From Psychrobacter sp. NG25 (GTDB lineage Bacteria > Pseudomonadota > Gammaproteobacteria > Pseudomonadales > Moraxellaceae): a stretch of DNA of 64,000 bases. Shown here one piece after another: positions 1-64,000 of this stretch (within the stretch, counting starts at the first letter, position 1; each line of letters opens with the position of its first letter). The notes beneath the pieces were generated by a model. The model ran no database searches, was not told the origin of the DNA, and was given only the letters and a program-made list of their open reading frames with translations. The translations under genes were made by a program, and so were the position numbers. The DNA lies in contig NZ_JADGMV010000001.1 in NCBI RefSeq assembly GCF_015234355.1, forward strand, positions 248,001-312,000. Direction: 5' to 3'.

Positions 1-450
1 CGATAAACCCGTTAATAACTCCCTACTCTCTGGTAATAAATACCATGCGCCACTGTTGTCTTTATCAAAGTAAGCTTGGCCAGCACGATTTTTATAACTT
101 ACGGTGTCTGAGCTAGTAGGAGTATGCATTTGCAGCACAGACCAAGCCGTACTGTTTAAGTGTTTCTCTCGCTCATTCTGCGATGCCTTGGCGACAAAAA
201 ACTCATGACTGACAATTTCAGGCACCTTGACCAAGTCTTGATTTTTGGATTGCAAATCTAAGAATATTAGACAGACGACATCTCGCCAGCTGAGCGCTTG
301 TAACAGCTGTACTAATAAATCATTAGGATTGGCTCGAGGTAGGTAGTCTGTATATTGCTTAGCAATTTGTAGCAATCGATAGGTTTTACCCGTACCAGCA
401 ACACCTGTATAAATAATATTGATTGGCTTATGAGTTGATGTGTCGGGCAT
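1..450 (-). CDS. P-loop ATPase, McrB-like (5' part only, runs off left edge)
   Basis: The reverse strand is open from an ATG at 450 to the window edge, giving the first 150 residues of a larger protein. Residues 10-23 form a beta strand followed by a Walker A loop (INIIYTGVAGTGKTY; G16, G21, K22, T23), the style of the AAA+ GTPase/ATPase McrB of modified-cytosine restriction systems and their relatives. Later residues contain no recognisable Walker B before the edge. A GGAT box 6-8 nt before the ATG supports this start; an in-frame ATG at 465 (starting MLDNA) lacks one. If the McrB reading is right, the partner nuclease subunit should lie to the left, outside the window. It could instead be another AAA-family ATPase. 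P-loop: seen. Restriction role: inference. Confidence 0.75.
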   Translation of the reverse strand, partial: MPDTSTHKPINIIYTGVAGTGKTYRLLQIAKQYTDYLPRANPNDLLVQLLQALSWRDVVCLIFLDLQSKNQDLVKVPEIVSHEFFVAKASQNEREKHLNSTAWSVLQMHTPTSSDTVSYKNRAGQAYFDKDNSGAWYLLPESRELLTGLS

Positions 451-776
451 AGCGTTATCCAGCATATAAGGGGTACGTGAGAAAAATAAATAAAGTACGC
501 TAAAACGGTGTCATTATAGCGTGACGCTTCACATGCCATCTAGCAGCATTATTTACAACAACACTGCTGCTAGCCAAACTATTTCTAGTGTCCAAAATAT
601 CTCCATATCAGTGTTGTTTTATAAGCGCATCAGTTCATTCTAATAATGGTCGGACATCAGCAGTTAATGTAACATAGTGATATAGCGGCTTACATAATAC
701 TCTGTATTTTTCCGCTATGATGATACACGCTAATACTCAAAATCTCATTCAACGCATCTAAGTTAAGGAATTTTGT

Positions 777-1505
777 ATGTCAGGTTTATTAAAAAAACTC
801 CCCACCAAGCTGACCAATAAATTGCCAGCTAAAATATCTGACAACACAAGATTGCCAGTCGACAAGCCAACCAGCACACTCAAGCCAATCAGCAACCAAT
901 TCACCAAACTGTTATCAGTGACTAAATACTTGCCTGCCGGTGCACGATCGAGCATCTTGTCCAAAGCCTTTGGCAAAGTCGTGCCATATGTCGGCACGAC
1001 AGGCGTCTATTATGAAACGGTCAATCCCAATCAGGTGGTTGTCAGTTTAAATAACACCAAGTCTGTACAGAATCACATTGGTTCCATTCATGCAGTGGCC
1101 ATTACCTTATTGGCTGAAACGGCCACTGGATTTATCTTGGGTTTAAACCTGCCCTCTGACCGCGTGCTATTAATTAAGTCTTATTCGGTTAACTTTTATC
1201 GCCCCATTAAAAAAGGTCAAATTGCTGCGGTAGCCAGTTTATCTGATGAGCAGCGCTTAGATATCTTAAATACGCCAAAAGGTGAAATGGTTATACCTTG
1301 CGTGATTCATGACCGTGAGTCTGACAGCAACCGTGACCCAATCGTGGTTGAGATGACATGGGCTTGGATACCCAAATCTGAGCTAGAGGCACGTCGTCAA
1401 GGCAAAGCGAATGAAAAAGCTGCAGCAGTTGCTACAGAGTCTCCGGCAGAAACAGACACTGAGCAAAGCAGTCAACCCGTGGTAAATGACGAAGCTGCTA
1501 AATAG
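777..1505 (+). CDS. DUF4442 hotdog-fold protein (putative thioesterase-like)
   Basis: 242 residues, preceded by an AAGGA box at good spacing. The core, about residues 60-200, has the pattern of DUF4442, a hotdog-fold family related to acyl-CoA thioesterases: a PYVGTTG segment, then an NHIGSIHA motif (99-106) before the long central helix containing AE. The N-terminus (1-50) is basic with repeated LPxK pieces, and the C-terminus (from about 205) is an Ala/Glu/Ser-rich tail likely to be disordered; both lie outside the fold. Substrate is unknown. The gene stands alone, followed by a hairpin terminator. Family assignment is from memory of the motif; enzymatic activity is inference. Confidence 0.75.
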   Translation: MSGLLKKLPTKLTNKLPAKISDNTRLPVDKPTSTLKPISNQFTKLLSVTKYLPAGARSSILSKAFGKVVPYVGTTGVYYETVNPNQVVVSLNNTKSVQNHIGSIHAVAITLLAETATGFILGLNLPSDRVLLIKSYSVNFYRPIKKGQIAAVASLSDEQRLDILNTPKGEMVIPCVIHDRESDSNRDPIVVEMTWAWIPKSELEARRQGKANEKAAAVATESPAETDTEQSSQPVVNDEAAK

Positions 1506-1535
1506 CCAATAGTGCATCCCGACTCAATTAAATAT

Positions 1536-1577
1536 GATGCGCTGTACACTTTTTATATCTGTATAGCGCATCGTTTT
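1536..1577 (+). terminator. Hairpin terminator after the DUF4442 gene
   Basis: A 13-bp inverted repeat (1536-1548 with 1560-1572, one mismatch) is followed by GTTTTAAT. It begins about 30 nt after the stop codon. Confidence 0.6.
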
Positions 1578-2109
1578 AATAGTTGATTGAAGTTAGCACT
1601 TATATAACTAGCAACAATATTCTCTACTTAGATCCTCTAACGTCTTATCTGCTTCTAGAACATTCTGTAGCCCATATCGAATACCCACTGAAGCCTTCTG
1701 ACATGTACACCCTTCTAACCCCTACTCAACAGTATTACGGCACATAGCCCGTCGCAACGTATGATTCATAAGTACCACTTCTATATATATCACTGCTATA
1801 TACGCCCCTACTATAGATGCCACTGTACATATTGTCGTATGCCTTGATAAAGTTGATGATAAAAGACACGGGTTGCTTAAATCGTTAAACTGGGTAAAGA
1901 TTGTCTGTAAGCGCGCATGAGTTTGTTATAATAACATTTTGTTTTTCGTGAGTAGCAAGGCTCCGACTTTGGATGCTCCCTATCTTGTCTTTATCATCAT
2001 GATGAGAAGCTGTCGCCTGCCATAAACTACTGCCTACGATGAATAACTTTTACTATCGAACCAACTCTTCGTTTGTTACCTTTGTTCGCCCGCTATTAGG
2101 ATTATCCTT
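1578..2109. other. Long leader/intergenic region before thiG
   Basis: No open frame with a ribosome site was found. I looked for a TPP riboswitch (CUGAGA and the paired GAACCUGAUC-type blocks) because thiG follows, and did not see one. The only promoter-like signal is the extended -10 listed separately. Confidence 0.5.
1924..1932 (+). promoter_or_regulatory. Extended -10 promoter, probably for thiG
   Basis: The bases TGT-TATAAT form an extended -10 element about 180 nt before thiG. The -35 region is poor, as is common with extended -10 promoters. Near-identical TTGTTATAAT blocks precede potA and purL. Confidence 0.4.
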
Positions 2110-2937
2110 ATGTCACAACAAGCCGCTATTTCTACTACCAGCCCTACACCACTTTCACAAGATACGTTTACTGTAGGCAGTCGTACATTCTCTTCACGAT
2201 TGTTGGTTGGCACTGGTAAGTATAAAGACATGACCGAAACTGGTGCTGCTATTGCGGCTTCAGCAGCAGAGATTGTCACGGTTGCTATTCGCCGAGTCAA
2301 TATCGGTCAGAACAGTAATGAGCCGAACTTGCTGGATGTAATTTCACCTGATAAGTACACCATATTACCCAACACTGCAGGCTGCTTTGATGCCGAAACT
2401 GCCATTCGTACTTGCAAGCTGGCGCGTGAGCTATTGGGTGGGCATAACTTGGTTAAGCTTGAAGTATTGGGCGATGAAAAAACGCTTTATCCAAACGTAA
2501 TGGAAACGTTAAAAGCCGCCAAAGTATTGATTGATGATGGTTTTGAAGTGATGGTCTATACGTCAGATGACCCTATCGTCGCACAAGAATTAGAAAGCAT
2601 GGGCTGTGTCGCTATTATGCCGCTAGGCAGTTTGATTGGTTCAGGTCTTGGTCTACTCAATCGTCATACGCTTAGCTTGATTATTGAAAACGCTAAGGTA
2701 CCTGTACTGGTAGATGCAGGCGTCGGCACTGCTTCTGATGCAGCACTTGCGATGGAGCTTGGTTGTGATGGTGTACTGATGAACTCTGCGATTGCCAATG
2801 CTCAAAACCCAGTCATGATGGCACATGCTATGAAGCATGCCATGTGGGCTGGTCGCGCAGCATTCTTAGCAGGTCGTATGCCGGTACGTAAAATGGCAAC
2901 TGCTAGCTCGCCACAAACCGGATACTTTTTTCAGTAA
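2110..2937 (+). CDS. thiG: Thiazole synthase
   Basis: 275 residues, start supported by AGGA eight bases upstream. ThiG builds the thiazole phosphate half of thiamine from 1-deoxy-D-xylulose 5-phosphate, dehydroglycine and the thiocarboxylate of ThiS. Visible signatures are RLLVGTGKY (30-38) and VKLEVLGD, whose Lys116 matches the Schiff-base lysine; the glycine-rich phosphate loops DAGVGTASD and MNSAIA follow. Length is slightly above the usual 255-265 because of a Ser/Thr-rich N-terminal stretch of about 18 residues. No other thi gene is adjacent; the sulfur carrier thiS lies 24 kb away. The substrate enzyme dxs is also in this window. Assignment is secure from sequence motifs. Confidence 0.96.
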
Positions 2938-3278
2938 AACATCTAGCAACACGTCTCAAAGTCTATGATAAAACAATAAGAAAAAACGACGTCAGACGTA
3001 AATAAGCACTTAGGGATTTTGAACATTCTACTATTGGCAGCGACTAGTGGTAGATGTTCAACATAACCTAATCTCTGTTTCATTGAATATTTAGCTTCAT
3101 TAAATACTTGGCTTCATTGAATACCTACCAATGATAGTTTCTCATTCAACGTACTATCAATTCACAATAAAACTATGACAGCGTTAACCTTACTTTAAGT
3201 ATTACCTATACACTTATGCTTAATCGCTTTGTCCCACTTTTAAATTTAACTAAACACATCGTCATAAAAGGATTTATT
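2938..3278. other. Intergenic region before the wax-ester synthase
   Basis: Contains the three-unit tandem repeat listed next, and no credible gene. A weak inverted repeat near 3018-3060 has no T-tract. Confidence 0.5.
3079..3129. repeat. Tandem repeat, 3 x 17 bp, imperfect
   Basis: Three consecutive 17-base units starting TTCATTGAATA (3079-3095, 3096-3112, 3113-3129), differing at a few positions each. They lie about 150 bp before the wax-ester synthase start and could be spaced binding sites or replication slippage. Confidence 0.7.
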
Positions 3279-4706
3279 ATGCGACTTCTCACAGCAGTCG
3301 ACCAATTGTTTTTGCTTCTTGAGTCGCGTAAACAACCTATGCATGTGGGTGGTTTGTTTTTATTTGAAGTACCAGATGCGGCTGATAGCGACTTTGTCTA
3401 TCAGCTGGTCAAACAAATGCAAGACTCTGATGTACCGCCAAGCTTCCCTTTTAATCAAGTATTGGAGCATATGGCATTTTGGCAAAAAGACAAAAACTTT
3501 GATGTCGAGCATCATCTTCATCATGTTGCACTACCAAAACCTGCACGGGTACGCGAGCTGCTCATGTATGTCTCAAGAGAGCATGGACGTCTTTTGGATC
3601 GCGCGATGCCTTTATGGGAGTGCCACGTGATTGAAGGCATTCAGCCAGAAAACGAAGGGGATCCTGAACGTTTTGCTTTATATTTCAAAATTCATCATTC
3701 TTTGGTAGATGGCATTGCTGCCATGCGCCTCGTTCAAAAGTCTTTATCGCAGTCACCCACTGAACCAGTGACACTGCCAATCTGGTCTTTAATGGCACGT
3801 CATCGCAACCACGTCAACGCCATACTCCCTTCGAAAAGATCTATCAGACGCATTATTAAAGAGCAGATATCTACCATCAAGCCTGTGTTCACAGAATTGC
3901 TAGACAATCTCAAAAATTCTGGCGATGATGGCTATGTCGGCACTTTTGATGCGCCCATGAGTATTTTGAACAAGCGTATCTCTGCATCACGGCGTATTGC
4001 AGCGCAGTCTTATGATATTCAGCGCTTTAATGATATTGCCGACAGATTAAAAATAAGTAGAAATGATGTTGTTCTAGCAGTTTGCGCTGGTGCTATCCGT
4101 CGCTATTTAATATCGATGGATGCGTTACCTAGTAAGCCACTAATTGCCTTTGTACCTATGTCGCTGCGTACAGATAACAGCGTATCGGGTAATCAGCTGT
4201 CATTTGTATTGGCCAACCTAGGCACTCATTTAGACGATCCATTGCGTCGGATACAGCTCATACATCGTAGTATGAACAGTGGTAAGCGCCGCTTTCGCCG
4301 TATGAACCAAGCACAAGTTATCAACTATAGTGTTATCGCCTACGCTTGGGAAGGTATCAATCTAGCAACCGGTCTATTCCCGAAAAAACAGGCTTTTAAC
4401 CTCATTATCTCCCACGTACCTGGTTCTGAGAAACCTCTATATTGGAATGGTGCGCGCTTGCAATCTTTATATCCGGCTTCTATCGTATTCAACGGACAAG
4501 CGATGAACATTACCTTAGCCAGTTATTTAGATAAGATTGAGTTCGGTATTGCAGCTTGCAGTAAGGCCCTGCCTCACGTACAAGACATGCTCGCGCTGAT
4601 AGAAGAAGAATTGACGCTGTTAGAAACGACCAGTAAGACGCTTGAATTTCAGGGTATAACCGTCGGCAGTAAAAGCGATGAGACAACAAAAAAGCTGGCT
4701 CCTTAA
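3279..4706 (+). CDS. Wax ester synthase / diacylglycerol acyltransferase (WS/DGAT)
   Basis: 475 residues from the ATG at 3279, which follows AAAGGA at correct spacing; an upstream in-frame ATG at 3216 lacks a ribosome site. WS/DGAT enzymes transfer acyl groups from acyl-CoA to fatty alcohols or diacylglycerol, making storage lipid at the inner membrane. The catalytic HHxxxDG motif is intact (HHSLVDG, residues 139-145), after the usual N-terminal MHVGGLFLF block and before the conserved NDVVLAVCAGAIRRYL and PLIAFVPMSLR segments. Length is typical of the Acinetobacter AtfA type. The stop codon lies in the loop of a terminator hairpin. It stands alone between thiG and the convergent suhB. Confidence 0.93.
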   Translation: MRLLTAVDQLFLLLESRKQPMHVGGLFLFEVPDAADSDFVYQLVKQMQDSDVPPSFPFNQVLEHMAFWQKDKNFDVEHHLHHVALPKPARVRELLMYVSREHGRLLDRAMPLWECHVIEGIQPENEGDPERFALYFKIHHSLVDGIAAMRLVQKSLSQSPTEPVTLPIWSLMARHRNHVNAILPSKRSIRRIIKEQISTIKPVFTELLDNLKNSGDDGYVGTFDAPMSILNKRISASRRIAAQSYDIQRFNDIADRLKISRNDVVLAVCAGAIRRYLISMDALPSKPLIAFVPMSLRTDNSVSGNQLSFVLANLGTHLDDPLRRIQLIHRSMNSGKRRFRRMNQAQVINYSVIAYAWEGINLATGLFPKKQAFNLIISHVPGSEKPLYWNGARLQSLYPASIVFNGQAMNITLASYLDKIEFGIAACSKALPHVQDMLALIEEELTLLETTSKTLEFQGITVGSKSDETTKKLAP

Positions 4707-4725
4707 CGGAACCAGCTTTTTATTG
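4690..4725 (+). terminator. Bidirectional terminator overlapping the WS/DGAT stop codon
   Basis: A 13-bp stem (4690-4702 with 4708-4720, one G-T pair) with a 5-nt loop (4703-4707) is flanked by A and T runs, so it can work for the WS/DGAT gene on + and suhB on -. The WS/DGAT TAA stop (4704-4706) is inside the loop. Confidence 0.88.
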
Positions 4726-4748
4726 TCAATACTTTTAAGTATTGCTAC

Positions 4749-5576
4749 TTATACAGCCTCGCCCCAACTCGGAACGACTACTTGCATCAACGGCTTCAAC
4801 AGTTTGATGTTACAAGCAAAAATAGAACCTGAAGTCATCGAGTTGTGCGCGCCTGTATGATCGACAACCACACCACGTGCCTCAGTGACGATAAGCTCAC
4901 CAGCAGCGATATCCCACGGCTTGATAGACATCTCGAAATAACCATCGAAACGACCAGCAGCTACATAGCATAAATCCAATGCTGCAGACCCTAAACGACG
5001 AATTTGACCACCCGCTTCAGAGACTTTCTGTAGGCTTTCAAAATGCTCTTTCGCATAAGAAATCACTTCACCATTGCGCTTACGCTCAAGCGGATGACCC
5101 GTAGTAAATAGGCCACCATCAAGCGTTTTTCGTTCGCTCACTTGCATACGGCGATTGTTCAAGCGCGCGCCTTTACCGCGGCTAGCAGAGAACATCTCAT
5201 CACGGACTGGATCATAGACCACGCCATGTTGAGTAACGCCTTTATGCTGTACAGCAATCGATACGCAGAACTGCGGTACGCCATGAACGAAGTTTTTGGT
5301 GCCATCGAGCGGATCGATAATCCAGCACCAGTCAGCGTCTTCGCCGCGACCTTCTTGCATACCAAACTCTTCACCCAAAAACGAATGATTCGGATAGCTG
5401 GCTTTTAGCGTCTCAATCGTCAGCTCTTCACTGAAACGATCAATACGTGTGACCAATCCATCAAGTCCTTTCGACTCGATATCCAATTCGATTTTGTGGC
5501 GGTTTTGATGCGCATATAAAATCTCTTTACCAACTTTTTCAGCAGTACGCGCTGCGATGACGACCATGGGTTCCAT
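4749..5576 (-). CDS. suhB: Inositol-1-monophosphatase family protein
   Basis: 275 residues from the ATG at 5576 (peptide MEPMVV), preceded by AGG seven bases upstream; the longer frame to 5633 adds an unlikely N-terminus. SuhB-type phosphatases hydrolyse inositol monophosphate with Mg2+, and in gammaproteobacteria also act with NusA/NusB in rRNA antitermination. The metal-binding motifs are intact: GEEFG (about 68-72), DPLDGTKNF (88-96) and the later PWDIAAGELI. Length is close to E. coli SuhB (267). It converges on the WS/DGAT gene and shares its terminator. Family is certain; the cellular role follows E. coli SuhB by analogy. Confidence 0.93.
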   Translation of the reverse strand: MEPMVVIAARTAEKVGKEILYAHQNRHKIELDIESKGLDGLVTRIDRFSEELTIETLKASYPNHSFLGEEFGMQEGRGEDADWCWIIDPLDGTKNFVHGVPQFCVSIAVQHKGVTQHGVVYDPVRDEMFSASRGKGARLNNRRMQVSERKTLDGGLFTTGHPLERKRNGEVISYAKEHFESLQKVSEAGGQIRRLGSAALDLCYVAAGRFDGYFEMSIKPWDIAAGELIVTEARGVVVDHTGAHNSMTSGSIFACNIKLLKPLMQVVVPSWGEAV

Positions 5577-5951
5577 AAATAACCTATTTGCTTGATGAAT
5601 GAATATAAAAAATAAGACTAACTTTGTGCCCACAACATGCCGATTAGACTAGCCGCATCACACCACATCTATGCGATTAAAAAAACGTGTCTTTTATAAA
5701 TGAAAACTTATAAACGACAACCGCATTATACTAAAATTGTTCGATAAAAACGAAAAAACCATTACGTTCGCCAAACCAACCCATATTTTGGTGGTCATCA
5801 CAAACTGCGCAAGTTGTAAAAAAGTCAGCACCTACGGCTAAGCAGGCGTTAGCTCTATCTATCGAGCTTTTATCTGTTCAAACTAATATCGTTAACTTTA
5901 AATCAATTTCGACCATACTATTTATAACAACCCAGCTTATAGCAACATGGC
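5577..5951. other. Intergenic region between dxs and suhB
   Basis: Both flanking genes read leftwards, so the suhB promoter should be here. A TATAAT box on the - strand (5730-5725) is the best -10 candidate, without a good -35. No gene or clear terminator was seen. Confidence 0.4.
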
Positions 5952-8015
5952 TTATGACAATAACTGAAGAAGCTGCTTACTCACACCGTCGACACTCAAA
6001 CCGCAATCAGCCAGTTGCTCAGATTGGGAACCGTGCGCAATGAAGCGATCAGGAATGCCCATATTAGCAATAACTGGACGAGTACGCTTAAAAGCAGCTG
6101 ACTCATTGAGCAAATACTCATTGACCGCACTACCCGCGCCGCCAGTAATTACATGCTCTTCTAGAGTTGCAATATGAGTAATGCCTTTTGCCAATAGTGC
6201 TTCTAATAATCCAGTGTCTAAAGGTTTTACCCAGCGCATATTCACCACATGCACTTGATACTCTAATTCTGCATCATCATTGACGATAGCTTCTGCTGCG
6301 TGCTGAGCCGTGGTCATCATCGTACCAAATACCAATAATGCGAGCTTTTTCGCCGCATCATTAGGGCCTAATACTGACTCTACCACAGCTTCACCGATTT
6401 TATAAATTTGTGCTGGCTGTTCGATAGTCGCGCCCGTACCCACACCACGTGGATAGCGCACAGCCGTGCATCCTTCGTAGTCATAACAAGTATTGAGCAG
6501 ATGGTAACATTCGTTTTCATCTTTTGGCGCTGCAATCACCATGTTAGGCACACAACGTAAAAATGCAAAATCAAATACACCAGCATGCGTTGCGCCGTCT
6601 TCACCAACTAAACCTGCTCGGTCGATAGCGAATGTTACGTCTAAATTCTGCAACGCAACATCATGAATCAGCTGATCATAGCCACGCTGCAAAAACGTTG
6701 AATAAATCGCGACAATCGGTTTGACACCTTGAGTTGCCATGCCCGCTGCTAACGTGACCGCATGCTGTTCCGCAATCGCCACATCAAAAAAACGTTCTGG
6801 AAAATGACGAGCAAAATCGATCATTCCAGAGCCTTCTTCCATAGCAGGTGTAATGGCAAGTAGCTTGTCGTCTTCAGCTGCTTTATCACACAAAAACTGG
6901 CCAAAAACTTGCGAATACTTGAGCGCTGGCTTATCTACTGACGCCTTTGCTACTGAAGTATCTGCTGCTTTTGTATTTGTTTCATCATCTTCGACAGGCA
7001 GTTTGCTAATCGCATGATAGCCGACGGGATCTAATTCAGCTGGCGCAAAGCCTTTACCTTTGGTGGTGTAAATATGAACCAGTACTGGACCTGATACTTG
7101 CTTGGCAAGTGACAATACACGCAACAGCTCAGGGATATTGTGCCCATCAAATGGACCAAAATAGGTAAAACCAATCGCTTTAAATAAATTGTCTTCTAGC
7201 TGCGGGACATCGCGCATTTCTTTGTGGCGCTTACGGCGATCAAATCCCTGCATATCAGGACGAAGACGCAGAACAGGCTCGCCTGCCTCAGAGATATCGA
7301 CCTGATATCCTGATTCCCATAGCATAGCTAAATGCCGTGGAAATCCACCAATAGAGCAAGATATCGACATATCATTGTCGTTCAAGATGACTAGCAAATC
7401 AGCGTCTTGCTGTACTGCGTCATTCATGGCTTCAAATGCCATGCCGCCTGTCATCGCACCATCGCCAATAATACAGGCCACTGTTTGTGTACGGCCTTGA
7501 TAGCGCAGCGCTAAGCTCATGCCTAGACCCGCTGAGATTGAAGTCGATGAATGACCAACACCAAAGGTATCGTAAACAGACTCTGCACGCTCTGGAAAGG
7601 CCGTTAAGCCATCTTTCGATCTAATAGTACCTAACTGCTCGCGGCGACCAGTCAATACTTTATGAGCATAGGCTTGATGACCTACGTCCCAAACGATCTG
7701 ATCTTGCGGTGTATCTAACAAATAATGTAGCGCAATGGTCAATTCAACCACGCCCAAATTGGCACCAAAATGCCCACCACTCTGACCGGCTGAATACAAC
7801 AGAAACAGTCGTAATTCGTCCGCCAAGGTAATAAGCTGAGTGGTTGTAAACGCGTTTAGATCAGACGGCGCATCGATACTATCAAGTAGTGGCGTATTTG
7901 GACGCACACGCGGAATGACAGCGTAAGTCTGCTGCAAATTTGACAGCTGGGCAGCGGATTCAATGGCTGACGCAGATACGGACTGAGACTGTGGGGAATG
8001 AGGTGACTGCTGCAT
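5952..8015 (-). CDS. dxs: 1-deoxy-D-xylulose-5-phosphate synthase
   Basis: 687 residues from the ATG at 8015; a TTG seven codons upstream (8036) is an alternative and neither has a strong ribosome site. Dxs condenses pyruvate and glyceraldehyde 3-phosphate with thiamine diphosphate to DXP, the first step of the MEP isoprenoid route and the precursor of thiazole (ThiG) and pyridoxine (PdxJ), both encoded in this window. Motifs: [15 protein letters not shown], the ThDP-binding [15 protein letters not shown] (from about residue 184), PFDGHN, and the transketolase C-terminal parts [15 protein letters not shown] and [10 protein letters not shown]. About 35-40 extra N-terminal residues rich in Ser/Gln precede the conserved PLLD segment. 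Single gene, promoter probably in the 8.0-8.5 kb gap. Confidence 0.97.
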
Positions 8016-8036
8016 AAACCGTACGATACCTACCAA

Positions 8037-8534
8037 TCTGCTGACAAGACGTGCTTTAGAGTATAAAGATAACTATAGCTAAGCGACGTCAATAATATCT
8101 ACATCATTATTGATGTAACTGACCATATAATTATTCGTGCAACGCCTACGTATCTATACCTACGCGGCGCCTAACAACAAACACGCCGTCATAATAGATA
8201 GCGCTTCCATACTAAGGGTTGATATTATGCCTTATTATTTTGCATCAATATCGAATGTTCGTGACGACATAGTAATGTAAGGGTAAAGACTTGTCACTGT
8301 ATCCGTCAAAATAGTATGGCATAATAGCATTTTTTTTTAATGGTCGCTTTAATCATCGTGCATCGTCTGTGAACTTTGTGTGTTTTTATAATAAAGACAA
8401 TCAGCACGCATGTTTTACGAACAGATTATACTGCTATCATCCTAACTATCATAATACAGCTAGGATGACATCGCTGCGTTATTACTGCTAATACAGACCT
8501 TACTGCCACAACTACCGGCTTATGCAGGACATTA
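8037..8534. other. Divergent intergenic region dxs / ribA
   Basis: About 500 bp holding promoters for dxs (-) and ribA (+). I checked for an FMN riboswitch before ribA and did not find its conserved blocks. An AT-rich stretch with CATAAT and a run of nine T lies at about 8323-8338. No gene seen. Confidence 0.4.
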
Positions 8535-10179
<1,645 letters not shown>

Positions 10180-10238
10180 CTTATGTGAATATAATAAAGA
10201 TGAGTAATGTCTACTAGATTATTGTCTAGTATATTTAA

Positions 10239-10269
10239 ATAAAGGTCAGCTGCTATAGCTGACCTTTAT
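10239..10269 (+). terminator. Hairpin terminator after hemF
   Basis: A perfect 13-bp stem (10239-10251 with 10257-10269), 5-nt loop, stem ending CCTTTAT. Sits 60 nt after the hemF stop. Confidence 0.75.
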
Positions 10270-10592
10270 CATATGGGGCTTATCACCTTCACAGAGATAC
10301 AAACCGCCATTTATTTGAAATCAATATGGTTGATTAGAACCACGATGTAGAGCATGTTAGTCAACTCAATGATATGGTTTAGATTATCATCATCACTTTG
10401 AATATTACGATGGTATAACAACTATTTTAACCATAGCTACGCAAATAATGGTTACAATACAGATTAAATTTCTAAAAAATCACTGATAAGCGGACATGCT
10501 TTCAGGTAATTATGAGTTGATTTTGACCACAGTATCAAAGCCACCGTTTGCAAATACGCATACTATTAGCCAAATTTAAAGGAGTAATCTAT
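10270..10592. other. Intergenic region before the cytochrome c' gene
   Basis: Holds the leader of the cytochrome gene. No consensus promoter, repeat or open frame stands out. Confidence 0.4.
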
Positions 10593-11075
10593 ATGGCACA
10601 GGTTCATTCTAACAAATCATTGAAATCTATCTTCGGTATTACATTAATGGCAGCCGCCTTAGGTCTAACAGCCTGTAGCACTGCAACCGAGTCTGACTCT
10701 AGCCCTGATATACAAGCCCGTCAAGACAGCATGAAAAACTGGGGTGATGCAATGGGCGTCATGGGTGATATGGCCAAAGCACCAGATACCTTTGATGCTG
10801 ACGTCGTTAAAGAGCAAGCTGCATTTTTAGCAGAAGACTCTACAACTCCTTGGAGCCATTTCGAAAACCAAGAAGACATGGGTAATGCGACTGAAGCCGT
10901 TTGGTCTAATGCTGATGGTTTCCGTGTAGAAGCTGATAACTTCCAAAAAGTTACTGCTGAGCTAAGTGCTGCCGCTCAAACAGCCACTAGCATGGATGAT
11001 ATCAAGCCTGCATTCAGTCAAGTTGGTGCGAGCTGTAAGTCATGCCATACAGACTTTAGAGCAAAAGATGAATAA
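10593..11075 (+). CDS. Lipoprotein cytochrome c'
   Basis: 160 residues from the ATG at 10593, preceded by AAAGGAG at ideal spacing; the frame to 10548 is untranslated leader. A signal sequence ends in a lipobox LTAC (Cys28), so the protein should be anchored in an envelope membrane facing the periplasm. The only haem motif is CKSCH near the C-terminus (C148, C151, H152), the hallmark placement of class II cytochrome c', a four-helix bundle. The preceding helices match the family pattern (MKNWGDAMGVMGDMAK, then PAFSQVGASC). Cytochromes c' bind NO or CO; protection against nitrosative stress is the usual guess. Lipid anchoring is unusual for the family. Single gene with its own terminator. Confidence 0.88.
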   Translation: MAQVHSNKSLKSIFGITLMAAALGLTACSTATESDSSPDIQARQDSMKNWGDAMGVMGDMAKAPDTFDADVVKEQAAFLAEDSTTPWSHFENQEDMGNATEAVWSNADGFRVEADNFQKVTAELSAAAQTATSMDDIKPAFSQVGASCKSCHTDFRAKDE

Positions 11076-11106
11076 ATCTTTATACTGATAGCCAGTAGAT
11101 CAGCAT

Positions 11107-11144
11107 AAAAAAACCGCCACATCATTTGATATGGCGGTTTTTTA
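11107..11144 (+). terminator. Bidirectional terminator between cytochrome c' and mscS
   Basis: Stem AAAAAACCGCCA pairs with TGGCGGTTTTTT, extended inward with one mismatch. A and T runs on both sides let it serve both convergent genes. Confidence 0.9.
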
Positions 11145-11184
11145 TTATGGGAACTAGCGTCTATGTATATTAATGATAGCTTGA

Positions 11185-12144
11185 TTACTCTGCCGCTGTC
11201 TTTTCCACATTAATGGTTTTTTGCTCATTGAGCTTATCGACAATCGTCATCACTGATGAGTCACTCAAGTCTATCGTTCTAATCGGGAATGGAATATTTA
11301 CACCTGCTGCATCTAGCGCGAGTTTAATCTCTACAAATACTTGGTGAATAGAGGCAACTTTATGAGCTTGCGTGCCATCCTCAATAAACCAACGTACCAT
11401 CAAATCTATCGTTGAATCTCCAAAACCTGTCGCAATCACGCTCGGCTCAGCTTTCTTTGACACGCTATCTGCCCTATCCAACGCTTTTAAAATCTCAGCT
11501 TTTGCCGCTTCGATATCATCTTCATAACCAATACCCACTGCCAGCTGTAACCGGCGCTGCTTATAGGCGGTATTGACCGTCAACGCTGAGGTATATAAGT
11601 CAGAGTTTGGAATAACGACTTGCCGACCATCATAGGTTTTTATGGTGGTTGCACGGATTTTAATATCCTCAACTGTCCCTTCATACTCTCCTGAGACAAT
11701 CTGATCACCAATACGAAATGGCTCTGAGATGAGTAGCAAAATACCAGACAGCAAATTTTGAAAAATATCTTTGAACGCAAAACCAATAGCGACGGAACCG
11801 ATACCAAGTGCACCGATTAGCTTGGCAGGAGTAAATTCTGGAACAGCTATCACCATAGCTATCATAAAGCCTACGAAGATAATTAAAGCACCACCTACTC
11901 GCTGAAATACTTTGACCAAGTTCTGATGCCGTCTGCGACTGCCTAATATTTTATAGACGATTTTTTTGAAGAGTATCGACAAAAACCAAAAGATTAAGAC
12001 AACGATAATCGAAGCGACAAAATACGGAATACGCTCGACAAAACCAATAAATATGCCATTCGCAGAATCAATAATACTTTGATACGTTAGTGCAGCGGTC
12101 GTTGGCTCTGTACCTGCTATCGTTTCTGCCTCAGAGGTTGGCAT
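11185..12144 (-). CDS. mscS: Small-conductance mechanosensitive channel (MscS family)
   Basis: 319 residues; AAAGGAG lies about 10 nt before the ATG. Three membrane segments are visible: about 40-62, 82-105 and the pore helix 110-140, whose GALGIGSVAIGFAFKD pattern is the Gly/Ala packed helix of MscS. The following LLISEPFRIGDQI and EGTVEDIKIRATTIKTYDGR stretch is the beta domain, then VVIPNSDLY and a cytoplasmic alpha/beta domain. Such channels release solutes during hypo-osmotic shock. Length is a little above E. coli MscS (286). It converges with the cytochrome c' gene. Confidence 0.93.
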   Translation of the reverse strand: MPTSEAETIAGTEPTTAALTYQSIIDSANGIFIGFVERIPYFVASIIVVLIFWFLSILFKKIVYKILGSRRRHQNLVKVFQRVGGALIIFVGFMIAMVIAVPEFTPAKLIGALGIGSVAIGFAFKDIFQNLLSGILLLISEPFRIGDQIVSGEYEGTVEDIKIRATTIKTYDGRQVVIPNSDLYTSALTVNTAYKQRRLQLAVGIGYEDDIEAAKAEILKALDRADSVSKKAEPSVIATGFGDSTIDLMVRWFIEDGTQAHKVASIHQVFVEIKLALDAAGVNIPFPIRTIDLSDSSVMTIVDKLNEQKTINVEKTAAE

Positions 12145-12191
12145 CTAGGTGTCACTCCTTTGGTTGGTCATATCGATCATTGTATTTATTA

Positions 12192-12216
12192 ATAAGTATT
12201 CGCAACGAATACTTAT
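12192..12216. other. Perfect inverted repeat between gloA and mscS
   Basis: An 11-bp perfect stem (ATAAGTATTCG / CGAATACTTAT) with a 3-nt loop, 32 nt after the gloA stop and 48 nt before the mscS start. There is only a short AT-rich tail on the - strand. It may be a weak gloA terminator or an operator for mscS. Confidence 0.6.
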
Positions 12217-12247
12217 CAAATATTCAAAGCTTTCAAACGCTTAAAAC

Positions 12248-12829
12248 TTAGCCCATCAAGTCAGCTTGTACAATCTCAATCCAGTAGCCATCGACATCTT
12301 TGATAAATGCTATATTTTTCATGCTGCCATCTTCTGGACGCTTCTTGAATTCGACGTTATTTTTATCAAACCAAGCCACCGCTTCATCCAGACTCGGCAC
12401 GCTAAAGCAGATATGACCAAAACCCTGTGGATCTTGGTTACCATCATGATAGCTAAAATCAGCTTTGGTTTCGGTACCGTAGTTATGAGTCAACTCTAAG
12501 ATACCGCGCTGACGAAATGCAAAGATTTCTAAATCATCACCAGCAGGCAGGTTGTCTCGCTCACTCTCCGTTAGCTTGGCTAAAAAGTATAAATCAAAAC
12601 CCATGTCAGGGAATTTTTTTACTGCTAGCAACGTCATTCCAAGAACGCCCGTATAGAACGCTAATGACTTGGCAGGATCTTTTACCCGTAGCATCGTATG
12701 GTTGAATGTAAAGCCAGTCGTCTGACCTGAAATAGGCTGAACACCATCGGTATTTACGCTGCTAGTCGGCTGAGCTATAAGTGATTCGTTATTATTATCG
12801 GTGGCTGAGCCATTATTTGATAGAGACAT
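12248..12829 (-). CDS. gloA: Lactoylglutathione lyase (glyoxalase I)
   Basis: 193 residues from the ATG at 12829, which follows AGGA at good spacing; the longer frame to 12922 crosses a terminator and is rejected. GloA isomerises the methylglyoxal-glutathione hemithioacetal to S-lactoylglutathione. The four metal ligands are visible: His44 in NHTMLRVKD, Glu in ILELTHNYG, His in GFGHICFSV and Glu in YWIEIVQ. About 40 polar Asn/Ser-rich residues precede the glyoxalase domain, unlike the 135-residue E. coli enzyme; the longer FYLAK-containing form resembles the Zn-type eukaryotic/Pseudomonas class. A strong terminator separates it from the upstream carbonic anhydrase gene. Confidence 0.93.
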   Translation of the reverse strand: MSLSNNGSATDNNNESLIAQPTSSVNTDGVQPISGQTTGFTFNHTMLRVKDPAKSLAFYTGVLGMTLLAVKKFPDMGFDLYFLAKLTESERDNLPAGDDLEIFAFRQRGILELTHNYGTETKADFSYHDGNQDPQGFGHICFSVPSLDEAVAWFDKNNVEFKKRPEDGSMKNIAFIKDVDGYWIEIVQADLMG

Positions 12830-12860
12830 AATTATCCTAATATTGACAAAATATAGAGTT

Positions 12861-12896
12861 AAAAAAACAAGCGCGTAAAGGCTTTTTACGCGCTTG
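12861..12896 (-). terminator. Strong terminator between can and gloA
   Basis: On the - strand a perfect 12-bp stem CAAGCGCGTAAA / TTTACGCGCTTG is followed directly by seven T. It lies after the carbonic anhydrase stop and only about 32 bp before the gloA start, so gloA expression depends on read-through or a promoter inside this gap. Confidence 0.9.
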
Positions 12897-12982
12897 ACTC
12901 TCTTATCATAATAAAAAATCACGAAAGGATTGAGAGGATTTTGTAATAGTGCCTATTTGATATGGCCGATTTAGATGATTTA

Positions 12983-13621
12983 TTAGCTGTCTAAGAACCG
13001 TACCTTGCCTGTCTCTAAATCATACTCTGCACCAACGACTAGTAACTGACCACTATTGGTCAAGTCTTCTAGTGCACGTGAGCCATGCTTAAGTTGGCTA
13101 ACCGACATACGTACGTTGGCACGGATAGAGCGATCAACTAGCTCGTCGGCATCGACGTCTTGACCATTAGCAGTCGCCAATTCATGCAGGTTATAAACAC
13201 TTGGACGGATGCGATCTACGATGGACTGCAAATTGGGCGAGTAGTTTGTTTCAGGGTTAATGAGGGTTTCTACGCAGGCCGTAACCGCACCGCAATGTGA
13301 ATGTCCAAGCACGACAACCAACTTGGTACCGAATTTTTCGGCCGCAAATTCAATCGAGCCAATCTGTGATGGTGCTACTACGTTACCAGCGACTCGAATC
13401 ACGAACAAATCACCCAAGCCTTGATCAAATACAATCTCAACCGGTACACGTGCGTCCGAGCAACCCAAAATAATAGCCAAAGGATCTTGGTCTTTGACCA
13501 ACTCCGGACGCCTTTGCATCATCGGATCAGTATTGCTCAAGCTATCAACGTAGCGTGCATTTCCTTCTTTCAAAAGCTCAAGGGCTTCTTGACCTGTTTT
13601 TGGGCGCGTATTGTTCGGCAT
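12983..13621 (-). CDS. can: Beta-class carbonic anhydrase
   Basis: 212 residues, AAAGGA correctly placed before the ATG. It interconverts CO2 and bicarbonate in the cytoplasm. Zinc and catalytic residues are all present: C54, D56 and R58 in GCSDARVP, then H107 and C110 in GHSHCGAV. Length and the RVAGNVV segment match the Can/CynT type. It reads towards gloA, from which it is insulated by a terminator. The 690-bp region upstream carries a Correia-like element beyond its likely promoter. Confidence 0.95.
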   Translation of the reverse strand: MPNNTRPKTGQEALELLKEGNARYVDSLSNTDPMMQRRPELVKDQDPLAIILGCSDARVPVEIVFDQGLGDLFVIRVAGNVVAPSQIGSIEFAAEKFGTKLVVVLGHSHCGAVTACVETLINPETNYSPNLQSIVDRIRPSVYNLHELATANGQDVDADELVDRSIRANVRMSVSQLKHGSRALEDLTNSGQLLVVGAEYDLETGKVRFLDS

Positions 13622-14010
13622 AAGATATCCTTTATCATCAATAATATTAGAGTTATAAGCTGTTTAAATTGGATCTAGAATTAAGCTCACTCAGTCTACT
13701 ATCTGTAGTAATTTTGCTCACCTCTCTAGTATCCAAGTCATATTTAACTGGCTATATTCAAACACAAATCGACTAAATAACTGACTAGTCACTATTAGGT
13801 ACTGACAGGCCAATTATATTGGTCTACCACAGAGTAATTGTATAGGAATACCGCTTAAAAAATGATAAAAAACTTTGTATTAATGTCGCTATATGACGTA
13901 ATTATTGCTAGCTGACCCAAATCATAGAACTAAAACCTCCTTACCAAATGTCCTAAATAGGCTTGCCAGCAATTAGAACTGAAAAGCTCATAATGAAAAT
14001 CCTTCCTATC
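13622..14010. other. Intergenic region upstream of can
   Basis: Divergent region between can (-) and potABC (+). A small palindrome (GGCCAAT-TAT-ATTGGTC, 13808-13824) is the only structured feature before the Correia-like element. No gene seen. Confidence 0.4.
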
Positions 14011-14011
14011 A

Positions 14012-14118
14012 TATAGTTGATTCAATCTAAAAGAGAGGCAAGGCAACCGAGTGCAGATGTATATGTAATACTTTAAGCGAGGTTAACGCTATTACTCTTT
14101 TATAGTGGATTGACTATA
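14012..14118 (+). mobile_element. Correia-like miniature element, intact copy
   Basis: A 107-bp element starting TATAGTTGATT and ending GGATTGACTATA, with imperfect terminal inverted repeats of about 24 bp (19 of 24 matching). The inner part has CAAGGCAACCGAG and AAGCGAGGTTAACGC. A second copy of exactly 107 bp lies at 53862-53968. The TATA-bounded ends, length class and inner AAGGC..GAG / GCGAGG..AACGC pattern resemble Neisseria Correia (CREE/NEMIS) elements as I remember them. It encodes no protein and would be moved in trans. It sits between can and potABC. Confidence 0.85.
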
Positions 14119-14186
14119 CCTTTGTCTCTCAAGTATTGTCACTCACGTAACTTATGATGAACTTGCATTAATTTATATCAAGGGTT

Positions 14187-14195
14187 TGTTATAAT
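14187..14195 (+). promoter_or_regulatory. Extended -10 promoter for potABC
   Basis: TGT-TATAAT about 115 nt before potA and 69 bp after the Correia-like element; no good -35. Confidence 0.45.
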
Positions 14196-14310
14196 ACGTG
14201 GCAACCAGACTAAATCTATCCCCATAGCTTACACCCACACCAAATGACTTTGACCACAGTATCCTAAATGAATGGCCATACTGCGATGTTAGATGCTTAG
14301 GAAAAATATT

Positions 14311-15564
14311 ATGACCATCCCGCTGCTCAATACGCACAAAACCTCTGCATCACCTCATGATGACAAGGTGCTGCTGCAACTGACTGGTCTAAAAAAAACC
14401 TACGATCAAACTGAAGTATTAAAAGACATCAACCTCGACATTCAACATGGTGAGTTTTTGACACTGCTTGGCCCTTCAGGCTGCGGTAAGACAACCTTGC
14501 TACGCTTGATTGCAGGCTTTGAGCAGCCAAACGCTGGTGCCATTCATTTAGATGGTGTACAGATGGCAGGGTTGCCTGCGGATAAGCGTCCGGTCAATAC
14601 GGTGTTTCAACAGTATGCGTTGTTTCCTCATATGACCGTCGCCCAAAACGTGGCTTATAGCCTTAAACTTAAAAAAATACCGAAAGATGAGATTAAGACA
14701 CGTGTACGCGAGATGCTCGCAATGGTGCAGTTAGAACATTTAGCCAATCGTAAACCGCAAGATTTATCGGGTGGTCAACAGCAGCGCGTTGCCATTGCGC
14801 GTGCCGTGATTAATCGTCCTAAACTGCTGTTACTCGATGAGCCATTATCTGCGCTCGATCACAAACTGCGTCTGCAGATGCAGTCTGAGCTTAAGCGTCT
14901 ACAACGTGAGCTGGGCATCACTTTTGTATTTGTCACCCACGATCAAGAAGAAGCGCTATCGATGTCAGATCGTATCGCAGTGATGAAAGACGGCACCTTT
15001 CAGCAAATCGGCACGCCTATCGAGATTTATGAAACGCCTGCTAATTTGTTCACAGCCAAATTCATCGGTGAGACCAATCTATTTAAAGCAGAAGTAAAAG
15101 GTGTCTATCCCAATCAGCCAGATCGTGATGGCAAACTTACCAATGGACGTATTGAAGTAGAAGTTTGCGAGGCACAAGCTCAAGATGGCCCAACCAGCTT
15201 ACGTAATTTACGCCGTCCTAATTTTGCCAATGATGTGCAAGTCGGCGACATCGTAAACTTACTCCTGCGCCCAGAAGACTTAAGAGTTTACGATCCACAA
15301 GATAACGAACATGTTGGACTGTTTGGCCGAGTGATTGAAAGTAACTATAAAGGCAGCACGCTCGACTCGATTATTGAGCTAGCAAACGGTCATATTATTA
15401 AAGCCTCTGAATTCTTTGACGAAGATGACCCAAGCTTTGATTATAAGCTGAACGAAGCTGTCAAAGTCTCATGGGTAGACGGCTGGGAATGGGTATTGCC
15501 AGAAGACTCTACTGAGCCAAATAAAGGTGGAGACCATACAAGCGTACAAAAGGATGCCAGCTAA
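14311..15564 (+). CDS. potA: Polyamine ABC transporter ATP-binding protein
   Basis: 417 residues from the ATG at 14311 (AGGA about 10 nt upstream); the ATG at 14293 has no ribosome site. The ABC domain has Walker [10 protein letters not shown] (about 54-62), Q-loop, signature [14 protein letters not shown], Walker [14 protein letters not shown] and a switch His in VTHDQEEA. The C-terminal third (from about 235) is the TOBE domain, with a longer than usual insert around 260-300. PotA energises spermidine/putrescine uptake. It overlaps potB by one base (TAATG) and heads a three-gene operon that lacks a periplasmic binding protein gene. Polyamine specificity is inferred from overall similarity to PotA. 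Confidence 0.9.
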
Positions 15565-16442
15565 TGGCAGGTCACAGCTTAGGCAGCAAAAGTCCTTTTC
15601 GTACCGCAACGCTATGGCTTATTTGGGGTTGGTTACTGATATTCGCGCTACTGCCAAATATCTTGGTCATCGCGGTCAGTTTTTTGACCCGCGATAGCAG
15701 TGCTTTTATTAGCCTACCCGTCAGTATCGACAGCTATGCACGCATGATTGATCCGCTCTATTTTGGCGTATTTATTCATTCATTATGGATGGCAGGCATC
15801 ACGACTATCATTTGCTTATTACTTGGCTACCCTTTTGCATGGCTTATATCTAGAGCAAAAACCCGTTGGCAACCACTGCTGATGATGCTATTAATACTAC
15901 CGTTTTGGACCAACTCTCTGGTGCGTACTTATGCACTCAAGTTGCTGTTTGCCAATAATGGTTTAATCAATAAGTCACTGCTTGCGATAGGCGTCATCGA
16001 TACTCCTATCGATATCCTATATACACAAGGTGCAGTGATAGCTGGTCTGACGTATTTACTATTTCCATTTATGGTATTGCCGTTATATGCCGTGTTTACT
16101 GACTTGCGTCAGGACATGCTACTGGCATCACAAGATTTGGGTGCCTCCAAGACGCAGACTTTTTGGCATATCGTACTACCATTGACGACGCCGGGCATCA
16201 TTTCAGGAGTGCTCTTAGTCTTGCTGCCAGCAATGGGAATGTTCTATGTCGCCGACATCTTGGGTGGTTCACGCAACCTATTAGTCGGAAATATCATCAA
16301 AAACCAGTTTTTGGATGCGCGCGATTGGCCATTTGGCGCTGCAGCCAGCGTATTATTGACCCTCGCTATGGCCGTGCTGTTACTGGCCTATCGCGCCAGT
16401 AGTCGCCGCATTGGCAAGACTGATTTCAGTGAGGTGGCCTAA
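15564..16442 (+). CDS. potB: Polyamine ABC transporter permease
   Basis: 292 residues, start overlapping the potA stop by one base, with AAGGA in the end of potA. It is an inner-membrane permease with about six hydrophobic segments. The cytoplasmic EAA loop that docks on the ATPase is DLGASKTQTFWHIVLPLTTPG. The LILPFWTNSLVRTYA segment is typical of the PotB/PotH family. It overlaps potC by one base. Transport partner assignments follow from the operon. Confidence 0.92.
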   Translation: MAGHSLGSKSPFRTATLWLIWGWLLIFALLPNILVIAVSFLTRDSSAFISLPVSIDSYARMIDPLYFGVFIHSLWMAGITTIICLLLGYPFAWLISRAKTRWQPLLMMLLILPFWTNSLVRTYALKLLFANNGLINKSLLAIGVIDTPIDILYTQGAVIAGLTYLLFPFMVLPLYAVFTDLRQDMLLASQDLGASKTQTFWHIVLPLTTPGIISGVLLVLLPAMGMFYVADILGGSRNLLVGNIIKNQFLDARDWPFGAAASVLLTLAMAVLLLAYRASSRRIGKTDFSEVA

Positions 16443-17230
16443 TGTCTCATTCGCGTACAACGAAAATTGGCAGTATCGCAGCCAAAGGCTACCTCAGCCT
16501 GATTTATGCCCTGCTATACCTACCCATCATTGTTTTGGTGGTGATGTCATTTAACAAATCAAAGATTGGCTACAACTGGGGCGGCTTCAGCCTAAAGTGG
16601 TATGAATCACTATTTAATAACCAAGCCATGCTAGATGCATTTTGGCATTCTATCGTATTAGGGCTGGTCGCTGCGACCGTCTCAACTTTGATAGGTACGC
16701 TCACCGCTTTGGCACTACACCGTTATAATTTCCGTGGTAAAGGCTTGCTAAACGGGCTGCTGTTCGTACTGATGATGTCACCTGAAATTGTATTGGCCAT
16801 CTCATTATTAGCGCTATTCTTATTAATTGGTCTGCAATTAGGATTTGTCTCGCTGCTATTGGCTCACATTACTTTTTGTCTGCCCTTTGTTGTGATTACC
16901 GTTTTTGCGCGATTGAGTAGTCTAGACGAGCGATTGATGGAAGCGGCACGCGACTTGGGTGCCAATGAGTCAACGATGGTACGTACCGTGCTCATTCCTG
17001 TTATTTTACCAGCGGTGATGGCAGGCTGGTTACTCGCCTTTACGTTGTCATTGGATGATGTGGTGGTTTCAACGTTTGTCACTGGTCCAAGCTATGAGAT
17101 TTTACCGTTACGAATTTATTCTATGGTACGGGTAGGACTCAAACCAGAAGTCAATGCTATCGGTACATTGCTACTGGCTGCTTCTTTAATCTTGGTTATC
17201 ATCTCGCAGTTGCTGTTACGTAGGCGCTAG
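16442..17230 (+). CDS. potC: Polyamine ABC transporter permease
   Basis: 262 residues with GAGG eight bases before the ATG. Second inner-membrane subunit with about six hydrophobic segments; opening YALLYLPIIVLVVMSFN and the EAA loop AARDLGANESTMVRTVLIPV fit PotC/PotI. Its last residues (LLRRR) are basic and cytoplasmic. No potD/potF-type binding protein gene follows: metR is next, on the same strand 121 bp later. Confidence 0.92.
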   Translation: MSHSRTTKIGSIAAKGYLSLIYALLYLPIIVLVVMSFNKSKIGYNWGGFSLKWYESLFNNQAMLDAFWHSIVLGLVAATVSTLIGTLTALALHRYNFRGKGLLNGLLFVLMMSPEIVLAISLLALFLLIGLQLGFVSLLLAHITFCLPFVVITVFARLSSLDERLMEAARDLGANESTMVRTVLIPVILPAVMAGWLLAFTLSLDDVVVSTFVTGPSYEILPLRIYSMVRVGLKPEVNAIGTLLLAASLILVIISQLLLRRR

Positions 17231-17351
17231 TTTACCGCTGCCAATCTGACATCGCTAGTTTGGCACTGTTTATTAATACCAAGCTTTGAATGAAAGTCAG
17301 CGCTATATCTATTATAATGAATTTTTCTCACCTTCGCGGTTAGGTTATCTT

Positions 17352-18242
17352 ATGCTAGAGCTCCGTCACCTCAACACCCTAACCGCGCTACGAGCGCATG
17401 GTTCACTCGCTGCTGCTGCCGATGAGCTGCATGTCACAGCTTCAGCGGTCTCACATCAGTTGAAAGAGCTAGAGAACTACTACGATATCAACTTGGTCAA
17501 TCGTCGTACACGCCCGCTTACCTTTACCCCTGCTGGCAAGACAGTACTGGCATTGGCAGATAGTATAATGCCACAAGTTACCCGCACTAAATCCAACCTT
17601 AAGCGCCTAGCACATGGTCAAGCGGGTAGACTACGCCTAGCATCTGAGTGTCATAGCTGCTTTGATTGGCTCATGCCGATACTCAATCATTATCGTCGTG
17701 AATGGTCAGATGTAGAGCTGGATTTTGCCACAGGGTTTGAACCTGAGCCGCATCATCTGCTCATGGAAGGTGACATTGATTTATTGATTACCACCAGTGA
17801 TTTACCGATAGACGGTATCAGTTATCAGCCGCTGTTTGAGTACGAGAGTCGCTTGGTACTGTCGCCCACGCATGATTTGGCAGCACAAGAATTTATTGAA
17901 CCCAGTGATTTGACTGAAGAAACCTTAATTGCTTATCCAGTAGAGGCCAAGCGTCTCGATATTATCGCCAACTTTATGACGCCTGCACAGGTGAGCTTTG
18001 AGAATGTTCGTACCACAGAACTAACAGCAATGCTCATTCAGCTGGTCGCTAGTGAACGCGGAGTTGCTGCATTGCCTGATTGGGTCGTCGCGGAATATGA
18101 GAAAAAAGGTTGGGTCGTCTCGCGGAAGTTGGGTGTAGGTGTACATTGTCAGCTGTATGCAGCGACGCGTACCTCAAGCCAAGACACAGCATACATGCAA
18201 GGGTTTGCGAATTTACTAGAAGGGATAGTGAAGCCGTTGTAG
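17352..18242 (+). CDS. metR: LysR-family regulator, MetR-like
   Basis: 296 residues from the ATG at 17352 (AGG eight bases upstream; the upstream extension is not MetR-like). The N-terminal helix-turn-helix is LRHLNTLTALRAHGS... with ASAVSHQLKELE. The effector domain carries ASECHSCFDWLMP, which matches the IECHSCIQWLTP segment I remember from E. coli MetR, the homocysteine-responsive activator of methionine genes, and the later ALPDWVV also fits. Usual targets metE/metH are not in this window and no divergent gene is present. MetR identity is strong by motif; its targets here are unknown. Confidence 0.85.
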   Translation: MLELRHLNTLTALRAHGSLAAAADELHVTASAVSHQLKELENYYDINLVNRRTRPLTFTPAGKTVLALADSIMPQVTRTKSNLKRLAHGQAGRLRLASECHSCFDWLMPILNHYRREWSDVELDFATGFEPEPHHLLMEGDIDLLITTSDLPIDGISYQPLFEYESRLVLSPTHDLAAQEFIEPSDLTEETLIAYPVEAKRLDIIANFMTPAQVSFENVRTTELTAMLIQLVASERGVAALPDWVVAEYEKKGWVVSRKLGVGVHCQLYAATRTSSQDTAYMQGFANLLEGIVKPL

Positions 18243-18440
18243 GTTCATTACTGATTACTTTCTTATAGTTATAAAATATTAGTCACTTTTTCATATCGTA
18301 ACGAATGTTATGGTAAATGATGGTTCCCTAGTGAGGACTTGAATTTTAGGCTGTAGGCTAATGGTATCATCGGTCTAATTCATTGAAATAGTTACAGTGT
18401 ACTTAATAGTGTGCATCCTATGCACAATCAGGAAGCAATT

Positions 18441-19163
18441 ATGTTTAATACTAAAGCAGTATGGTTATGCAACTATAACAATTTTGATGTGACAGAAACT
18501 TATGATATCGATGCAACGTTACCAGCTATTTTCGATGCTGTGCAATTTTATAATCTTGAAAAGAAGAAAAAATCTGGTGTAAGGACTAAAGCTGAAGACC
18601 AAGAGTATAAAAGAATTATTAGCGAAGGTTTAGAGTTTCGAACAAATTGGTACAAGGGTGAATATATCAGTGAAGATAATATGCCTAAAAAAATCTTTAT
18701 TTATCCTGAAAGAGAAATGCCTAAATCGGATGAGTTGATGTTTAAAATAATAAATGGCTATTTACTATTTAGTCAACAGTGCTATGACATCATCAATCAG
18801 TTCACGCTAGGCGCTACGCATTTTAGTCAAGTATATATTTATGATATTGAGACAGAGGAACTAAAATCGCAGACGCCTTATTACTTTATTAATATCGCAG
18901 AGACGCGTGACTATCTAAATACTGAAGACAGTAAAGGGGTTAAAGAAAACTCTTATGCTCCAAAACTACCCACGCATTCTATATGGGAACCAACCGATGA
19001 TGATATTCAACTGAATACTACTGCACAAGAGTGTGAGGTGGACGTATGGCATGACTCTGTCTTACGAAAATCTTTATTTTTCTCAGACGAGTTGGTCAGC
19101 GCCTTAGTGGCATCAGGGACAAAGCAACAAGCGCTCGCTTTGATTCGTTGCGTCGTCAAATAG
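18441..19163 (+). CDS. Imm11-like (DUF1629) immunity protein, orphan
   Basis: 240 residues from the ATG at 18441, after AGGAAG at good spacing. The C-terminal part DVWHDSVLRKSLFFSDELVSAL...SGTKQQALALIRC resembles the Imm11/DUF1629 ending in which a W-x-SdxL(F)vSdel pattern recurs; the middle has NQFTLGATHFSQVYIYDIE. Imm11 proteins protect against polymorphic or contact-dependent toxins. No toxin or secretion gene is near. Base composition is AT-richer than its neighbours and Lys/Tyr-rich at the N-terminus, suggesting recent gain. Family call is from remembered motif shape and is moderate; it could be an unrelated hypothetical protein. Confidence 0.55.
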   Translation: MFNTKAVWLCNYNNFDVTETYDIDATLPAIFDAVQFYNLEKKKKSGVRTKAEDQEYKRIISEGLEFRTNWYKGEYISEDNMPKKIFIYPEREMPKSDELMFKIINGYLLFSQQCYDIINQFTLGATHFSQVYIYDIETEELKSQTPYYFINIAETRDYLNTEDSKGVKENSYAPKLPTHSIWEPTDDDIQLNTTAQECEVDVWHDSVLRKSLFFSDELVSALVASGTKQQALALIRCVVK

Positions 19164-19263
19164 TTATTTTATAGATTGAGTTCAATGATATTAACAATCA
19201 AAATACACTGTTATTGGTGAACTGCTTCTAGCAAACCACTAAACGATTAATATCTATCAACGG

Positions 19264-19635
19264 CTACAAAACCAACTTAAAGAAATAAAACCCCAGCGCG
19301 GTTGCCAGTAATGTTAACCCAACATGTAAACCGATAAGCGCCAATCCTGCTAGCAAACGGCCATCATTCACAAAGGTAAAAACCTCCGCGCTAAAGGTAC
19401 TAAAGGTCGTCAGGCCGCCTAAAAACCCAGTGATGACAAACAGTCTCACGTTGTCAGATAAGCCAGTACCCATTCGTCCGAACCATACTAGCGCTAGCCC
19501 TATCAGCAGTCCACCCAAGACATTTGCGCCCAATGTACCGAGCGGTATCCAATGGTGCAACGGATTAAAGCGCGCAAGCCACCCTCGCAAACACGCGCCA
19601 AATGCGGCGCCCAAACCAATCGCAATCCACTGCAT
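19264..19635 (-). CDS. crcB: Fluoride exporter CrcB/Fluc
   Basis: 123 residues, AAGGA well placed. A small dual-topology channel with four hydrophobic segments; the family signature [10 protein letters not shown] (73-82), an early [12 protein letters not shown] motif (9-20) and a conserved Asn in TLGANVLGG (34-42) are present. It lets fluoride leave the cytoplasm. It starts 68 bp after tsaD and is probably cotranscribed. I looked for a fluoride riboswitch in that gap and saw none. Confidence 0.95.
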
Positions 19636-19703
19636 AGCTCATCCTTACTTTAGATAATTTTCATGAGCATCAACATGGACATGAGGCCCAATCAATAGCA
19701 TCT

Positions 19704-20762
19704 TTATACCGCAGGCAATTCGGTCATCGGCCAACGTGGCACACAGCTAACGGCCAAAACATCCGACTGCCCTGCTTGCAAGCGCTCGTAACCGGCATAA
19801 GCAATCATTGCCCCATTATCGGTACATAATGCAGGCGGTGCATAGTGCACCGTTGCATTTATTTTGGCCAGTTCAGCTTCTAACGTTTCACGCAAATGAG
19901 TGTTGGCACTGACGCCACCAGCAATGACTAAGCGGCTCATATCTACTTGCTTAAGTGCTTTGACGCATTTTTTTACCAGCGTATCAACCACTGCATGTTG
20001 AAAGCTAGCCGCAATATCAGCGCGTACTTGTGGATTACTCTCGGCACTATTTCCTGAGCCTCCTGAGTGTGGGGTATCCTTGATAAGGTTATGCACGGCT
20101 GTTTTCATACCGCTAAAGGAAAAGTCCAAACCACGATGTAGCATTGGTCTTGGCAAGCTATACGCATTTTGATTGCCTGTCTCGGCCAGTTTGGCGATAT
20201 TGGGACCACCAGGATATGGCAAGCCCAGCATCTTAGCGGCTTTGTCAAAGCACTCACCCGCCGCATCGTCTATCGACTCACCCAATATCTCATACTGCCC
20301 GACCCCACGTGCAGCAATGAGCAAAGTATGTCCACCAGAGACGAGCAATGACACAAAAGGAAACGCAGGAGGGTTTGCACCCATTAATGGTGCCAACAAA
20401 TGGCCTTCCATATGATGAATACCAATCGCAGGGATATCCAAGCCATAAGCCAAGCTACGCCCAAATAATGCACCCGTCATCAATGCGCCAATGAGTCCAG
20501 GCCCTTTGGTATAGGCAATCGCATCAATCTCGCTTTTTTTCATATCACATTGATCTAACAGCTCATTGAGCAAAGGCACCAGTTTGCGAATATGATCGCG
20601 ACTAGCGAGCTCAGGCACGACGCCACCATAGAGGGCATGTAGCTCAATTTGTGAATACAGCACCTGACCAACCAAACCTTGATTGTCGCTCGAAATCTGC
20701 TCACTATCAAAAATCGCTAGACCAGTCTCATCACAAGAGGTCTCTAAACCCAACACTTTCAT
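19704..20762 (-). CDS. tsaD: tRNA N6-adenosine threonylcarbamoyltransferase
   Basis: 352 residues, AAAGG before the ATG. TsaD transfers threonylcarbamoyl from TC-AMP to A37 of ANN-decoding tRNAs together with TsaB and TsaE. The ASKHA-fold motifs are present: [16 protein letters not shown], the iron-binding HMEGH (117-121), [15 protein letters not shown] and [11 protein letters not shown]. Slightly longer than E. coli (337) owing to a Ser/Gly/Asn-rich insert around 240-250. Divergent pairing with rpsU, common in gammaproteobacteria, is loosened here by two lipoprotein genes in between. Confidence 0.97.
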
Positions 20763-20842
20763 ATATTTGCCTTTATACTTTTGTCTGCGTGTTATTTTTT
20801 GCAGCGTTTTTCGCCTTAGCTTATGTGCGAAAAAACGTGCAC

Positions 20843-20875
20843 AAAAAAACCGCCATTGTCAGTCACAATGACGGT
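20843..20875 (-). terminator. Terminator after the cytochrome c5 gene
   Basis: On the - strand an 11-bp stem (20865-20875 with 20849-20859, one G-T pair) and 5-nt loop are followed by seven T (20843-20849). It insulates tsaD from the cytochrome gene. Confidence 0.88.
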
Positions 20876-20902
20876 CAGTTTAGCAAATTTCAATGGTCAA
20901 TA

Positions 20903-21436
20903 TCAGCTAACCGCTGCAATCATGTAATCTACAGCCGCATAAACCTGAGCTTCACTTACTTTATCAGTGACTTGCGCTGGCATTTTATTAAAGCCTTTCG
21001 CAGAGTGCATGTGTAGCGTATCTTTGCCTTTGGTAAGGCGCGCTGCCCATGCGGCTTTATCACCATATTTTGGTGCATCGAGTAAACCTGCAGCATGACA
21101 AACCTGACAGTTTGATTCATATAGTTTAGCGCCTGCATCCGCGGCCAATACTTCAGGCTCAGCAGCAACTTCTGCTACCGACTCTTCTGAAGTAACAGGC
21201 GCTTCGACAGATTCTAATTCAGTCTCTGGTGCAGGCGTAGCAATTTCAGACTCAGTCACTTCAGATTCAGAAACTGGTGTGTCATCGACCGCTACAGTAG
21301 TATCGGTAGATTCATTGGCAGTAGATGCTTTTTCAATACTTGTATCCTCGCCACTACAAGCACTCAGTGCTAATAATGCGCTAATACTGATAACAGAGAC
21401 CGTAAGCTTGCTTATACGCTGTCGTTTATTCATCAT
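20903..21436 (-). CDS. Lipoprotein cytochrome c5-like
   Basis: 177 residues from the ATG at 21436, with GAGG seven bases upstream; a GTG two codons earlier is possible. Signal sequence with lipobox LSAC (Cys27). Then about 70 acidic, Thr/Glu/Ser-rich residues, probably a flexible tether, and a C-terminal cytochrome c domain: CQVCH haem site (110-114), AAGLLDAPKYGDKAAWAAR, and a Met ligand in FNKMPAQ. This matches the cytochrome c5 (CycB-like) family, electron carriers of the periplasm. The long tether could let a membrane-anchored carrier reach across to oxidases. It has its own terminator. Confidence 0.9.
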   Translation of the reverse strand: MMNKRQRISKLTVSVISISALLALSACSGEDTSIEKASTANESTDTTVAVDDTPVSESEVTESEIATPAPETELESVEAPVTSEESVAEVAAEPEVLAADAGAKLYESNCQVCHAAGLLDAPKYGDKAAWAARLTKGKDTLHMHSAKGFNKMPAQVTDKVSEAQVYAAVDYMIAAVS

Positions 21437-21527
21437 GATCACACCTCTATACTATATTTTATATTGGTGGCTGCTTATAAAGCTTATTTATCACTCCTGG
21501 CAGCCCAAATGACCATTAAATCCATGC

Positions 21528-21887
21528 TTATTCAGCGGCAGCAGCTTCAGGTTCGGCGCTGTCAGTAGCAGCTGCGTCAGCATCGGCGCTATCTGCTTCT
21601 GCTGTAGTCGCTGTTTCTGCCATAGCAGTAGCAGCCGTTCCTTCTTCAGCAGGTGCCGTACCATCAGCTTCCGTAGCAGTTGCATCAGCCGCAGGCATCG
21701 GTGCTGTTTCTGGAAACTTCATGTCTTCAGCTTCCGGTGCATTTTCAATCGCAAGTGCAGCCGCTTCTTCAACGCGATCTACTGCCATTACTTCTTCATG
21801 CTCTTCGCCGCCACAAGCGCTAACACCAAAGCTAAAAGCGACGATAAATGCGCTGCTTAACGCTGTATTTAATACTGTCTTTTTCAT
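21528..21887 (-). CDS. Small Ala/Glu-rich lipoprotein of unknown function
   Basis: 119 residues; GAGGA eight bases before the ATG. Signal sequence with lipobox VSAC (Cys25). The mature part is first acidic (EEHEEVMAVDRVEEAA) and then almost pure Ala/Glu/Asp/Thr low-complexity sequence, likely disordered. I recognise no domain. It lies 91 bp upstream of the cytochrome c5 lipoprotein on the same strand, and the two share an acidic tether style, so a common envelope role is possible but unproven. Confidence 0.75.
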   Translation of the reverse strand: MKKTVLNTALSSAFIVAFSFGVSACGGEEHEEVMAVDRVEEAAALAIENAPEAEDMKFPETAPMPAADATATEADGTAPAEEGTAATAMAETATTAEADSADADAAATDSAEPEAAAAE

Positions 21888-22136
21888 TCAAACATCCTCA
21901 ATAAAATACACACAAAACGGTTCATAGGCTTACTATAATATGGGAATTATCATAGCATAAACTCCACCTAAACCGTTATAGACAGTAGGGTTTTTTATTT
22001 ATAATGATGCTATCTAGCACACTTATATAGTCACTCTTATTTAACTAAAACTATTAATGCTGTCTAATAAACTGACTCTATATCTACAAAAAACTGTGCA
22101 ACTTAATGATAAATATGGATTAATATAACAAATTCA
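21888..22136. other. Intergenic region upstream of the rpsU promoter
   Basis: AT-rich divergent region; nothing gene-like seen before the rpsU promoter at 22137. Confidence 0.4.
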
Positions 22137-22165
22137 TTGACTTACTTGCTATTTTTTATTAAAAT
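22137..22165 (+). promoter_or_regulatory. Sigma-70 promoter for rpsU
   Basis: TTGACT and TAAAAT separated by exactly 17 bp, ending 131 nt before the rpsU start. Best consensus promoter in the window. Confidence 0.75.
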
Positions 22166-22296
22166 ACCTGCCCTTGTGCTCATGTACAAGATTATCCTAG
22201 TTTGAGCTGATGTCTGTAATCTTGAGATATTACGACTAAATACTAATACACAGCCAAACTAATGCCTTTATATCTCATCCTAATCAAGGAGTCTTC

Positions 22297-22512
22297 ATGC
22301 CTGCAGTTAAGGTTAAAGAAAACGAACCAGTAGATATCGCTATCCGTCGTTTCAAACGTTCATGTGAAAAAGCTGGTGTATTGTCAGACGTACGTAAGCG
22401 TGAGTTTTATGAAAAACCAACGCAAGTACGCAAGCGTAAGAAAGCTGCTGCCGTAAAGCGTTATAAAAAGAAATTACAACGCGAAACTATTCGTACTACT
22501 CGTATGTACTAA
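22297..22512 (+). CDS. rpsU: 30S ribosomal protein bS21
   Basis: 71 residues, strong AAGGAG ribosome site. The sequence [20 protein letters not shown] and the Arg/Lys-rich tail ending TTRMY are textbook bS21, a small 30S protein near the anti-Shine-Dalgarno. Followed by a strong terminator, then yqeY. dnaG and rpoD, the usual downstream genes of the macromolecular synthesis operon, are absent here. Confidence 0.98.
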
Positions 22513-22548
22513 TCCATAATAAGATTAGTTAAGTACAAGTGCTACATT

Positions 22549-22586
22549 AACGCCACTGTTATCCATTGATATCAGTGGCGTTTTTT
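22549..22586 (+). terminator. Terminator after rpsU
   Basis: Stem AACGCCACTG (22549-22558) with CAGTGGCGTT (22573-22582), then a run of T. Separates rpsU from yqeY. Confidence 0.9.
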
Positions 22587-22655
22587 ATGCTACAATTTTT
22601 ATTATTATTGCACAAAATCTGAATAAATAACTCTTAACAAATAAGGATAATAACA

Positions 22656-23105
22656 ATGAGTCAACTCAAAAAAACTTTATCAGACAGCATCAAAGTATCT
22701 ATGAAAGCGCGTGAGCTTGAGCGCGTTAAAGTATTGCGTAACGTACAAGCAGTCATCAAGCAAATTGAGATTGACCGCCGGATAGAGCTAGATGACGCAC
22801 AAGTATTAGAAGTATTACAAAAGCAATTGAAACAGCGTCAAGAGTCACTCACTATCTTTACAGAAAACAACCGTGATGACTTAGCGACCAAAGAGCAGTT
22901 TGAGATTGATATCATCAATGGGTTTATGCCCAAACAAATGAACGATGATGAAGTGGCTGCTTTAGTCAATGCTGAAATCGCTGAGCAAGGTGCAACGTCT
23001 ATGCGTGATATGGGTAGCGTGATGGGTGTACTAAAGAACAAAACGGCAGGCCGTGCAGATCCAGCCCTTATCTCTAAGATGGTAAAAGATGCCCTACAAG
23101 GCTAG
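22656..23105 (+). CDS. yqeY: GatB/YqeY domain protein
   Basis: 149 residues, AAGGA before the ATG. A stand-alone YqeY domain, homologous to the tail of GatB (Glu-tRNA amidotransferase subunit), with the typical MKAREKVKVLRNVQAVIKQIE-like opening helix and the C-terminal MGSVMGVLKNKTAGRADPALISK motif. Function of the stand-alone form is unsettled; a role in tRNA-related metabolism is supposed. Its order after rpsU is conserved in many gammaproteobacteria. Confidence 0.93.
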   Translation: MSQLKKTLSDSIKVSMKARELERVKVLRNVQAVIKQIEIDRRIELDDAQVLEVLQKQLKQRQESLTIFTENNRDDLATKEQFEIDIINGFMPKQMNDDEVAALVNAEIAEQGATSMRDMGSVMGVLKNKTAGRADPALISKMVKDALQG

Positions 23106-23133
23106 CACCTATTATTGGTAGATCTGTCTGTAA

Positions 23134-23172
23134 AAATAACCGCCTAAGGCTTAAAGTCTTTGGCGGTTTTTA
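23134..23172 (+). terminator. Bidirectional terminator between yqeY and bepA
   Basis: Stem AACCGCC / GGCGGTT plus AAG/CTT, flanked by A and T runs. The bepA stop codon (23144-23146, reverse) lies inside the stem, so two convergent genes share it. Confidence 0.8.
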
Positions 23173-24862
23173 CTGCTTTGAGTTCTGCATTAATATTGGC
23201 TAATAGCGGCCGAGCACTATTGGCCTGTGGTGTACTCTGTAATCGCTCTGTCAGTTGCTTGGCTTGGGTCAGCGATATGAGCGCACTTTCGTAGCGATTA
23301 CTCCATAGCTGATCTTGACTGCGGTAACGTAACGCATTGATGGTGGCAATATTGGCCAGCTGCGGTGATGTCGTTGTTTTTGCCAACTTTTCATTGGCCA
23401 GTTGTAGACTTTGCCAAGCATAACGATCGCTTGGCTGTTGCTCGGTTAGTGGTTTGAGCAATGCTTGTGCTTGTGTCGGCTGGTTACCATTGGTGAGTGC
23501 TTCTGCTAAGTAGAGTCGTAGATCACGACGCTCAGGATAGATGCGCTGCTGGCTTTCTAAAATTTGTGCCGCTTCTGACCACTTACCTTGTTCCGTTAGC
23601 ATATAGCTGTGGGTAATTGACAATAAAGGCTCTAACAGTTGACGCTGTGTCATTGGCAATACATCGATTTCAGCCAGTAGCTTGTTAGCATCTGTAAAAC
23701 GTTGTTGTTCACTGTACCAGTGCACCAAAGCCAATTTAGCACCGACACTATTCTTTGCAGCAGTCGTCAATACGGTCTCAGAAGCATGCTTACCAGTAAT
23801 CTGCACACGCCAATAGAGCAAATCAAACAATGCCTGATGACGTTGCTGCTGGTTTAATGATAATGAAGGATAACTCTGCGCGCGACTTTGTGAATCACTC
23901 AAACGCTCATTACTCAGTGGATGGGACATAATAAAACTTGGCAAAAACTGGTTTTCAACTTTATTGAGCTGACTTCGTTGATTCATGGTGGCAAAAAACC
24001 GCGGCATGGCTCTTGGGTCATAACCCGCTTGAGTCATGATTTGCATCCCTATTCGATCAGCCTCTCGCTCATTACTGCGGCTAAATGCCATGCTACTGTT
24101 CATCGTAGCGGTTTGACTACCCATCAAAACGGCTGTCGCCGCATCACCATCGATTGCTGATGCAGCAATTGCTGCTAGCATGCCACCTACTTGCATGAGC
24201 AATGCTTTTTTTCGATCATCCACACCACTTTCATAATGATGCTGGCTAATGTGTGCCACTTCATGCGCTACCACACTAGCAAGCTCGTCCATACTACTGG
24301 CAGCCAATATAGTGCCTGTATTTAGACCGATGACACCGCCTGGTGCTGCAAAAGCATTGATACTCGGATTATCAATAAGCACCAAGCCCATTAACGCTTG
24401 CTGCCGTGCTTGAGCATTCAGACGCCAAGTCATGTCTTTGAGCGTTTCTTGAATCCAAGGATCATGCTCCATCTTAACGCCACCATTGATATTTCGTAGT
24501 GACCATTCGCCTAGTAGCTTATTTTGATACTGCTCAGCGAAGCTCAAGCCCTGACCTCTCAAGTTAGGCAAGTCTAAATCTTCGGAGTCCGTGGATTGCC
24601 ATGAGTTATAATTGTATTGTGACGTTTGGGTGCTGCTATTATTACTACTGTTCCACTCACTACTATTGGCAACCGTTGTGGTCATCAATAATGCTGTTGA
24701 AACCCCTAATATAAACATGCTCGATATCGCTATAGACAGAGCGCCCTTTTTTCGCTCGCACAACAGCGATACCCACCCAAACGAAGGTGTGGCGACCACA
24801 TATTTATTTGAGTGATTCATGGCTGTGCTATCAAGCATCGATTGTCTATTAGAGTGATACAA
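23144..24862 (-). CDS. bepA: M48-family periplasmic metalloprotease, BepA-like
   Basis: 572 residues using a TTG start at 24862, chosen because it has AGGAT seven bases upstream while the internal ATGs do not. A hydrophobic segment at about 42-62 is the signal/anchor, then a Ser/Asn-rich linker. The protease domain has the zinc motif HEVAH (200-204) and the downstream NEREADRIG (264-272). From about 345 the sequence is tetratricopeptide-like, as in BepA (YfgC), which assists or degrades outer-membrane assembly intermediates such as LptD and BamA substrates. Longer than E. coli BepA (487), mainly through the N-terminal extension and linker. It converges with yqeY. Confidence 0.9.
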   Translation of the reverse strand: MYHSNRQSMLDSTAMNHSNKYVVATPSFGWVSLLCERKKGALSIAISSMFILGVSTALLMTTTVANSSEWNSSNNSSTQTSQYNYNSWQSTDSEDLDLPNLRGQGLSFAEQYQNKLLGEWSLRNINGGVKMEHDPWIQETLKDMTWRLNAQARQQALMGLVLIDNPSINAFAAPGGVIGLNTGTILAASSMDELASVVAHEVAHISQHHYESGVDDRKKALLMQVGGMLAAIAASAIDGDAATAVLMGSQTATMNSSMAFSRSNEREADRIGMQIMTQAGYDPRAMPRFFATMNQRSQLNKVENQFLPSFIMSHPLSNERLSDSQSRAQSYPSLSLNQQQRHQALFDLLYWRVQITGKHASETVLTTAAKNSVGAKLALVHWYSEQQRFTDANKLLAEIDVLPMTQRQLLEPLLSITHSYMLTEQGKWSEAAQILESQQRIYPERRDLRLYLAEALTNGNQPTQAQALLKPLTEQQPSDRYAWQSLQLANEKLAKTTTSPQLANIATINALRYRSQDQLWSNRYESALISLTQAKQLTERLQSTPQANSARPLLANINAELKAVKTAKDFKP

Positions 24863-25015
24863 ATGCTTATCCTATGCAGTTAAGTGATGACAACATCTTC
24901 TCGACTATACGAGCTTGTACCTATAAGGTCAATTCTACGGCGTGTACGACTACCAATAACTAAGCAGCGTGTCATTATTGCGCAACATGACTGTGTAATT
25001 CTAATGAACCGAATG
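24863..25015. other. Intergenic region between bepA and the TusA-like gene
   Basis: Divergent promoter region. Apart from the palindrome and -10 listed next, nothing identifiable. Confidence 0.4.
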
Positions 25016-25064
25016 TTGAGTTGATTATATTCAACTCAATTGCACCCTAGCTATTTGCTATAAT
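25016..25064 (+). promoter_or_regulatory. Palindromic operator and -10 before the TusA-like gene
   Basis: A perfect 9-bp inverted repeat TTGAGTTGA / TCAACTCAA (25016-25039, 6-nt spacer) lies just ahead of a TATAAT (25059-25064). There is no good -35 at 17 bp, so the palindrome overlaps where one would be: consistent with a regulator-dependent promoter. Its transcript would have a leader of about 140 nt. Confidence 0.45.
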
Positions 25065-25209
25065 GACAGTTACAACAATAGGTTTACGTCGCTATCAAGC
25101 ACAAGGTATTCAATAAAAAAGTCTTAAAATCAACAATGCTTGAAAGCCAACTATTGAGAATACAAATAGTATTACAAACCAAAGTATTGGTATTTATAAG
25201 GGTTGTTTT

Positions 25210-25668
25210 ATGTCTGTTGATAGCCAGTCCACCATCACCCATGCGCCTGATTTCATAAACTTATCAGAAAAATTCTCTGGTGCTGAGCAACAAAATATCA
25301 ATAACTTGTTGGCCTTATTGTCGTTGAACGATATTGATTTAAATAACGAAGCAAATGCTAAGCAATCTTCTATTAACATTGTACGTTTCGTCGATGGACG
25401 TGGGCTTGCTTGTCCAATGCCGCTTCTGAAAACCAAAGTAGCATTACGCGATGTCGCAACTGGTGAATCACTGTATGTGGTCGCCACTGATGCCAATTCA
25501 CAAGCAGATATCGCTGCTTTCTGTCGACAAAGTAAGCAAACAGACACGGCCAATCGACTGCTGTTGACCATTAATAGCGTTACCAATCAACCAACAGCTG
25601 ATAGCATATCATCACAGCGTTTCGATACAATATATCACTTCATCATTACCAAAACTGATAGCAACTAA
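25210..25668 (+). CDS. TusA/SirA-family sulfur carrier with N-terminal extension
   Basis: 152 residues, AAGGG before the ATG. The TusA-like domain begins near residue 57: VRFVDGRGLACPMPLLKTKVALR, with the sulfur-accepting Cys68 in the CPMP motif, then the LYVVATDANSQADIAAFCRQ segment. Family members relay sulfur for tRNA thiolation or cofactor synthesis and are normally about 80 residues; here about 55 polar residues precede the domain and about 25 follow. It lies 79 bp before rpoH and may share its transcript. Exact pathway unknown; TusA proper is only one option. Confidence 0.85.
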   Translation: MSVDSQSTITHAPDFINLSEKFSGAEQQNINNLLALLSLNDIDLNNEANAKQSSINIVRFVDGRGLACPMPLLKTKVALRDVATGESLYVVATDANSQADIAAFCRQSKQTDTANRLLLTINSVTNQPTADSISSQRFDTIYHFIITKTDSN

Positions 25669-25747
25669 GCGTCGCTATCCTTTACAATTACAACTATAAA
25701 TATTTTTATCTTACTATTTGCGTCACTATTTAATCAAGGTCAAGAAT

Positions 25748-26773
25748 ATGGCTAACACTTCTAATGATGCTGCAAAAACGAGTAAAAAAGACGATGCAGC
25801 ACCTGTAAAAAACGAAGCACGTGATGCAGCATTAAAAGCTGCGGCACAGCGACCACCTTATGATGCGGAAGCGCTAGGTGATACCAGTACTCGTGATTTG
25901 GTACCAGCGATGCCAACGCATCTTTCAGCGCCTGGGGTCAATCTGGGTGCGTATATCAATACCGTTCATCAAATTCCAATCTTGACGCCAGTACAAGAGC
26001 AAGAGCTGGCGCATCGCTATTATGACGAAGGTGATGTGGAGGCGGCACGGCTGCTCGTCATGTCACATCTGCGTTTTGTGATTCACATTGCCCGCAGTTA
26101 CTCAGGTTACGGTTTGCCACAAGCCGATTTAATCCAAGAAGGTAATCTGGGGTTAATGAAAGCGGTGAAACGCTTTGATCCTAATAAAGGCGTACGCTTG
26201 GTATCCTTTGCGGTGCATTGGATTAAAGCTGAGATTCACGAGTTTGTGATTCGCAACTGGCGTATCGTTAAAGTCGCGACTACCAAAGCACATCGTAAAT
26301 TATTCTTTAATTTGCGTAGTCTTAAAAAGACCAACAATCAGCTGACACTAGAAGAAGCAGATGCGATTGCAAATGACCTAAATGTCACTCGCAAGCAAGT
26401 GTTAGAGATGGAGTCACGACTTACGTCCTATGATGCCTCGTTTGAAGCGCAATCGAGCGATGACGATGATGGGCGCTATGCACCGCAATTGTTCTTAGAA
26501 GATGGTATTGATCCTGCTGAACAGTTAGAAGAAGCTGACTGGGAAGAAAACAATTCTTCAGCATTAATAGCGGCAATGGGAACCTTAGACGATCGCTCGC
26601 GTGATATCGTTGAGCAACGCTGGCTCTCTGAACAAAAATCAACCTTGCATGAGTTAGCAGCCGTCTACTCTATCTCGGCAGAACGTGTTCGCCAGATTGA
26701 GAAAAATGCCATGGATAAAATCCGTGATGCAATGACTATCGATAGCGTTATCTTGCCGGATGATATTCAATAG
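25748..26773 (+). CDS. rpoH: RNA polymerase sigma-32 factor
   Basis: 341 residues from the ATG at 25748; AAGG precedes it and the upstream TTG frame is less likely. Sigma-32 directs heat-shock transcription. Region 2 is clear (ARLLVMSHLRFVIHIARSY, the DLIQEGNLGLMKAV core-binding motif, FAVHWIKAEIHEFVIRNWR -10 helix). An RpoH-box-like QKALFFNLR equivalent appears as KLFFNLRSLKK. Region 4 ends with TLHELAAVYSISAERVRQIE. An alanine/lysine-rich N-terminal extension of about 50 residues is longer than in E. coli (284 total). The usual neighbours ftsEX are absent. Confidence 0.96.
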   Translation: MANTSNDAAKTSKKDDAAPVKNEARDAALKAAAQRPPYDAEALGDTSTRDLVPAMPTHLSAPGVNLGAYINTVHQIPILTPVQEQELAHRYYDEGDVEAARLLVMSHLRFVIHIARSYSGYGLPQADLIQEGNLGLMKAVKRFDPNKGVRLVSFAVHWIKAEIHEFVIRNWRIVKVATTKAHRKLFFNLRSLKKTNNQLTLEEADAIANDLNVTRKQVLEMESRLTSYDASFEAQSSDDDDGRYAPQLFLEDGIDPAEQLEEADWEENNSSALIAAMGTLDDRSRDIVEQRWLSEQKSTLHELAAVYSISAERVRQIEKNAMDKIRDAMTIDSVILPDDIQ

Positions 26774-26819
26774 CCGTTATTTTGTAGTAGCGACCGTTTT
26801 TAAATAATATGAGTGTGCC

Positions 26820-27191
26820 ATGTTAAATTGGGTAGGTATTGCAGCGATTAATATGGCTATCGCCGTTGCGTTAGGTGCATTTGGGGCGCATGGTTTGAAA
26901 AATATAGCCAGTCCTCAGCAACTCGAGTGGTGGCATACGGCAACATTGTATTTGTTAGTACATGCGATCGGATTATTGCTGGTGGGTCTGTTGATACGTC
27001 TCAAATACGTCTCTCAAACGACCGCTTGGCTGTTACAGATTGGCATTATAATATTTGCTGGTAGTCTGTGTGCGATGACACTTGGCGCACCACTTTGGTT
27101 TGGAGCGATTACGCCTATCGGTGGTGTACTAATGATTGCAGGCTGGTTGTGTCTGGCGCTATCAGCATTCAAAACAAACACTCAAAAATAA
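26820..27191 (+). CDS. DUF423 membrane protein
   Basis: 123 residues. Four hydrophobic segments and the family pattern GAFGAHGLK near the N-terminus, WWHTATLYLLVHAIGLLLVG in the middle and PIGGVLMIAGWL near the end identify the DUF423 (YgdD) family of small inner-membrane proteins, whose function is unknown. It lies 46 bp after rpoH and 72 bp before thiS on the same strand. Confidence 0.9.
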   Translation: MLNWVGIAAINMAIAVALGAFGAHGLKNIASPQQLEWWHTATLYLLVHAIGLLLVGLLIRLKYVSQTTAWLLQIGIIIFAGSLCAMTLGAPLWFGAITPIGGVLMIAGWLCLALSAFKTNTQK

Positions 27192-27263
27192 TATAAGCAG
27201 CAAATGTAATGCGGTTGGTACTTGTGCTGTCCAAAAGAATTTTACATCATTTAGGAGCATATA

Positions 27264-27464
27264 ATGAGCAACATTAGTGTCAATGGCAAAAAACTACAGA
27301 CCACTCATCAGACCGTACAACTGGTCATCAATGAGCTTGGACTTAGCCAAGGTCGCTATGCTGTAGAAGTAGAAGGTGAACTTATTCCAAAGAGCGAACT
27401 GAGTCAGCTACGTATCGTTGAGGGTATGAACATCGAAGTAGTACAAGCAGTTGGTGGCGGCTAG
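27264..27464 (+). CDS. thiS: Sulfur carrier protein ThiS
   Basis: 66 residues, AGGAG before the ATG. A ubiquitin-like fold protein ending GGG, whose C-terminal Gly-Gly is adenylated and thiocarboxylated to give sulfur to ThiG. INGK-like opening (SVNGKKLQT) and IVEGMNIEVVQAVGGG fit. It lies 24 kb from thiG, after DUF423, and ends near a strong terminator. Confidence 0.94.
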   Translation: MSNISVNGKKLQTTHQTVQLVINELGLSQGRYAVEVEGELIPKSELSQLRIVEGMNIEVVQAVGGG

Positions 27465-27632
27465 TCACTGCAGTTTACTTATCGTAGATTAAATAGACTG
27501 AGTGTAATTCGCTTAGTTTGTTGAATAAAATACTGGTTTCATTTGGCTTATGACCAAACTCTCAAAAAGACTATCAGTAGTTTTGATTAATGAATAGACT
27601 TACTGATACTCTTATTTCTTGATATTAGTACT

Positions 27633-27672
27633 AAAAAAGGCCTCAACGCATGATACGTTTGAGGCCTTTTTC
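27633..27672 (+). terminator. Terminator after thiS
   Basis: Stem AAAAAGGCCTCAA / TTGAGGCCTTTTT with A and T runs, 170 nt after the thiS stop; usable in both directions. Confidence 0.85.
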
Positions 27673-27812
27673 CTTTTTGTGTATTCTGACTTCAGTTTAG
27701 TAGAATCAAATGTAAATCATATGGCTAGCTATACTATTGGCTATCTATACTATTTATTATTATTTAGTCAGCCGATACTTATTAAATACGATATCTACCA
27801 AACTTCATCGAA

Positions 27813-28193
27813 TCAAACGGCTGGTGCTACATCATCGACCATGAAGTCTTCATAGCGTTCATCACGTCCAGCACCCTGAGTCTTTTTACGCTCTTGACGA
27901 GTTTTATATTTACGCACTTGTCTATCAAGTTTGTCTGCCATTTCGTTGATGGCTTTATACATATCATCTTCACACGCTTGAACAAACATTTCTTGACCTG
28001 AGACTCGCAGTATCGCTTCAGCTTTATGGCTTTTTTTACCGCCATCACTAGAACCGCTGTTGTCTAACGATAATATCACCTTAATACTTTGTATCTGATC
28101 AAAGTGACGCTCTACTTTCTCAAGCTTTTCACGAACTGCCATGTCCATAGCTTCGGTAACGCTGATATGGTGACCACTGATAGAAACATTCAT
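27813..28193 (-). CDS. hpf: Ribosome hibernation promoting factor
   Basis: 126 residues from the ATG at 28193 (AAGGA seven bases upstream). MNVSISGHHISVTEAM and the VERHFDQIQSIKVILS and KAEAILRVSGQEMFVQACEDDMYKAINEMADKLDRQVRK-type core identify the HPF/RaiA family that packs or inactivates 70S ribosomes in stationary phase. The short C-terminal tail places it with short HPF rather than the long form. It follows rpoN, the conserved gammaproteobacterial order, but with a 370-bp gap. Confidence 0.93.
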   Translation of the reverse strand: MNVSISGHHISVTEAMDMAVREKLEKVERHFDQIQSIKVILSLDNSGSSDGGKKSHKAEAILRVSGQEMFVQACEDDMYKAINEMADKLDRQVRKYKTRQERKKTQGAGRDERYEDFMVDDVAPAV

Positions 28194-28564
28194 ATTATTG
28201 TCCTTTTGATTGTACTTACAGTCAACAGATGAAGTAGCATTCCTGCTTTTATCACCCTGCTTTACCAACAATCGTTCTACTATCTTTTATAGCAGTACAT
28301 CCAGAAAAATGCCTATATATCCTTTCATCATCTCCTGATTGCTACTATAAATATGCTAAATCGACACTTAGATTTCGTTGTTGGTATGACTCTAATTTGT
28401 CATGAAATTAGGATAGTAGCAAGCCATTAAATTGTAATTAAGTGTAACAATACCTGTTGTTTCCATCATGTTTCTATATAATCAAAAAATTTTATTTTTT
28501 ATATTCCATCTGAAATATAGTCATCAATATACGAGCGTGCCTATAACTTATTGAATTCCATCGT
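28194..28564. other. Gap between rpoN and hpf
   Basis: AT-rich, 371 bp, no gene. Long enough for an independent hpf promoter. No -24/-12 GG..GC pair at correct spacing was noticed, but this was by eye only. Confidence 0.4.
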
Positions 28565-30229
28565 TTAATATTTTTGTTTGCGCTGGGTAGATGATCCGAT
28601 ATTCATTGCTTCGCGATATTTGGCGACGGTTCTTCTGGCAATATCGATGCCCTCAACTAATAAACTGTCTTTTATGCGACTGTCTGATAATGGCTTTTTC
28701 GGATTTTCATCGGCGATGAGTTGCTTAATCATGGCACTAATAGCGGTCGATGAAACATCACCATCTGTACTACTCACATGTGATGAAAAGAAATGCTTTA
28801 AGGAAAACAACCCTTGGGGTGTCAGGATGGTTTTGCTAGTGGTCAGACGTGACACGGTGGATTCATGCAAATCAACTTCTTCTGCAATGACCTTTAAGAT
28901 AAGTGGTTGCATGGCAGTCGCACCATGTTGTAAGAACTCTTGCTGATAACGCACAATACTGGTGGCGACCTTTAATAGGTTTTGATTACGCTCTTCGATA
29001 CTGCGAATAAACAAGCGCGCATCAGTGAGGTTTTCACGCAGATACTGATTGTCAGGGCTATCATCACCGCGTTTTACTAAGTTGGCATACTCTTGATTGA
29101 CTCGTAGCTTCGGCAGGGTGTCAGGATTGAGCCGTACCTGCCAGCCATCCTCTTGCGTATCGGCCCCTGCAGTGGTATTACCACTTTGGCGACGGACAGG
29201 CGTGACCAGCACATCAGGAATGTCGTAACTGTCTGGCTCCCGTGCGTAATCTGGTTGACTACTATGGAATAATAATCCTGGTGAAGGATTTAAGCTGCGT
29301 AATAGATTTAATGCAGGTGTGATCTTCTCAGCTGCGAGCCCTGTCTGCTCGGTCAGTGCTTTGATATTATTACTGACTAAATATTCGCTAGCAGATAGAA
29401 GTGCTTGCGCTTCTTTTAGAGACTCGGTATTACTATCAAGCTTGGACAGTTGAATCGCTAGACATTCACTGAGGTTCCGTGCCCCAACACCGAGTGGGTC
29501 GCAAGATTGAATAATACGCAATACGGCCAGTACTTCATCTTGCTCAACAGACTCATCCCATTGATAAAAGCTCGCCATGGTCTCAAAGCTCTGCAACAAC
29601 TCATCGATATCAAGCCGAACAAAACCCATATCATCCATAGAGTCCATCAGATAGGTGGCAATCAACATATCTGCTTCTGATAGATGTTTAAAGTTCAGCT
29701 GCCAACGCACATGATCTTGGATAGTGGCAGACGTGCCGCCTTGATAGCTATCGAAGTCATCGTCACCTTTGCTCCCTGAACTAGTAGCCGCAGATGCATA
29801 GTTACTGCTATCAGCACTATTATCAAAGCTACTATAATCGTCACTATCCATCGTATAATTGTCTATGGCACCATCATCGATATTGGCTTGCTGTAACTTA
29901 TCAAAGCTATCACTAAGTTCATTATCATAGTCAGAAGTAGTCGTATTGCTGTCAGATTTGGCAGTAAATGACTCAGTGCCAGCACTTTGATTCCAGCTAT
30001 CCAATGTCAGCGAATCGCTAAGCTCGTCTATGATATCGTCACCGCTATGCTCGTATTCATCGTCATCATCTTCGATACGTTCAAGCAGTGGATTACTATC
30101 CAGCTTGATCTGAACCTCTTGCGCGAGCTCAAGACTAGAGAGCTGCAGCAATTTAATGGCTTGCTGCATCTGCGGTGTCAGTTTCTGTGAGGTGCTTAGC
30201 GTGGTCGCCAATCCGAACGACATACTCAT
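28565..30229 (-). CDS. rpoN: RNA polymerase sigma-54 factor
   Basis: 554 residues. The N-terminal activator-interacting region (LATTLSTSQKLTPQMQQAIKLLQLSSLEL) is followed by an unusually long acidic, Ser/Asp/Asn-rich segment (about 50-165), then the core-binding domain (WQLNFKHLSEADMLIATYLMDSMDD) and DNA-binding domain with a helix-turn-helix (DLHESTVSRLTTSK) and the RpoN box ARRTVAKYRE near the C-terminus. E. coli RpoN is 477 residues; the acidic linker explains the difference. Sigma-54 serves nitrogen, pilus and other activator-dependent promoters. Upstream lptB and downstream ptsN, common neighbours, are not here. Confidence 0.96.
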   Translation of the reverse strand: MSMSFGLATTLSTSQKLTPQMQQAIKLLQLSSLELAQEVQIKLDSNPLLERIEDDDDEYEHSGDDIIDELSDSLTLDSWNQSAGTESFTAKSDSNTTTSDYDNELSDSFDKLQQANIDDGAIDNYTMDSDDYSSFDNSADSSNYASAATSSGSKGDDDFDSYQGGTSATIQDHVRWQLNFKHLSEADMLIATYLMDSMDDMGFVRLDIDELLQSFETMASFYQWDESVEQDEVLAVLRIIQSCDPLGVGARNLSECLAIQLSKLDSNTESLKEAQALLSASEYLVSNNIKALTEQTGLAAEKITPALNLLRSLNPSPGLLFHSSQPDYAREPDSYDIPDVLVTPVRRQSGNTTAGADTQEDGWQVRLNPDTLPKLRVNQEYANLVKRGDDSPDNQYLRENLTDARLFIRSIEERNQNLLKVATSIVRYQQEFLQHGATAMQPLILKVIAEEVDLHESTVSRLTTSKTILTPQGLFSLKHFFSSHVSSTDGDVSSTAISAMIKQLIADENPKKPLSDSRIKDSLLVEGIDIARRTVAKYREAMNIGSSTQRKQKY

Positions 30230-30543
30230 GGGCGGCTTATTACACTCCGGTAGTGATAATATTCTACAAATATTTTGGTCAAACCAGTGGTTTAACGTTA
30301 TTAGGACATGACGATAGCATTTTTTGACGCAATTTTGCTATGATAATTTACACTCTGGCCAGATACAATTGTTACGCTTTTCTTATTAAAGCCTATAAAT
30401 ATTAGCATTTCAGCATTAACTGCTAAATAATTAATATCAAAAATCGGTTTATCATCATATAAATTTTATAAGAAAAGTCATGAAACACACGACTGAAAAA
30501 TAGTTAAACTGAACTAACTTAAAAATTAACTGAGACTGCAACC
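30230..30543. other. Divergent intergenic region rpoN / nitrilase
   Basis: 314 bp of AT-rich DNA; no distinct motif, hairpin or gene. Confidence 0.4.
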
Positions 30544-31440
30544 ATGAATAGTAAACAGAATAATCAATTTACCACTGCTGCCATTCAAATGAATAGCCAA
30601 CAAAATATTGAGCAAAACTTAGCTACTATAAAATCTGCAATTATTGATGCAAGTGCGCAAGGGGCTCAACTTGTCGTATTACCAGAGAACTGCTGTAGCA
30701 TGGGTGAGCAGTTTGCCACTGCAGAGCGCTTTGACGATCTATCAGCGATGATAGCGGACTATGCCCGCACTTATGGTGTCTATGTATTAGCAGGCTCGCT
30801 ACCCTGCCCTTATCGACCTGATGGTATTGTCGTCCCTGATGGCAGACTACGCCAAGTCAGTCAGTTGTTTGCACCTGATGGCACGCGAGCGGCACGTTAT
30901 GACAAGATTCATCTATTTACAGCCACTGTAGCGGATAAACACGGTAGCTATAACGAAGCAGCCACTTTCGAGCCAGGAACGCAAACCGTGATTACACCAA
31001 TCGAAGCAAATGATACGGTCTATCAATTGGGCATGATGGTTTGCTTTGATTTGCGCTTCCCTGCATTGGCACAGCGTCTACGTCAAGCAGGTGCTGACAT
31101 ACTGAGCGCACCTTCTGCTTTTACTTACCTAACAGGGCAAGCCCATTGGTCGCTGTTGCTACAGGCACGTGCTTTAGACAGCCAGTGTATGGTCATTGGG
31201 GCGGCACAAGGTGGCGACCATATCTATAAGAATGGTGATATACGTCAGACGTGGGGACATACGGCGATTACCGCTTATGATGGTACAGTTATCAACCATT
31301 ACGATGATAGTGTATTGAATGAAGCTACTGATCCAGAAGACAGCAAGCACTACGCCATGGTATTGGCATCATTAGATCAGCACGCCCAACAGCAAGGACG
31401 CCAAAAAATGCCTATCTTTGACTGTCATCGTTTAGCGTAA
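30544..31440 (+). CDS. Carbon-nitrogen hydrolase (Nit-family amidase)
   Basis: 298 residues. Glu48 (VVLPEN), Lys121 (RYDKIHLF) and Cys167 (MVCFDLRFP) form the nitrilase catalytic triad. The pattern with CFDLRFPALAQRLRQAGADIL and the HWSLLLQARALDSQCMVIGAAQGG segment fits the Nit1/Nit2 branch, whose bacterial members (YbeM-like) repair deaminated glutathione; omega-amidase is the alternative. Single gene, followed by a perfect hairpin terminator shared with xerC. Confidence 0.88.
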   Translation: MNSKQNNQFTTAAIQMNSQQNIEQNLATIKSAIIDASAQGAQLVVLPENCCSMGEQFATAERFDDLSAMIADYARTYGVYVLAGSLPCPYRPDGIVVPDGRLRQVSQLFAPDGTRAARYDKIHLFTATVADKHGSYNEAATFEPGTQTVITPIEANDTVYQLGMMVCFDLRFPALAQRLRQAGADILSAPSAFTYLTGQAHWSLLLQARALDSQCMVIGAAQGGDHIYKNGDIRQTWGHTAITAYDGTVINHYDDSVLNEATDPEDSKHYAMVLASLDQHAQQQGRQKMPIFDCHRLA

Positions 31441-31451
31441 ATTATGATTAG

Positions 31452-31483
31452 GGTGTGTTGAATATTCAACACACCTTATTTTT
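31452..31483 (+). terminator. Terminator shared by the nitrilase gene and xerC
   Basis: A perfect 24-bp palindrome (31452-31475, GGTGTGTTGAAT and complement) then TTATTTTT. Confidence 0.8.
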
Positions 31484-32540
31484 GATTTGAGTCATCGTCG
31501 CGTTGAGCATGAGTGGCTCGCGGGTGGGCACGATCATAGACTTGGGTCAATTTGGTAAAATCAACATGGGTATAAATTTGCGTAGTACTGATATCACTAT
31601 GACCCAGCATTTCTTGTACAGCGCGCAAGTCACCACTACCTGACAGCATGTGTGATGCAAAGCAATGCCGCAATAAATGTGGATACATATTTTGTGAAAT
31701 ACCAGCACGAGTAGCGGCAACTTTTAGACGTTGCTGCACTGCCCGTGTTGATAAGCGGGTACCCAACTTTTCACTGATAAACAATGCCGTGTCCATTTGC
31801 TCTACCCATAGATTACGATGTGGCAGATAGCGCGTAATTGCCTCTGCTGCTTTTATACCTAATGGTACTAGTCGTGTTTTATTGCCTTTACCCGTCACAC
31901 GTACGCGTAAGTCGGATAAATCTACGTCCGCTATATCTAGCGCTACTAGCTCACCCACACGTAAGCCACTACTGTAGAGCAATTCAAACATGGCTTTATC
32001 CCGTAACCATAAGCGTGCTTGCTCTGGAATATCAGGAATCTCTTGGTCAAGTAATTGAGTGAGCAAATCTACGTCTGCAATAGACGGTAATGGTCTAGGA
32101 CTACGCTTAAGCTGGTAGCCAGTGGTTGGATTGATACGTGCTAGCCCTTCTTCAATGAGCCATCCATAAAAATGACGAATCGCCGACAGCTCCTGCTGGA
32201 CGCTAGCAAGTGCAAGCTTGTCTTCATCGATACGCTGACCGATATGCTGGGCTAATTGACGCTTGTCACAACGCGTCCATGTCAGCCGTTTGCCACGTAA
32301 AAATAGCGCCAGCTGGTTCAAGCCAGCAAAATAAGCCGTTAGGGTATGCGGCGAGTGATTACGTACTGATAAAGTATTTAACCAATGATGCACTGGTACT
32401 AACAGCTCACGTAACGCTGTGTCCGACTCTGTAGTGGCTGCCAGTGTGTCTGACAGCCACGCTGCTGATTGTACTTCTGAACCCGATGCTGGCTCTATCT
32501 GACCTTTTTTATTGGACATAGCCCTATTAGAGATGACCAT
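31476..32540 (-). CDS. xerC: Tyrosine recombinase XerC
   Basis: 354 residues from the ATG at 32540 (AGG eight bases upstream). Catalytic residues are complete: R194 (SGLRVGE), K221 (GKGNKTR), H288 and R291 (HLLRH), H314 (LGHSDISTTQ) and nucleophile Y323. The ending YTHVDFTKLTQVYDRAHPRA is XerC-like rather than XerD-like, and position after dapF matches E. coli dapF-xerC. With XerD it resolves chromosome dimers at dif. It has a longer N-terminus (about 45 extra residues) than E. coli XerC. No dif site is visible nearby. Confidence 0.93.
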   Translation of the reverse strand: MVISNRAMSNKKGQIEPASGSEVQSAAWLSDTLAATTESDTALRELLVPVHHWLNTLSVRNHSPHTLTAYFAGLNQLALFLRGKRLTWTRCDKRQLAQHIGQRIDEDKLALASVQQELSAIRHFYGWLIEEGLARINPTTGYQLKRSPRPLPSIADVDLLTQLLDQEIPDIPEQARLWLRDKAMFELLYSSGLRVGELVALDIADVDLSDLRVRVTGKGNKTRLVPLGIKAAEAITRYLPHRNLWVEQMDTALFISEKLGTRLSTRAVQQRLKVAATRAGISQNMYPHLLRHCFASHMLSGSGDLRAVQEMLGHSDISTTQIYTHVDFTKLTQVYDRAHPRATHAQRDDDSNQK

Positions 32541-32566
32541 AGCATTTACCTATTCGCCATCCGAGT

Positions 32567-33454
32567 TTAGCCCTCAGAATTAGGCTTGATACCCGCTTGT
32601 GCCATTAGCCCATCTGGGCTAAACACGCCTTCATAAACAAAGGCCGTTGGACCTGTCATCATGACTGAATAACCCGGCTGCCATTTGATAATCATACTGC
32701 CGCCATACAGCTGTGCGCGCACTTCTTCGCCTTCATCCAACCAGCCTTCACGTATGCCAACCGCCACTGCAGCACATGCACCCGTACCACAGGCTTGAGT
32801 CTCACCAACGCCGCGCTCGAATACCCGTAGACGAATATGACGTTGATTCATCACCTGCATAAAGCCGACATTGACGCGATCTGGAAACGCAGGATGCGAT
32901 TCGATGGCTTTACCCAAGGTTTCAACTTCAGCATCGAGCACATTATCGACTTTGATAACTGCATGTGGATTGCCCATATTGGCAACATAGAGCTGTACAG
33001 GTGTTCCATTAACATCCAAATGGTAGGCGTTTTGGATTTTAGTAGTGGCTCTTGGGCTAAATGGAATCTCGTCTGGCTCAAATTTGGGTTTGCCCATATC
33101 GACTTCTACCCAGCCATAACGGTCTGTGGTCAGCGTGATAATCCCACTTGCCGTCTCAACACGTAGGCGCTGTTTAAATGACAGTTTGCGTGCCTGTACG
33201 AAGCGAGCGAAGCAACGCGCACCGTTACCGCACTGCTCGACTTCAGTGCCATCGGTATTAAAAATACGATAGCTAAAGTCGACATCCGGACGCATCGGTG
33301 GCTCGACTACGAGCAACTGGTCAAAACCAATACCCAAATGACGATCACCCAATAACTGTACCAAATCCTTGGTTAATTCTAAGCGCTGAGTCACCAAATC
33401 GATGACCATAAAATCATTGCCCAGACCATGCATCTTAGTAAATTCTATTAGCAT
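32567..33454 (-). CDS. dapF: Diaminopimelate epimerase
   Basis: 295 residues; AGGAT nine bases before the ATG. Converts LL- to meso-diaminopimelate for lysine and peptidoglycan. Both catalytic cysteines are present: C75 (EQCGNGARC) and C222 (TQACGTGACAA). Opening IEFTKMHGLGNDF is characteristic. It reads straight into xerC (26-bp gap). Upstream lie a 107-bp repeat and the lysA terminator, so dapF-xerC forms a separate transcript from lysA. Confidence 0.97.
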   Translation of the reverse strand: MLIEFTKMHGLGNDFMVIDLVTQRLELTKDLVQLLGDRHLGIGFDQLLVVEPPMRPDVDFSYRIFNTDGTEVEQCGNGARCFARFVQARKLSFKQRLRVETASGIITLTTDRYGWVEVDMGKPKFEPDEIPFSPRATTKIQNAYHLDVNGTPVQLYVANMGNPHAVIKVDNVLDAEVETLGKAIESHPAFPDRVNVGFMQVMNQRHIRLRVFERGVGETQACGTGACAAVAVGIREGWLDEGEEVRAQLYGGSMIIKWQPGYSVMMTGPTAFVYEGVFSPDGLMAQAGIKPNSEG

Positions 33455-33521
33455 ACCCTTGATATCCTATCCTATTTTTATGTATGGCTTATCTTAGCAC
33501 GCTGTCAGATACAATCATAAT

Positions 33522-33628
33522 AATACCAATCCCAAAAAATACGATTAGCGGTGTCAAATTTGTTTAGTCTACAGTGAGTAGTACTTACACTCGTTTTCCT
33601 TGCTACTCTAATTTTTATGAATGGTATT
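33522..33628. repeat. Dispersed 107-bp repeat, family B, copy 1
   Basis: Begins AATACCAAT and ends ATGGTATT, giving short terminal inverted repeats. Its interior is almost identical to the copy at 54716-54822 (shared blocks such as CCCAAAAAATACGATTAGCG and CACTCGTTTTCCTTGCTAC). It encodes nothing. It lies between the lysA terminator and dapF and contains a TTGACA on the - strand that could help drive dapF. Confidence 0.88.
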
Positions 33629-33702
33629 GCTTTCCAATAAAGGCATGCCTGCAATTAAAAGACAGCTTTAATTAAAAAACAACTTCCTCAAAATCCAGTC
33701 AT

Positions 33703-33735
33703 AAAAAAACCCATTGTCATTATCACAATGGGTTC
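33703..33735 (-). terminator. Terminator after lysA
   Basis: On the - strand a 10-bp stem AACCCATTGT / ACAATGGGTT with a 7-nt loop, then a run of seven T. Confidence 0.9.
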
Positions 33736-33783
33736 TCTTCAATCATCAAATACGGTGATAGTTTTGGCTCGTCTTTAATAACC

Positions 33784-35115
33784 TTACTGCGCCTGCCACA
33801 ATGTTTCATTTTCATATAATGATTCAATGGTTTCGCGCGGACGAATCAATTGATGATGGTTATCAGACACCATCACTTCGCTAGCACGTGGACGCGAATT
33901 ATAATTGCTGCTCATGGTAAAGCCATAAGCGCCAGCACCAGTGATGGCCAATGTATCTCCTGCTTCCAATGCTAACAAGCGACCTTTTGCTAAGAAATCT
34001 CCCGTCTCACAAATTGCACCAACGATATCCCACGGTTGCGTACCATCCGTATCGATACCTTTGCTCGGTAACACGCTTGGAATCACGGCCATTTCTGCTT
34101 GATACAGTGCAGGGCGAATCAAGTCGTTCATTGCCGCATCGACAATAGCGAAGTTCTTGTGTTCGGTAGGCTTTAGCACGTCGACACGCGTTAATAGTAC
34201 GCCAGCATTGGCAACGATACTGCGGCCCGGCTCAAAGAATACCGTCAGTCCAAGCTCGCTTAGTTTTGGTAATAATGCAGCAGCAAACTCGTCCATAGAC
34301 ACAGGCGTCTCATCGATATAGCGCACCCCTAAACCACCACCCAAATCTATATGACGCAGCTCAATACCTTTTTCACGGAGGGTGTGTATCAACTCGATTA
34401 CTTTGTCTAGCGCAGCAACGAATGGCTCTACTTCCGTCAACTGCGAGCCAATATGGCAGTCGATACCAACGATATCGATATGCGACAACGCAGCGGCTTG
34501 CTCATAGACAGCAACAGCGTCTTCGTGCGTGATACCGAACTTATTGTCTTTTAAACCAGTTGAGATGTAAGGATGAGTCTTGGCATCGACATTGGGATTG
34601 ACTCGTAGAGATATAGGTGCTGATTTATCGAGTTGCTGTGCCACTTCATTGATTAAAGCCAGCTCGCTAATAGACTCGACGTTAAAGCAACCGATGCCTT
34701 GGGTGAGTGCATACTCGATATCTCTATAAGTTTTACCAACGCCTGAGAATACAACGCGCGCAGCTTCACCGCCTGCCGCCAATACTCGCATCAACTCACC
34801 ACGTGAGACAATATCAAACCCTGCACCCGCCTGTGCTAACACGCCAAGTACAGCAAGATTAGAGTTGGCTTTAACGGCATAGCAAACCTGATGCTTTAGA
34901 CTGGCAAAGCTATCGGTGTAAGCCTGATAAACATCTAATATCGCCTGCTTTGAGTAGACATAACATGGCGTATCATAGCAATCGACCAACTCAGTCATAC
35001 TGACCTGCTCCATATGTAGAGCGTCGTTGCGATAATTCAGCGCAGGCAAATGAGCAGTTAAGGCTTCAGGGTTAATATATAACCCTTGTTCTGTTTGGGT
35101 CGTTACTGTAGTCAT
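33784..35115 (-). CDS. lysA: Diaminopimelate decarboxylase
   Basis: 443 residues from the ATG at 35115, behind GAGAG; an ATG six codons upstream (35133) is equally possible. LysA decarboxylates meso-diaminopimelate to lysine with PLP. The Schiff-base lysine is K82 in CYAVKANSN; the alanine-racemase-like barrel follows with GAGFDIVSRGEL, GGGLGVRY and EPGRSIVANAG; the C-terminal domain has the substrate-binding CETGDFLAKGR and GAYGFTMSSNYNSRPR. It follows lptM by 62 bp and ends at a strong terminator. Confidence 0.97.
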   Translation of the reverse strand: MTTVTTQTEQGLYINPEALTAHLPALNYRNDALHMEQVSMTELVDCYDTPCYVYSKQAILDVYQAYTDSFASLKHQVCYAVKANSNLAVLGVLAQAGAGFDIVSRGELMRVLAAGGEAARVVFSGVGKTYRDIEYALTQGIGCFNVESISELALINEVAQQLDKSAPISLRVNPNVDAKTHPYISTGLKDNKFGITHEDAVAVYEQAAALSHIDIVGIDCHIGSQLTEVEPFVAALDKVIELIHTLREKGIELRHIDLGGGLGVRYIDETPVSMDEFAAALLPKLSELGLTVFFEPGRSIVANAGVLLTRVDVLKPTEHKNFAIVDAAMNDLIRPALYQAEMAVIPSVLPSKGIDTDGTQPWDIVGAICETGDFLAKGRLLALEAGDTLAITGAGAYGFTMSSNYNSRPRASEVMVSDNHHQLIRPRETIESLYENETLWQAQ

Positions 35116-35177
35116 TGTGGTTATGTCTCTCATTAAATCAGGTAAATTTATTCGGAATTATTGATGCTCTTAAACAA

Positions 35178-35477
35178 TTAATAATCGTTAGGGTCTTCGT
35201 TCACATCTGATAGCACTTGCTCTAAATAGCGAGCGTTCTGTTCATCATTACTTGCCGATGCAGCACCTTGTGACTCTCCAGCATTAGACAACATCTCTGA
35301 CCCTGCCACCTTTGAGCTGTTGGAATCGGCTAAATAGAGGTCGCCCTTTTGCCCACAGCCCGTTAATCCTAACATGACTGCACTACCGATAATCAATGCG
35401 GAGACGGCACGGCGACTGGTGTTAATAGATAAATGAGAATTGCACTCAGTGTTTGAAACGCGGCGTATAGTAAGCAT
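35178..35477 (-). CDS. lptM: Small lipoprotein LptM (YifL-like)
   Basis: 99 residues from the ATG at 35477, with AAGG ten bases upstream. Signal segment followed by lipobox LTGC (Cys41) and the family hallmark GCGQKGDLYL. LptM (YifL) is a small outer-membrane lipoprotein that assists LptD/LptE assembly of the LPS export pore. Longer than E. coli YifL (67) by an N-terminal basic stretch and a polar C-terminal tail. Its place before lysA is the usual gammaproteobacterial arrangement. Confidence 0.9.
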   Translation of the reverse strand: MLTIRRVSNTECNSHLSINTSRRAVSALIIGSAVMLGLTGCGQKGDLYLADSNSSKVAGSEMLSNAGESQGAASASNDEQNARYLEQVLSDVNEDPNDY

Positions 35478-36120
35478 AGGGCAATAACCTTGCAGCAGTG
35501 TGAATATGATTGAAAACAGGACGTTTACGACTGAAATATTCAAAATATTATAATCTATGTAAGCATAGCATTGTATCAGTCAGGCGGTAAGCCTCTTGAG
35601 GGCGATTGACCAATAATTTTGCTAACTTTATCATGTGTAAATACAGCTTATGACGATAATGATTGGTGCATATTATTTGGTGAGTTCTGAGAAATTTATG
35701 CATTTTATGTGGCAATTATGGTTTGTGGAGCGCAGTTTTATGGTGCAAAACACGGCTAAACACATTTTGAAAAACTTTCTTACAATTTTTATTGCGGGCA
35801 ATCTTGCCTTTATAGCACTTACTGTTTGATGGCTATATTCGGTGCACAGGTGTAACAATGCTTGACGATGTTCAGTCTTAAACCTTATAGTTACTGTGGT
35901 ATAAGATACTAATTGTGTTACATTATACTCCGAAAATATCGCTTTGATGGATTGCTAGAAGCAACCAAACAGAGTGACGAGTAGGGATTTATTGGTAGAC
36001 CTGTAAGCGTGATATCGCTTATTTCATTTTTATGAAAGGTCTGCTGATTTTTGTTTGTTCGGCGGAAATTAATCCGCTATGATTCACCCCTTGTCAAAAA
36101 ACATAATCTAAGGATAGAGC
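35478..36120. other. Divergent intergenic region lptM / ackA
   Basis: About 640 bp. Small frames exist on both strands (for example a 43-codon frame from 35698 on +) but none has a convincing ribosome site or recognisable product. cyaY, which often sits here, is absent. TATACT near 35930 is a possible -10 for ackA without a good -35. Confidence 0.4.
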
Positions 36121-37350
36121 ATGAGCGATAGCACCCCCATCTTTAATGATCGTAATACCGGTAGATCAAAACTTATCAACCCTACTTTGGTTCTCAACTG
36201 TGGTTCATCTTCTATAAAATATGCGCTAATCAGCGAAGACGAATCCACTCGTATTACCGGTCTTGCCGAAAACTTGGGGCTTGATACCGCTCGTATTAAA
36301 CATACTACTTTAAACGGTGAAAAACTTGAGATTACCATCCCTGGTGGTCGTCATGAATTGGCTCTTCAAAAAATCCTAGCACTGCTTGAGCAATATCATT
36401 TTGTCGCTGTAGGACATCGTGTGGTTCACGGCGGTCGTGAGTACTCAAAAGCCGTCCGTGTCGACCAACATGTACTTGATGAAGTAAAACGTTTAAAAAT
36501 CTTAGCACCTCTACACAACCCTGCAAACGCCTTGGGTATTGAAGCGGTTGAAGCCATTTATCCTGACATCCCACAAGTGGTCGTTTTCGATACTGCATTT
36601 CACCAAACGATGCCGCCAGTTGCCTATCGCTATCCAATTCCAAAAGCCCTATACGAAGAAGAAAAAATTCGTCGTTATGGATTCCATGGTACCTCACATG
36701 CTTATGTCTCAGAGCGTGCTAGCGAAATTACAGATACCAAAGGTCCACATGGTTGGCTGACCGCTCATCTAGGCAATGGTTGCTCAGCGACTGCCGTCTA
36801 TAACGGTGAAAGCTTGGATACTAGTATGGGTCTGACGCCACTTGAAGGCTTGATGATGGGTACGCGTAGTGGTGACGTCGATCCTAGCTTGCACATTCAT
36901 CTCAAGCGTAAACTGGGTATGAGCCTAGAAGAAATCGATACTATGCTCAATAGTGAAAGTGGCTTATTGGGTATCTCAGGTCTGTCGAATGACTTGCGTA
37001 CGATCGAACAAGCAGCGAATGAAGGCCATAAAGATGCTCAACTCGCCATCGAGATGTTCTGCTATCGTGTCGGTAAATACCTAGCCAGCCTAAGCTGTGC
37101 GCTACCTGACTTTACTGGTATCGTCTTTACTGGTGGTATTGGTGAAAACTCAGCGACCACACGTGCTCGCATCTTAGATGTTATGCGCCACTTCGGTATC
37201 AAGTTTGATGCTGAAAAAAATGATGATTTAGTCGGTGGTGCAGAAGGCAGCTTCCAAGACGAAGGTAGTAGCATCGAGCTATGGGTTGTCCCAACTGATG
37301 AAGAATGCCAGATCGCTAAAGAAACGCGTCAAGCATTAGGTCTAAAATAG
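36121..37350 (+). CDS. ackA: Acetate kinase
   Basis: 409 residues, AAGGA before the ATG. Interconverts acetyl phosphate + ADP and acetate + ATP. ASKHA signatures: VLNCGSSSIKYALI near residue 24, VGHRVVHGG, FDTAFHQTMP, RRYGFHGTSH, HLGNGCSATAV and the MGTRSGDVDP segment, with FTGGIGENS near the C-terminus. An N-terminal extension of about 20 residues precedes the first motif. pta follows 187 bp later, with a hairpin in between. Confidence 0.97.
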   Translation: MSDSTPIFNDRNTGRSKLINPTLVLNCGSSSIKYALISEDESTRITGLAENLGLDTARIKHTTLNGEKLEITIPGGRHELALQKILALLEQYHFVAVGHRVVHGGREYSKAVRVDQHVLDEVKRLKILAPLHNPANALGIEAVEAIYPDIPQVVVFDTAFHQTMPPVAYRYPIPKALYEEEKIRRYGFHGTSHAYVSERASEITDTKGPHGWLTAHLGNGCSATAVYNGESLDTSMGLTPLEGLMMGTRSGDVDPSLHIHLKRKLGMSLEEIDTMLNSESGLLGISGLSNDLRTIEQAANEGHKDAQLAIEMFCYRVGKYLASLSCALPDFTGIVFTGGIGENSATTRARILDVMRHFGIKFDAEKNDDLVGGAEGSFQDEGSSIELWVVPTDEECQIAKETRQALGLK

Positions 37351-37386
37351 AAAATAGCCCGGCTATTACAGTGATGCTTATTTAGG

Positions 37387-37424
37387 GGCTTATGTCGTAT
37401 AAATATTTTTATATGACATAAGCC
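37387..37424 (+). terminator. Hairpin between ackA and pta
   Basis: Perfect 10-bp stem GGCTTATGTC / GACATAAGCC extended by AT pairs, followed by only TTTAAG. With the weak T-tract it probably acts as a partial terminator or an mRNA processing/stability structure. Confidence 0.5.
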
Positions 37425-37537
37425 TTTAAGTAACGGCGCTACTGACCAATCACTGCAAGCGAAAGCAGCAGCCATCATTTTAGCCAGTCAGCAACACCTC
37501 TCTCACGGATATAATAAAATAAATAGTAGGATATGCT

Positions 37538-39685
37538 ATGCAAACCATTTTACTTGTACCTATTAGTCGCGGTATCGGCCTGACATCAGCAGCGCTCGGT
37601 CTCATTCGTGCGCTCGATTATAACGGCGTTAAAGCCGGTTTTATGAAGCCATTTCTGCAAGATGATACGCTCGATAAGCAAAACAGCCTAGACAGCTCAA
37701 GCGCATTAACCATGCATGCATTTGGTCTGACACCGCCTAAATCTATCAACCGTCAGCGCGTTGAGCGTATGATTGGTGATGGCAATCTTGATGAATTGAT
37801 GGAAGAAGTGATCGAAAACTTCCATAGCATCGGTGATGACCAAGACGTCGTGATTTGTGAAGGTCTAGTACCCACTACTGAAGCCTCTTATGCATCACAA
37901 ATCAACCGTGCTATTGCCCACGCTTTAGATGCCAAAATCATCTTTGTTAGTACGGTCGATACCAAAAACCCAGCCCATTTAGCCGATAAGCTCGATGTGC
38001 ATGCTCGTGAATTTGGCGGTATCGCGCATGAGCGTACTTTAGGCTGCATCTTGATGCGTGTGCATGATGTGCCAAATACCTTTGACACTCAGCCAGTCGC
38101 ACCGGGTGAAGCCATGGTCAGCTTGGATGCTGGCTTTATGCAAGAAGTGCAACGTCTGTCACCACATTTTGATACCGATCGATTCCGCCTAATCGGTGTG
38201 GTACCTTTTAGTGATTCATTGTCAGTGCCCCGTACGTGGGATATCGCTGCAGAGTTGGATGCCACTTGGTTAAATGTCGGTGAAGCAAAGACACGCCGTA
38301 TCAATCATATTAGTTTGACAGCTCGCTCAGTCGCACGCGTTGATGAAGTGTTCAAACGTGGTACGCTCATCGTCGTACCTGGCGATCGTGATGACTTATT
38401 ACTCGCCGCAGCACTGGCCTGTATCAATGGCATTCCACTAGCAGGTCTGGTACTGACTGGTGGTGTCTCGCCCAATTCAACCGTCGCTGAGCTATGGCAA
38501 TCTGCACTCAAAACAGGTATTCCTGTCATGAGTGTTGAAACAGATAGCTTTGAGACCGTACAAAGCTTGATGCACATGAGTGCTGAGATTCCAAACGATG
38601 ATATTGAGCGCGCACAAGAAGTCACACGCTATGTGGCCGCACACTTAAATCTAAGTTGGATTAAAGAATACTTTAGCCATGACCATCAACCGCGCCTATC
38701 GCCTGCCGCTTTCCGTCATCAAGTGGTCAAAAAAGCACAAGCCGCTAAGAAACGCATCGTATTACCAGAAGGTGCTGAGCCACGTACGGTAGAAGCTGCC
38801 TGTATCTGTCAAAGCCGCGGCATCGCTGATTGCGTACTGCTCGCAAAACGCAGCGAAGTGGAACAAGTTGCCAAAAATCGCGACTTAATCTTGCCAGAAG
38901 GCATTGAGATTATGGATCCTGACACGCTTGATATGAACAAATATATCGCTGCTGTGGTTGAGCGTCGTAAAGGCAAAACGACCGAACTGGTCGCTGCTGA
39001 ACAGCTTGAAGATACCGTGTTCTTAGGTACTATCATGCTACAGATGGGTGAAGTGGATGGATTGGTCTCTGGCGCCATACATACCACTGCCAACACCGTA
39101 CGCCCAGCATTCCAGTTAATTAAGACGGCACCGCAGTACTCATTGGTATCTTCTATCTTCTTTATGCTGTTACCTGAGCAAGTCGTGGTGTATGGTGATT
39201 GCGCCATCAACCCTGACCCAACGGCGGAAGAGCTGGCTGAAATCGCTATCCAATCTGCCCAGTCTGCGGCAGCGTTTGGTATCGAACCAAAAGTGGCAAT
39301 GATCAGCTACTCTACTGGCTCATCAGGTACAGGCGCGGATGTCGAAAAAGTTATTCGTGCGACCCAAATCGTTCGTGAACGTGAACCAACACTTGCCGTT
39401 GATGGCCCATTACAGTATGACGCTGCATCGGTCATGAGTGTCGGTAAACAAAAAGCACCTGATTCACCCGTTGCCGGACAAGCCAACGTCTTTATCTTCC
39501 CAGATCTCAATACGGGTAACACCACGTATAAAGCGGTGCAGCGTAGTGCCAACGTCATCAGTGTTGGGCCGATGCTACAAGGTTTGAATAAGCCAGTAAA
39601 CGATTTGTCACGTGGTGCATTGGTCGACGATATTGTCTATACCATCGCACTGACTGCTATTCAAGCGCATAGCGATTTGATTTAA
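37538..39685 (+). CDS. pta: Phosphate acetyltransferase, long form
   Basis: 715 residues, AGGA before the ATG. Converts acetyl-CoA and phosphate to acetyl phosphate. Three parts: an N-terminal P-loop-like DethioB-synthase-type domain (MQTILLVPISRGIGLTSAAL..., residues 1-220), a central DRTGG domain (about 225-345, ending LVLTGG), and the catalytic C-terminal phosphotransacetylase domain (390-712) with RIVLPEGAEPRTVEAA, VDGLVSGAIHTTANTVRPA and SYSTGSSGTG. This three-domain form is the enterobacterial type with allosteric control. Followed by a strong terminator. Confidence 0.97.
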   Translation: MQTILLVPISRGIGLTSAALGLIRALDYNGVKAGFMKPFLQDDTLDKQNSLDSSSALTMHAFGLTPPKSINRQRVERMIGDGNLDELMEEVIENFHSIGDDQDVVICEGLVPTTEASYASQINRAIAHALDAKIIFVSTVDTKNPAHLADKLDVHAREFGGIAHERTLGCILMRVHDVPNTFDTQPVAPGEAMVSLDAGFMQEVQRLSPHFDTDRFRLIGVVPFSDSLSVPRTWDIAAELDATWLNVGEAKTRRINHISLTARSVARVDEVFKRGTLIVVPGDRDDLLLAAALACINGIPLAGLVLTGGVSPNSTVAELWQSALKTGIPVMSVETDSFETVQSLMHMSAEIPNDDIERAQEVTRYVAAHLNLSWIKEYFSHDHQPRLSPAAFRHQVVKKAQAAKKRIVLPEGAEPRTVEAACICQSRGIADCVLLAKRSEVEQVAKNRDLILPEGIEIMDPDTLDMNKYIAAVVERRKGKTTELVAAEQLEDTVFLGTIMLQMGEVDGLVSGAIHTTANTVRPAFQLIKTAPQYSLVSSIFFMLLPEQVVVYGDCAINPDPTAEELAEIAIQSAQSAAAFGIEPKVAMISYSTGSSGTGADVEKVIRATQIVREREPTLAVDGPLQYDAASVMSVGKQKAPDSPVAGQANVFIFPDLNTGNTTYKAVQRSANVISVGPMLQGLNKPVNDLSRGALVDDIVYTIALTAIQAHSDLI

Positions 39686-39750
39686 TCGTCACACTGTTTA
39701 TTGATAAGAAATTTGCTGATTAAAATTTTGGTGATTAGCAATATACAACT

Positions 39751-39785
39751 AAGCCGACTGTCACTATGATAGTCGGCTTTTTATT
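39751..39785 (+). terminator. Terminator after pta
   Basis: Stem AAGCCGACT / AGTCGGCTT with T run, 65 nt after the pta stop. Confidence 0.9.
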
Positions 39786-39907
39786 ACCGTTTTAATGACA
39801 GAAGCTGACCCGCCCACTACAATAGCGCTATCGTTTCTTTTGAATCCACTATCACGTTTTTCTTACCAGCCATTTGACCTATTTATATCTAATATGACCA
39901 ACAATTT

Positions 39908-40840
39908 ATGCTTAATATGACTAACCATAAACAGACTCAACACCCTACACCTGCCATCCGTGCTTATCTTGGTGGCTCATTTGATCCTGTGCATAAAGGT
40001 CATTTGCAAATAGCCATGTACGTCTATCAGCATTTATTACCGCTAGCGAAGCAGCAACAGCGCGAGCTGCATGTGTCATTGTTGCCCAATGCTCGCTCAC
40101 CTTTTAAACAAGAAAGTACCGATCCCAAGCATCGTTTGGCCATGTTAAAACTGGCGACAATTAATACCCCGATACAGATAGATGAGCTTGAGCTTTGGCA
40201 AGCACCACCTATTTATACCATCGATAGCGTGCGCACGTTACGACAACGCTATCCGCATGACCGTTTAATATTCATCATCGGCATGGACAGTGCGCTGAGT
40301 TTGACCAAATGGAAAGAAGGACTTGAGCTGACCGACTATGTCAATCTGTGGATTTTTAATCGTGACAGCCTGTCTGATGTTGATGTTGATGTTGATGTTG
40401 ATGTTGAAAATAACAGTTTTGCCGAAAATACGAAAAATTTAGTAGACGAAAATCACATAGCGCAGGATGTGGCTGAATTGCAGTCACAACTACCGGCGGC
40501 GCTGCAATGTTTGGTAATCGACTCACCGACTGAATTGATAATGCCCAACGCTCAAGCACGGATAAATAACAGCGCTCTACAAAGTAACTATCAAGGTCAC
40601 ATTTATATAGACCCGCGCCCTGTGACAGCCGTATCAAGCACACAAGTACGTCAAAAACTTCAGAAAATTCCTCACGTATTAAATATAAAGCACACTGCCG
40701 AAACGCAAATCACATCTTTGCAACCAATAAATGATATCATGTGCAATACTGAACTTAATCCATTAGCTAAATGGCTAAATCCTGCTGTTTATCAATATAT
40801 TATCGCCCATCAGCTATATTCTGCTGCTCAATTCCGTTAA
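39908..40840 (+). CDS. nadD: Nicotinate-nucleotide adenylyltransferase with repeat insertion
   Basis: 310 residues; an ATG three codons later (39917) is also possible, and neither has a strong ribosome site. NadD joins ATP and nicotinate mononucleotide to deamido-NAD. Nucleotidyltransferase motifs are intact: GGSFDPVHKGH (22-32), FIIGMDSALSLTKW and the C-terminal SSTQVRQKL. The family norm is about 215 residues; here a central insert (about 155-200) starts with a five-fold Asp-Val repeat encoded by a GATGTT microsatellite, and another insert follows the SST motif (about 255-285). The insert sits on the surface between conserved blocks, so the enzyme should still work. rsfS follows, the usual partner gene. 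Confidence 0.92.
   Translation: MLNMTNHKQTQHPTPAIRAYLGGSFDPVHKGHLQIAMYVYQHLLPLAKQQQRELHVSLLPNARSPFKQESTDPKHRLAMLKLATINTPIQIDELELWQAPPIYTIDSVRTLRQRYPHDRLIFIIGMDSALSLTKWKEGLELTDYVNLWIFNRDSLSDVDVDVDVDVENNSFAENTKNLVDENHIAQDVAELQSQLPAALQCLVIDSPTELIMPNAQARINNSALQSNYQGHIYIDPRPVTAVSSTQVRQKLQKIPHVLNIKHTAETQITSLQPINDIMCNTELNPLAKWLNPAVYQYIIAHQLYSAAQFR
40376..40405. repeat. Hexanucleotide microsatellite (GATGTT x 5) inside nadD
   Basis: Five perfect GATGTT units encode Asp-Val x 5. Being a multiple of three, length changes would not shift the frame. Confidence 0.97.
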
Positions 40841-40981
40841 AATCGCCTTATCTTTGTCATTTTGCCCACCATGTCTGTATACGTGACTGGCTACATATGC
40901 TCCGTTGGACAATGACAACCAATGCAAATTGATGATTGACCCTTTTATTTTAAATATTTACGATTCAAGAGATTAAAATTT

Positions 40982-41395
40982 ATGACCAACACCATGACTG
41001 AAGAACGCCTAACAGAATGTTTGACCATTGTACAAAGCGCTCTAGATGATATGAAAGCAAAGAACATCACTGTAATGAATGTAGAAGAGTTGACTGACGT
41101 AACAGAGCGCATCATCATCGCTGATGGTACGTCTAAGCGCCACGTACGCGCAATGGCTGACAGTGTCGGCGCTGAAGCTAAGCAAGCGGGCTTTATGCCA
41201 CTTGGCCGTGAAGGCGGTATCGACTCTGATTGGACGTTGATCGATTTGGGGGCTGTTGTCGTCCATATGATGACGCCACAAGCACGTGAGTTCTATGACT
41301 TAGAAGGCCTATGGTCATCACCTGAGCAATTGGCTGAGCTGGTCGCTGTACCACGTGAAAAGAAAACTGCGGGTCGTCGCAACAAAAACAAATAA
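40982..41395 (+). CDS. rsfS: Ribosomal silencing factor RsfS
   Basis: 137 residues. DUF143/Iojap family: binds uL14 and blocks 30S-50S joining in starvation. Visible core: DMKAKNITVMNVEELTDVTER, then SKRHVRAMADSV, GREGGIDSDWTLIDLGAVVVHMM and FYDLEGLW. The tail is basic (KKTAGRRNKNK). nadD-rsfS order is conserved widely. A terminator follows. Confidence 0.96.
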   Translation: MTNTMTEERLTECLTIVQSALDDMKAKNITVMNVEELTDVTERIIIADGTSKRHVRAMADSVGAEAKQAGFMPLGREGGIDSDWTLIDLGAVVVHMMTPQAREFYDLEGLWSSPEQLAELVAVPREKKTAGRRNKNK

Positions 41396-41440
41396 GACTG
41401 TTGATTACGACAATCGTTCAACATTGAAAAATGTACTACC

Positions 41441-41473
41441 AAAAAGACCAGATGATTATTCTGGTCTTTTTTT
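41441..41473 (+). terminator. Terminator after rsfS
   Basis: Stem AAAAAGACCAGA / TCTGGTCTTTTT with T7 tail. Confidence 0.92.
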
Positions 41474-41475
41474 GT

Positions 41476-41505
41476 GTGACCTCTGAGGTGGCGAACCCGT
41501 ATAAT
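41476..41505 (+). promoter_or_regulatory. Candidate promoter for the MOSC gene
   Basis: GTGACC and TATAAT with an 18-bp spacer, 56 nt before the MOSC start. Confidence 0.45.
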
Positions 41506-41560
41506 AAAATGGATATCAGACAGTCCTCGCCTGCTAATTCTTTGTATATTAGGAAACCTT

Positions 41561-42313
41561 ATGAGCGCAGCATCAGTCACGCCAACAGTTGAGCAAACCC
41601 CAAAAGACTTTAACCAAGACCTGCCGCTACATATTGCCACCCTAACCTGTGTGCGTGCTGGCAAGTCCATGCCATTCACCCGTGAGCAACTGAGTGCCAT
41701 TGACAAAGCGCCAATTAAAGCGCCTGTCGCGGTCAACTTCATGGGCCTCGCCACTGATGAGCAAGCCGATCGCAAACATCATGGTGGCCCGCTAAAAGCG
41801 GTGCATCAACTAGCACCTGCGACTTATGAAAAAATCAATGCAGCGTTCAGCCTAAAAGTACGCGTTGGTACATTGGGCGAAAACCTCACGACCGAAGCCG
41901 TCAATGGTCTGCCTGAAATGACCGAATCTGCCGTATGTATTGGCGACGTTTTTCAGTATGGTGATACTGATACTAGCGATAGTGTCCAGCTACGCATCGT
42001 CCAGCCGCGACGCCCCTGCTACAAGATCAATGATCAGATCGGACAGTTTACCAAAGTGCCAAATATCGCAGCATGGGTCAGCAAACAAGGTATCTCTGGC
42101 TGGTACTTCCAAGTCGTGCATGATGGTCTAATTGATGCGGATTTGCCAGTTTATTTAATTGAGCGTCCCTATCCGTTTGCGACACTTGAGACACTGTGGC
42201 AACTGGCCAATTCTAAAGAGAAATACGATGCTAATGTGATTGAGCCATGGCTCGCGATTGAGTGTTTGGAAGAGAGTTGGAAAAAGGTCTTGGCTAAGAA
42301 GGTTAAGAGTTAA
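41561..42313 (+). CDS. MOSC domain protein (YiiM-like)
   Basis: 250 residues, AGGA before the ATG. The MOSC domain has DRKHHGGPLKAVHQL, GTLGENLTTEAVNGLPE and the conserved cysteine in RRPCYKI; MOSC proteins bind molybdenum cofactor-type ligands and in E. coli YiiM and YcbX give resistance to N-hydroxylated base analogues. The C-terminal part (from about 190) is the 3-alpha-like extension typical of YiiM. Followed by an AT-rich DUF2247 gene 28 bp away. Confidence 0.88.
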   Translation: MSAASVTPTVEQTPKDFNQDLPLHIATLTCVRAGKSMPFTREQLSAIDKAPIKAPVAVNFMGLATDEQADRKHHGGPLKAVHQLAPATYEKINAAFSLKVRVGTLGENLTTEAVNGLPEMTESAVCIGDVFQYGDTDTSDSVQLRIVQPRRPCYKINDQIGQFTKVPNIAAWVSKQGISGWYFQVVHDGLIDADLPVYLIERPYPFATLETLWQLANSKEKYDANVIEPWLAIECLEESWKKVLAKKVKS

Positions 42314-42341
42314 TCAATACTAACTAGAGATTAGAATCATT

Positions 42342-42842
42342 ATGAAAGACCTTAATATTCCCTTTTCTTTTTTACAAGAACATAGCGTTATTTTATCTGC
42401 AGAAGAAATCAGATTTGCTATAGGGTATGAGCTAATCGATTTAAGAGAGTTAGCTGACATTGTTGATAAGTCATTAATTAAGTACCCTAATGATGAGAGC
42501 TTATTAGAATTGGCTCTTAATCTGTTGTTAGACAGTTTTTATATAGATACTGACATCAAACCTATAAGTTTAATATCTAGTGAGGCAGCCTGTAAGCTGA
42601 AATCAGTAAGTAGTAAATGGAGATACATTCTCTTACTTTGGCTCTATGAAAATAGAGAAAATAGTAGTGCTGATTACGATAGAATCAATAAAGTTTATGC
42701 TGACTTTAGTTACCCTGTAGATATGGAAAGATTCATAAGTTATATGCCTGCTCATGGTAATACTGAAAAGCTAGGCTATGACCATATCTTGCATAACTGG
42801 AAGGACTATTTAAATGCTTATAAACATTTAATAGCATCTTAA
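42342..42842 (+). CDS. DUF2247 family protein
   Basis: 166 residues. IPFSFLQEHSVILSAEEIRFAIGYELID at the N-terminus, a central WRYILLLWLYENRENSS and the ending YADFSYPVDMERFISYMP match the DUF2247 family as I remember it. No catalytic residues or membrane segments are obvious. AT-rich with Leu/Ser/Tyr-heavy codon use unlike its neighbours, suggesting recent gain. Some DUF2247 genes sit near toxin genes, so an immunity role is possible; nothing in the neighbourhood supports it directly. Confidence 0.65.
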   Translation: MKDLNIPFSFLQEHSVILSAEEIRFAIGYELIDLRELADIVDKSLIKYPNDESLLELALNLLLDSFYIDTDIKPISLISSEAACKLKSVSSKWRYILLLWLYENRENSSADYDRINKVYADFSYPVDMERFISYMPAHGNTEKLGYDHILHNWKDYLNAYKHLIAS

Positions 42843-42897
42843 ATACTTCAATCTGAACTACCCTTTGGAAAGACATCATTCCTACACAGAGCATTTC

Positions 42898-43773
42898 ATG
42901 GTAAAAAACATCTTCTTAGCATTTGGCCTAACACTTCCCTTGATTGGCTGCGTGACCACGACCTCTCCCGTCGCGACCACTAAGAGCTACATCGTAGATA
43001 GTAAAACCTATCAAGCCACTGGAAAAAGCGAACGTATCAAAACCATTGTGCTGCACTATACGGTTTCAGACAATGACAGATCTATAAAAACACTGACCAC
43101 AGGCAAGGTCAGCGCCCATTATCTTATTTTAGATAATGACGATGATAAAATTTATAATTTAGTACCAGAAAACGAGCGCGCTTGGCATGCCGGTGATGGC
43201 GGCTTTGCAGGTAGAACCATCTTGAACGATACCTCTATCGGCATAGAAATCGTCAATGCAGGGATTGCGCCTGAGTATCAGAATGCCCTAAAAGACGGCA
43301 AGCTGGCATATCATCCTTATGACCATTATGTGGCTTTTGATGAGTTACAGATTAAAAAGGTCGCGGAGCTGGTGCAAGATATCACGGCAAGATATGGCAT
43401 CTCACCAAAGAATATCATCGGTCATTCTGATATGGCACCCTCGCGCAAAATAGACCCCGGTGCCAAGTTCCCTTGGCAGCAGCTGTATAAGCAATATGGC
43501 ATCGGCGCTTGGTATGAGGATGCTGATAAATTTTCTTTTATGGACATAGACGCATTTGCAGCGGCTACGATACCTGAGATTAAGCAGCAGTTTCGTGACT
43601 ATGGCTATCAAATCAATAGCAATGACGAATGGGACAAAGCCAGTCGCGATGTCGTCTATGCGTTTCAGCTGCACTTTCGACCCCGTAATCCAACAGGCGA
43701 AGTAGATTTAGAGACTTATGCTATTTTAAAGGCATTGAATAAGAAGTATGCTGATACCAACGATTTTTATTAG
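42898..43773 (+). CDS. N-acetylmuramoyl-L-alanine amidase, AmiD-like lipoprotein
   Basis: 291 residues from the ATG at 42898; the frame opens 33 nt earlier. Signal sequence with lipobox LIGC (Cys18), so it is probably anchored in the outer membrane facing the periplasm. The Amidase_2 zinc domain has IVLHYTVSDNDRS (His53), AHYLI, the AWHAGDGGF segment and NIIGHSDMAPSRKIDPG with the second His and Asp ligands. The C-terminal 70 residues (VKxx..PEIKQQFRDYGYQIN...DVVYAFQLHFRP) are a PG_binding_1 domain. E. coli AmiD has the same two domains and cuts peptides from murein and muropeptides. Confidence 0.92.
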   Translation: MVKNIFLAFGLTLPLIGCVTTTSPVATTKSYIVDSKTYQATGKSERIKTIVLHYTVSDNDRSIKTLTTGKVSAHYLILDNDDDKIYNLVPENERAWHAGDGGFAGRTILNDTSIGIEIVNAGIAPEYQNALKDGKLAYHPYDHYVAFDELQIKKVAELVQDITARYGISPKNIIGHSDMAPSRKIDPGAKFPWQQLYKQYGIGAWYEDADKFSFMDIDAFAAATIPEIKQQFRDYGYQINSNDEWDKASRDVVYAFQLHFRPRNPTGEVDLETYAILKALNKKYADTNDFY

Positions 43774-43823
43774 CCATTAATAACCAAGAATCTATCCATA
43801 ACAACAATGAAAAAGGAAATACT

Positions 43824-44570
43824 ATGAGCACATTGTTTAGCGTAAATTTGAATAAATTGGCTTTGATCCGTAACTCTCGCGGTACTGACTACCCTAACCT
43901 ATTATACTTCGTGAAGAAGCTGATTGACCTAGGTGTCAAAGGCTTTACCGTACACCCGAGACCCGATGAGCGTCATATCAGATACCAAGATGTCTATGAT
44001 ATCAGTGCATTCTTAAAGGACTATCCAGAGATTGAGTTCAATATCGAAGGCAACCCAAACGAGCAGTTTTTAAAGATTATCCGTGAAGTAAAACCGCATC
44101 AATGTACGCTCGTGCCAGACAGTGATGATCAGCTGACCTCGGATCATGGCTTTGACATTATCAAACATCACGAGTTTTTATCAATATTGAGCAAAGAGCT
44201 GGAAGCGTTCGGTACGCGCTGTGCGGTGTTCATCGACCCTGATATCGAACAAATCAAAGCAGTCATCGAGAGCGATGTACAGACAATCGAGATGTATACC
44301 GAAGAATGGGCGCGCGCTTACAGTAATGGTAAGAGCGATGACAATATTGAATTCGATGAGGTTAAGCAACGCTTTAGCGACTGTATCACCCTAGCCAATC
44401 AAAACGGTATCCGCGTCAATGCGGGTCATGATTTGAATTTGGAAAATTTAGCCGATCTGCTCGCGCTTAGTGATATCGCTGAGGTGTCGATTGGTCATGC
44501 ATTTACGATTGAATCGCTGGAGCAAGGCATGGATAATGTCGTGCGTCAGTATTTAGAGATTTGTGGGTAG
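43824..44570 (+). CDS. pdxJ: Pyridoxine 5'-phosphate synthase, Bacteroidetes-type
   Basis: 248 residues, AAGGA before the ATG. PdxJ condenses DXP and 1-amino-acetone-3-phosphate to pyridoxine phosphate. The protein has VNLNKLALIRNSRGTDYPN instead of the proteobacterial VNIDHIATLRNARG, plus TVHPRPDERHIRYQDVYD, EFNIEGNPNEQF and VTLVPDSD-like (CTLVPDSDDQ) segments, which match the Bacteroidetes-type PdxJ I remember rather than E. coli's. NAGHDLN and IGHAF near the end keep the phosphate site. It is followed by kbl and tdh. A short relic of its 3' end lies beyond tdh. Confidence 0.9.
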   Translation: MSTLFSVNLNKLALIRNSRGTDYPNLLYFVKKLIDLGVKGFTVHPRPDERHIRYQDVYDISAFLKDYPEIEFNIEGNPNEQFLKIIREVKPHQCTLVPDSDDQLTSDHGFDIIKHHEFLSILSKELEAFGTRCAVFIDPDIEQIKAVIESDVQTIEMYTEEWARAYSNGKSDDNIEFDEVKQRFSDCITLANQNGIRVNAGHDLNLENLADLLALSDIAEVSIGHAFTIESLEQGMDNVVRQYLEICG

Positions 44571-44664
44571 TCCGTACTAATAAGTAAATAGTTTGATTCT
44601 ATCAGCAGTCCTAATATCTGCATTATCAATACAAACGCTAATAATATTAAAAAAAGGAATCTTT

Positions 44665-45855
44665 ATGTATCAAGACTTTCAGAAACACCTACAACAAGAA
44701 ATCAGCGACATACGCGCAGCAGGACTGTATAAAAACGAGCGTGTGATCACCTCCCCGCAAGATGCGCTCATCAAGATTGCCGATGGTCGTGAGATGCTTA
44801 ACTTCTGTGCCAATAATTATCTTGGATTGTCTGATCACCCTGAGATTAAAAAGGCGGCTATACAAGCCATTGAAGACTCAGGTTATGGTATGTCATCTGT
44901 GCGTTTTATTTGTGGTACGCAAGATTTGCATAAGCAATTAGAAGCGGCGATTTCTAAGTTTTTTAATACCGAAGATACGATTCTTTATGCGGCTTGTTTC
45001 GATGCCAATGGCGGTGCCTTTGAGCCACTACTGACCGCTGAGGATGCCATTATTTCTGATTCGCTAAATCATGCCTCAATCATTGATGGTGTACGCCTGT
45101 GTAAAGCGGCTCGTTATCGCTATGCCAATGCAGATATGCAAGATTTAGAGACTCAATTACAAGCGGCGCAAGCACAGCGTTTTCGTTTGATTGTCACTGA
45201 CGGTGTGTTTTCAATGGATGGTAACGTAGCGCCAATGGATGAGATTTATGCGTTGGCACAAAAATATGATGCCATGGTCATGATTGACGAGTCACATTCA
45301 GCAGGCGTGGTCGGTCGCACTGGCGGCGGCGTGACTGAATTGTTTGATCTACGTGGAGATATTGAGCTAATCACTGGTACTTTGGGCAAGGCATTTGGCG
45401 GTGCTATTGGCGGCTTTACCACGGGTAAAAAAGAAATCGTTGAGATGTTGCGACAGCGCTCACGCCCGTATCTGTTTTCAAACTCCATTCCTCCTATGGT
45501 AGCTGCCGCTGGGGTAAAAGCGTTTGAGATGCTCTCGCAAGACAATACCCTACAAGATAAATTGCATGAAAATACCGCGTATTTTGTTAAAAAAATGCAA
45601 GACGCGGGCTTCGATATCAAGCCCACCGAATCGGCAATTTGTGCGGTGATGCTTTATGACGCCAATGTCTCGCAGCAAATGGCAGATGCACTGCTTGAAG
45701 AAGGCATTTATGTGATTGGCTTCTTCTACCCTGTCGTACCCAAAAACGAAGCTCGCATTCGTGTCCAGCTCTCTGCCGCCCATACTCGCGAGCAGCTAGA
45801 CCAGTGTATCGCCGCCTTTATCAAAGTTGCTAAGCAAATGAAAGTGATTGATTAA
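44665..45855 (+). CDS. kbl: Glycine C-acetyltransferase (2-amino-3-ketobutyrate CoA ligase)
   Basis: 396 residues from the ATG at 44665 (AAGGA at good spacing; the upstream part of the frame is leader). A PLP alpha-oxoamine synthase: K242 in TGTLGKAFGG holds PLP, with SLNHASIIDGVR and DESHSAGVVGRTG upstream, and FSNSIPP after it. It cleaves 2-amino-3-oxobutyrate with CoA to glycine and acetyl-CoA, completing threonine breakdown started by Tdh. Length matches E. coli Kbl (398). tdh follows 63 bp later. Confidence 0.96.
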   Translation: MYQDFQKHLQQEISDIRAAGLYKNERVITSPQDALIKIADGREMLNFCANNYLGLSDHPEIKKAAIQAIEDSGYGMSSVRFICGTQDLHKQLEAAISKFFNTEDTILYAACFDANGGAFEPLLTAEDAIISDSLNHASIIDGVRLCKAARYRYANADMQDLETQLQAAQAQRFRLIVTDGVFSMDGNVAPMDEIYALAQKYDAMVMIDESHSAGVVGRTGGGVTELFDLRGDIELITGTLGKAFGGAIGGFTTGKKEIVEMLRQRSRPYLFSNSIPPMVAAAGVKAFEMLSQDNTLQDKLHENTAYFVKKMQDAGFDIKPTESAICAVMLYDANVSQQMADALLEEGIYVIGFFYPVVPKNEARIRVQLSAAHTREQLDQCIAAFIKVAKQMKVID

Positions 45856-45918
45856 ATGTCGTTCGGTATTGATCTAAATTCAAACATTAAGCACAACACC
45901 GTTAAATAAGAGAAAAGT

Positions 45919-46944
45919 ATGAAAGCACTGGTTAAAGCCCATGCCAAAAAAGGCATCTGGATGCAAGACATGCCAGAACCTACGGTTGGCATCAATGACG
46001 TTAAAATTAAAATTAAAAAAACCGCTATTTGTGGTACAGATTTGCACATTTATAAGTGGGATGAGTGGTCAGAAAGAACCATCAAGACGCCGATGATCAT
46101 CGGACACGAATACGTTGGTATCATTAGCGAAATGGGCGATGGTGTAAAGCATTTTGAAGTGGGTGATCGAGTCACAGGTGAAGGTCATATCGCTTGCGGG
46201 CATTGCCGTAACTGCCGCCGTGGTAAGCTCCATGTGTGCGAAAACACCATCGGCGTGGGCGTTGACCGCGATGGCGCATTTGCCGAATATTTGGTGATAC
46301 CTGCCGACAATGTCATCAAACTCGATGAGCGTATCAGCGATGAGATGGCAGCTATCATGGACCCCTTTGGCAATGCCACGCATACTGCCCTTTCATTTCC
46401 TGTCCTTGGTGAGGATGTACTGATTACGGGTGCGGGACTGATTGGTTCTATGGCAACAGCGATTTGCCGCTTCGCAGGGGCGCGTAATATCGTGGTCAGC
46501 GATATCAGCGATTATCGCCTAGAGCTTGCCAAAAAAATGGGCGCGACGATGACCATCAACCCAGCCAAAGGTGAAACCATCGAAGGCGCCATTGCTGAGT
46601 TAAAAATGCACGGCTTTGATATTGGGCTTGAGATGTCAGGCTCGCCTCAGGCTTTTGACTCAATGATTAGTAATATGTATAACGGCTCTAAAATTGCGCT
46701 CTTGGGCATTTTGCCTAACACCACTACGGTGGATTGGAGCAAGATTATTTTTAAGGCGTTAACCCTAAAAGGTATTTATGGTCGTGAGATGTGGGAGACG
46801 TGGTATCAGATGGAGCAAATGCTGATTAGCGGTATTGATTTGACACCAATCATTACCCATCGCATGCACATTGATGACTTTCAAGAAGGCTTTGATATCA
46901 TGGAAAGTGGGCAATGCGGCAAGGTGATTTTAAGCTGGGATTGA
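45919..46944 (+). CDS. tdh: L-threonine 3-dehydrogenase
   Basis: 341 residues. Zinc alcohol dehydrogenase fold: catalytic C38 ([10 protein letters not shown]) and H63-E64 (IIGHEYVG), structural zinc C93, C96, C99, C107 ([15 protein letters not shown]) and the NAD-binding [13 protein letters not shown]. The signature [11 protein letters not shown] is threonine dehydrogenase. It oxidises threonine to 2-amino-3-oxobutyrate for Kbl. AGAGA-type ribosome site. The stop overlaps the start of the pdxJ relic. A terminator follows. Confidence 0.97.
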
Positions 46945-46981
46945 TAACGTGGTGCGTCAGTACTTGAGAAGTCGTGGTGAG
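46940..46981 (+). pseudogene. Relic of the pdxJ 3' end after tdh
   Basis: Reading ATT GAT AAC GTG GTG CGT CAG TAC TTG gives [14 protein letters not shown], very close to the PdxJ C-terminus [13 protein letters not shown] (44529-44570); DNA identity is high over about 30 bases. It overlaps the tdh stop in another frame and has no start, so it is not a gene. It looks like a leftover of duplication or of an older gene order (for example tandem pdxJ-kbl-tdh units that collapsed). Confidence 0.7.
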
Positions 46982-47003
46982 GGTTTAAATTGTCACGACT
47001 GAT

Positions 47004-47035
47004 AAAACGGCACTGATTTCAGTGCCGTTTTTTTT
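47004..47035 (+). terminator. Terminator after tdh
   Basis: 11-bp stem AAACGGCACTG / CAGTGCCGTTT, 4-nt loop, then T5. Confidence 0.95.
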
Positions 47036-47064
47036 ATATTAAAAAGTGATAAGAGAGATAAACG

Positions 47065-47226
47065 ATGAGTAATTCTGAAGCCGAAAAACTTGAAAAGTAT
47101 TTAGCAGAAAAAGCCAAACAAGATCAGGAAAAAGAGCAGGAATTGAAGCCGCTCTCTGCCTATGATGCTTGCGTGCTAAAGGAAAGTGCTAAGATTCATG
47201 AGTTGATTGCTGAGGCTAGGAAATGA
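47065..47226 (+). CDS. Small acidic/basic helical protein, 53 residues
   Basis: Too short for most ORF lists. ATG at 47065 with GAGAG upstream, stop at 47224-47226. The peptide MSNSEAEKLEKYLAEKAKQ then DQEKEQELKPLSAYDACVLK and ESAKIHELIAEARK is a charged coiled-coil-like helix with one cysteine. It begins just after the tdh terminator. Composition (evenly spaced Glu/Lys, no low-complexity run) and ribosome site support a real gene; function unknown. Confidence 0.55.
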   Translation: MSNSEAEKLEKYLAEKAKQDQEKEQELKPLSAYDACVLKESAKIHELIAEARK

Positions 47227-47241
47227 ATTTGAGGAGCGCTA

Positions 47242-47346
47242 GTGGAAAGACAAATAAAATATATTTTGCTCGAGACTATTATAGAAAGCAACATTATAAG
47301 ACAACCTATCGTTCTTAACACTTTGTATATAATAAACTTATTTTAA
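47242..47346 (+). CDS. Possible 34-residue peptide (GTG start)
   Basis: GAGGAG lies six bases before a GTG; the frame encodes a hydrophobic Ile/Leu-rich 34-residue peptide (MERQIKYILLETII...NLF). Only the ribosome site argues for it; the region is AT-rich and such frames arise by chance. Confidence 0.2.
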   Translation: MERQIKYILLETIIESNIIRQPIVLNTLYIINLF

Positions 47347-47498
47347 GAAGTGATGATTCTATTAGGGTGATTTTTTCGAAATATCCTTCATTCTTGAAAA
47401 AAATAGGGCAATTATAATAATGAGATATCATGATTATATATAGCACTTCTATGTCAGATTCAATATACTTAGTATGAAAATTAATTAATGAGAGACAA

Positions 47499-48563
47499 AT
47501 GAGTAACTTACTTAGGGTAGAACATAATAATCAAGAAATAGTTCTAACAGTTGAGAATGAGCAATTAGGTAATTTCGTATCAAGTCTATTAGGTCAACCT
47601 CAATCAATAGATAAAGTTTTTACTATTCCATTTGATGCTAATCACAATTACTTTACTCATCTAATTGAGTTGATAAAACAAAGACTCGATCAACAAAATA
47701 ATTATGAGCTTGTTTCATTCCAAGCGACAATAGGATATAAAGACAATACAAGAAGAAAACTTAATACAATAGAAGCCTTCAAGACTTTTTCGGAAAGTTT
47801 GAGCCTCATTAGCACAGATTTAAACTTTAAGTTTGGAATACTTATACATTTTCCAAATAAACAAATACCAGAGAAACAAGAAATAGATATAAATTTCAGC
47901 ACATCAACAAATGAAAAAAGATATTACGCTAGAAGTATATTTGATTTAGCACTTAGAAATAAAGAATATACATCAGGAATTATAGCAGTTGAGTTAAATC
48001 ATACTGAGCGTACATGGGCTGATGACATGCTAGCCATAATCGAAAATTCATTCAACGAAATATGGATAAAAGAGTCGAATTTTAAAAAAATAACTAGATC
48101 TATATTTTCTTTTATAAGACTTGATAGTTCTTTCTTTACAATGATTTTTGCTACTTTATTCATGATAGTGCTACTCGTTAATATAGGTGAGCATGAAAGT
48201 CTTCAAAATGTAAAATATCTTGATACTCTCGAGAAAGCACCTAAAGACATGAACACACTTCATCAAAAAATAGATTTTGTCGCAAATAACTTAACAACTA
48301 ACTCTAATATATTAAATTCCTCTTTGATAAAGGATTTCGGTGTATTTGTAGGTATAACAGTTTTGTTTTTTGCCTTTATCTATATTGTACAAGAATTCAT
48401 TAACCCTTCTAAGTCTTTTGTTGTTTTGACAAATAGAACAGTAGAATATAAAAAAGAGATTTTGAACAGTCATAAAAATAAAATATGGGCTCTATCCATA
48501 GTTGGAACTATAGTTTTAAGTATTATTGCCAACTACATATATAGTTTTATAGTAGCTATTTGA
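47499..48563 (+). CDS. AT-rich orphan membrane protein
   Basis: 354 residues; GAGAG before the ATG. The first about 195 residues are soluble and contain RVEHNNQEIVLTVENEQLG, FDANHNYFTHLIELIKQRLD, ELVSFQATIGYKDN and the segment HFPNKQIPEKQEIDINF. Then come three hydrophobic helices at about 205-228, 285-305 and 332-352 with a charged loop between. I do not recognise a named family. It is clearly richer in A/T and in Asn/Ile/Lys/Phe than all flanking housekeeping genes, and is isolated by terminators, pointing to horizontal gain. A soluble sensor domain plus membrane helices is a common layout in phage-defence effectors, but nothing here proves that. Confidence 0.7.
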   Translation: MSNLLRVEHNNQEIVLTVENEQLGNFVSSLLGQPQSIDKVFTIPFDANHNYFTHLIELIKQRLDQQNNYELVSFQATIGYKDNTRRKLNTIEAFKTFSESLSLISTDLNFKFGILIHFPNKQIPEKQEIDINFSTSTNEKRYYARSIFDLALRNKEYTSGIIAVELNHTERTWADDMLAIIENSFNEIWIKESNFKKITRSIFSFIRLDSSFFTMIFATLFMIVLLVNIGEHESLQNVKYLDTLEKAPKDMNTLHQKIDFVANNLTTNSNILNSSLIKDFGVFVGITVLFFAFIYIVQEFINPSKSFVVLTNRTVEYKKEILNSHKNKIWALSIVGTIVLSIIANYIYSFIVAI

Positions 48564-48700
48564 ATTATAAGATTAGAGCATACATTTTAGCCCTATAATT
48601 CGTAGGGTTCACTCAATCCACCGTTAAATTAAATCTCAGAATAATTTATCATAAAATGGTCATTCAGAAGCGAGTTTTAGCCCTGATTGCAGCGGATATA
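48564..48700. other. Intergenic region before the large hairpin
   Basis: AT-rich. TTTTAGCCCT occurs twice (about 48586 and 48674), otherwise unremarkable. Confidence 0.3.
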
Positions 48701-48796
48701 CTTGGTTGGTCACTGGGCTGCGGAGGCTTGGCTAGAGATGGTCGCTCGAATGTTGGAACGCCTCTAGCCTTAGCCACCGCCCAGTGGACGACCAAG
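48701..48796. other. Large imperfect hairpin, possible structured RNA
   Basis: Stems in order: CTTGGT/ACCAAG, CACTGGGC/GCCCAGTG, GGCT/AGCC and GGCTAGAG/CTCTAGCC, 26 paired bases with small internal loops and a 24-base apical loop. It is much G/C-richer than the surrounding DNA. A 61-codon frame across it has no ribosome site and is taken to be a by-product. It could be a structured RNA, a small mobile or recombination element, or a cruciform. Confidence 0.6.
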
Positions 48797-48839
48797 ATAG
48801 TAGCAAAAAGCAGGATTAGCTCCCTATTTATAAAAACCT

Positions 48840-48923
48840 AAATCCCAAACACAAAAAAGGTGAGCCTTAAGCTCACCTTCTTATTTTAACAAACAGCTAT
48901 CTAAAACAATATTCTAAACTAAC
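48840..48923. repeat. Direct repeat C, copy 1, containing a terminator
   Basis: Nearly matches 49481-49560 (shared: AAACACAAAAAAGGTGAGCC, then AAACAGCTATCTAAAA). The two copies flank the ACT-domain gene. The hairpin GGTGAGC / GCTCACC at 48857-48879 with six A before it (T on -) terminates the ACT-domain gene. Confidence 0.8.
48853..48888 (-). terminator. Terminator after the ACT-domain gene
   Basis: 9-bp stem AAGGTGAGC / GCTCACCTT, T run on the - strand. Confidence 0.88.
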
Positions 48924-48964
48924 TTAGTCGATCATAACGAAGCAACTTAAGACGTCAAAATATT

Positions 48965-49363
48965 TTATATATTACTCAGCTCTTTTAACGCCGATAGCGC
49001 CTGCTCTGCCTTATCATCCGATACAAATATATGGTCATGATAATAGGCAGCTATCACATTGGCACTGATACCCTTTGAGGTCAGTTTGGTTGACACGGCT
49101 GCGGTTAGACCTACCGCTTCTAGGCTTGAATGCACCGTTAAGGTGATTTGTCGAAACACGCCCTCGTAATGTAAACCTGCTTCATCAGCTTTGTCTTTTG
49201 TTAGCACCAAAGTCAACCCTTCTGGCTCTACAAACGTCGCGATTGGTGCTAAGTTTGCGTATTCTGCTAGTTCCCCTTTTACGGTACAAAACACAAATAA
49301 CTCATCAACCAGTTCTGGCTGCATCGAATTCAATAGCTCATTGATATCTGTAATTCCTGACAT
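48965..49363 (-). CDS. ACT-domain protein
   Basis: 132 residues. The opening MSGITDINELLNSMQPELVD and FVFCTV segment followed by FVEPEGLTLVL match the ACT_3/ACT_7 double-ACT family; the second half LTVHSSLEAVGLTAAVSTKL...NVIAAYYHDHIFV is the second ACT unit. Such small proteins bind amino acids or act as regulators; ligand unknown. The gene is bracketed by two near-identical terminator segments. Confidence 0.85.
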   Translation of the reverse strand: MSGITDINELLNSMQPELVDELFVFCTVKGELAEYANLAPIATFVEPEGLTLVLTKDKADEAGLHYEGVFRQITLTVHSSLEAVGLTAAVSTKLTSKGISANVIAAYYHDHIFVSDDKAEQALSALKELSNI

Positions 49364-49480
49364 TTTAATCTTCCTTACTTTGCTTAATTCTAATCTTTAT
49401 TGACTGCAATTTTAGCATGGGTGTCATTACCTATACTTGTGAAAAAACGAGCCAAACGCTAGCCCTTATCTCCAAACACT

Positions 49481-49560
49481 CAAATCTTAAACACAAAAAA
49501 GGTGAGCCTAAGCCCACCTTTTTATTCTAAAAAACAGCTATCTAAAATAACTCAAACTAG
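49481..49560. repeat. Direct repeat C, copy 2, containing the purL terminator
   Basis: Partner of 48840-48923; ends next to the purL stop codon. Confidence 0.8.
49495..49524 (-). terminator. Terminator after purL
   Basis: Stem AAAAAGGTGAGC / GCCCACCTTTTT, one G-T-type pair, T tract on both strands. Confidence 0.9.
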
Positions 49561-49561
49561 C

Positions 49562-52500
49562 CTATCTTAACCAAGCACGAGCGTTACGGAACATACGCAT
49601 CCACGCGCCGTCTTCATCCCACTCTTCTGGTTTCCAGCTGTGGTTATAAGCTTTTAGGTTACGCTCAGGATGCGGCATCATGATCGTGACGCGACCATCA
49701 GTGCTACACAGACCCGTGACACCGCCGACCGAACCATTTGGATTGAGCGGATACGTCTCAGTTGGATGACCTTGGCTATCGACATAACGCATCGCAAGCT
49801 GACCGTGTTTTGCCATACCGTCGATTTCGTTGTTATCTAGTGTGGCATAGCCTTCGCCATGCGCCACAGCGATTGGCAAGATGCTGTCTTGCATGCCTTT
49901 GAACAGGATAGACTTGGTACGCTCAACTTTTACGTTGACCGTACGCGCTTCAAAACGAGCTGACTGGTTGGCGATGAAGCGTGGGAAGTTATCTGCACCT
50001 GGGATGAGGTCTTTTAACTGAGCCATCATCTGACAACCGTTACAGACACCTAGTGAGAAGGTATCAGGACGGGCGAAGAAGCGGACAAACTGCATGCGTA
50101 GCTCGTCATGGAACAAGATAGAGTTCGCCCAACCAGAGCCTGCGCCGAGCACGTCACCATAACTAAAGCCACCACAAGCGACCAGACCGTCGAAGTCACG
50201 TAGATTGATACGGCCACTGAGCAGATCACTCATGTGTACATCGACCGCTTCAAAGCCAGCTTGCGTAAAGCCTGCTGCCATTTCCGTCTGACCATTGACG
50301 CCTTGCTCGCGCAAGATAGCGACTCTTGGTTTATTCTCACGACTGGCTAAATATGGCTCTTCAACCTTTTGATTGAGATCAAAGTTCGGCGCAGCGATCA
50401 GACCTTGATGGCTAGCATCAGCAATCAAGTCATACTCTTGCTGTACGCACGCTGGGTTATCACGGCGACGCGCGATTTGATAGCTGACCTGAGTCCACGC
50501 TTGCTGTAATTCAGTACGGCTAAAGCGTAAAGTATCATCACCCATGAGCGTTGGCGTTTGGATAAGTAAGCTGTCTTCTTCTGAGCTTTGACCGACGAGG
50601 CTCAGCATATCAGCAACGTTAAACTCTTCTGCCAATTGCATGAGAGCAGCGACGTTTTCTGGCAATACTTGGATGACTGCGCCTAGCTCTTCACTGAACA
50701 GCTGACCGAGTAAGTTATCATCAGTTAACGACAGCTTGATACCTTGACGGCTGGTGAACTGCATCTCAGCGATGGTCGCCAATAGACCGCCATCACCGAT
50801 ATCGTGATAGGCGCTGATGACGCCTTGTGCATTACCCGCTTGGACAAAGTTAAAGAAGTCGACCAAATCGCTTGGCTGCGCCAAATCTGGGCAATCATTA
50901 CCCAATTGGCTCAGCGTTTGCGCAAGGATTGAACCACCTAAACGTAGCTTGCCTTTAGACAAGTCGATACGGTAGAACGCGCTGTCGCCATTGATTAGCT
51001 CAGGCGTTAGCGTTTTTGCCACATCAACCACAGGAGCAAAGGCAGTAATTACCAAGCTCATTGGTGATACGACTGATTTATCCGTCTCACCTGCTTCACT
51101 GCTGTCAGTCCAGTTGGCACGCATCGATAGCGAGTCTTTACCAACTGGAATCGCGATACCCAGTGCTGGGCACAGCTCTTCACCGACTGTATAGACCGCG
51201 TCAAACAATGCAGCATCTTCTGCATCATCGCCACATGCTGCCATCCAGTTCGCTGACATCGTGATATCAGACAACTGAGCAATACGCGCACCAGCGATGT
51301 TGGTAATCGCTTCGCCAATTGCAAGTCGTGCTGACGCTTGAGGGCTGATTAGCGCAACTGGTGTACGCTCACCGATACTCATCGCTTCACCGCTCATCAC
51401 CTGATCATCTAGCGCAATCAAGCCTGACGCTGTCACAGCACAATCAGATACTGGCACTTGATAGCGACCCACATACTGATCACGCACCACCATACCGGTG
51501 ATAGAGCGGTCACCGATACTAATCAAGAATGATTTGCTAGCGACGGTTGGATGACGCAGCACATCAGTAATAGATTCAGCTAAATTAACATCGCCAAGCT
51601 CTAGTGCTGGCAACGTGCGCTCAGAACGCTCAAAGCTACGCTTCATCTTCGGCGTACCACCTAGCAATACTTGCATCGGCATATCGACAGGCTGCTCAGC
51701 GAGCAATGTATCATCAACGACTAGCTGACGCACATCCGTGGCCGTTCCCAAGATAGCATATGGGCAACGCTCACGTGCACAGATCGCATCGAATTGGGCT
51801 TCGCTTTCTGGACGAATCGCGAGGACATAACGCTCTTGCGCTTCGTTTGACCAAATGGCCATTGGCGACATGCCAGCTTCTAACGATGGAACTTTACGCA
51901 GATCTAGTACCGCGCCCATCTCGTGGTCATTGACCAACTCAGGCATTGCATTAGAGATACCGCCAGCGCCCACATCATGCAATGACACGATAGGGTTGCC
52001 GTCTTTACCATTATTACTCGCATCGACATCACTACCCGCTAGTGCCCAGCAGCGATCCATCACTTCTTGGCAACGACGCTCCATCTCAGCATTGTCACGC
52101 TGAACTGAGGCAAAATCTAAGCCTTCATCGAGTGAACCACTATCAACTGAAGATGCCGCACCACCACCCAGACCAATCTGCATGGCAGGGCCACCAAGGA
52201 CGATTAACAAATCACCTTGCTGAATGGCATTTTTTTCAATGAGGTTGCGTTTGATATTGCCGTAACCACCTGCCAGCATGATTGGCTTATGATAGCCGCG
52301 CATCTCGCTGCCATCTTTTGCCGCTGACGTATCTAATTGGAAACTACGGAAATAACCGCATAGGTTAGGACGACCAAATTCGTTTGAGAAGTTGGCTGAG
52401 CCCAATGGTGCTTCAGTCATAATCTCAAGACTGGTTGCCATACGGTCTGGCGTGCCATAAGCCTGAGTACTCAATTGACCTGACTGCTCCCACTTCTCAG

Positions 52501-53560
52501 CGAGCTCTGGGATATGTAGGTGTGATACGTGGAAGCCTGTCAAACCTGCTTTTGGCTTACCGCCACGACCTGTTGCGCCTTCATCACGAATCTCACCACC
52601 AGCACCCGTCGCTGCACCCGCATACGGGGCAATAGCCGTTGGATGGTTATGCGTTTCGACTTTCATCAGAATGTCGATTGCTTCTTGATGGAAGTCATAA
52701 GGATGGGCAGAATTTGCATCCATCGCGTCAGTCGGAATTGGGTAAAAACGCATGCCGTCAGACCCTGCCATCACCGCAGCGTTGTCTTTATAGGCAGACA
52801 AGATACCTTGTGGATTCGACTGGTAAGTATTTTTAATCATTTGGAACAATGATTTTGGCTGTACTTCGCCGTCCACTGTCCACTCAGCATTAAAAATCTT
52901 ATGACGGCAATGCTCTGAGTTGGCCTGTGCAAACATCATCAGCTCAACGTCAGTTGGATTGCGCTTTAGCTCATTGACATAAGCATTCATCAAATAATCA
53001 ATGTCTTCAATTGATAATGCAAAACCAAACTGGGTATTGGCAGACTCTAATGCTGACTGACCTTGTCCGATGACGTCAATATGATTCAATGATGCTGGCT
53101 GCTCATCATCAAACAATTTGTTCAAATCATTCAAATCATAGACCAAGCTCTGCGTCATACGGTCAAACAATAATTGCTCAGCGTCTACTGGTAGTTTTTC
53201 GCCTGCTTCACTATCAATTGTTAACGTATAAACAACCACGCGTTCAACACGATTGATTTCAATTTCACAGTTATTAAAGATATCAGTCGCTTTACTTGCC
53301 CATGGCGAAATCGTGCCAAAACGTGGACCAACGATGACTTGTAATTGATTGTCCTGCGGGCCAGTCAGCACTGTCGCACTGTCAACAGCGAGTAGGTCTA
53401 ACGCCTTTTTATGTTCATCACCTTCGAGCTTGCGTGATAGCACATACACTTGCTGGGTACTTATTTGACTGACATTGAGCTCGGTTTTTTGCTGGAACTG
53501 ACTGATGAGTTGCTGCGTCTGAAAATCGGTAAGAAACGGTTGTCCGGCGATGGTCATCAT
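49562..53560 (-). CDS. purL: Phosphoribosylformylglycinamidine synthase
   Basis: 1332 residues, the large single-chain gammaproteobacterial form. PurL converts FGAR, glutamine and ATP to FGAM in purine synthesis. Order: N-terminal PurS-like domain, synthetase domains (QANSEHCRHKIFNAEW, KVETHNHPTAIAPY, GRGGKPKAGLTGFHVS), a pseudo-synthetase half, then the C-terminal glutaminase with the nucleophilic Cys in SLGVCNGCQMM and HGEGY, PHPER. A TGT-TATAAT box at 53626-53618 on the - strand gives a likely promoter. Terminated at 49495. Confidence 0.98.
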   Translation of the reverse strand: MMTIAGQPFLTDFQTQQLISQFQQKTELNVSQISTQQVYVLSRKLEGDEHKKALDLLAVDSATVLTGPQDNQLQVIVGPRFGTISPWASKATDIFNNCEIEINRVERVVVYTLTIDSEAGEKLPVDAEQLLFDRMTQSLVYDLNDLNKLFDDEQPASLNHIDVIGQGQSALESANTQFGFALSIEDIDYLMNAYVNELKRNPTDVELMMFAQANSEHCRHKIFNAEWTVDGEVQPKSLFQMIKNTYQSNPQGILSAYKDNAAVMAGSDGMRFYPIPTDAMDANSAHPYDFHQEAIDILMKVETHNHPTAIAPYAGAATGAGGEIRDEGATGRGGKPKAGLTGFHVSHLHIPELAEKWEQSGQLSTQAYGTPDRMATSLEIMTEAPLGSANFSNEFGRPNLCGYFRSFQLDTSAAKDGSEMRGYHKPIMLAGGYGNIKRNLIEKNAIQQGDLLIVLGGPAMQIGLGGGAASSVDSGSLDEGLDFASVQRDNAEMERRCQEVMDRCWALAGSDVDASNNGKDGNPIVSLHDVGAGGISNAMPELVNDHEMGAVLDLRKVPSLEAGMSPMAIWSNEAQERYVLAIRPESEAQFDAICARERCPYAILGTATDVRQLVVDDTLLAEQPVDMPMQVLLGGTPKMKRSFERSERTLPALELGDVNLAESITDVLRHPTVASKSFLISIGDRSITGMVVRDQYVGRYQVPVSDCAVTASGLIALDDQVMSGEAMSIGERTPVALISPQASARLAIGEAITNIAGARIAQLSDITMSANWMAACGDDAEDAALFDAVYTVGEELCPALGIAIPVGKDSLSMRANWTDSSEAGETDKSVVSPMSLVITAFAPVVDVAKTLTPELINGDSAFYRIDLSKGKLRLGGSILAQTLSQLGNDCPDLAQPSDLVDFFNFVQAGNAQGVISAYHDIGDGGLLATIAEMQFTSRQGIKLSLTDDNLLGQLFSEELGAVIQVLPENVAALMQLAEEFNVADMLSLVGQSSEEDSLLIQTPTLMGDDTLRFSRTELQQAWTQVSYQIARRRDNPACVQQEYDLIADASHQGLIAAPNFDLNQKVEEPYLASRENKPRVAILREQGVNGQTEMAAGFTQAGFEAVDVHMSDLLSGRINLRDFDGLVACGGFSYGDVLGAGSGWANSILFHDELRMQFVRFFARPDTFSLGVCNGCQMMAQLKDLIPGADNFPRFIANQSARFEARTVNVKVERTKSILFKGMQDSILPIAVAHGEGYATLDNNEIDGMAKHGQLAMRYVDSQGHPTETYPLNPNGSVGGVTGLCSTDGRVTIMMPHPERNLKAYNHSWKPEEWDEDGAWMRMFRNARAWLR

Positions 53561-53813
53561 AAAGGCATAATCCGTAAGATCAAGGCATCTCTGCCATGCT
53601 AAGTAAATGGTCTGCGTATTATAACAAGAAGCCCTGTAATAAGCAGGTCTAAACCAAGATAAATTGCCGAAAAGCGCATTTATTGAACTCGCAAACGGTT
53701 AGCAAATAATTGCCTTGTTCTTCCCTTTGACCTTCTCTCTGAGCTATTTTCTGGGCTTCTATCTGCGACATCATATTGCATACCGTTTTTTTAGAGCAGA
53801 AAGCTTGAGCGCA
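53561..53813. other. Upstream region of purL
   Basis: Contains the purL promoter; otherwise no gene. The Correia-like cluster begins at 53814. Confidence 0.4.
53618..53626 (-). promoter_or_regulatory. Extended -10 promoter of purL
   Basis: On the - strand TGT-TATAAT, -10 hexamer at 53623-53618, 58 nt upstream of the ATG; weak -35 CTGCTT at 17 bp. Confidence 0.5.
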
Positions 53814-54025
53814 TACAGCCGACTCAATTTAAAAGCAGTACAAGGCAATTGAGTGTAGATGTATAGTGGATTCAGTTTAAAAGAGATACAAGGCAACCGA
53901 GTGCAGATGTATATGTGATACTTCAAGCGAGGTTAACGCTGTAGCTCTTTTATAAAGGATTAACTATACATTGAATACCTCAAGCGAAGTTAACGCAGTA
54001 ACACTTTCATAGTGAAATGAGTATA
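53814..54025 (+). mobile_element. Correia-like element interrupted by a second copy
   Basis: The outer element starts TACAGCCGACTCAATTTAAAAG (here written in two pieces: TACAGCCGAC and TCAATTTAAAAG), breaks at its central GATGTATA, and resumes after the inner copy as TTGAATACCTCAAGCGAAGTTAACGC to AGTGAAATGAGTATA (again split). Together the two outer parts are about 105 bp, matching the 107-bp unit. It lies between purL and the stress-protein gene. Confidence 0.8.
53862..53968 (+). mobile_element. Inner Correia-like element, intact copy
   Basis: 107 bp from TATAGTGGATTC to GGATTAACTATA, with about 24-bp imperfect inverted ends (18 of 24 matching). Same length as the copy at 14012-14118 and same interior (CAAGGCAACCGAG, AAGCGAGGTTAACGC). 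It is inserted at the central TATA of the outer copy and is flanked by TA, consistent with TA-targeted (Tc/mariner-IS630-like) insertion. Confidence 0.88.
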
Positions 54026-54222
54026 ACGTCACAATTTTTACTTAACCCTTATACTCCTTACAAACTTTCACATCGTATTACTGGCAACCTATATAAATAG
54101 ACTACTGGTTGTCGGTATTCTAAATACGAACTATCAAAAAGCCAAAAATTAATAAATAGAAACCTACCTAACAAAAACTTCATAACTATTAATCAAATAC
54201 TATAAAGAAAAGGAAATTTACT

Positions 54223-54717
54223 ATGAGTAGACAAGACCATATCGATAAAGTGCAAGAACTGGTAAAAGACATCAAATTTGCCATGATGACCACACGCACT
54301 CATGAAGACCATCTACATGCCTGCCCAATGACAACCAGCGAAACTAGTATCGGTGCAAAAGAAATTTGGTTCATCGGCGATAAGACCACTGAAACGGTCA
54401 TAGATATCGAAAGAAATCCGCAAGTCAACTTGGCCTACGTCAGTCAAGATGCTAAGAATTATGTCTCTATCAATGGTAAGGCAGAATTGGTCGAAGACCA
54501 AGAAAAGCTCGATGAGCTATGGTCACCGATCTACAATGCATTTTATGAGCAAGGTAAAGAGGATCCAAATATACAATTAATTAAAGTCGTACCACATGGT
54601 GCAGAATACTGGCTAAGCGGTAGCTCAGTGGTTAACATGTTTAAGATGACCACCGCTGCGGTAATGGATGGTAAGAAAGCGACAAACTTAGGTGAAAACA
54701 ACTCAGTCACGCTGTAA
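54223..54717 (+). CDS. Pyridoxamine-phosphate-oxidase-like stress protein
   Basis: 164 residues, AAGGA before the ATG. The split-barrel FMN-binding fold of the general stress protein 26 family: FAMMTTRTHEDHLHACPMTT, GAKEIWFIGDKTTETVIDIERNPQVNLAYV, INGKAELVEDQEKLDELW and VPHGAEYWLSGSS. The family binds flavin; its reaction is not established. The stop codon TAA (54715-54717) is partly built from the first bases of a family B repeat. Confidence 0.88.
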   Translation: MSRQDHIDKVQELVKDIKFAMMTTRTHEDHLHACPMTTSETSIGAKEIWFIGDKTTETVIDIERNPQVNLAYVSQDAKNYVSINGKAELVEDQEKLDELWSPIYNAFYEQGKEDPNIQLIKVVPHGAEYWLSGSSVVNMFKMTTAAVMDGKKATNLGENNSVTL

Positions 54718-54822
54718 TACCAATCCCAAAAAATACGATTAGCGGTGTCAAACTTGTTTAGTCTATAATGTGTAGTACTTGCACTCGTTTTCCTTGCTAC
54801 TCTAACTTTTGTAAATGGTATA
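54716..54822. repeat. Dispersed 107-bp repeat, family B, copy 2
   Basis: Begins AATACCA at 54716 and ends TGGTATA, closely matching copy 1 at 33522-33628 in the same orientation. Its first bases complete the stop codon of the preceding gene. Confidence 0.88.
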
Positions 54823-54848
54823 AGTTGGCTAAATCATAAATAGAAAAA

Positions 54849-54888
54849 ACAAAAACGCTAGTGGCTAATGCGACTGGCGTTTTTTATG
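54849..54888 (-). terminator. Terminator after the lipoprotein gene (duplicate D, copy 1)
   Basis: AAAAACGCTAGT pairs with ACTGGCGTTTTTT (one G-T-type pair); the 10-nt loop GGCTAATGCG is identical to that of copy 2 at 55850. A/T runs on both sides make it bidirectional. Confidence 0.88.
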
Positions 54889-54932
54889 TTTGGTAGTTTG
54901 TCTCTTATTTCACAGTAAAATAAAAGTTATAA

Positions 54933-55706
54933 TTATTGTGGCGGTTTTGCATAGCCATTGTCTGCTGGATAGGCTTGTGGCTGTTGAGGCTTTGGCTTAG
55001 TAGGATCATACAGCTCATAAATAGCCGTCCCAATTACACCCGTATTACTGATAGAGCCTGACTGAGTATTGGCAGCATAAGCATCATCTGGCTTACTAAA
55101 TATAAAAGAAGCAACCGAACTCTGACTCTTACGGAAGCCCTCAATTACCAAATCGTCATTTGGCTCTAATACATAGCCACTGTCATAGCGACTGGCAGCA
55201 CTGCCATCCAGTACATTTAGACCATCGACACTGGCAACGATTTCATAAGTGTTGGCACTGTTGTTATGATATACCAAACGATAGGCCTGACCCGCCTGAC
55301 CTTGAAGGTAGTAGTTGCCAGCATTACGATAGAGCGATAATTTTCCAGCATCGGTTGCCGCCGAAAACTCCACCTTACCAGCCAGTAATGACATGCTATT
55401 TACAGCACGGCCAGTATAGGATTTGTCTGCATAACGAACCTGCATTTGCTCAATAGGCTCAGGATTGGTACGGCGCAAATCAACAGTAGTGACCTCTGAG
55501 TTAACATCATCGCCCCATTTGGTACCTAAGCGTTCTGATTCAGCAGCATCCTGAATAGAACGTTCTGCAACAGAGTCTGTTTGAATGGATTTTTCTTGCT
55601 GAATAGTTGAAGTGGACTGCTCTTGCATATTTGAGCCTGAAGAGCACCCTGTCAATAATGCCAATAGTAATACGGCAGCGCCCGACTTTTTCTGATGTGA
55701 TGTCAT
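54933..55706 (-). CDS. Envelope lipoprotein of unknown function
   Basis: 257 residues from the ATG at 55706 (AAGGA at good spacing). Signal sequence with lipobox LTGC (Cys21), a Ser/Gln/Thr-rich linker to about residue 70, then a compact domain (about 105-215) containing VYHNNSANTYEIVASVDGL, GYVLEPNDDLVIEGFRKS and SSVASFIFSKPDDAYAA, ending in a Pro/Gln-rich tail. This central pattern (YEIVaSVDGLdVldG...EGFR) recurs in many proteobacterial proteins in my memory, without a known function. The gene is bracketed by two near-identical terminators. Confidence 0.8.
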   Translation of the reverse strand: MTSHQKKSGAAVLLLALLTGCSSGSNMQEQSTSTIQQEKSIQTDSVAERSIQDAAESERLGTKWGDDVNSEVTTVDLRRTNPEPIEQMQVRYADKSYTGRAVNSMSLLAGKVEFSAATDAGKLSLYRNAGNYYLQGQAGQAYRLVYHNNSANTYEIVASVDGLNVLDGSAASRYDSGYVLEPNDDLVIEGFRKSQSSVASFIFSKPDDAYAANTQSGSISNTGVIGTAIYELYDPTKPKPQQPQAYPADNGYAKPPQ

Positions 55707-55849
55707 GCCTATTTCCTTATTTGAATGACCTCTCGTCATACTTCGGCCAATTTTCTTATGTTTTGTTTACTAATTTTGAGTATATATCAACAGTATGTAC
55801 AATCAAAGAGTAAAATAAATCGATCGCCCCATAAGCGAACACTAGATAA

Positions 55850-55888
55850 CAAAAAACGCCAGTGGCTAATGCGACTGGCGTTTTTATC
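55850..55888 (-). terminator. Terminator after pgsA (duplicate D, copy 2)
   Basis: AAAAAACGCCAGT / ACTGGCGTTTTT around the loop GGCTAATGCG; same loop and stem as 54849-54888. Confidence 0.9.
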
Positions 55889-55921
55889 TAAATTTTATGC
55901 TACTACAATCAATAATATGGC

Positions 55922-56602
55922 TTAACCACTCTGCTTGAGATATGGCCAAGCGGCTCTTAGATAAATCATCATCGACCATAGGGTTAGAACAACAGCTGCT
56001 ACCATCAACACATAGCCAATGGTTTCAAGTGACTCCCAATTGAGCAATAGCACGGTAATCGCCACCATCTGGAATGTTGTCTTAAGCTTACCCACATAAG
56101 ACACAGCCACACTGGTACTTTTACCCAACTCTGCCATCCACTCACGCAATGCAGATACCGCGATTTCACGCGAGATAATCACGATGGCAGCGATCGCCAT
56201 TATGATATTGGGATGCCATTGTACTAAGATGATAAGCGCTACCGCGACCATCAGTTTATCAGCGACGGGATCCAAGAATCGCCCAAAAGCTGACATCACA
56301 TTGAGCTTACGCGCAAAATAGCCATCTAACCAATCGGTAATCGCAGCGATAATAAAAACGCCCGTCAATAATAAATGACGTACTAAGCTATCGCTAAACT
56401 CGCTCATGCCTACTCGCGCAATCACATTGTCTGAGATGGCTGGCATGCCGATACCCATGGAAGGTGGCCAATAAGCAATGGCGACAAATAGCGGGATCAT
56501 TAATATTCGCGCAATCGTCAGATTATTGGGCAAGTTAAAAATACTCTTGGTATTTTGCGTACTTGATGGCTCCTGCGTATGCAAATGCGTATTTTCAGTC
56601 AT
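55922..56602 (-). CDS. pgsA: CDP-diacylglycerol-glycerol-3-phosphate 3-phosphatidyltransferase
   Basis: 226 residues from the ATG at 56602 (peptide MTENTH); the longer frame to 56650 adds an unlikely hydrophobic start. CDP-alcohol phosphotransferase motif DGYFARKLNVMSAFGRFLDPVADK is intact (D, G, A, R, G, D, D). About five membrane segments follow (IPLFVAIAYW, VAVALIILVQW and others). It makes phosphatidylglycerophosphate, the first committed step of phosphatidylglycerol and cardiolipin. A 50-residue insert between the first and second helices is longer than in E. coli PgsA (182). Confidence 0.93.
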   Translation of the reverse strand: MTENTHLHTQEPSSTQNTKSIFNLPNNLTIARILMIPLFVAIAYWPPSMGIGMPAISDNVIARVGMSEFSDSLVRHLLLTGVFIIAAITDWLDGYFARKLNVMSAFGRFLDPVADKLMVAVALIILVQWHPNIIMAIAAIVIISREIAVSALREWMAELGKSTSVAVSYVGKLKTTFQMVAITVLLLNWESLETIGYVLMVAAVVLTLWSMMIYLRAAWPYLKQSG

Positions 56603-57006
56603 GGCAAACCCAGTTTCATATAGACATAATAATGGCAGATAGCTTAGCATTTTTCAGGCAGGTCGTCATGCCATCTCTTTAGCTACTCAGTTACTAATTA
56701 TATTAAAATCCATCCTTAATCGTCATATAACTACGAATTATTAACACTATTTATTAGTAATGCGCATAAAATCACAAAAGCATCTACCTTTATTCGACAT
56801 CATATCAGCAGTATGGTTTATCCCATACCTCCTCCGAATGTCCTTTTAAACGTAATATCATGTAACCAAAACAGCCAAACAGTGACTGTTTACGCTATGA
56901 TAGCCATTCCAATAAAACACTTGTACACTTAAATAAATAAGCAACTACACCTACCTATTGATTTACCTGCTATTCCTTTAATCTTAGAGATAGATAGTAG
57001 AAGTTT
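56603..57006. other. Upstream region of pgsA
   Basis: AT-rich divergent region, no gene. The small-RNA candidate starts at about 57019 on the + strand. Confidence 0.4.
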
Positions 57007-57110
57007 TATAATAACAACAACGTCCAATCACTGCCCTTGTAGTGATTATAATTATTACTACACGATCAGTTTTCCTCAGCCCACAGCTCCTCCTTTGTGG
57101 GCTCTTTTTT
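57007..57110 (+). ncRNA. Candidate small RNA with promoter and terminator
   Basis: A TATAAT at 57007-57012 (weak TAGAGA -35 at 16 bp) would start RNA near 57019. It ends at a strong terminator: AGCCCACA (57078-57085) with TGTGGGCT (57096-57103), then CTTTTTT. A first hairpin AATCACT / AGTGATT is at 57026-57047. The terminator loop reads GCTCCTCCTT, complementary to Shine-Dalgarno sequences. No + strand gene precedes the terminator, so an independent short transcript of about 90 nt is the simplest reading. Not similar to any sRNA I recall. Confidence 0.5.
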
Positions 57111-57226
57111 GTCCACATTTATTCATTAATAGAAATTTTTACTATTTATATCCATACAGTGCCCTTTTATAACCATCTGAGCATTTTGGTTATAAAATTC
57201 CTATCAGAATCTTTTCTGCCCTAAAT

Positions 57227-57253
57227 TAAAAAACCCACTTAATGGTGGGTTCT
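57227..57253 (-). terminator. Terminator after the 81-residue protein gene
   Basis: Stem AACCCAC / GTGGGTT, with T run on the - strand. Confidence 0.85.
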
Positions 57254-57293
57254 TAATACAGGTTATAAACCTGTTGAGCTGATACAGCATACA

Positions 57294-57539
57294 TTACGAT
57301 ATTTCGAATTTCACATCACTTAACGTCATTGGCAACACTTTGATTGGCACAGCACATAACCATGCCATACCTGCCGTACAGTAGAATTTTTCATTGTCAC
57401 AAGACACAATTCTCGCTGTAAAATCATTCTCGATTTGATCTCTCATAGCATCTTCATCGCTATTATCATCTACCGCACACCATATATCCTGACAACCATT
57501 TTCGAGCATCACGCGGGTTAAATCACTTCCTATCAGCAC
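57294..57539 (-). CDS. Small hypothetical protein
   Basis: 81 residues from the GTG at 57539, chosen because AGAGG lies six bases before it; an in-frame GTG three codons upstream (57548) overlaps that site. Sequence features: LTRVMLENGCQDIWCAVDDNSDEDAM and the ending WLCAVPIKVLPMTLSDVKFEIS. No catalytic motif, membrane segment or signal. Similar small proteins exist in Acinetobacter as far as I recall, without known function. It has its own terminator. Confidence 0.7.
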   Translation of the reverse strand: MLIGSDLTRVMLENGCQDIWCAVDDNSDEDAMRDQIENDFTARIVSCDNEKFYCTAGMAWLCAVPIKVLPMTLSDVKFEIS

Positions 57540-57813
57540 TTTATTCACCTCTAGCTTTATACCATTCCATATATTACCATAGGTAAATATATCTGTTTAT
57601 TAGAGGTTTTAATAGCATTATTTTTAATTTAAGGATTAATTTTAATATACATAATTTTAGTAATGCAACACTCATCAATCTCTTATGACGTTACCCGTCC
57701 CGTCATGAGGTGGTCTATTAGTTCTATCGAATGCGTTTAGATCATTTAAATGCATATTTAATATCTTGAATATGCCGATAGACCTCACTGGTCAATGAGC
57801 AACTCCTTCACTC

Positions 57814-58995
57814 TTATATTACTTTACGAAGATTATAAATAGCCTCAATCGTCTGTTGTGCCATTTGATAACAGCTTTCAATATTACCCTGTGTACACCA
57901 GTCACCACTGACAATCCACTGATACGTCTCATCGACTAAAATACCTGACGCATCTTTATCGTTGTTGTCATTAACCACCGTTGCCGCATAACGCCAGCGA
58001 TGACTGTCTATTTGGCTAGGTGCGCTTTCCTCATTCCAGTTTAATGCTTGCTGTGCGGCTTGTAGCAATTGTGCTTGGACGATCTCGATATCATCATCGA
58101 CATGCTGCTCTGACCAATGATTGCTGGCATGAATGGTAACACTGGGTAGCAGATCATCATGAGCAGGCTTTTGATGCTCGATGAATATTCTATCGAGAAT
58201 AGAATTGTTCAGATAAGCAACATCCCATTGCTGTGCTGCTAGATTACTTAGCGTTTTCGGTAATGCGGCAATATCACGCCACCCCAACATCAACGTATAA
58301 CAAGCCTGCATCTGTGGCTCAGTAATTTTTGATTGCGCAGCAAAGTTGCTATCTGCCATCAGCTCGGCTGCCTGACCATTAGGTGCAGTACAAATCACCC
58401 AGTCAAAGTAACCGAGACTAGCACCAGTATCGTCAAATAATTCTGTTTTTTTATCGACCTTTTCTGCTAGAGAGCTGTCATATTGAGCCAGCGGTGCAAC
58501 GCGGGTTTTAAATTTTATCGTGGTGTGCTGCAATTCATCAGCCAATTCACGTCCCCAGCTGGTCATTTTGGGGGTACTGATATAGCGTGCTTGCGTGATG
58601 TTCCATTGCTCTTTGCTTTGGAGATCGGATGACTCAATGCTATCGTTTGCTGGTGTTAGATTGACCACTTGTGCACACCATGGTTGCAATAAACCCGACT
58701 CTAGCCAAGGCGCAATGAAATGTTGAAAGCTAGCTGTTTTAGCCGTAAAAAACTGTGCCCCAAATGCCCATTGCCAGTTCTTACCAGTTTGACTGTCGGT
58801 ACGATAACGAGTGGCTAAACGTCCAACACTGCGAGACTTTTCAAAAATAGTAATGTTAGGTATTAAGGTTTTGTCTTTACCTTGGCTAAAAGCACGCTCC
58901 AATAATGTGGCGGTAAACAGCCCAGTCAAACCACCGCCGATGACAGCGATTTTAGGTGAAGTGGTCTCAGTCGGATTTAAAGAATGATGAGTCAT
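57814..58995 (-). CDS. NAD(P)/FAD-dependent amine oxidoreductase (renalase-like)
   Basis: 393 residues from the ATG at 58995; the ribosome site is weak and the upstream part is leader. The N-terminal Rossmann motif IAVIGGGLTGLFTATLLE and the FEKSRSVGRLATRYR, WAFGAQFFTA segments match the renalase-like branch of FAD amine oxidases; the C-terminal ILVDETYQWIVSGDWCTQGNIESCYQMAQ is the second FAD-binding block. Reaction in bacteria is thought to be oxidation of isomers of NAD(P)H; specificity here unknown. The gene stands alone. Confidence 0.85.
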   Translation of the reverse strand: MTHHSLNPTETTSPKIAVIGGGLTGLFTATLLERAFSQGKDKTLIPNITIFEKSRSVGRLATRYRTDSQTGKNWQWAFGAQFFTAKTASFQHFIAPWLESGLLQPWCAQVVNLTPANDSIESSDLQSKEQWNITQARYISTPKMTSWGRELADELQHTTIKFKTRVAPLAQYDSSLAEKVDKKTELFDDTGASLGYFDWVICTAPNGQAAELMADSNFAAQSKITEPQMQACYTLMLGWRDIAALPKTLSNLAAQQWDVAYLNNSILDRIFIEHQKPAHDDLLPSVTIHASNHWSEQHVDDDIEIVQAQLLQAAQQALNWNEESAPSQIDSHRWRYAATVVNDNNDKDASGILVDETYQWIVSGDWCTQGNIESCYQMAQQTIEAIYNLRKVI

Positions 58996-59143
58996 AATGA
59001 CAGAAAGCCTTATAAAGTAAGTGTTCAGAAAATAGTATTTATAAAAATAACAGTTTGTTGTTAGTCGATGCACGGCTAAATAGCATTGAGCTTTTAAATA
59101 GCATTGAACCTTTAAAATCTATTCATATCAATATCGTCTACGT

Positions 59144-59178
59144 AAAAAAGCCATGCTATTTCTATAACATGGCTTCTT
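59144..59178 (-). terminator. Terminator after acs
   Basis: Stem AAGCCATG / CATGGCTT, T6 on the - strand. Confidence 0.88.
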
Positions 59179-59208
59179 TTTAATTGCCTAACGAGGATAT
59201 AGCTGTGA

Positions 59209-61170
59209 CTATTCTTCACGCTCAGCTTTGACTACCTCAACCAACTGATTAATTACAGAACTGTCTGCAAGGGTGGATAAGTCACCTAAACCGACATACT
59301 GTCCTGCCGCTAGATTACGCAAGATACGGCGCATGATTTTACCCGAACGCGTTTTTGGTAACACATTGACGATATGAATCGTATCCAAATTGGCAATGGG
59401 GCCAATCTCAGAGCGCACGTGTCGATTCAATTCAGCCTTCAGTGACTCTGTCTCTTTCTCACCTGACTTTAGAATAATAAAGGCGCAAATACCCGTGCCT
59501 CGAATCTCATGTGGCATACCGACAATCGCAGCCTCAGCCGTGGCAGGATGTGCGACCACGGCGCTTTCAATCTCGGCTGTGCCTAGACGATGCCCTGAAA
59601 CATTGAGCACATCATCGACACGCCCCGTAATCCAGTAATGTCCGTCCTCGTCACGCTGCGCACCATCACCGGTGAAATAATAGCCTGGATAATCGCTAAA
59701 GTAGGTCTCTAAAAAACGCTCATGGTCATTATAAATGGTACGCATTTGTCCCGGCCAGCTACTATTAATCAGCAAGTTACCTTCAGCAGAGCCTTCTAAT
59801 ATAGTGTCATCCCTATCGACGATTTCTGGTTTTATACCGTATAGAGGGTTCATCGCTGCACCCGGTTTGAGTGCGTCCGCCCCTGGTATCGGCGCCATTA
59901 AGATACCGCCAGTCTCCGTCTGCCACCACGTATCAACGATTGGACATTTGCTATCACCGACGACATGATAGTACCAGTCCCATGCTTCTGGATTGATCGG
60001 CTCCCCAACGGTTCCGAGCAAGCGCAAGCTAGAACGATTAGACTCACGGACAAAGGCATCTCCCTCCTTCATCATCGCTCGAATCGCTGTCGGCGCGGTA
60101 TATAAGATCGTCACATTGTGTTTATCAATGATATGGCCGATACGTGCCCATGTTGGATATTCTGGTACACCCTCGAACATCACTGTCGTTGTGCCATTGG
60201 CGAGCGGTGCATAAGTTAAGTAAGTATGACCTGTAATCCATCCTACATCAGCTGTACACCAGTAGACATCGTCATCTTTGATATCGAAAACATCTCGAAA
60301 CGTAGAGAGCGCATAAGTGATATAGCCACCAGTCGTATGCAACACACCTTTAGGCTTACCAGTCGAGCCAGATGTGTAGAGTAAAAATAGCGGATCTTCG
60401 GCATTCATCACTTCAGGCTCACAATACTGCGACTCACCATCTACTAAGCTATGGTACCAAAGGTCGCGGCGACCACTCATCGGTACGGAGTTGCCCGTAC
60501 GATGGACGACAATGACGTTGGTCACGCTATCAGTGCCATCCATATCGAGTGCACGGTCGACATTCGCCTTGAGCGGTGTACGTTTGTTACCACGCAAACC
60601 TTCATCAGCAGTGATAACCAGTTTTGAGCGACTGTCTATCAAACGATTACCCAAGCTCTCAGCAGAGAATCCACCGAAGACCACTGAATGCACGGCACCG
60701 ATACGCGTACATGCCAGCATGGCCACCATCGCTTCCGGTATCATCGGCATATATAAGGTGACGCGATCGCCTTTTTTGACTCCAAGCTTACGCATTGCGT
60801 TACCCAGTCGGCAGACCGATTCGTGCAACTCTTTAAAGGAAATGATTTTATGTAAGGAAGGATGATCACCTTCCCAAATAATCGCTGGCTTGTAAGGGTT
60901 GTTTTGTAGGTGTCGGTCTAGGCAATTGACAGAAATGTTCAGCTCGCCATCTTCAAACCACTTGATTCGAAAATCCTCTAAATCATAATTAACGTCGCTG
61001 ATTTTGGTGGGTTTTTTTATCCAATCAATCAGCTCTGCACGCTTCGCCCAAAAGGCATCATGAGATTCAGGGGATTCGATAGACTGCTGATAGTCGGTGC
61101 GATATTGTTCAGCTGTCGTATTGGCAGCAGCGATGAACTCGGCTGCAAGGGGAAATGATTTCTGAGTCAT
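59209..61170 (-). CDS. acs: Acetyl-CoA synthetase
   Basis: 653 residues from the ATG at 61170, with AAAAGGA nine bases upstream; the ATG three codons earlier abuts that site. Acs activates acetate with ATP and CoA via acetyl-AMP. Motifs: [14 protein letters not shown], the P-loop-like [47 protein letters not shown] and the C-terminal [11 protein letters not shown] whose lysine is the acetylation-regulated residue. Together with ackA-pta it gives the cell both high- and low-affinity acetate routes. Confidence 0.98.
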
Positions 61171-61544
61171 AATAGTCATCCTTTTTAATTATTATGACCT
61201 GTACCAATCGTCAATAATGACCGTCTGTACAGGTAATAAGAGCCATCTTCCATAATGCGTGACACGTAAGGTTAGTTTGACAAATAAGCCGGATGGTTGC
61301 AAGGCATCGACTGCCATTCATAACAATATCACTGTACAGCTGTATAATTGGTCATACATGATAAAATTTATGGACAGGGCAATAAGCTATTTAATCCTTG
61401 TAACCTTAAATAAAATATGGACAATAGCTACTCTAAAGCGAACGCTAAGAGCGACTGACTCTTTTAAAGCACAATTTTTAAAGCACGATTTTATTAAATA
61501 TAAGCAATCGGCTTTATTTTTACTATTTTATATCTATAGTCAAT
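61171..61544. other. Divergent intergenic region acs / flavoprotein
   Basis: AT-rich; a 98-codon frame from 61259 on + has no ribosome site and no recognisable product, so it is not called. A Correia relic occupies the right part. Confidence 0.4.
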
Positions 61545-61641
61545 TCACCCTATGATCGATACAAGAAAACTGAGTGCCCACGATATCGTTAGATAGTGAG
61601 CGAAGTTGATACCTGTAGCGATTTTATAGTGTACAGACCCT
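61545..61641 (+). mobile_element. Decayed Correia-like element
   Basis: About 97 bp aligned to the intact copies: TATAGTCAATTCA at the left, ACAAGAAAACTGAGTGC in the middle, GAGCGAAGTTGATACC, and TTTTATAGTGTACAGACCCTA at the right (two pieces: TTTTATAGTG, TACAGACCCTA). Many point changes and a few indels; its right end lies 19 bp before the downstream start codon. Confidence 0.65.
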
Positions 61642-61660
61642 ATCATTTTATGAGACCACA

Positions 61661-62962
61661 ATGAGCAATCAACGCAATACATCACAATACGCCCACTACG
61701 ATGTCATTATTATCGGTGCTGGCGCGTCAGGGTTATACTGTGCGCTCACTGCGGGTCGCCGTGGTCGCCGCGTACTGGTATTAGACCATGCCAATAAAGC
61801 AGGCAAAAAAATCCTCATGTCAGGCGGTGGCCGCTGCAACTTTACCAATTACTTCGTCGAGCCTGAGCATTTCCTTGGTGCCAACCAGCATTTTTGTAAA
61901 TCAGCCCTCAGCCGTTATCCCAGTTGGGAGTTTATCGGTATGGTTGAGGCGCATAAAATTCCTTACCATGAGCGTGAGCACGGTCAGCTGTTTTGTGATG
62001 ACTCTGCACAAGATATCTTGAGCATGCTCCTTGATGAGTGTGCAGCAGCAGGCGTCCAAGTCAAACTGAATGCTCAAATTGAAAGCGTTCAAACTGTCGA
62101 AAACGACAAAAATGCTCGTTTTCAATTGCTAACAACCAAGCAACTCAGCAAGAAAGAAAAGCAAGAAAGAAAAGATACCGCCAATCAAACCAAGCTGCCA
62201 CAAACAGGCTATAGCTGTGAGTCATTGGTCGTCGCTACTGGCGGACTATCTATCCCCACCATGGGTGCTAGTGGCTTGGGCTACGAGGTGGCACAGCAGT
62301 TTGGGCATACACTCATACCGACTGATGCTAGTCTCGTGCCTTTTACATTCACTGATAAAACAGGTGAGCTGATTCGAGCATTGTCAGGTATTAGCTTGCC
62401 AGTTATTGCTAGCAACGAGCGTATCTCCTTTAAATTACCGCTGCTGTTCACTCATCGTGGACTGTCCGGTCCTTCTATGCTGCAACTATCTAACTATTGG
62501 CATACAGGTGAAACCATCAGTATTAACCTGCTACCAGAGACAGATACGACAGCGCTCTTATTGGCTCATAAAAAATCACATCCCAAGCAGCTGATTCGCA
62601 CGGTGTTGGCGGACTTTACCGACAATGCATTACCAAAAAAGCTACTGACCGCGCTACAGACTCACCTGTGGGAAGATATAAAAGATACCGAGCTTGCTAA
62701 TATTAAAGATGAGCGTTTGGCAGAGCTTGGTGCGAGTCTAAATGGTTGGCAACTTAAGCCATCTGGTACCGAGGGCTATCGTACCGCTGAAGTCACGCGC
62801 GGCGGTGTCAAAACAGACGAAGTATCCTCAAAGACTATGCAGAGTAACTTGCAAGATGGTCTGTATTTCATCGGTGAGGTGCTCGATGTCACAGGCTGGC
62901 TTGGTGGTTATAATTTCCAATGGGCGTGGGCAAGCGGTTTCGTCAGTGGCGAGATTGTCTAA
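61661..62962 (+). CDS. HI0933-family flavoprotein (BaiN-like)
   Basis: 433 residues. FAD Rossmann motif VIIIGAGASGLYCALTAGRRGRRVLVLD (split here at residues 15-24 and on), GKKILMSGGGRCNFTN, GHTLIPTDASLVPFTF and TGWLGGYNFQWAWASGFVSG near the end identify the HI0933 family of NAD(P)/FAD oxidoreductases. E. coli YhiN belongs here; function not settled, though some members reduce bile acids (BaiN). A Lys/Glu-rich insert (about 155-180) is unusual. Ribosome site weak (GAGA). Confidence 0.9.
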   Translation: MSNQRNTSQYAHYDVIIIGAGASGLYCALTAGRRGRRVLVLDHANKAGKKILMSGGGRCNFTNYFVEPEHFLGANQHFCKSALSRYPSWEFIGMVEAHKIPYHEREHGQLFCDDSAQDILSMLLDECAAAGVQVKLNAQIESVQTVENDKNARFQLLTTKQLSKKEKQERKDTANQTKLPQTGYSCESLVVATGGLSIPTMGASGLGYEVAQQFGHTLIPTDASLVPFTFTDKTGELIRALSGISLPVIASNERISFKLPLLFTHRGLSGPSMLQLSNYWHTGETISINLLPETDTTALLLAHKKSHPKQLIRTVLADFTDNALPKKLLTALQTHLWEDIKDTELANIKDERLAELGASLNGWQLKPSGTEGYRTAEVTRGGVKTDEVSSKTMQSNLQDGLYFIGEVLDVTGWLGGYNFQWAWASGFVSGEIV

Positions 62963-63231
62963 CGATTCATTTTTTAACAACTCATCTGTTTGTCTATTAG
63001 TCGGTTTAACAATCAGTTGTGTTCAATATTTTTTATCATGCATTAGAGCGTGTTTTTAAAACCTACTGAACACGCAAGCATTATTGCGACTTTATTTTTT
63101 ATTCTACTTAAGTTTCCTTTTAACTCAATAAAGGTTCAATAACTGCTAGAATAGAAATAGGTAATAATTCTCTCGCTTGGTATCACTGCTCCACCAGTAG
63201 TAAAAATATATTTCGTCTTACGAGGTAATAC

Positions 63232-64000
63232 ATGCGTCCGATTGAGAACGTTCATGTTAAAAAAGCACCGTATTGGGTGGGTGATGGCTTTTATGTAAAA
63301 ACCTTAATTAACCACCTCGATGACAATGCCGATTTTAACTATACGCATACCGACCCGTTTTTGTTATTCGATTATGGCGTGCCCACCGTTTTTGAGCCAA
63401 ACCCTGACTATAAGTCACAGCCACATGGTATTGGAGAACATCCACATAAAGGTTTTGAGACGGTCACCATCGCCTATTCGGGCGAAATCAGCCATGCAGA
63501 CTCGACCGGTGGGTGCGGTGATATCCTAGAAGGTGATGTGCAGTGGATGACCGCAGGACGCGGCATTATGCATGAGGAGTTCCATTCAGCAGCGTTTGGG
63601 CAGCGTGGTGGCGTCTTTAGTATGGTACAAATGTGGGTCAATCTACCGAGCGCAGACAAACTAACCCATCCAAAATACCAAAGCATCAAACGGGCGGAGA
63701 TACCTCTCGTTGACTTGATAGATAACAGCGACGATAGTGATGTTAATAATCAAACCACTATTGGCAAAGCCGCTATCATCGCTGGCGAATGGCAAGGAGT
63801 AACAGGTTCAGCCAGTACTTTTACGCCCATTAATGTTTGGAATATCGAGCTCCATGCCTCTGGTTCAACGACGCTGCAAATACCCAATACGCACAATACG
63901 CTGCTGCTAGTGCAAGAAGGCGAACTACGGGTAAATGATATGCCTGTGAGCGCAGGCAGTCTGATTCAGTTTGAGGCACCCACGCAACATCGTGCTGATA
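63232..64000 (+). CDS. Pirin-family protein (C-terminus beyond right edge)
   Basis: 256 codons visible from the ATG at 63232 (GAGG seven bases upstream). Cupin-type pirin: N-terminal DPFLLFDYGVP, metal ligands H70 and H72 in EHPHKGFETVT, H114 and a Glu in GRGIMHEEFHS, then FSMVQMWVNLP and the second cupin. Pirins bind Fe/Ni; some act as quercetinases, others as transcription cofactors. The open frame has no stop before the edge, so roughly the last 30-40 residues are missing. Confidence 0.93.
   Translation, partial: MRPIENVHVKKAPYWVGDGFYVKTLINHLDDNADFNYTHTDPFLLFDYGVPTVFEPNPDYKSQPHGIGEHPHKGFETVTIAYSGEISHADSTGGCGDILEGDVQWMTAGRGIMHEEFHSAAFGQRGGVFSMVQMWVNLPSADKLTHPKYQSIKRAEIPLVDLIDNSDDSDVNNQTTIGKAAIIAGEWQGVTGSASTFTPINVWNIELHASGSTTLQIPNTHNTLLLVQEGELRVNDMPVSAGSLIQFEAPTQHRAD

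Follow-up and report, generated by a model that had tools for sequence, protein, structure and literature searches.

The locus lies in a window of 64,000 nucleotides, by which we mean the whole stretch of DNA that was analysed, from the genome of Psychrobacter sp. NG25 (assembly GCF_015234355.1, contig NZ_JADGMV010000001.1, positions 248,001 to 312,000 of the forward strand). Between two divergent genes, purL and a pyridoxamine 5'-phosphate oxidase-like gene, two short elements of one Correia-like family were located, the one within the other. The features in order of position are as follows:

49562-53560, minus strand: purL (phosphoribosylformylglycinamidine synthase), left neighbour, directed away from the elements; an ORF of 1332 aa matching NCBIfam NF003672 at 1921 bits (cut-off 783)
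53814-53861, plus strand: left half of the outer element (older, subfamily B), from the alignment and the family profile, with an intact counterpart in two sister genomes, G015 and G070
53862-53968, plus strand: inner element (younger, subfamily A), 107 bp including both TAs, 101/107 identical to the consensus of the genome's copies (inner copy included) and missing from the G015 and G070 site
53862-53863, no strand: left TA of the target-site duplication, two TAs being present here against one in G015 and G070
53967-53968, no strand: right TA of the target-site duplication, from the comparison of filled and empty sites
53969-54025, plus strand: right half of the outer element, from the alignment and the family profile
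54223-54717, plus strand: pyridoxamine 5'-phosphate oxidase-like gene, right neighbour, directed away from the elements (Pfam PF16242, 6.1e-46)

Because the site falls between two divergent genes the insertion was probably neutral. Upstream of purL a non-coding stretch of approximately 114 bp (53561-53674) was 93-100% identical in six compared relatives that lack the elements, and the DNA beyond this block did not align in those six. The block is conserved and perhaps regulatory. Elsewhere in the window, positions 48675-48821 on the plus strand matched the Rfam Flavo-1 RNA at 45.5 bits (gathering threshold 42), a match that spans 147 bases against a 76-position model, is unexpected here and is possibly due to chance.

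The original prediction was that the copy at 53862-53968 splits an older and more diverged copy at its central TATA and that the outer halves rejoin in sequence when it is removed. The inner copy is a complete unit with the coordinates as predicted, and the outer halves joined around one TA formed exactly 107 bp, which aligned without gaps to the inner copy and were identical to it at 80/107 positions. A gapped alignment of the joined halves with the inner copy scored 100, whereas 500 dinucleotide shuffles had a mean of -13.7 (sd 8.8) and the highest of them scored 16. In a search with the family profile the left outer piece corresponded to model positions 3-52 (E 4.6e-8), the right one to 50-106 (E 1.5e-9), and no match at E <= 1 to the same profile was obtained in the reversed window.

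The joined outer copy was 89/107 identical to subfamily B, which was defined from four copies, and 81/107 identical to the main subfamily A, while an outer-copy consensus built from three species was 93/107 identical to B. The greater divergence of the outer copy is, judged from these identities, partly a difference of subfamily (B versus A) and not of age. Divergence alone would therefore overstate the age gap; of the predicted description "older, more diverged", the order in time is upheld by the relatives described below, and the use of divergence as a measure of age is in part withdrawn.

The genome of NG25 contains at least 40 copies of the family, as 105 first-look candidates were reduced to 40 that were scored, all 40 were significant and 31 of them aligned over all 107 positions (1-107). 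Three further copies are found in the window:

3157-3249, minus strand: diverged family copy (nhmmer E 1e-12)
14012-14118, plus strand: full-length family copy (nhmmer E 2.5e-32)
61535-61638, plus strand: strongly diverged family copy (nhmmer E 3e-5)

At one other locus of the same genome two copies in opposite orientation are located 105 bp apart (1290-1396, minus strand, and 1501-1606, plus strand, counted within that locus). The inverted arms of the element are 32 nt long and 78% complementary, and 107 bp leave no room for a transposase gene. The family is a non-autonomous, Correia-like MITE: it is bounded by terminal inverted repeats, lacks a transposase, occurs in many copies and duplicates TA. 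The inner element was predicted to fold into a long imperfect hairpin (z -2.5), with 4 of 200 shuffles as stable, and when the locus was scanned for consensus promoters no excess of sites was identified (three, with 2.2 expected). A family-wide genome sample was matched in 46 of 199 genomes and in 3 of 16 genera. Elements of 105-107 bp that resemble the family in the core but differ from it at the ends were found in two other Moraxellaceae genera (represented by G130 and by G186 with G166), and one copy of G130 had a core 89% identical over positions 24-84 with both ends different.

The locus was searched against 105 genomes of the genus including that of NG25 (G000); 100 matched, and 12 of the 99 other matching genomes were taken for an alignment of the locus. 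In G015 and G070 the match broke off precisely where the inner copy lies (query 1-424, then 528-980 or 522-981). In both sisters the outer element at this locus is unbroken, 105 bp shorter than the NG25 arrangement and with one TA where NG25 has two. These unbroken copies agreed with the joined halves at 100 and 96 of 107 positions. The net gain in NG25 is thus 105 bp, or 107 minus the duplicated TA, in agreement with the predicted insertion at a TA site. The target TA is near the middle of the outer element as claimed; its context in both sisters is TGTACAT (TG-TA-CAT), so that the TATA of the prediction has to be replaced. Among the 13 genomes aligned at the locus the inner copy was present in NG25 only, and both copies were missing in ten further relatives (G029, G083, G069, G018, G085, G004, G089, G037, G041 and G079). 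One of these, G029, could be aligned over the junction of the outer copy and has one TA there, a plausible site for insertion of the outer copy, with left-flank similarity that is short.

The simplest order is from no element to the outer element and then to the outer element with the inner one, which bears out the claim that the element moved after the outer copy had settled. It had been noted beforehand that strains showing stepwise tandem duplication would count against nesting, and such duplication or unequal crossing-over between copies could be held to account for the two left halves, which are direct repeats 48 bp apart and 77% identical. Tandem duplication would give adjacent whole units, whereas the order observed is half, whole unit, half with boundaries at TA, the inner (A) and outer (B) copies are in different subfamilies and the sister genomes carry the outer unit alone, so that this origin is extremely improbable. 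The arrangement is very probably a nested insertion with TA duplication. The same data would fit equally well an insertion that took place elsewhere, the locus having then been exchanged between species by recombination.

Copies closely similar to the inner one were used to consider its source. Other genomes have copies 105-107/107 identical to the inner one at four loci, one shared locus and three further ones, and these near-identical copies at different loci point to recent activity of the family. Of 19 copies selected because they closely resemble the inner one, 13 (102-107/107 identical) represent the shared locus in 13 genomes. The copy there sits shortly upstream of a start codon, as in G015 (C9:28482-29588). 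The shared locus is empty in NG25 (contig C27), and in a wider sample many other species were also empty, with a single TA, and mixed among the filled ones. A tree of this locus with 28 rows, of which 11 were filled and 17 empty, represented part of the matching genomes and was built after the G083 and G057 loci had been excluded; it grouped NG25 with empty rows (100/99), although G070 was on an odd long branch and many forks were open. Cut-and-paste of the inner copy from the shared locus was rejected as its source, with many species empty there and NG25 among the empty rows; original absence of the copy from this locus in NG25 would be at least as likely.

The presence and absence pattern of the shared locus may reflect precise loss, late gain or allele exchange. 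This bears on a further explanation of the nest, namely an ancestral nested state from which G015 and G070 would each have lost the inner copy precisely, as a near-identical copy that is filled or empty with a single TA in mixed species indicates that precise loss or allele exchange may occur. Ancestral nesting requires a loss on top of an insertion, and the identity of the inner copy to copies elsewhere (106-107/107) speaks for a young insertion. We consider ancestral nesting with loss unlikely, and a recent insertion of the inner copy into the outer one remains the preferred reading.

A pattern search for insertion at the same central TA in the 105 genomes resulted in one exact match, the site in NG25 itself, while with up to one mismatch 15 places in 14 genomes were identified against 6 for a reversed control pattern. 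Nesting was defined as matches at E <= 1e-3 separated by less than 160 bp, a definition that very diverged outer halves could escape. This place alone was nested in that sense among 172 Psychrobacter loci, some of which overlap, that contain 67 full-length matches. A hot spot for central-TA insertion was rejected on the single exact match and the one nested place in these genomes and loci. The outer copy of G015 contains 13 TA positions, so an insertion at the central one needs no special preference, and no palindromic preference was found around 27 insertion sites.

A 107-bp non-autonomous Correia-like MITE very probably entered an older resident MITE of the same family at a TA close to its centre, and the target TA was duplicated with the 105-bp net gain described. 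We propose that the move would have been carried out in trans by a transposase of the IS630 family (Tc1/mariner-like). An IS630-family transposase is probably the mover, since IS630-type elements of the genus, one of them in NG25, have similar TATAGT ends and members of the IS630 family use TA targets. PF13358 (DDE_3) was matched in 84 of the 105 genomes of the genus and once in NG25, where the IS630 element on contig 25 (approximately 417-1325) appears intact, as one ORF is of the HTH_Tnp_IS630 type and the DDE_3 frame is free of stops. The two ends of this element start with TATAGTCAATCC and TATAGTCAGTCC and match the MITE ends at 17 and 15 of the 24 positions after TATAGT, the best in the genus being 19. 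Related IS ends in G028 and G033 (TATAGTTAATCCAGAATAAAAGAGATACA) were 25/30 identical to a MITE end.

In Psychrobacter loci that include ones fetched for IS630, and in which IS ends are related within the genus and not independent, 337 TATAGT sites were located outside recognised MITE copies. Over the 24 positions that follow TATAGT, the majority (253) agreed with MITE ends at 5-11 and 20 agreed at 17-19, of which 16 were IS ends and four were not identified IS ends. Sixteen hand-picked Psychrobacter IS ends matched MITE ends at a mean of 17.4/24. When 34 distinct Psychrobacter IS ends were compared, all of them starting with TATAGT as the comparison excluded other IS ends, the mean was 14.6/24 to the Psychrobacter MITE and 10.5/24 to Correia ends; 29 were nearer the Psychrobacter MITE, two were ties and three were nearer Neisseria Correia. 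The match between MITE and IS630 ends is partial.

No PF13358 match was obtained for G015 and G070 in the profile search of the 105 genomes, despite many element copies in both; the mover, if IS630, is therefore absent from these two genomes at present. Copy-rich genomes without such a match would also fit a transposase from outside the IS630 family, for example IS1106 (IS5 family), which has been suggested for Neisseria Correia elements in a 2009 review (PMC3898611). Both the duplicated TA and the sequence of the ends agree with IS630-type elements from within the genus, and a non-IS630 mover is possible but the less likely of the two.

The name Correia-like in the original prediction applies to the anatomy of the Psychrobacter element. 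It has the 107 bp of the short form of the Neisseria CREE (nemis), whose hosts belong to another genus and class. Correia elements are about 107 or 155 bp long and are characterised by outward promoters, RNase III processing and, in the long form, an IHF site. The end criterion for Correia elements is TATAGTGGATTAAATTTAAA; the inner copy has the Correia-type end TATAGTGGATT and TTTAAA, and the genome consensus begins TATAGTTGATTCAGTTTAAAA. Neisseria CREE shares with it the long imperfect hairpin, a difference of 105 bp between filled and empty sites (PMC2229807) and the TA duplication (PMC3898611), and is present in more than 100 copies per genome (PMC5039591) compared with the at least 40 of NG25. 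The 107/105-bp observation for CREE and the pairing of RUP with IS630-Spn1 were described by Delihas 2007 (PMC2229807). In the same paper RUP of Streptococcus pneumoniae is also a 107-bp MITE with TA targets and ends like those of IS630-Spn1; it is from another phylum, and is likened to the Psychrobacter element by description alone. In Snyder et al. 2009 (PMC2649163) the mechanism that mobilises CREE was given as undetermined, insertions were often at TA with two at CA, and a second end type (AACAAAAA) was reported. Closer to Psychrobacter, MITEAba12 of Acinetobacter (Moraxellaceae) is likewise a short MITE moved by a resident IS, but of a different family, with 113 bp, 16-bp ends, a 9-bp target duplication and ISAba12 as mover, according to PMC6382973. 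The open-access literature, as far as its available text extends, gave no report of a Correia-like family in Psychrobacter or of one Correia element nested within another.

A Neisseria consensus was built from 35 distinct 107-bp copies, which were picked by resemblance to a core motif and yielded the short Correia form. Its alignment with the Psychrobacter consensus scored above 1000 of 1000 shuffles (z 3.7), the cores being distantly similar. A whole-length profile had a best E of 8.8e-6 in Neisseriaceae (a copy in Alysiella) among the matches listed, with E-values that are inflated because the Neisseria loci had been selected with a pattern spanning the first 32-33 bases. When the profile was limited to positions 33-107, it had no significant match in Neisseria (best E 0.038 among the matches listed). 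Full-length homology with Neisseria Correia elements is likely, with moderate support: the consensus alignment and the whole-length profile speak for it and the profile of the core against it.

PF13358 was matched in four of eight Neisseriaceae genomes searched, and among G130, G186 and G166 in G186 only. In N. elongata, N. gonorrhoeae and N. viridiae the ends beside the DDE_3 match resembled Correia ends at 14-16/24, and all four Neisseria ends, taken as IS ends from their position by DDE_3, were nearer Correia than the Psychrobacter MITE. This parallel with Psychrobacter is a lead that can be tested and is no proof. This suggests, for few lineages and with a Psychrobacter-Neisseria core that is not significant by profile, that the ends may follow the local IS630 while the core is kept across genera. 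It is conceivable, at somewhat less than even chances, that Neisseria Correia and the 105-107-bp elements of the Moraxellaceae (Psychrobacter and the two other genera) constitute one old MITE superfamily in which the core is kept and the ends follow local IS630-type IS.

Psychrobacter are mostly environmental bacteria. The nest preserves a single jump cleanly in nature, with the target, the product and an uninterrupted relative all readable. It is a good but ordinary example of MITE insertion, and what merits pursuit is the link to IS630. Psychrobacter, with a Correia-like family and IS630 elements whose ends resemble it, provides a direct system for testing the mover, and if the superfamily reading is true, IS630-type transposases would be the long-sought movers of Correia elements.
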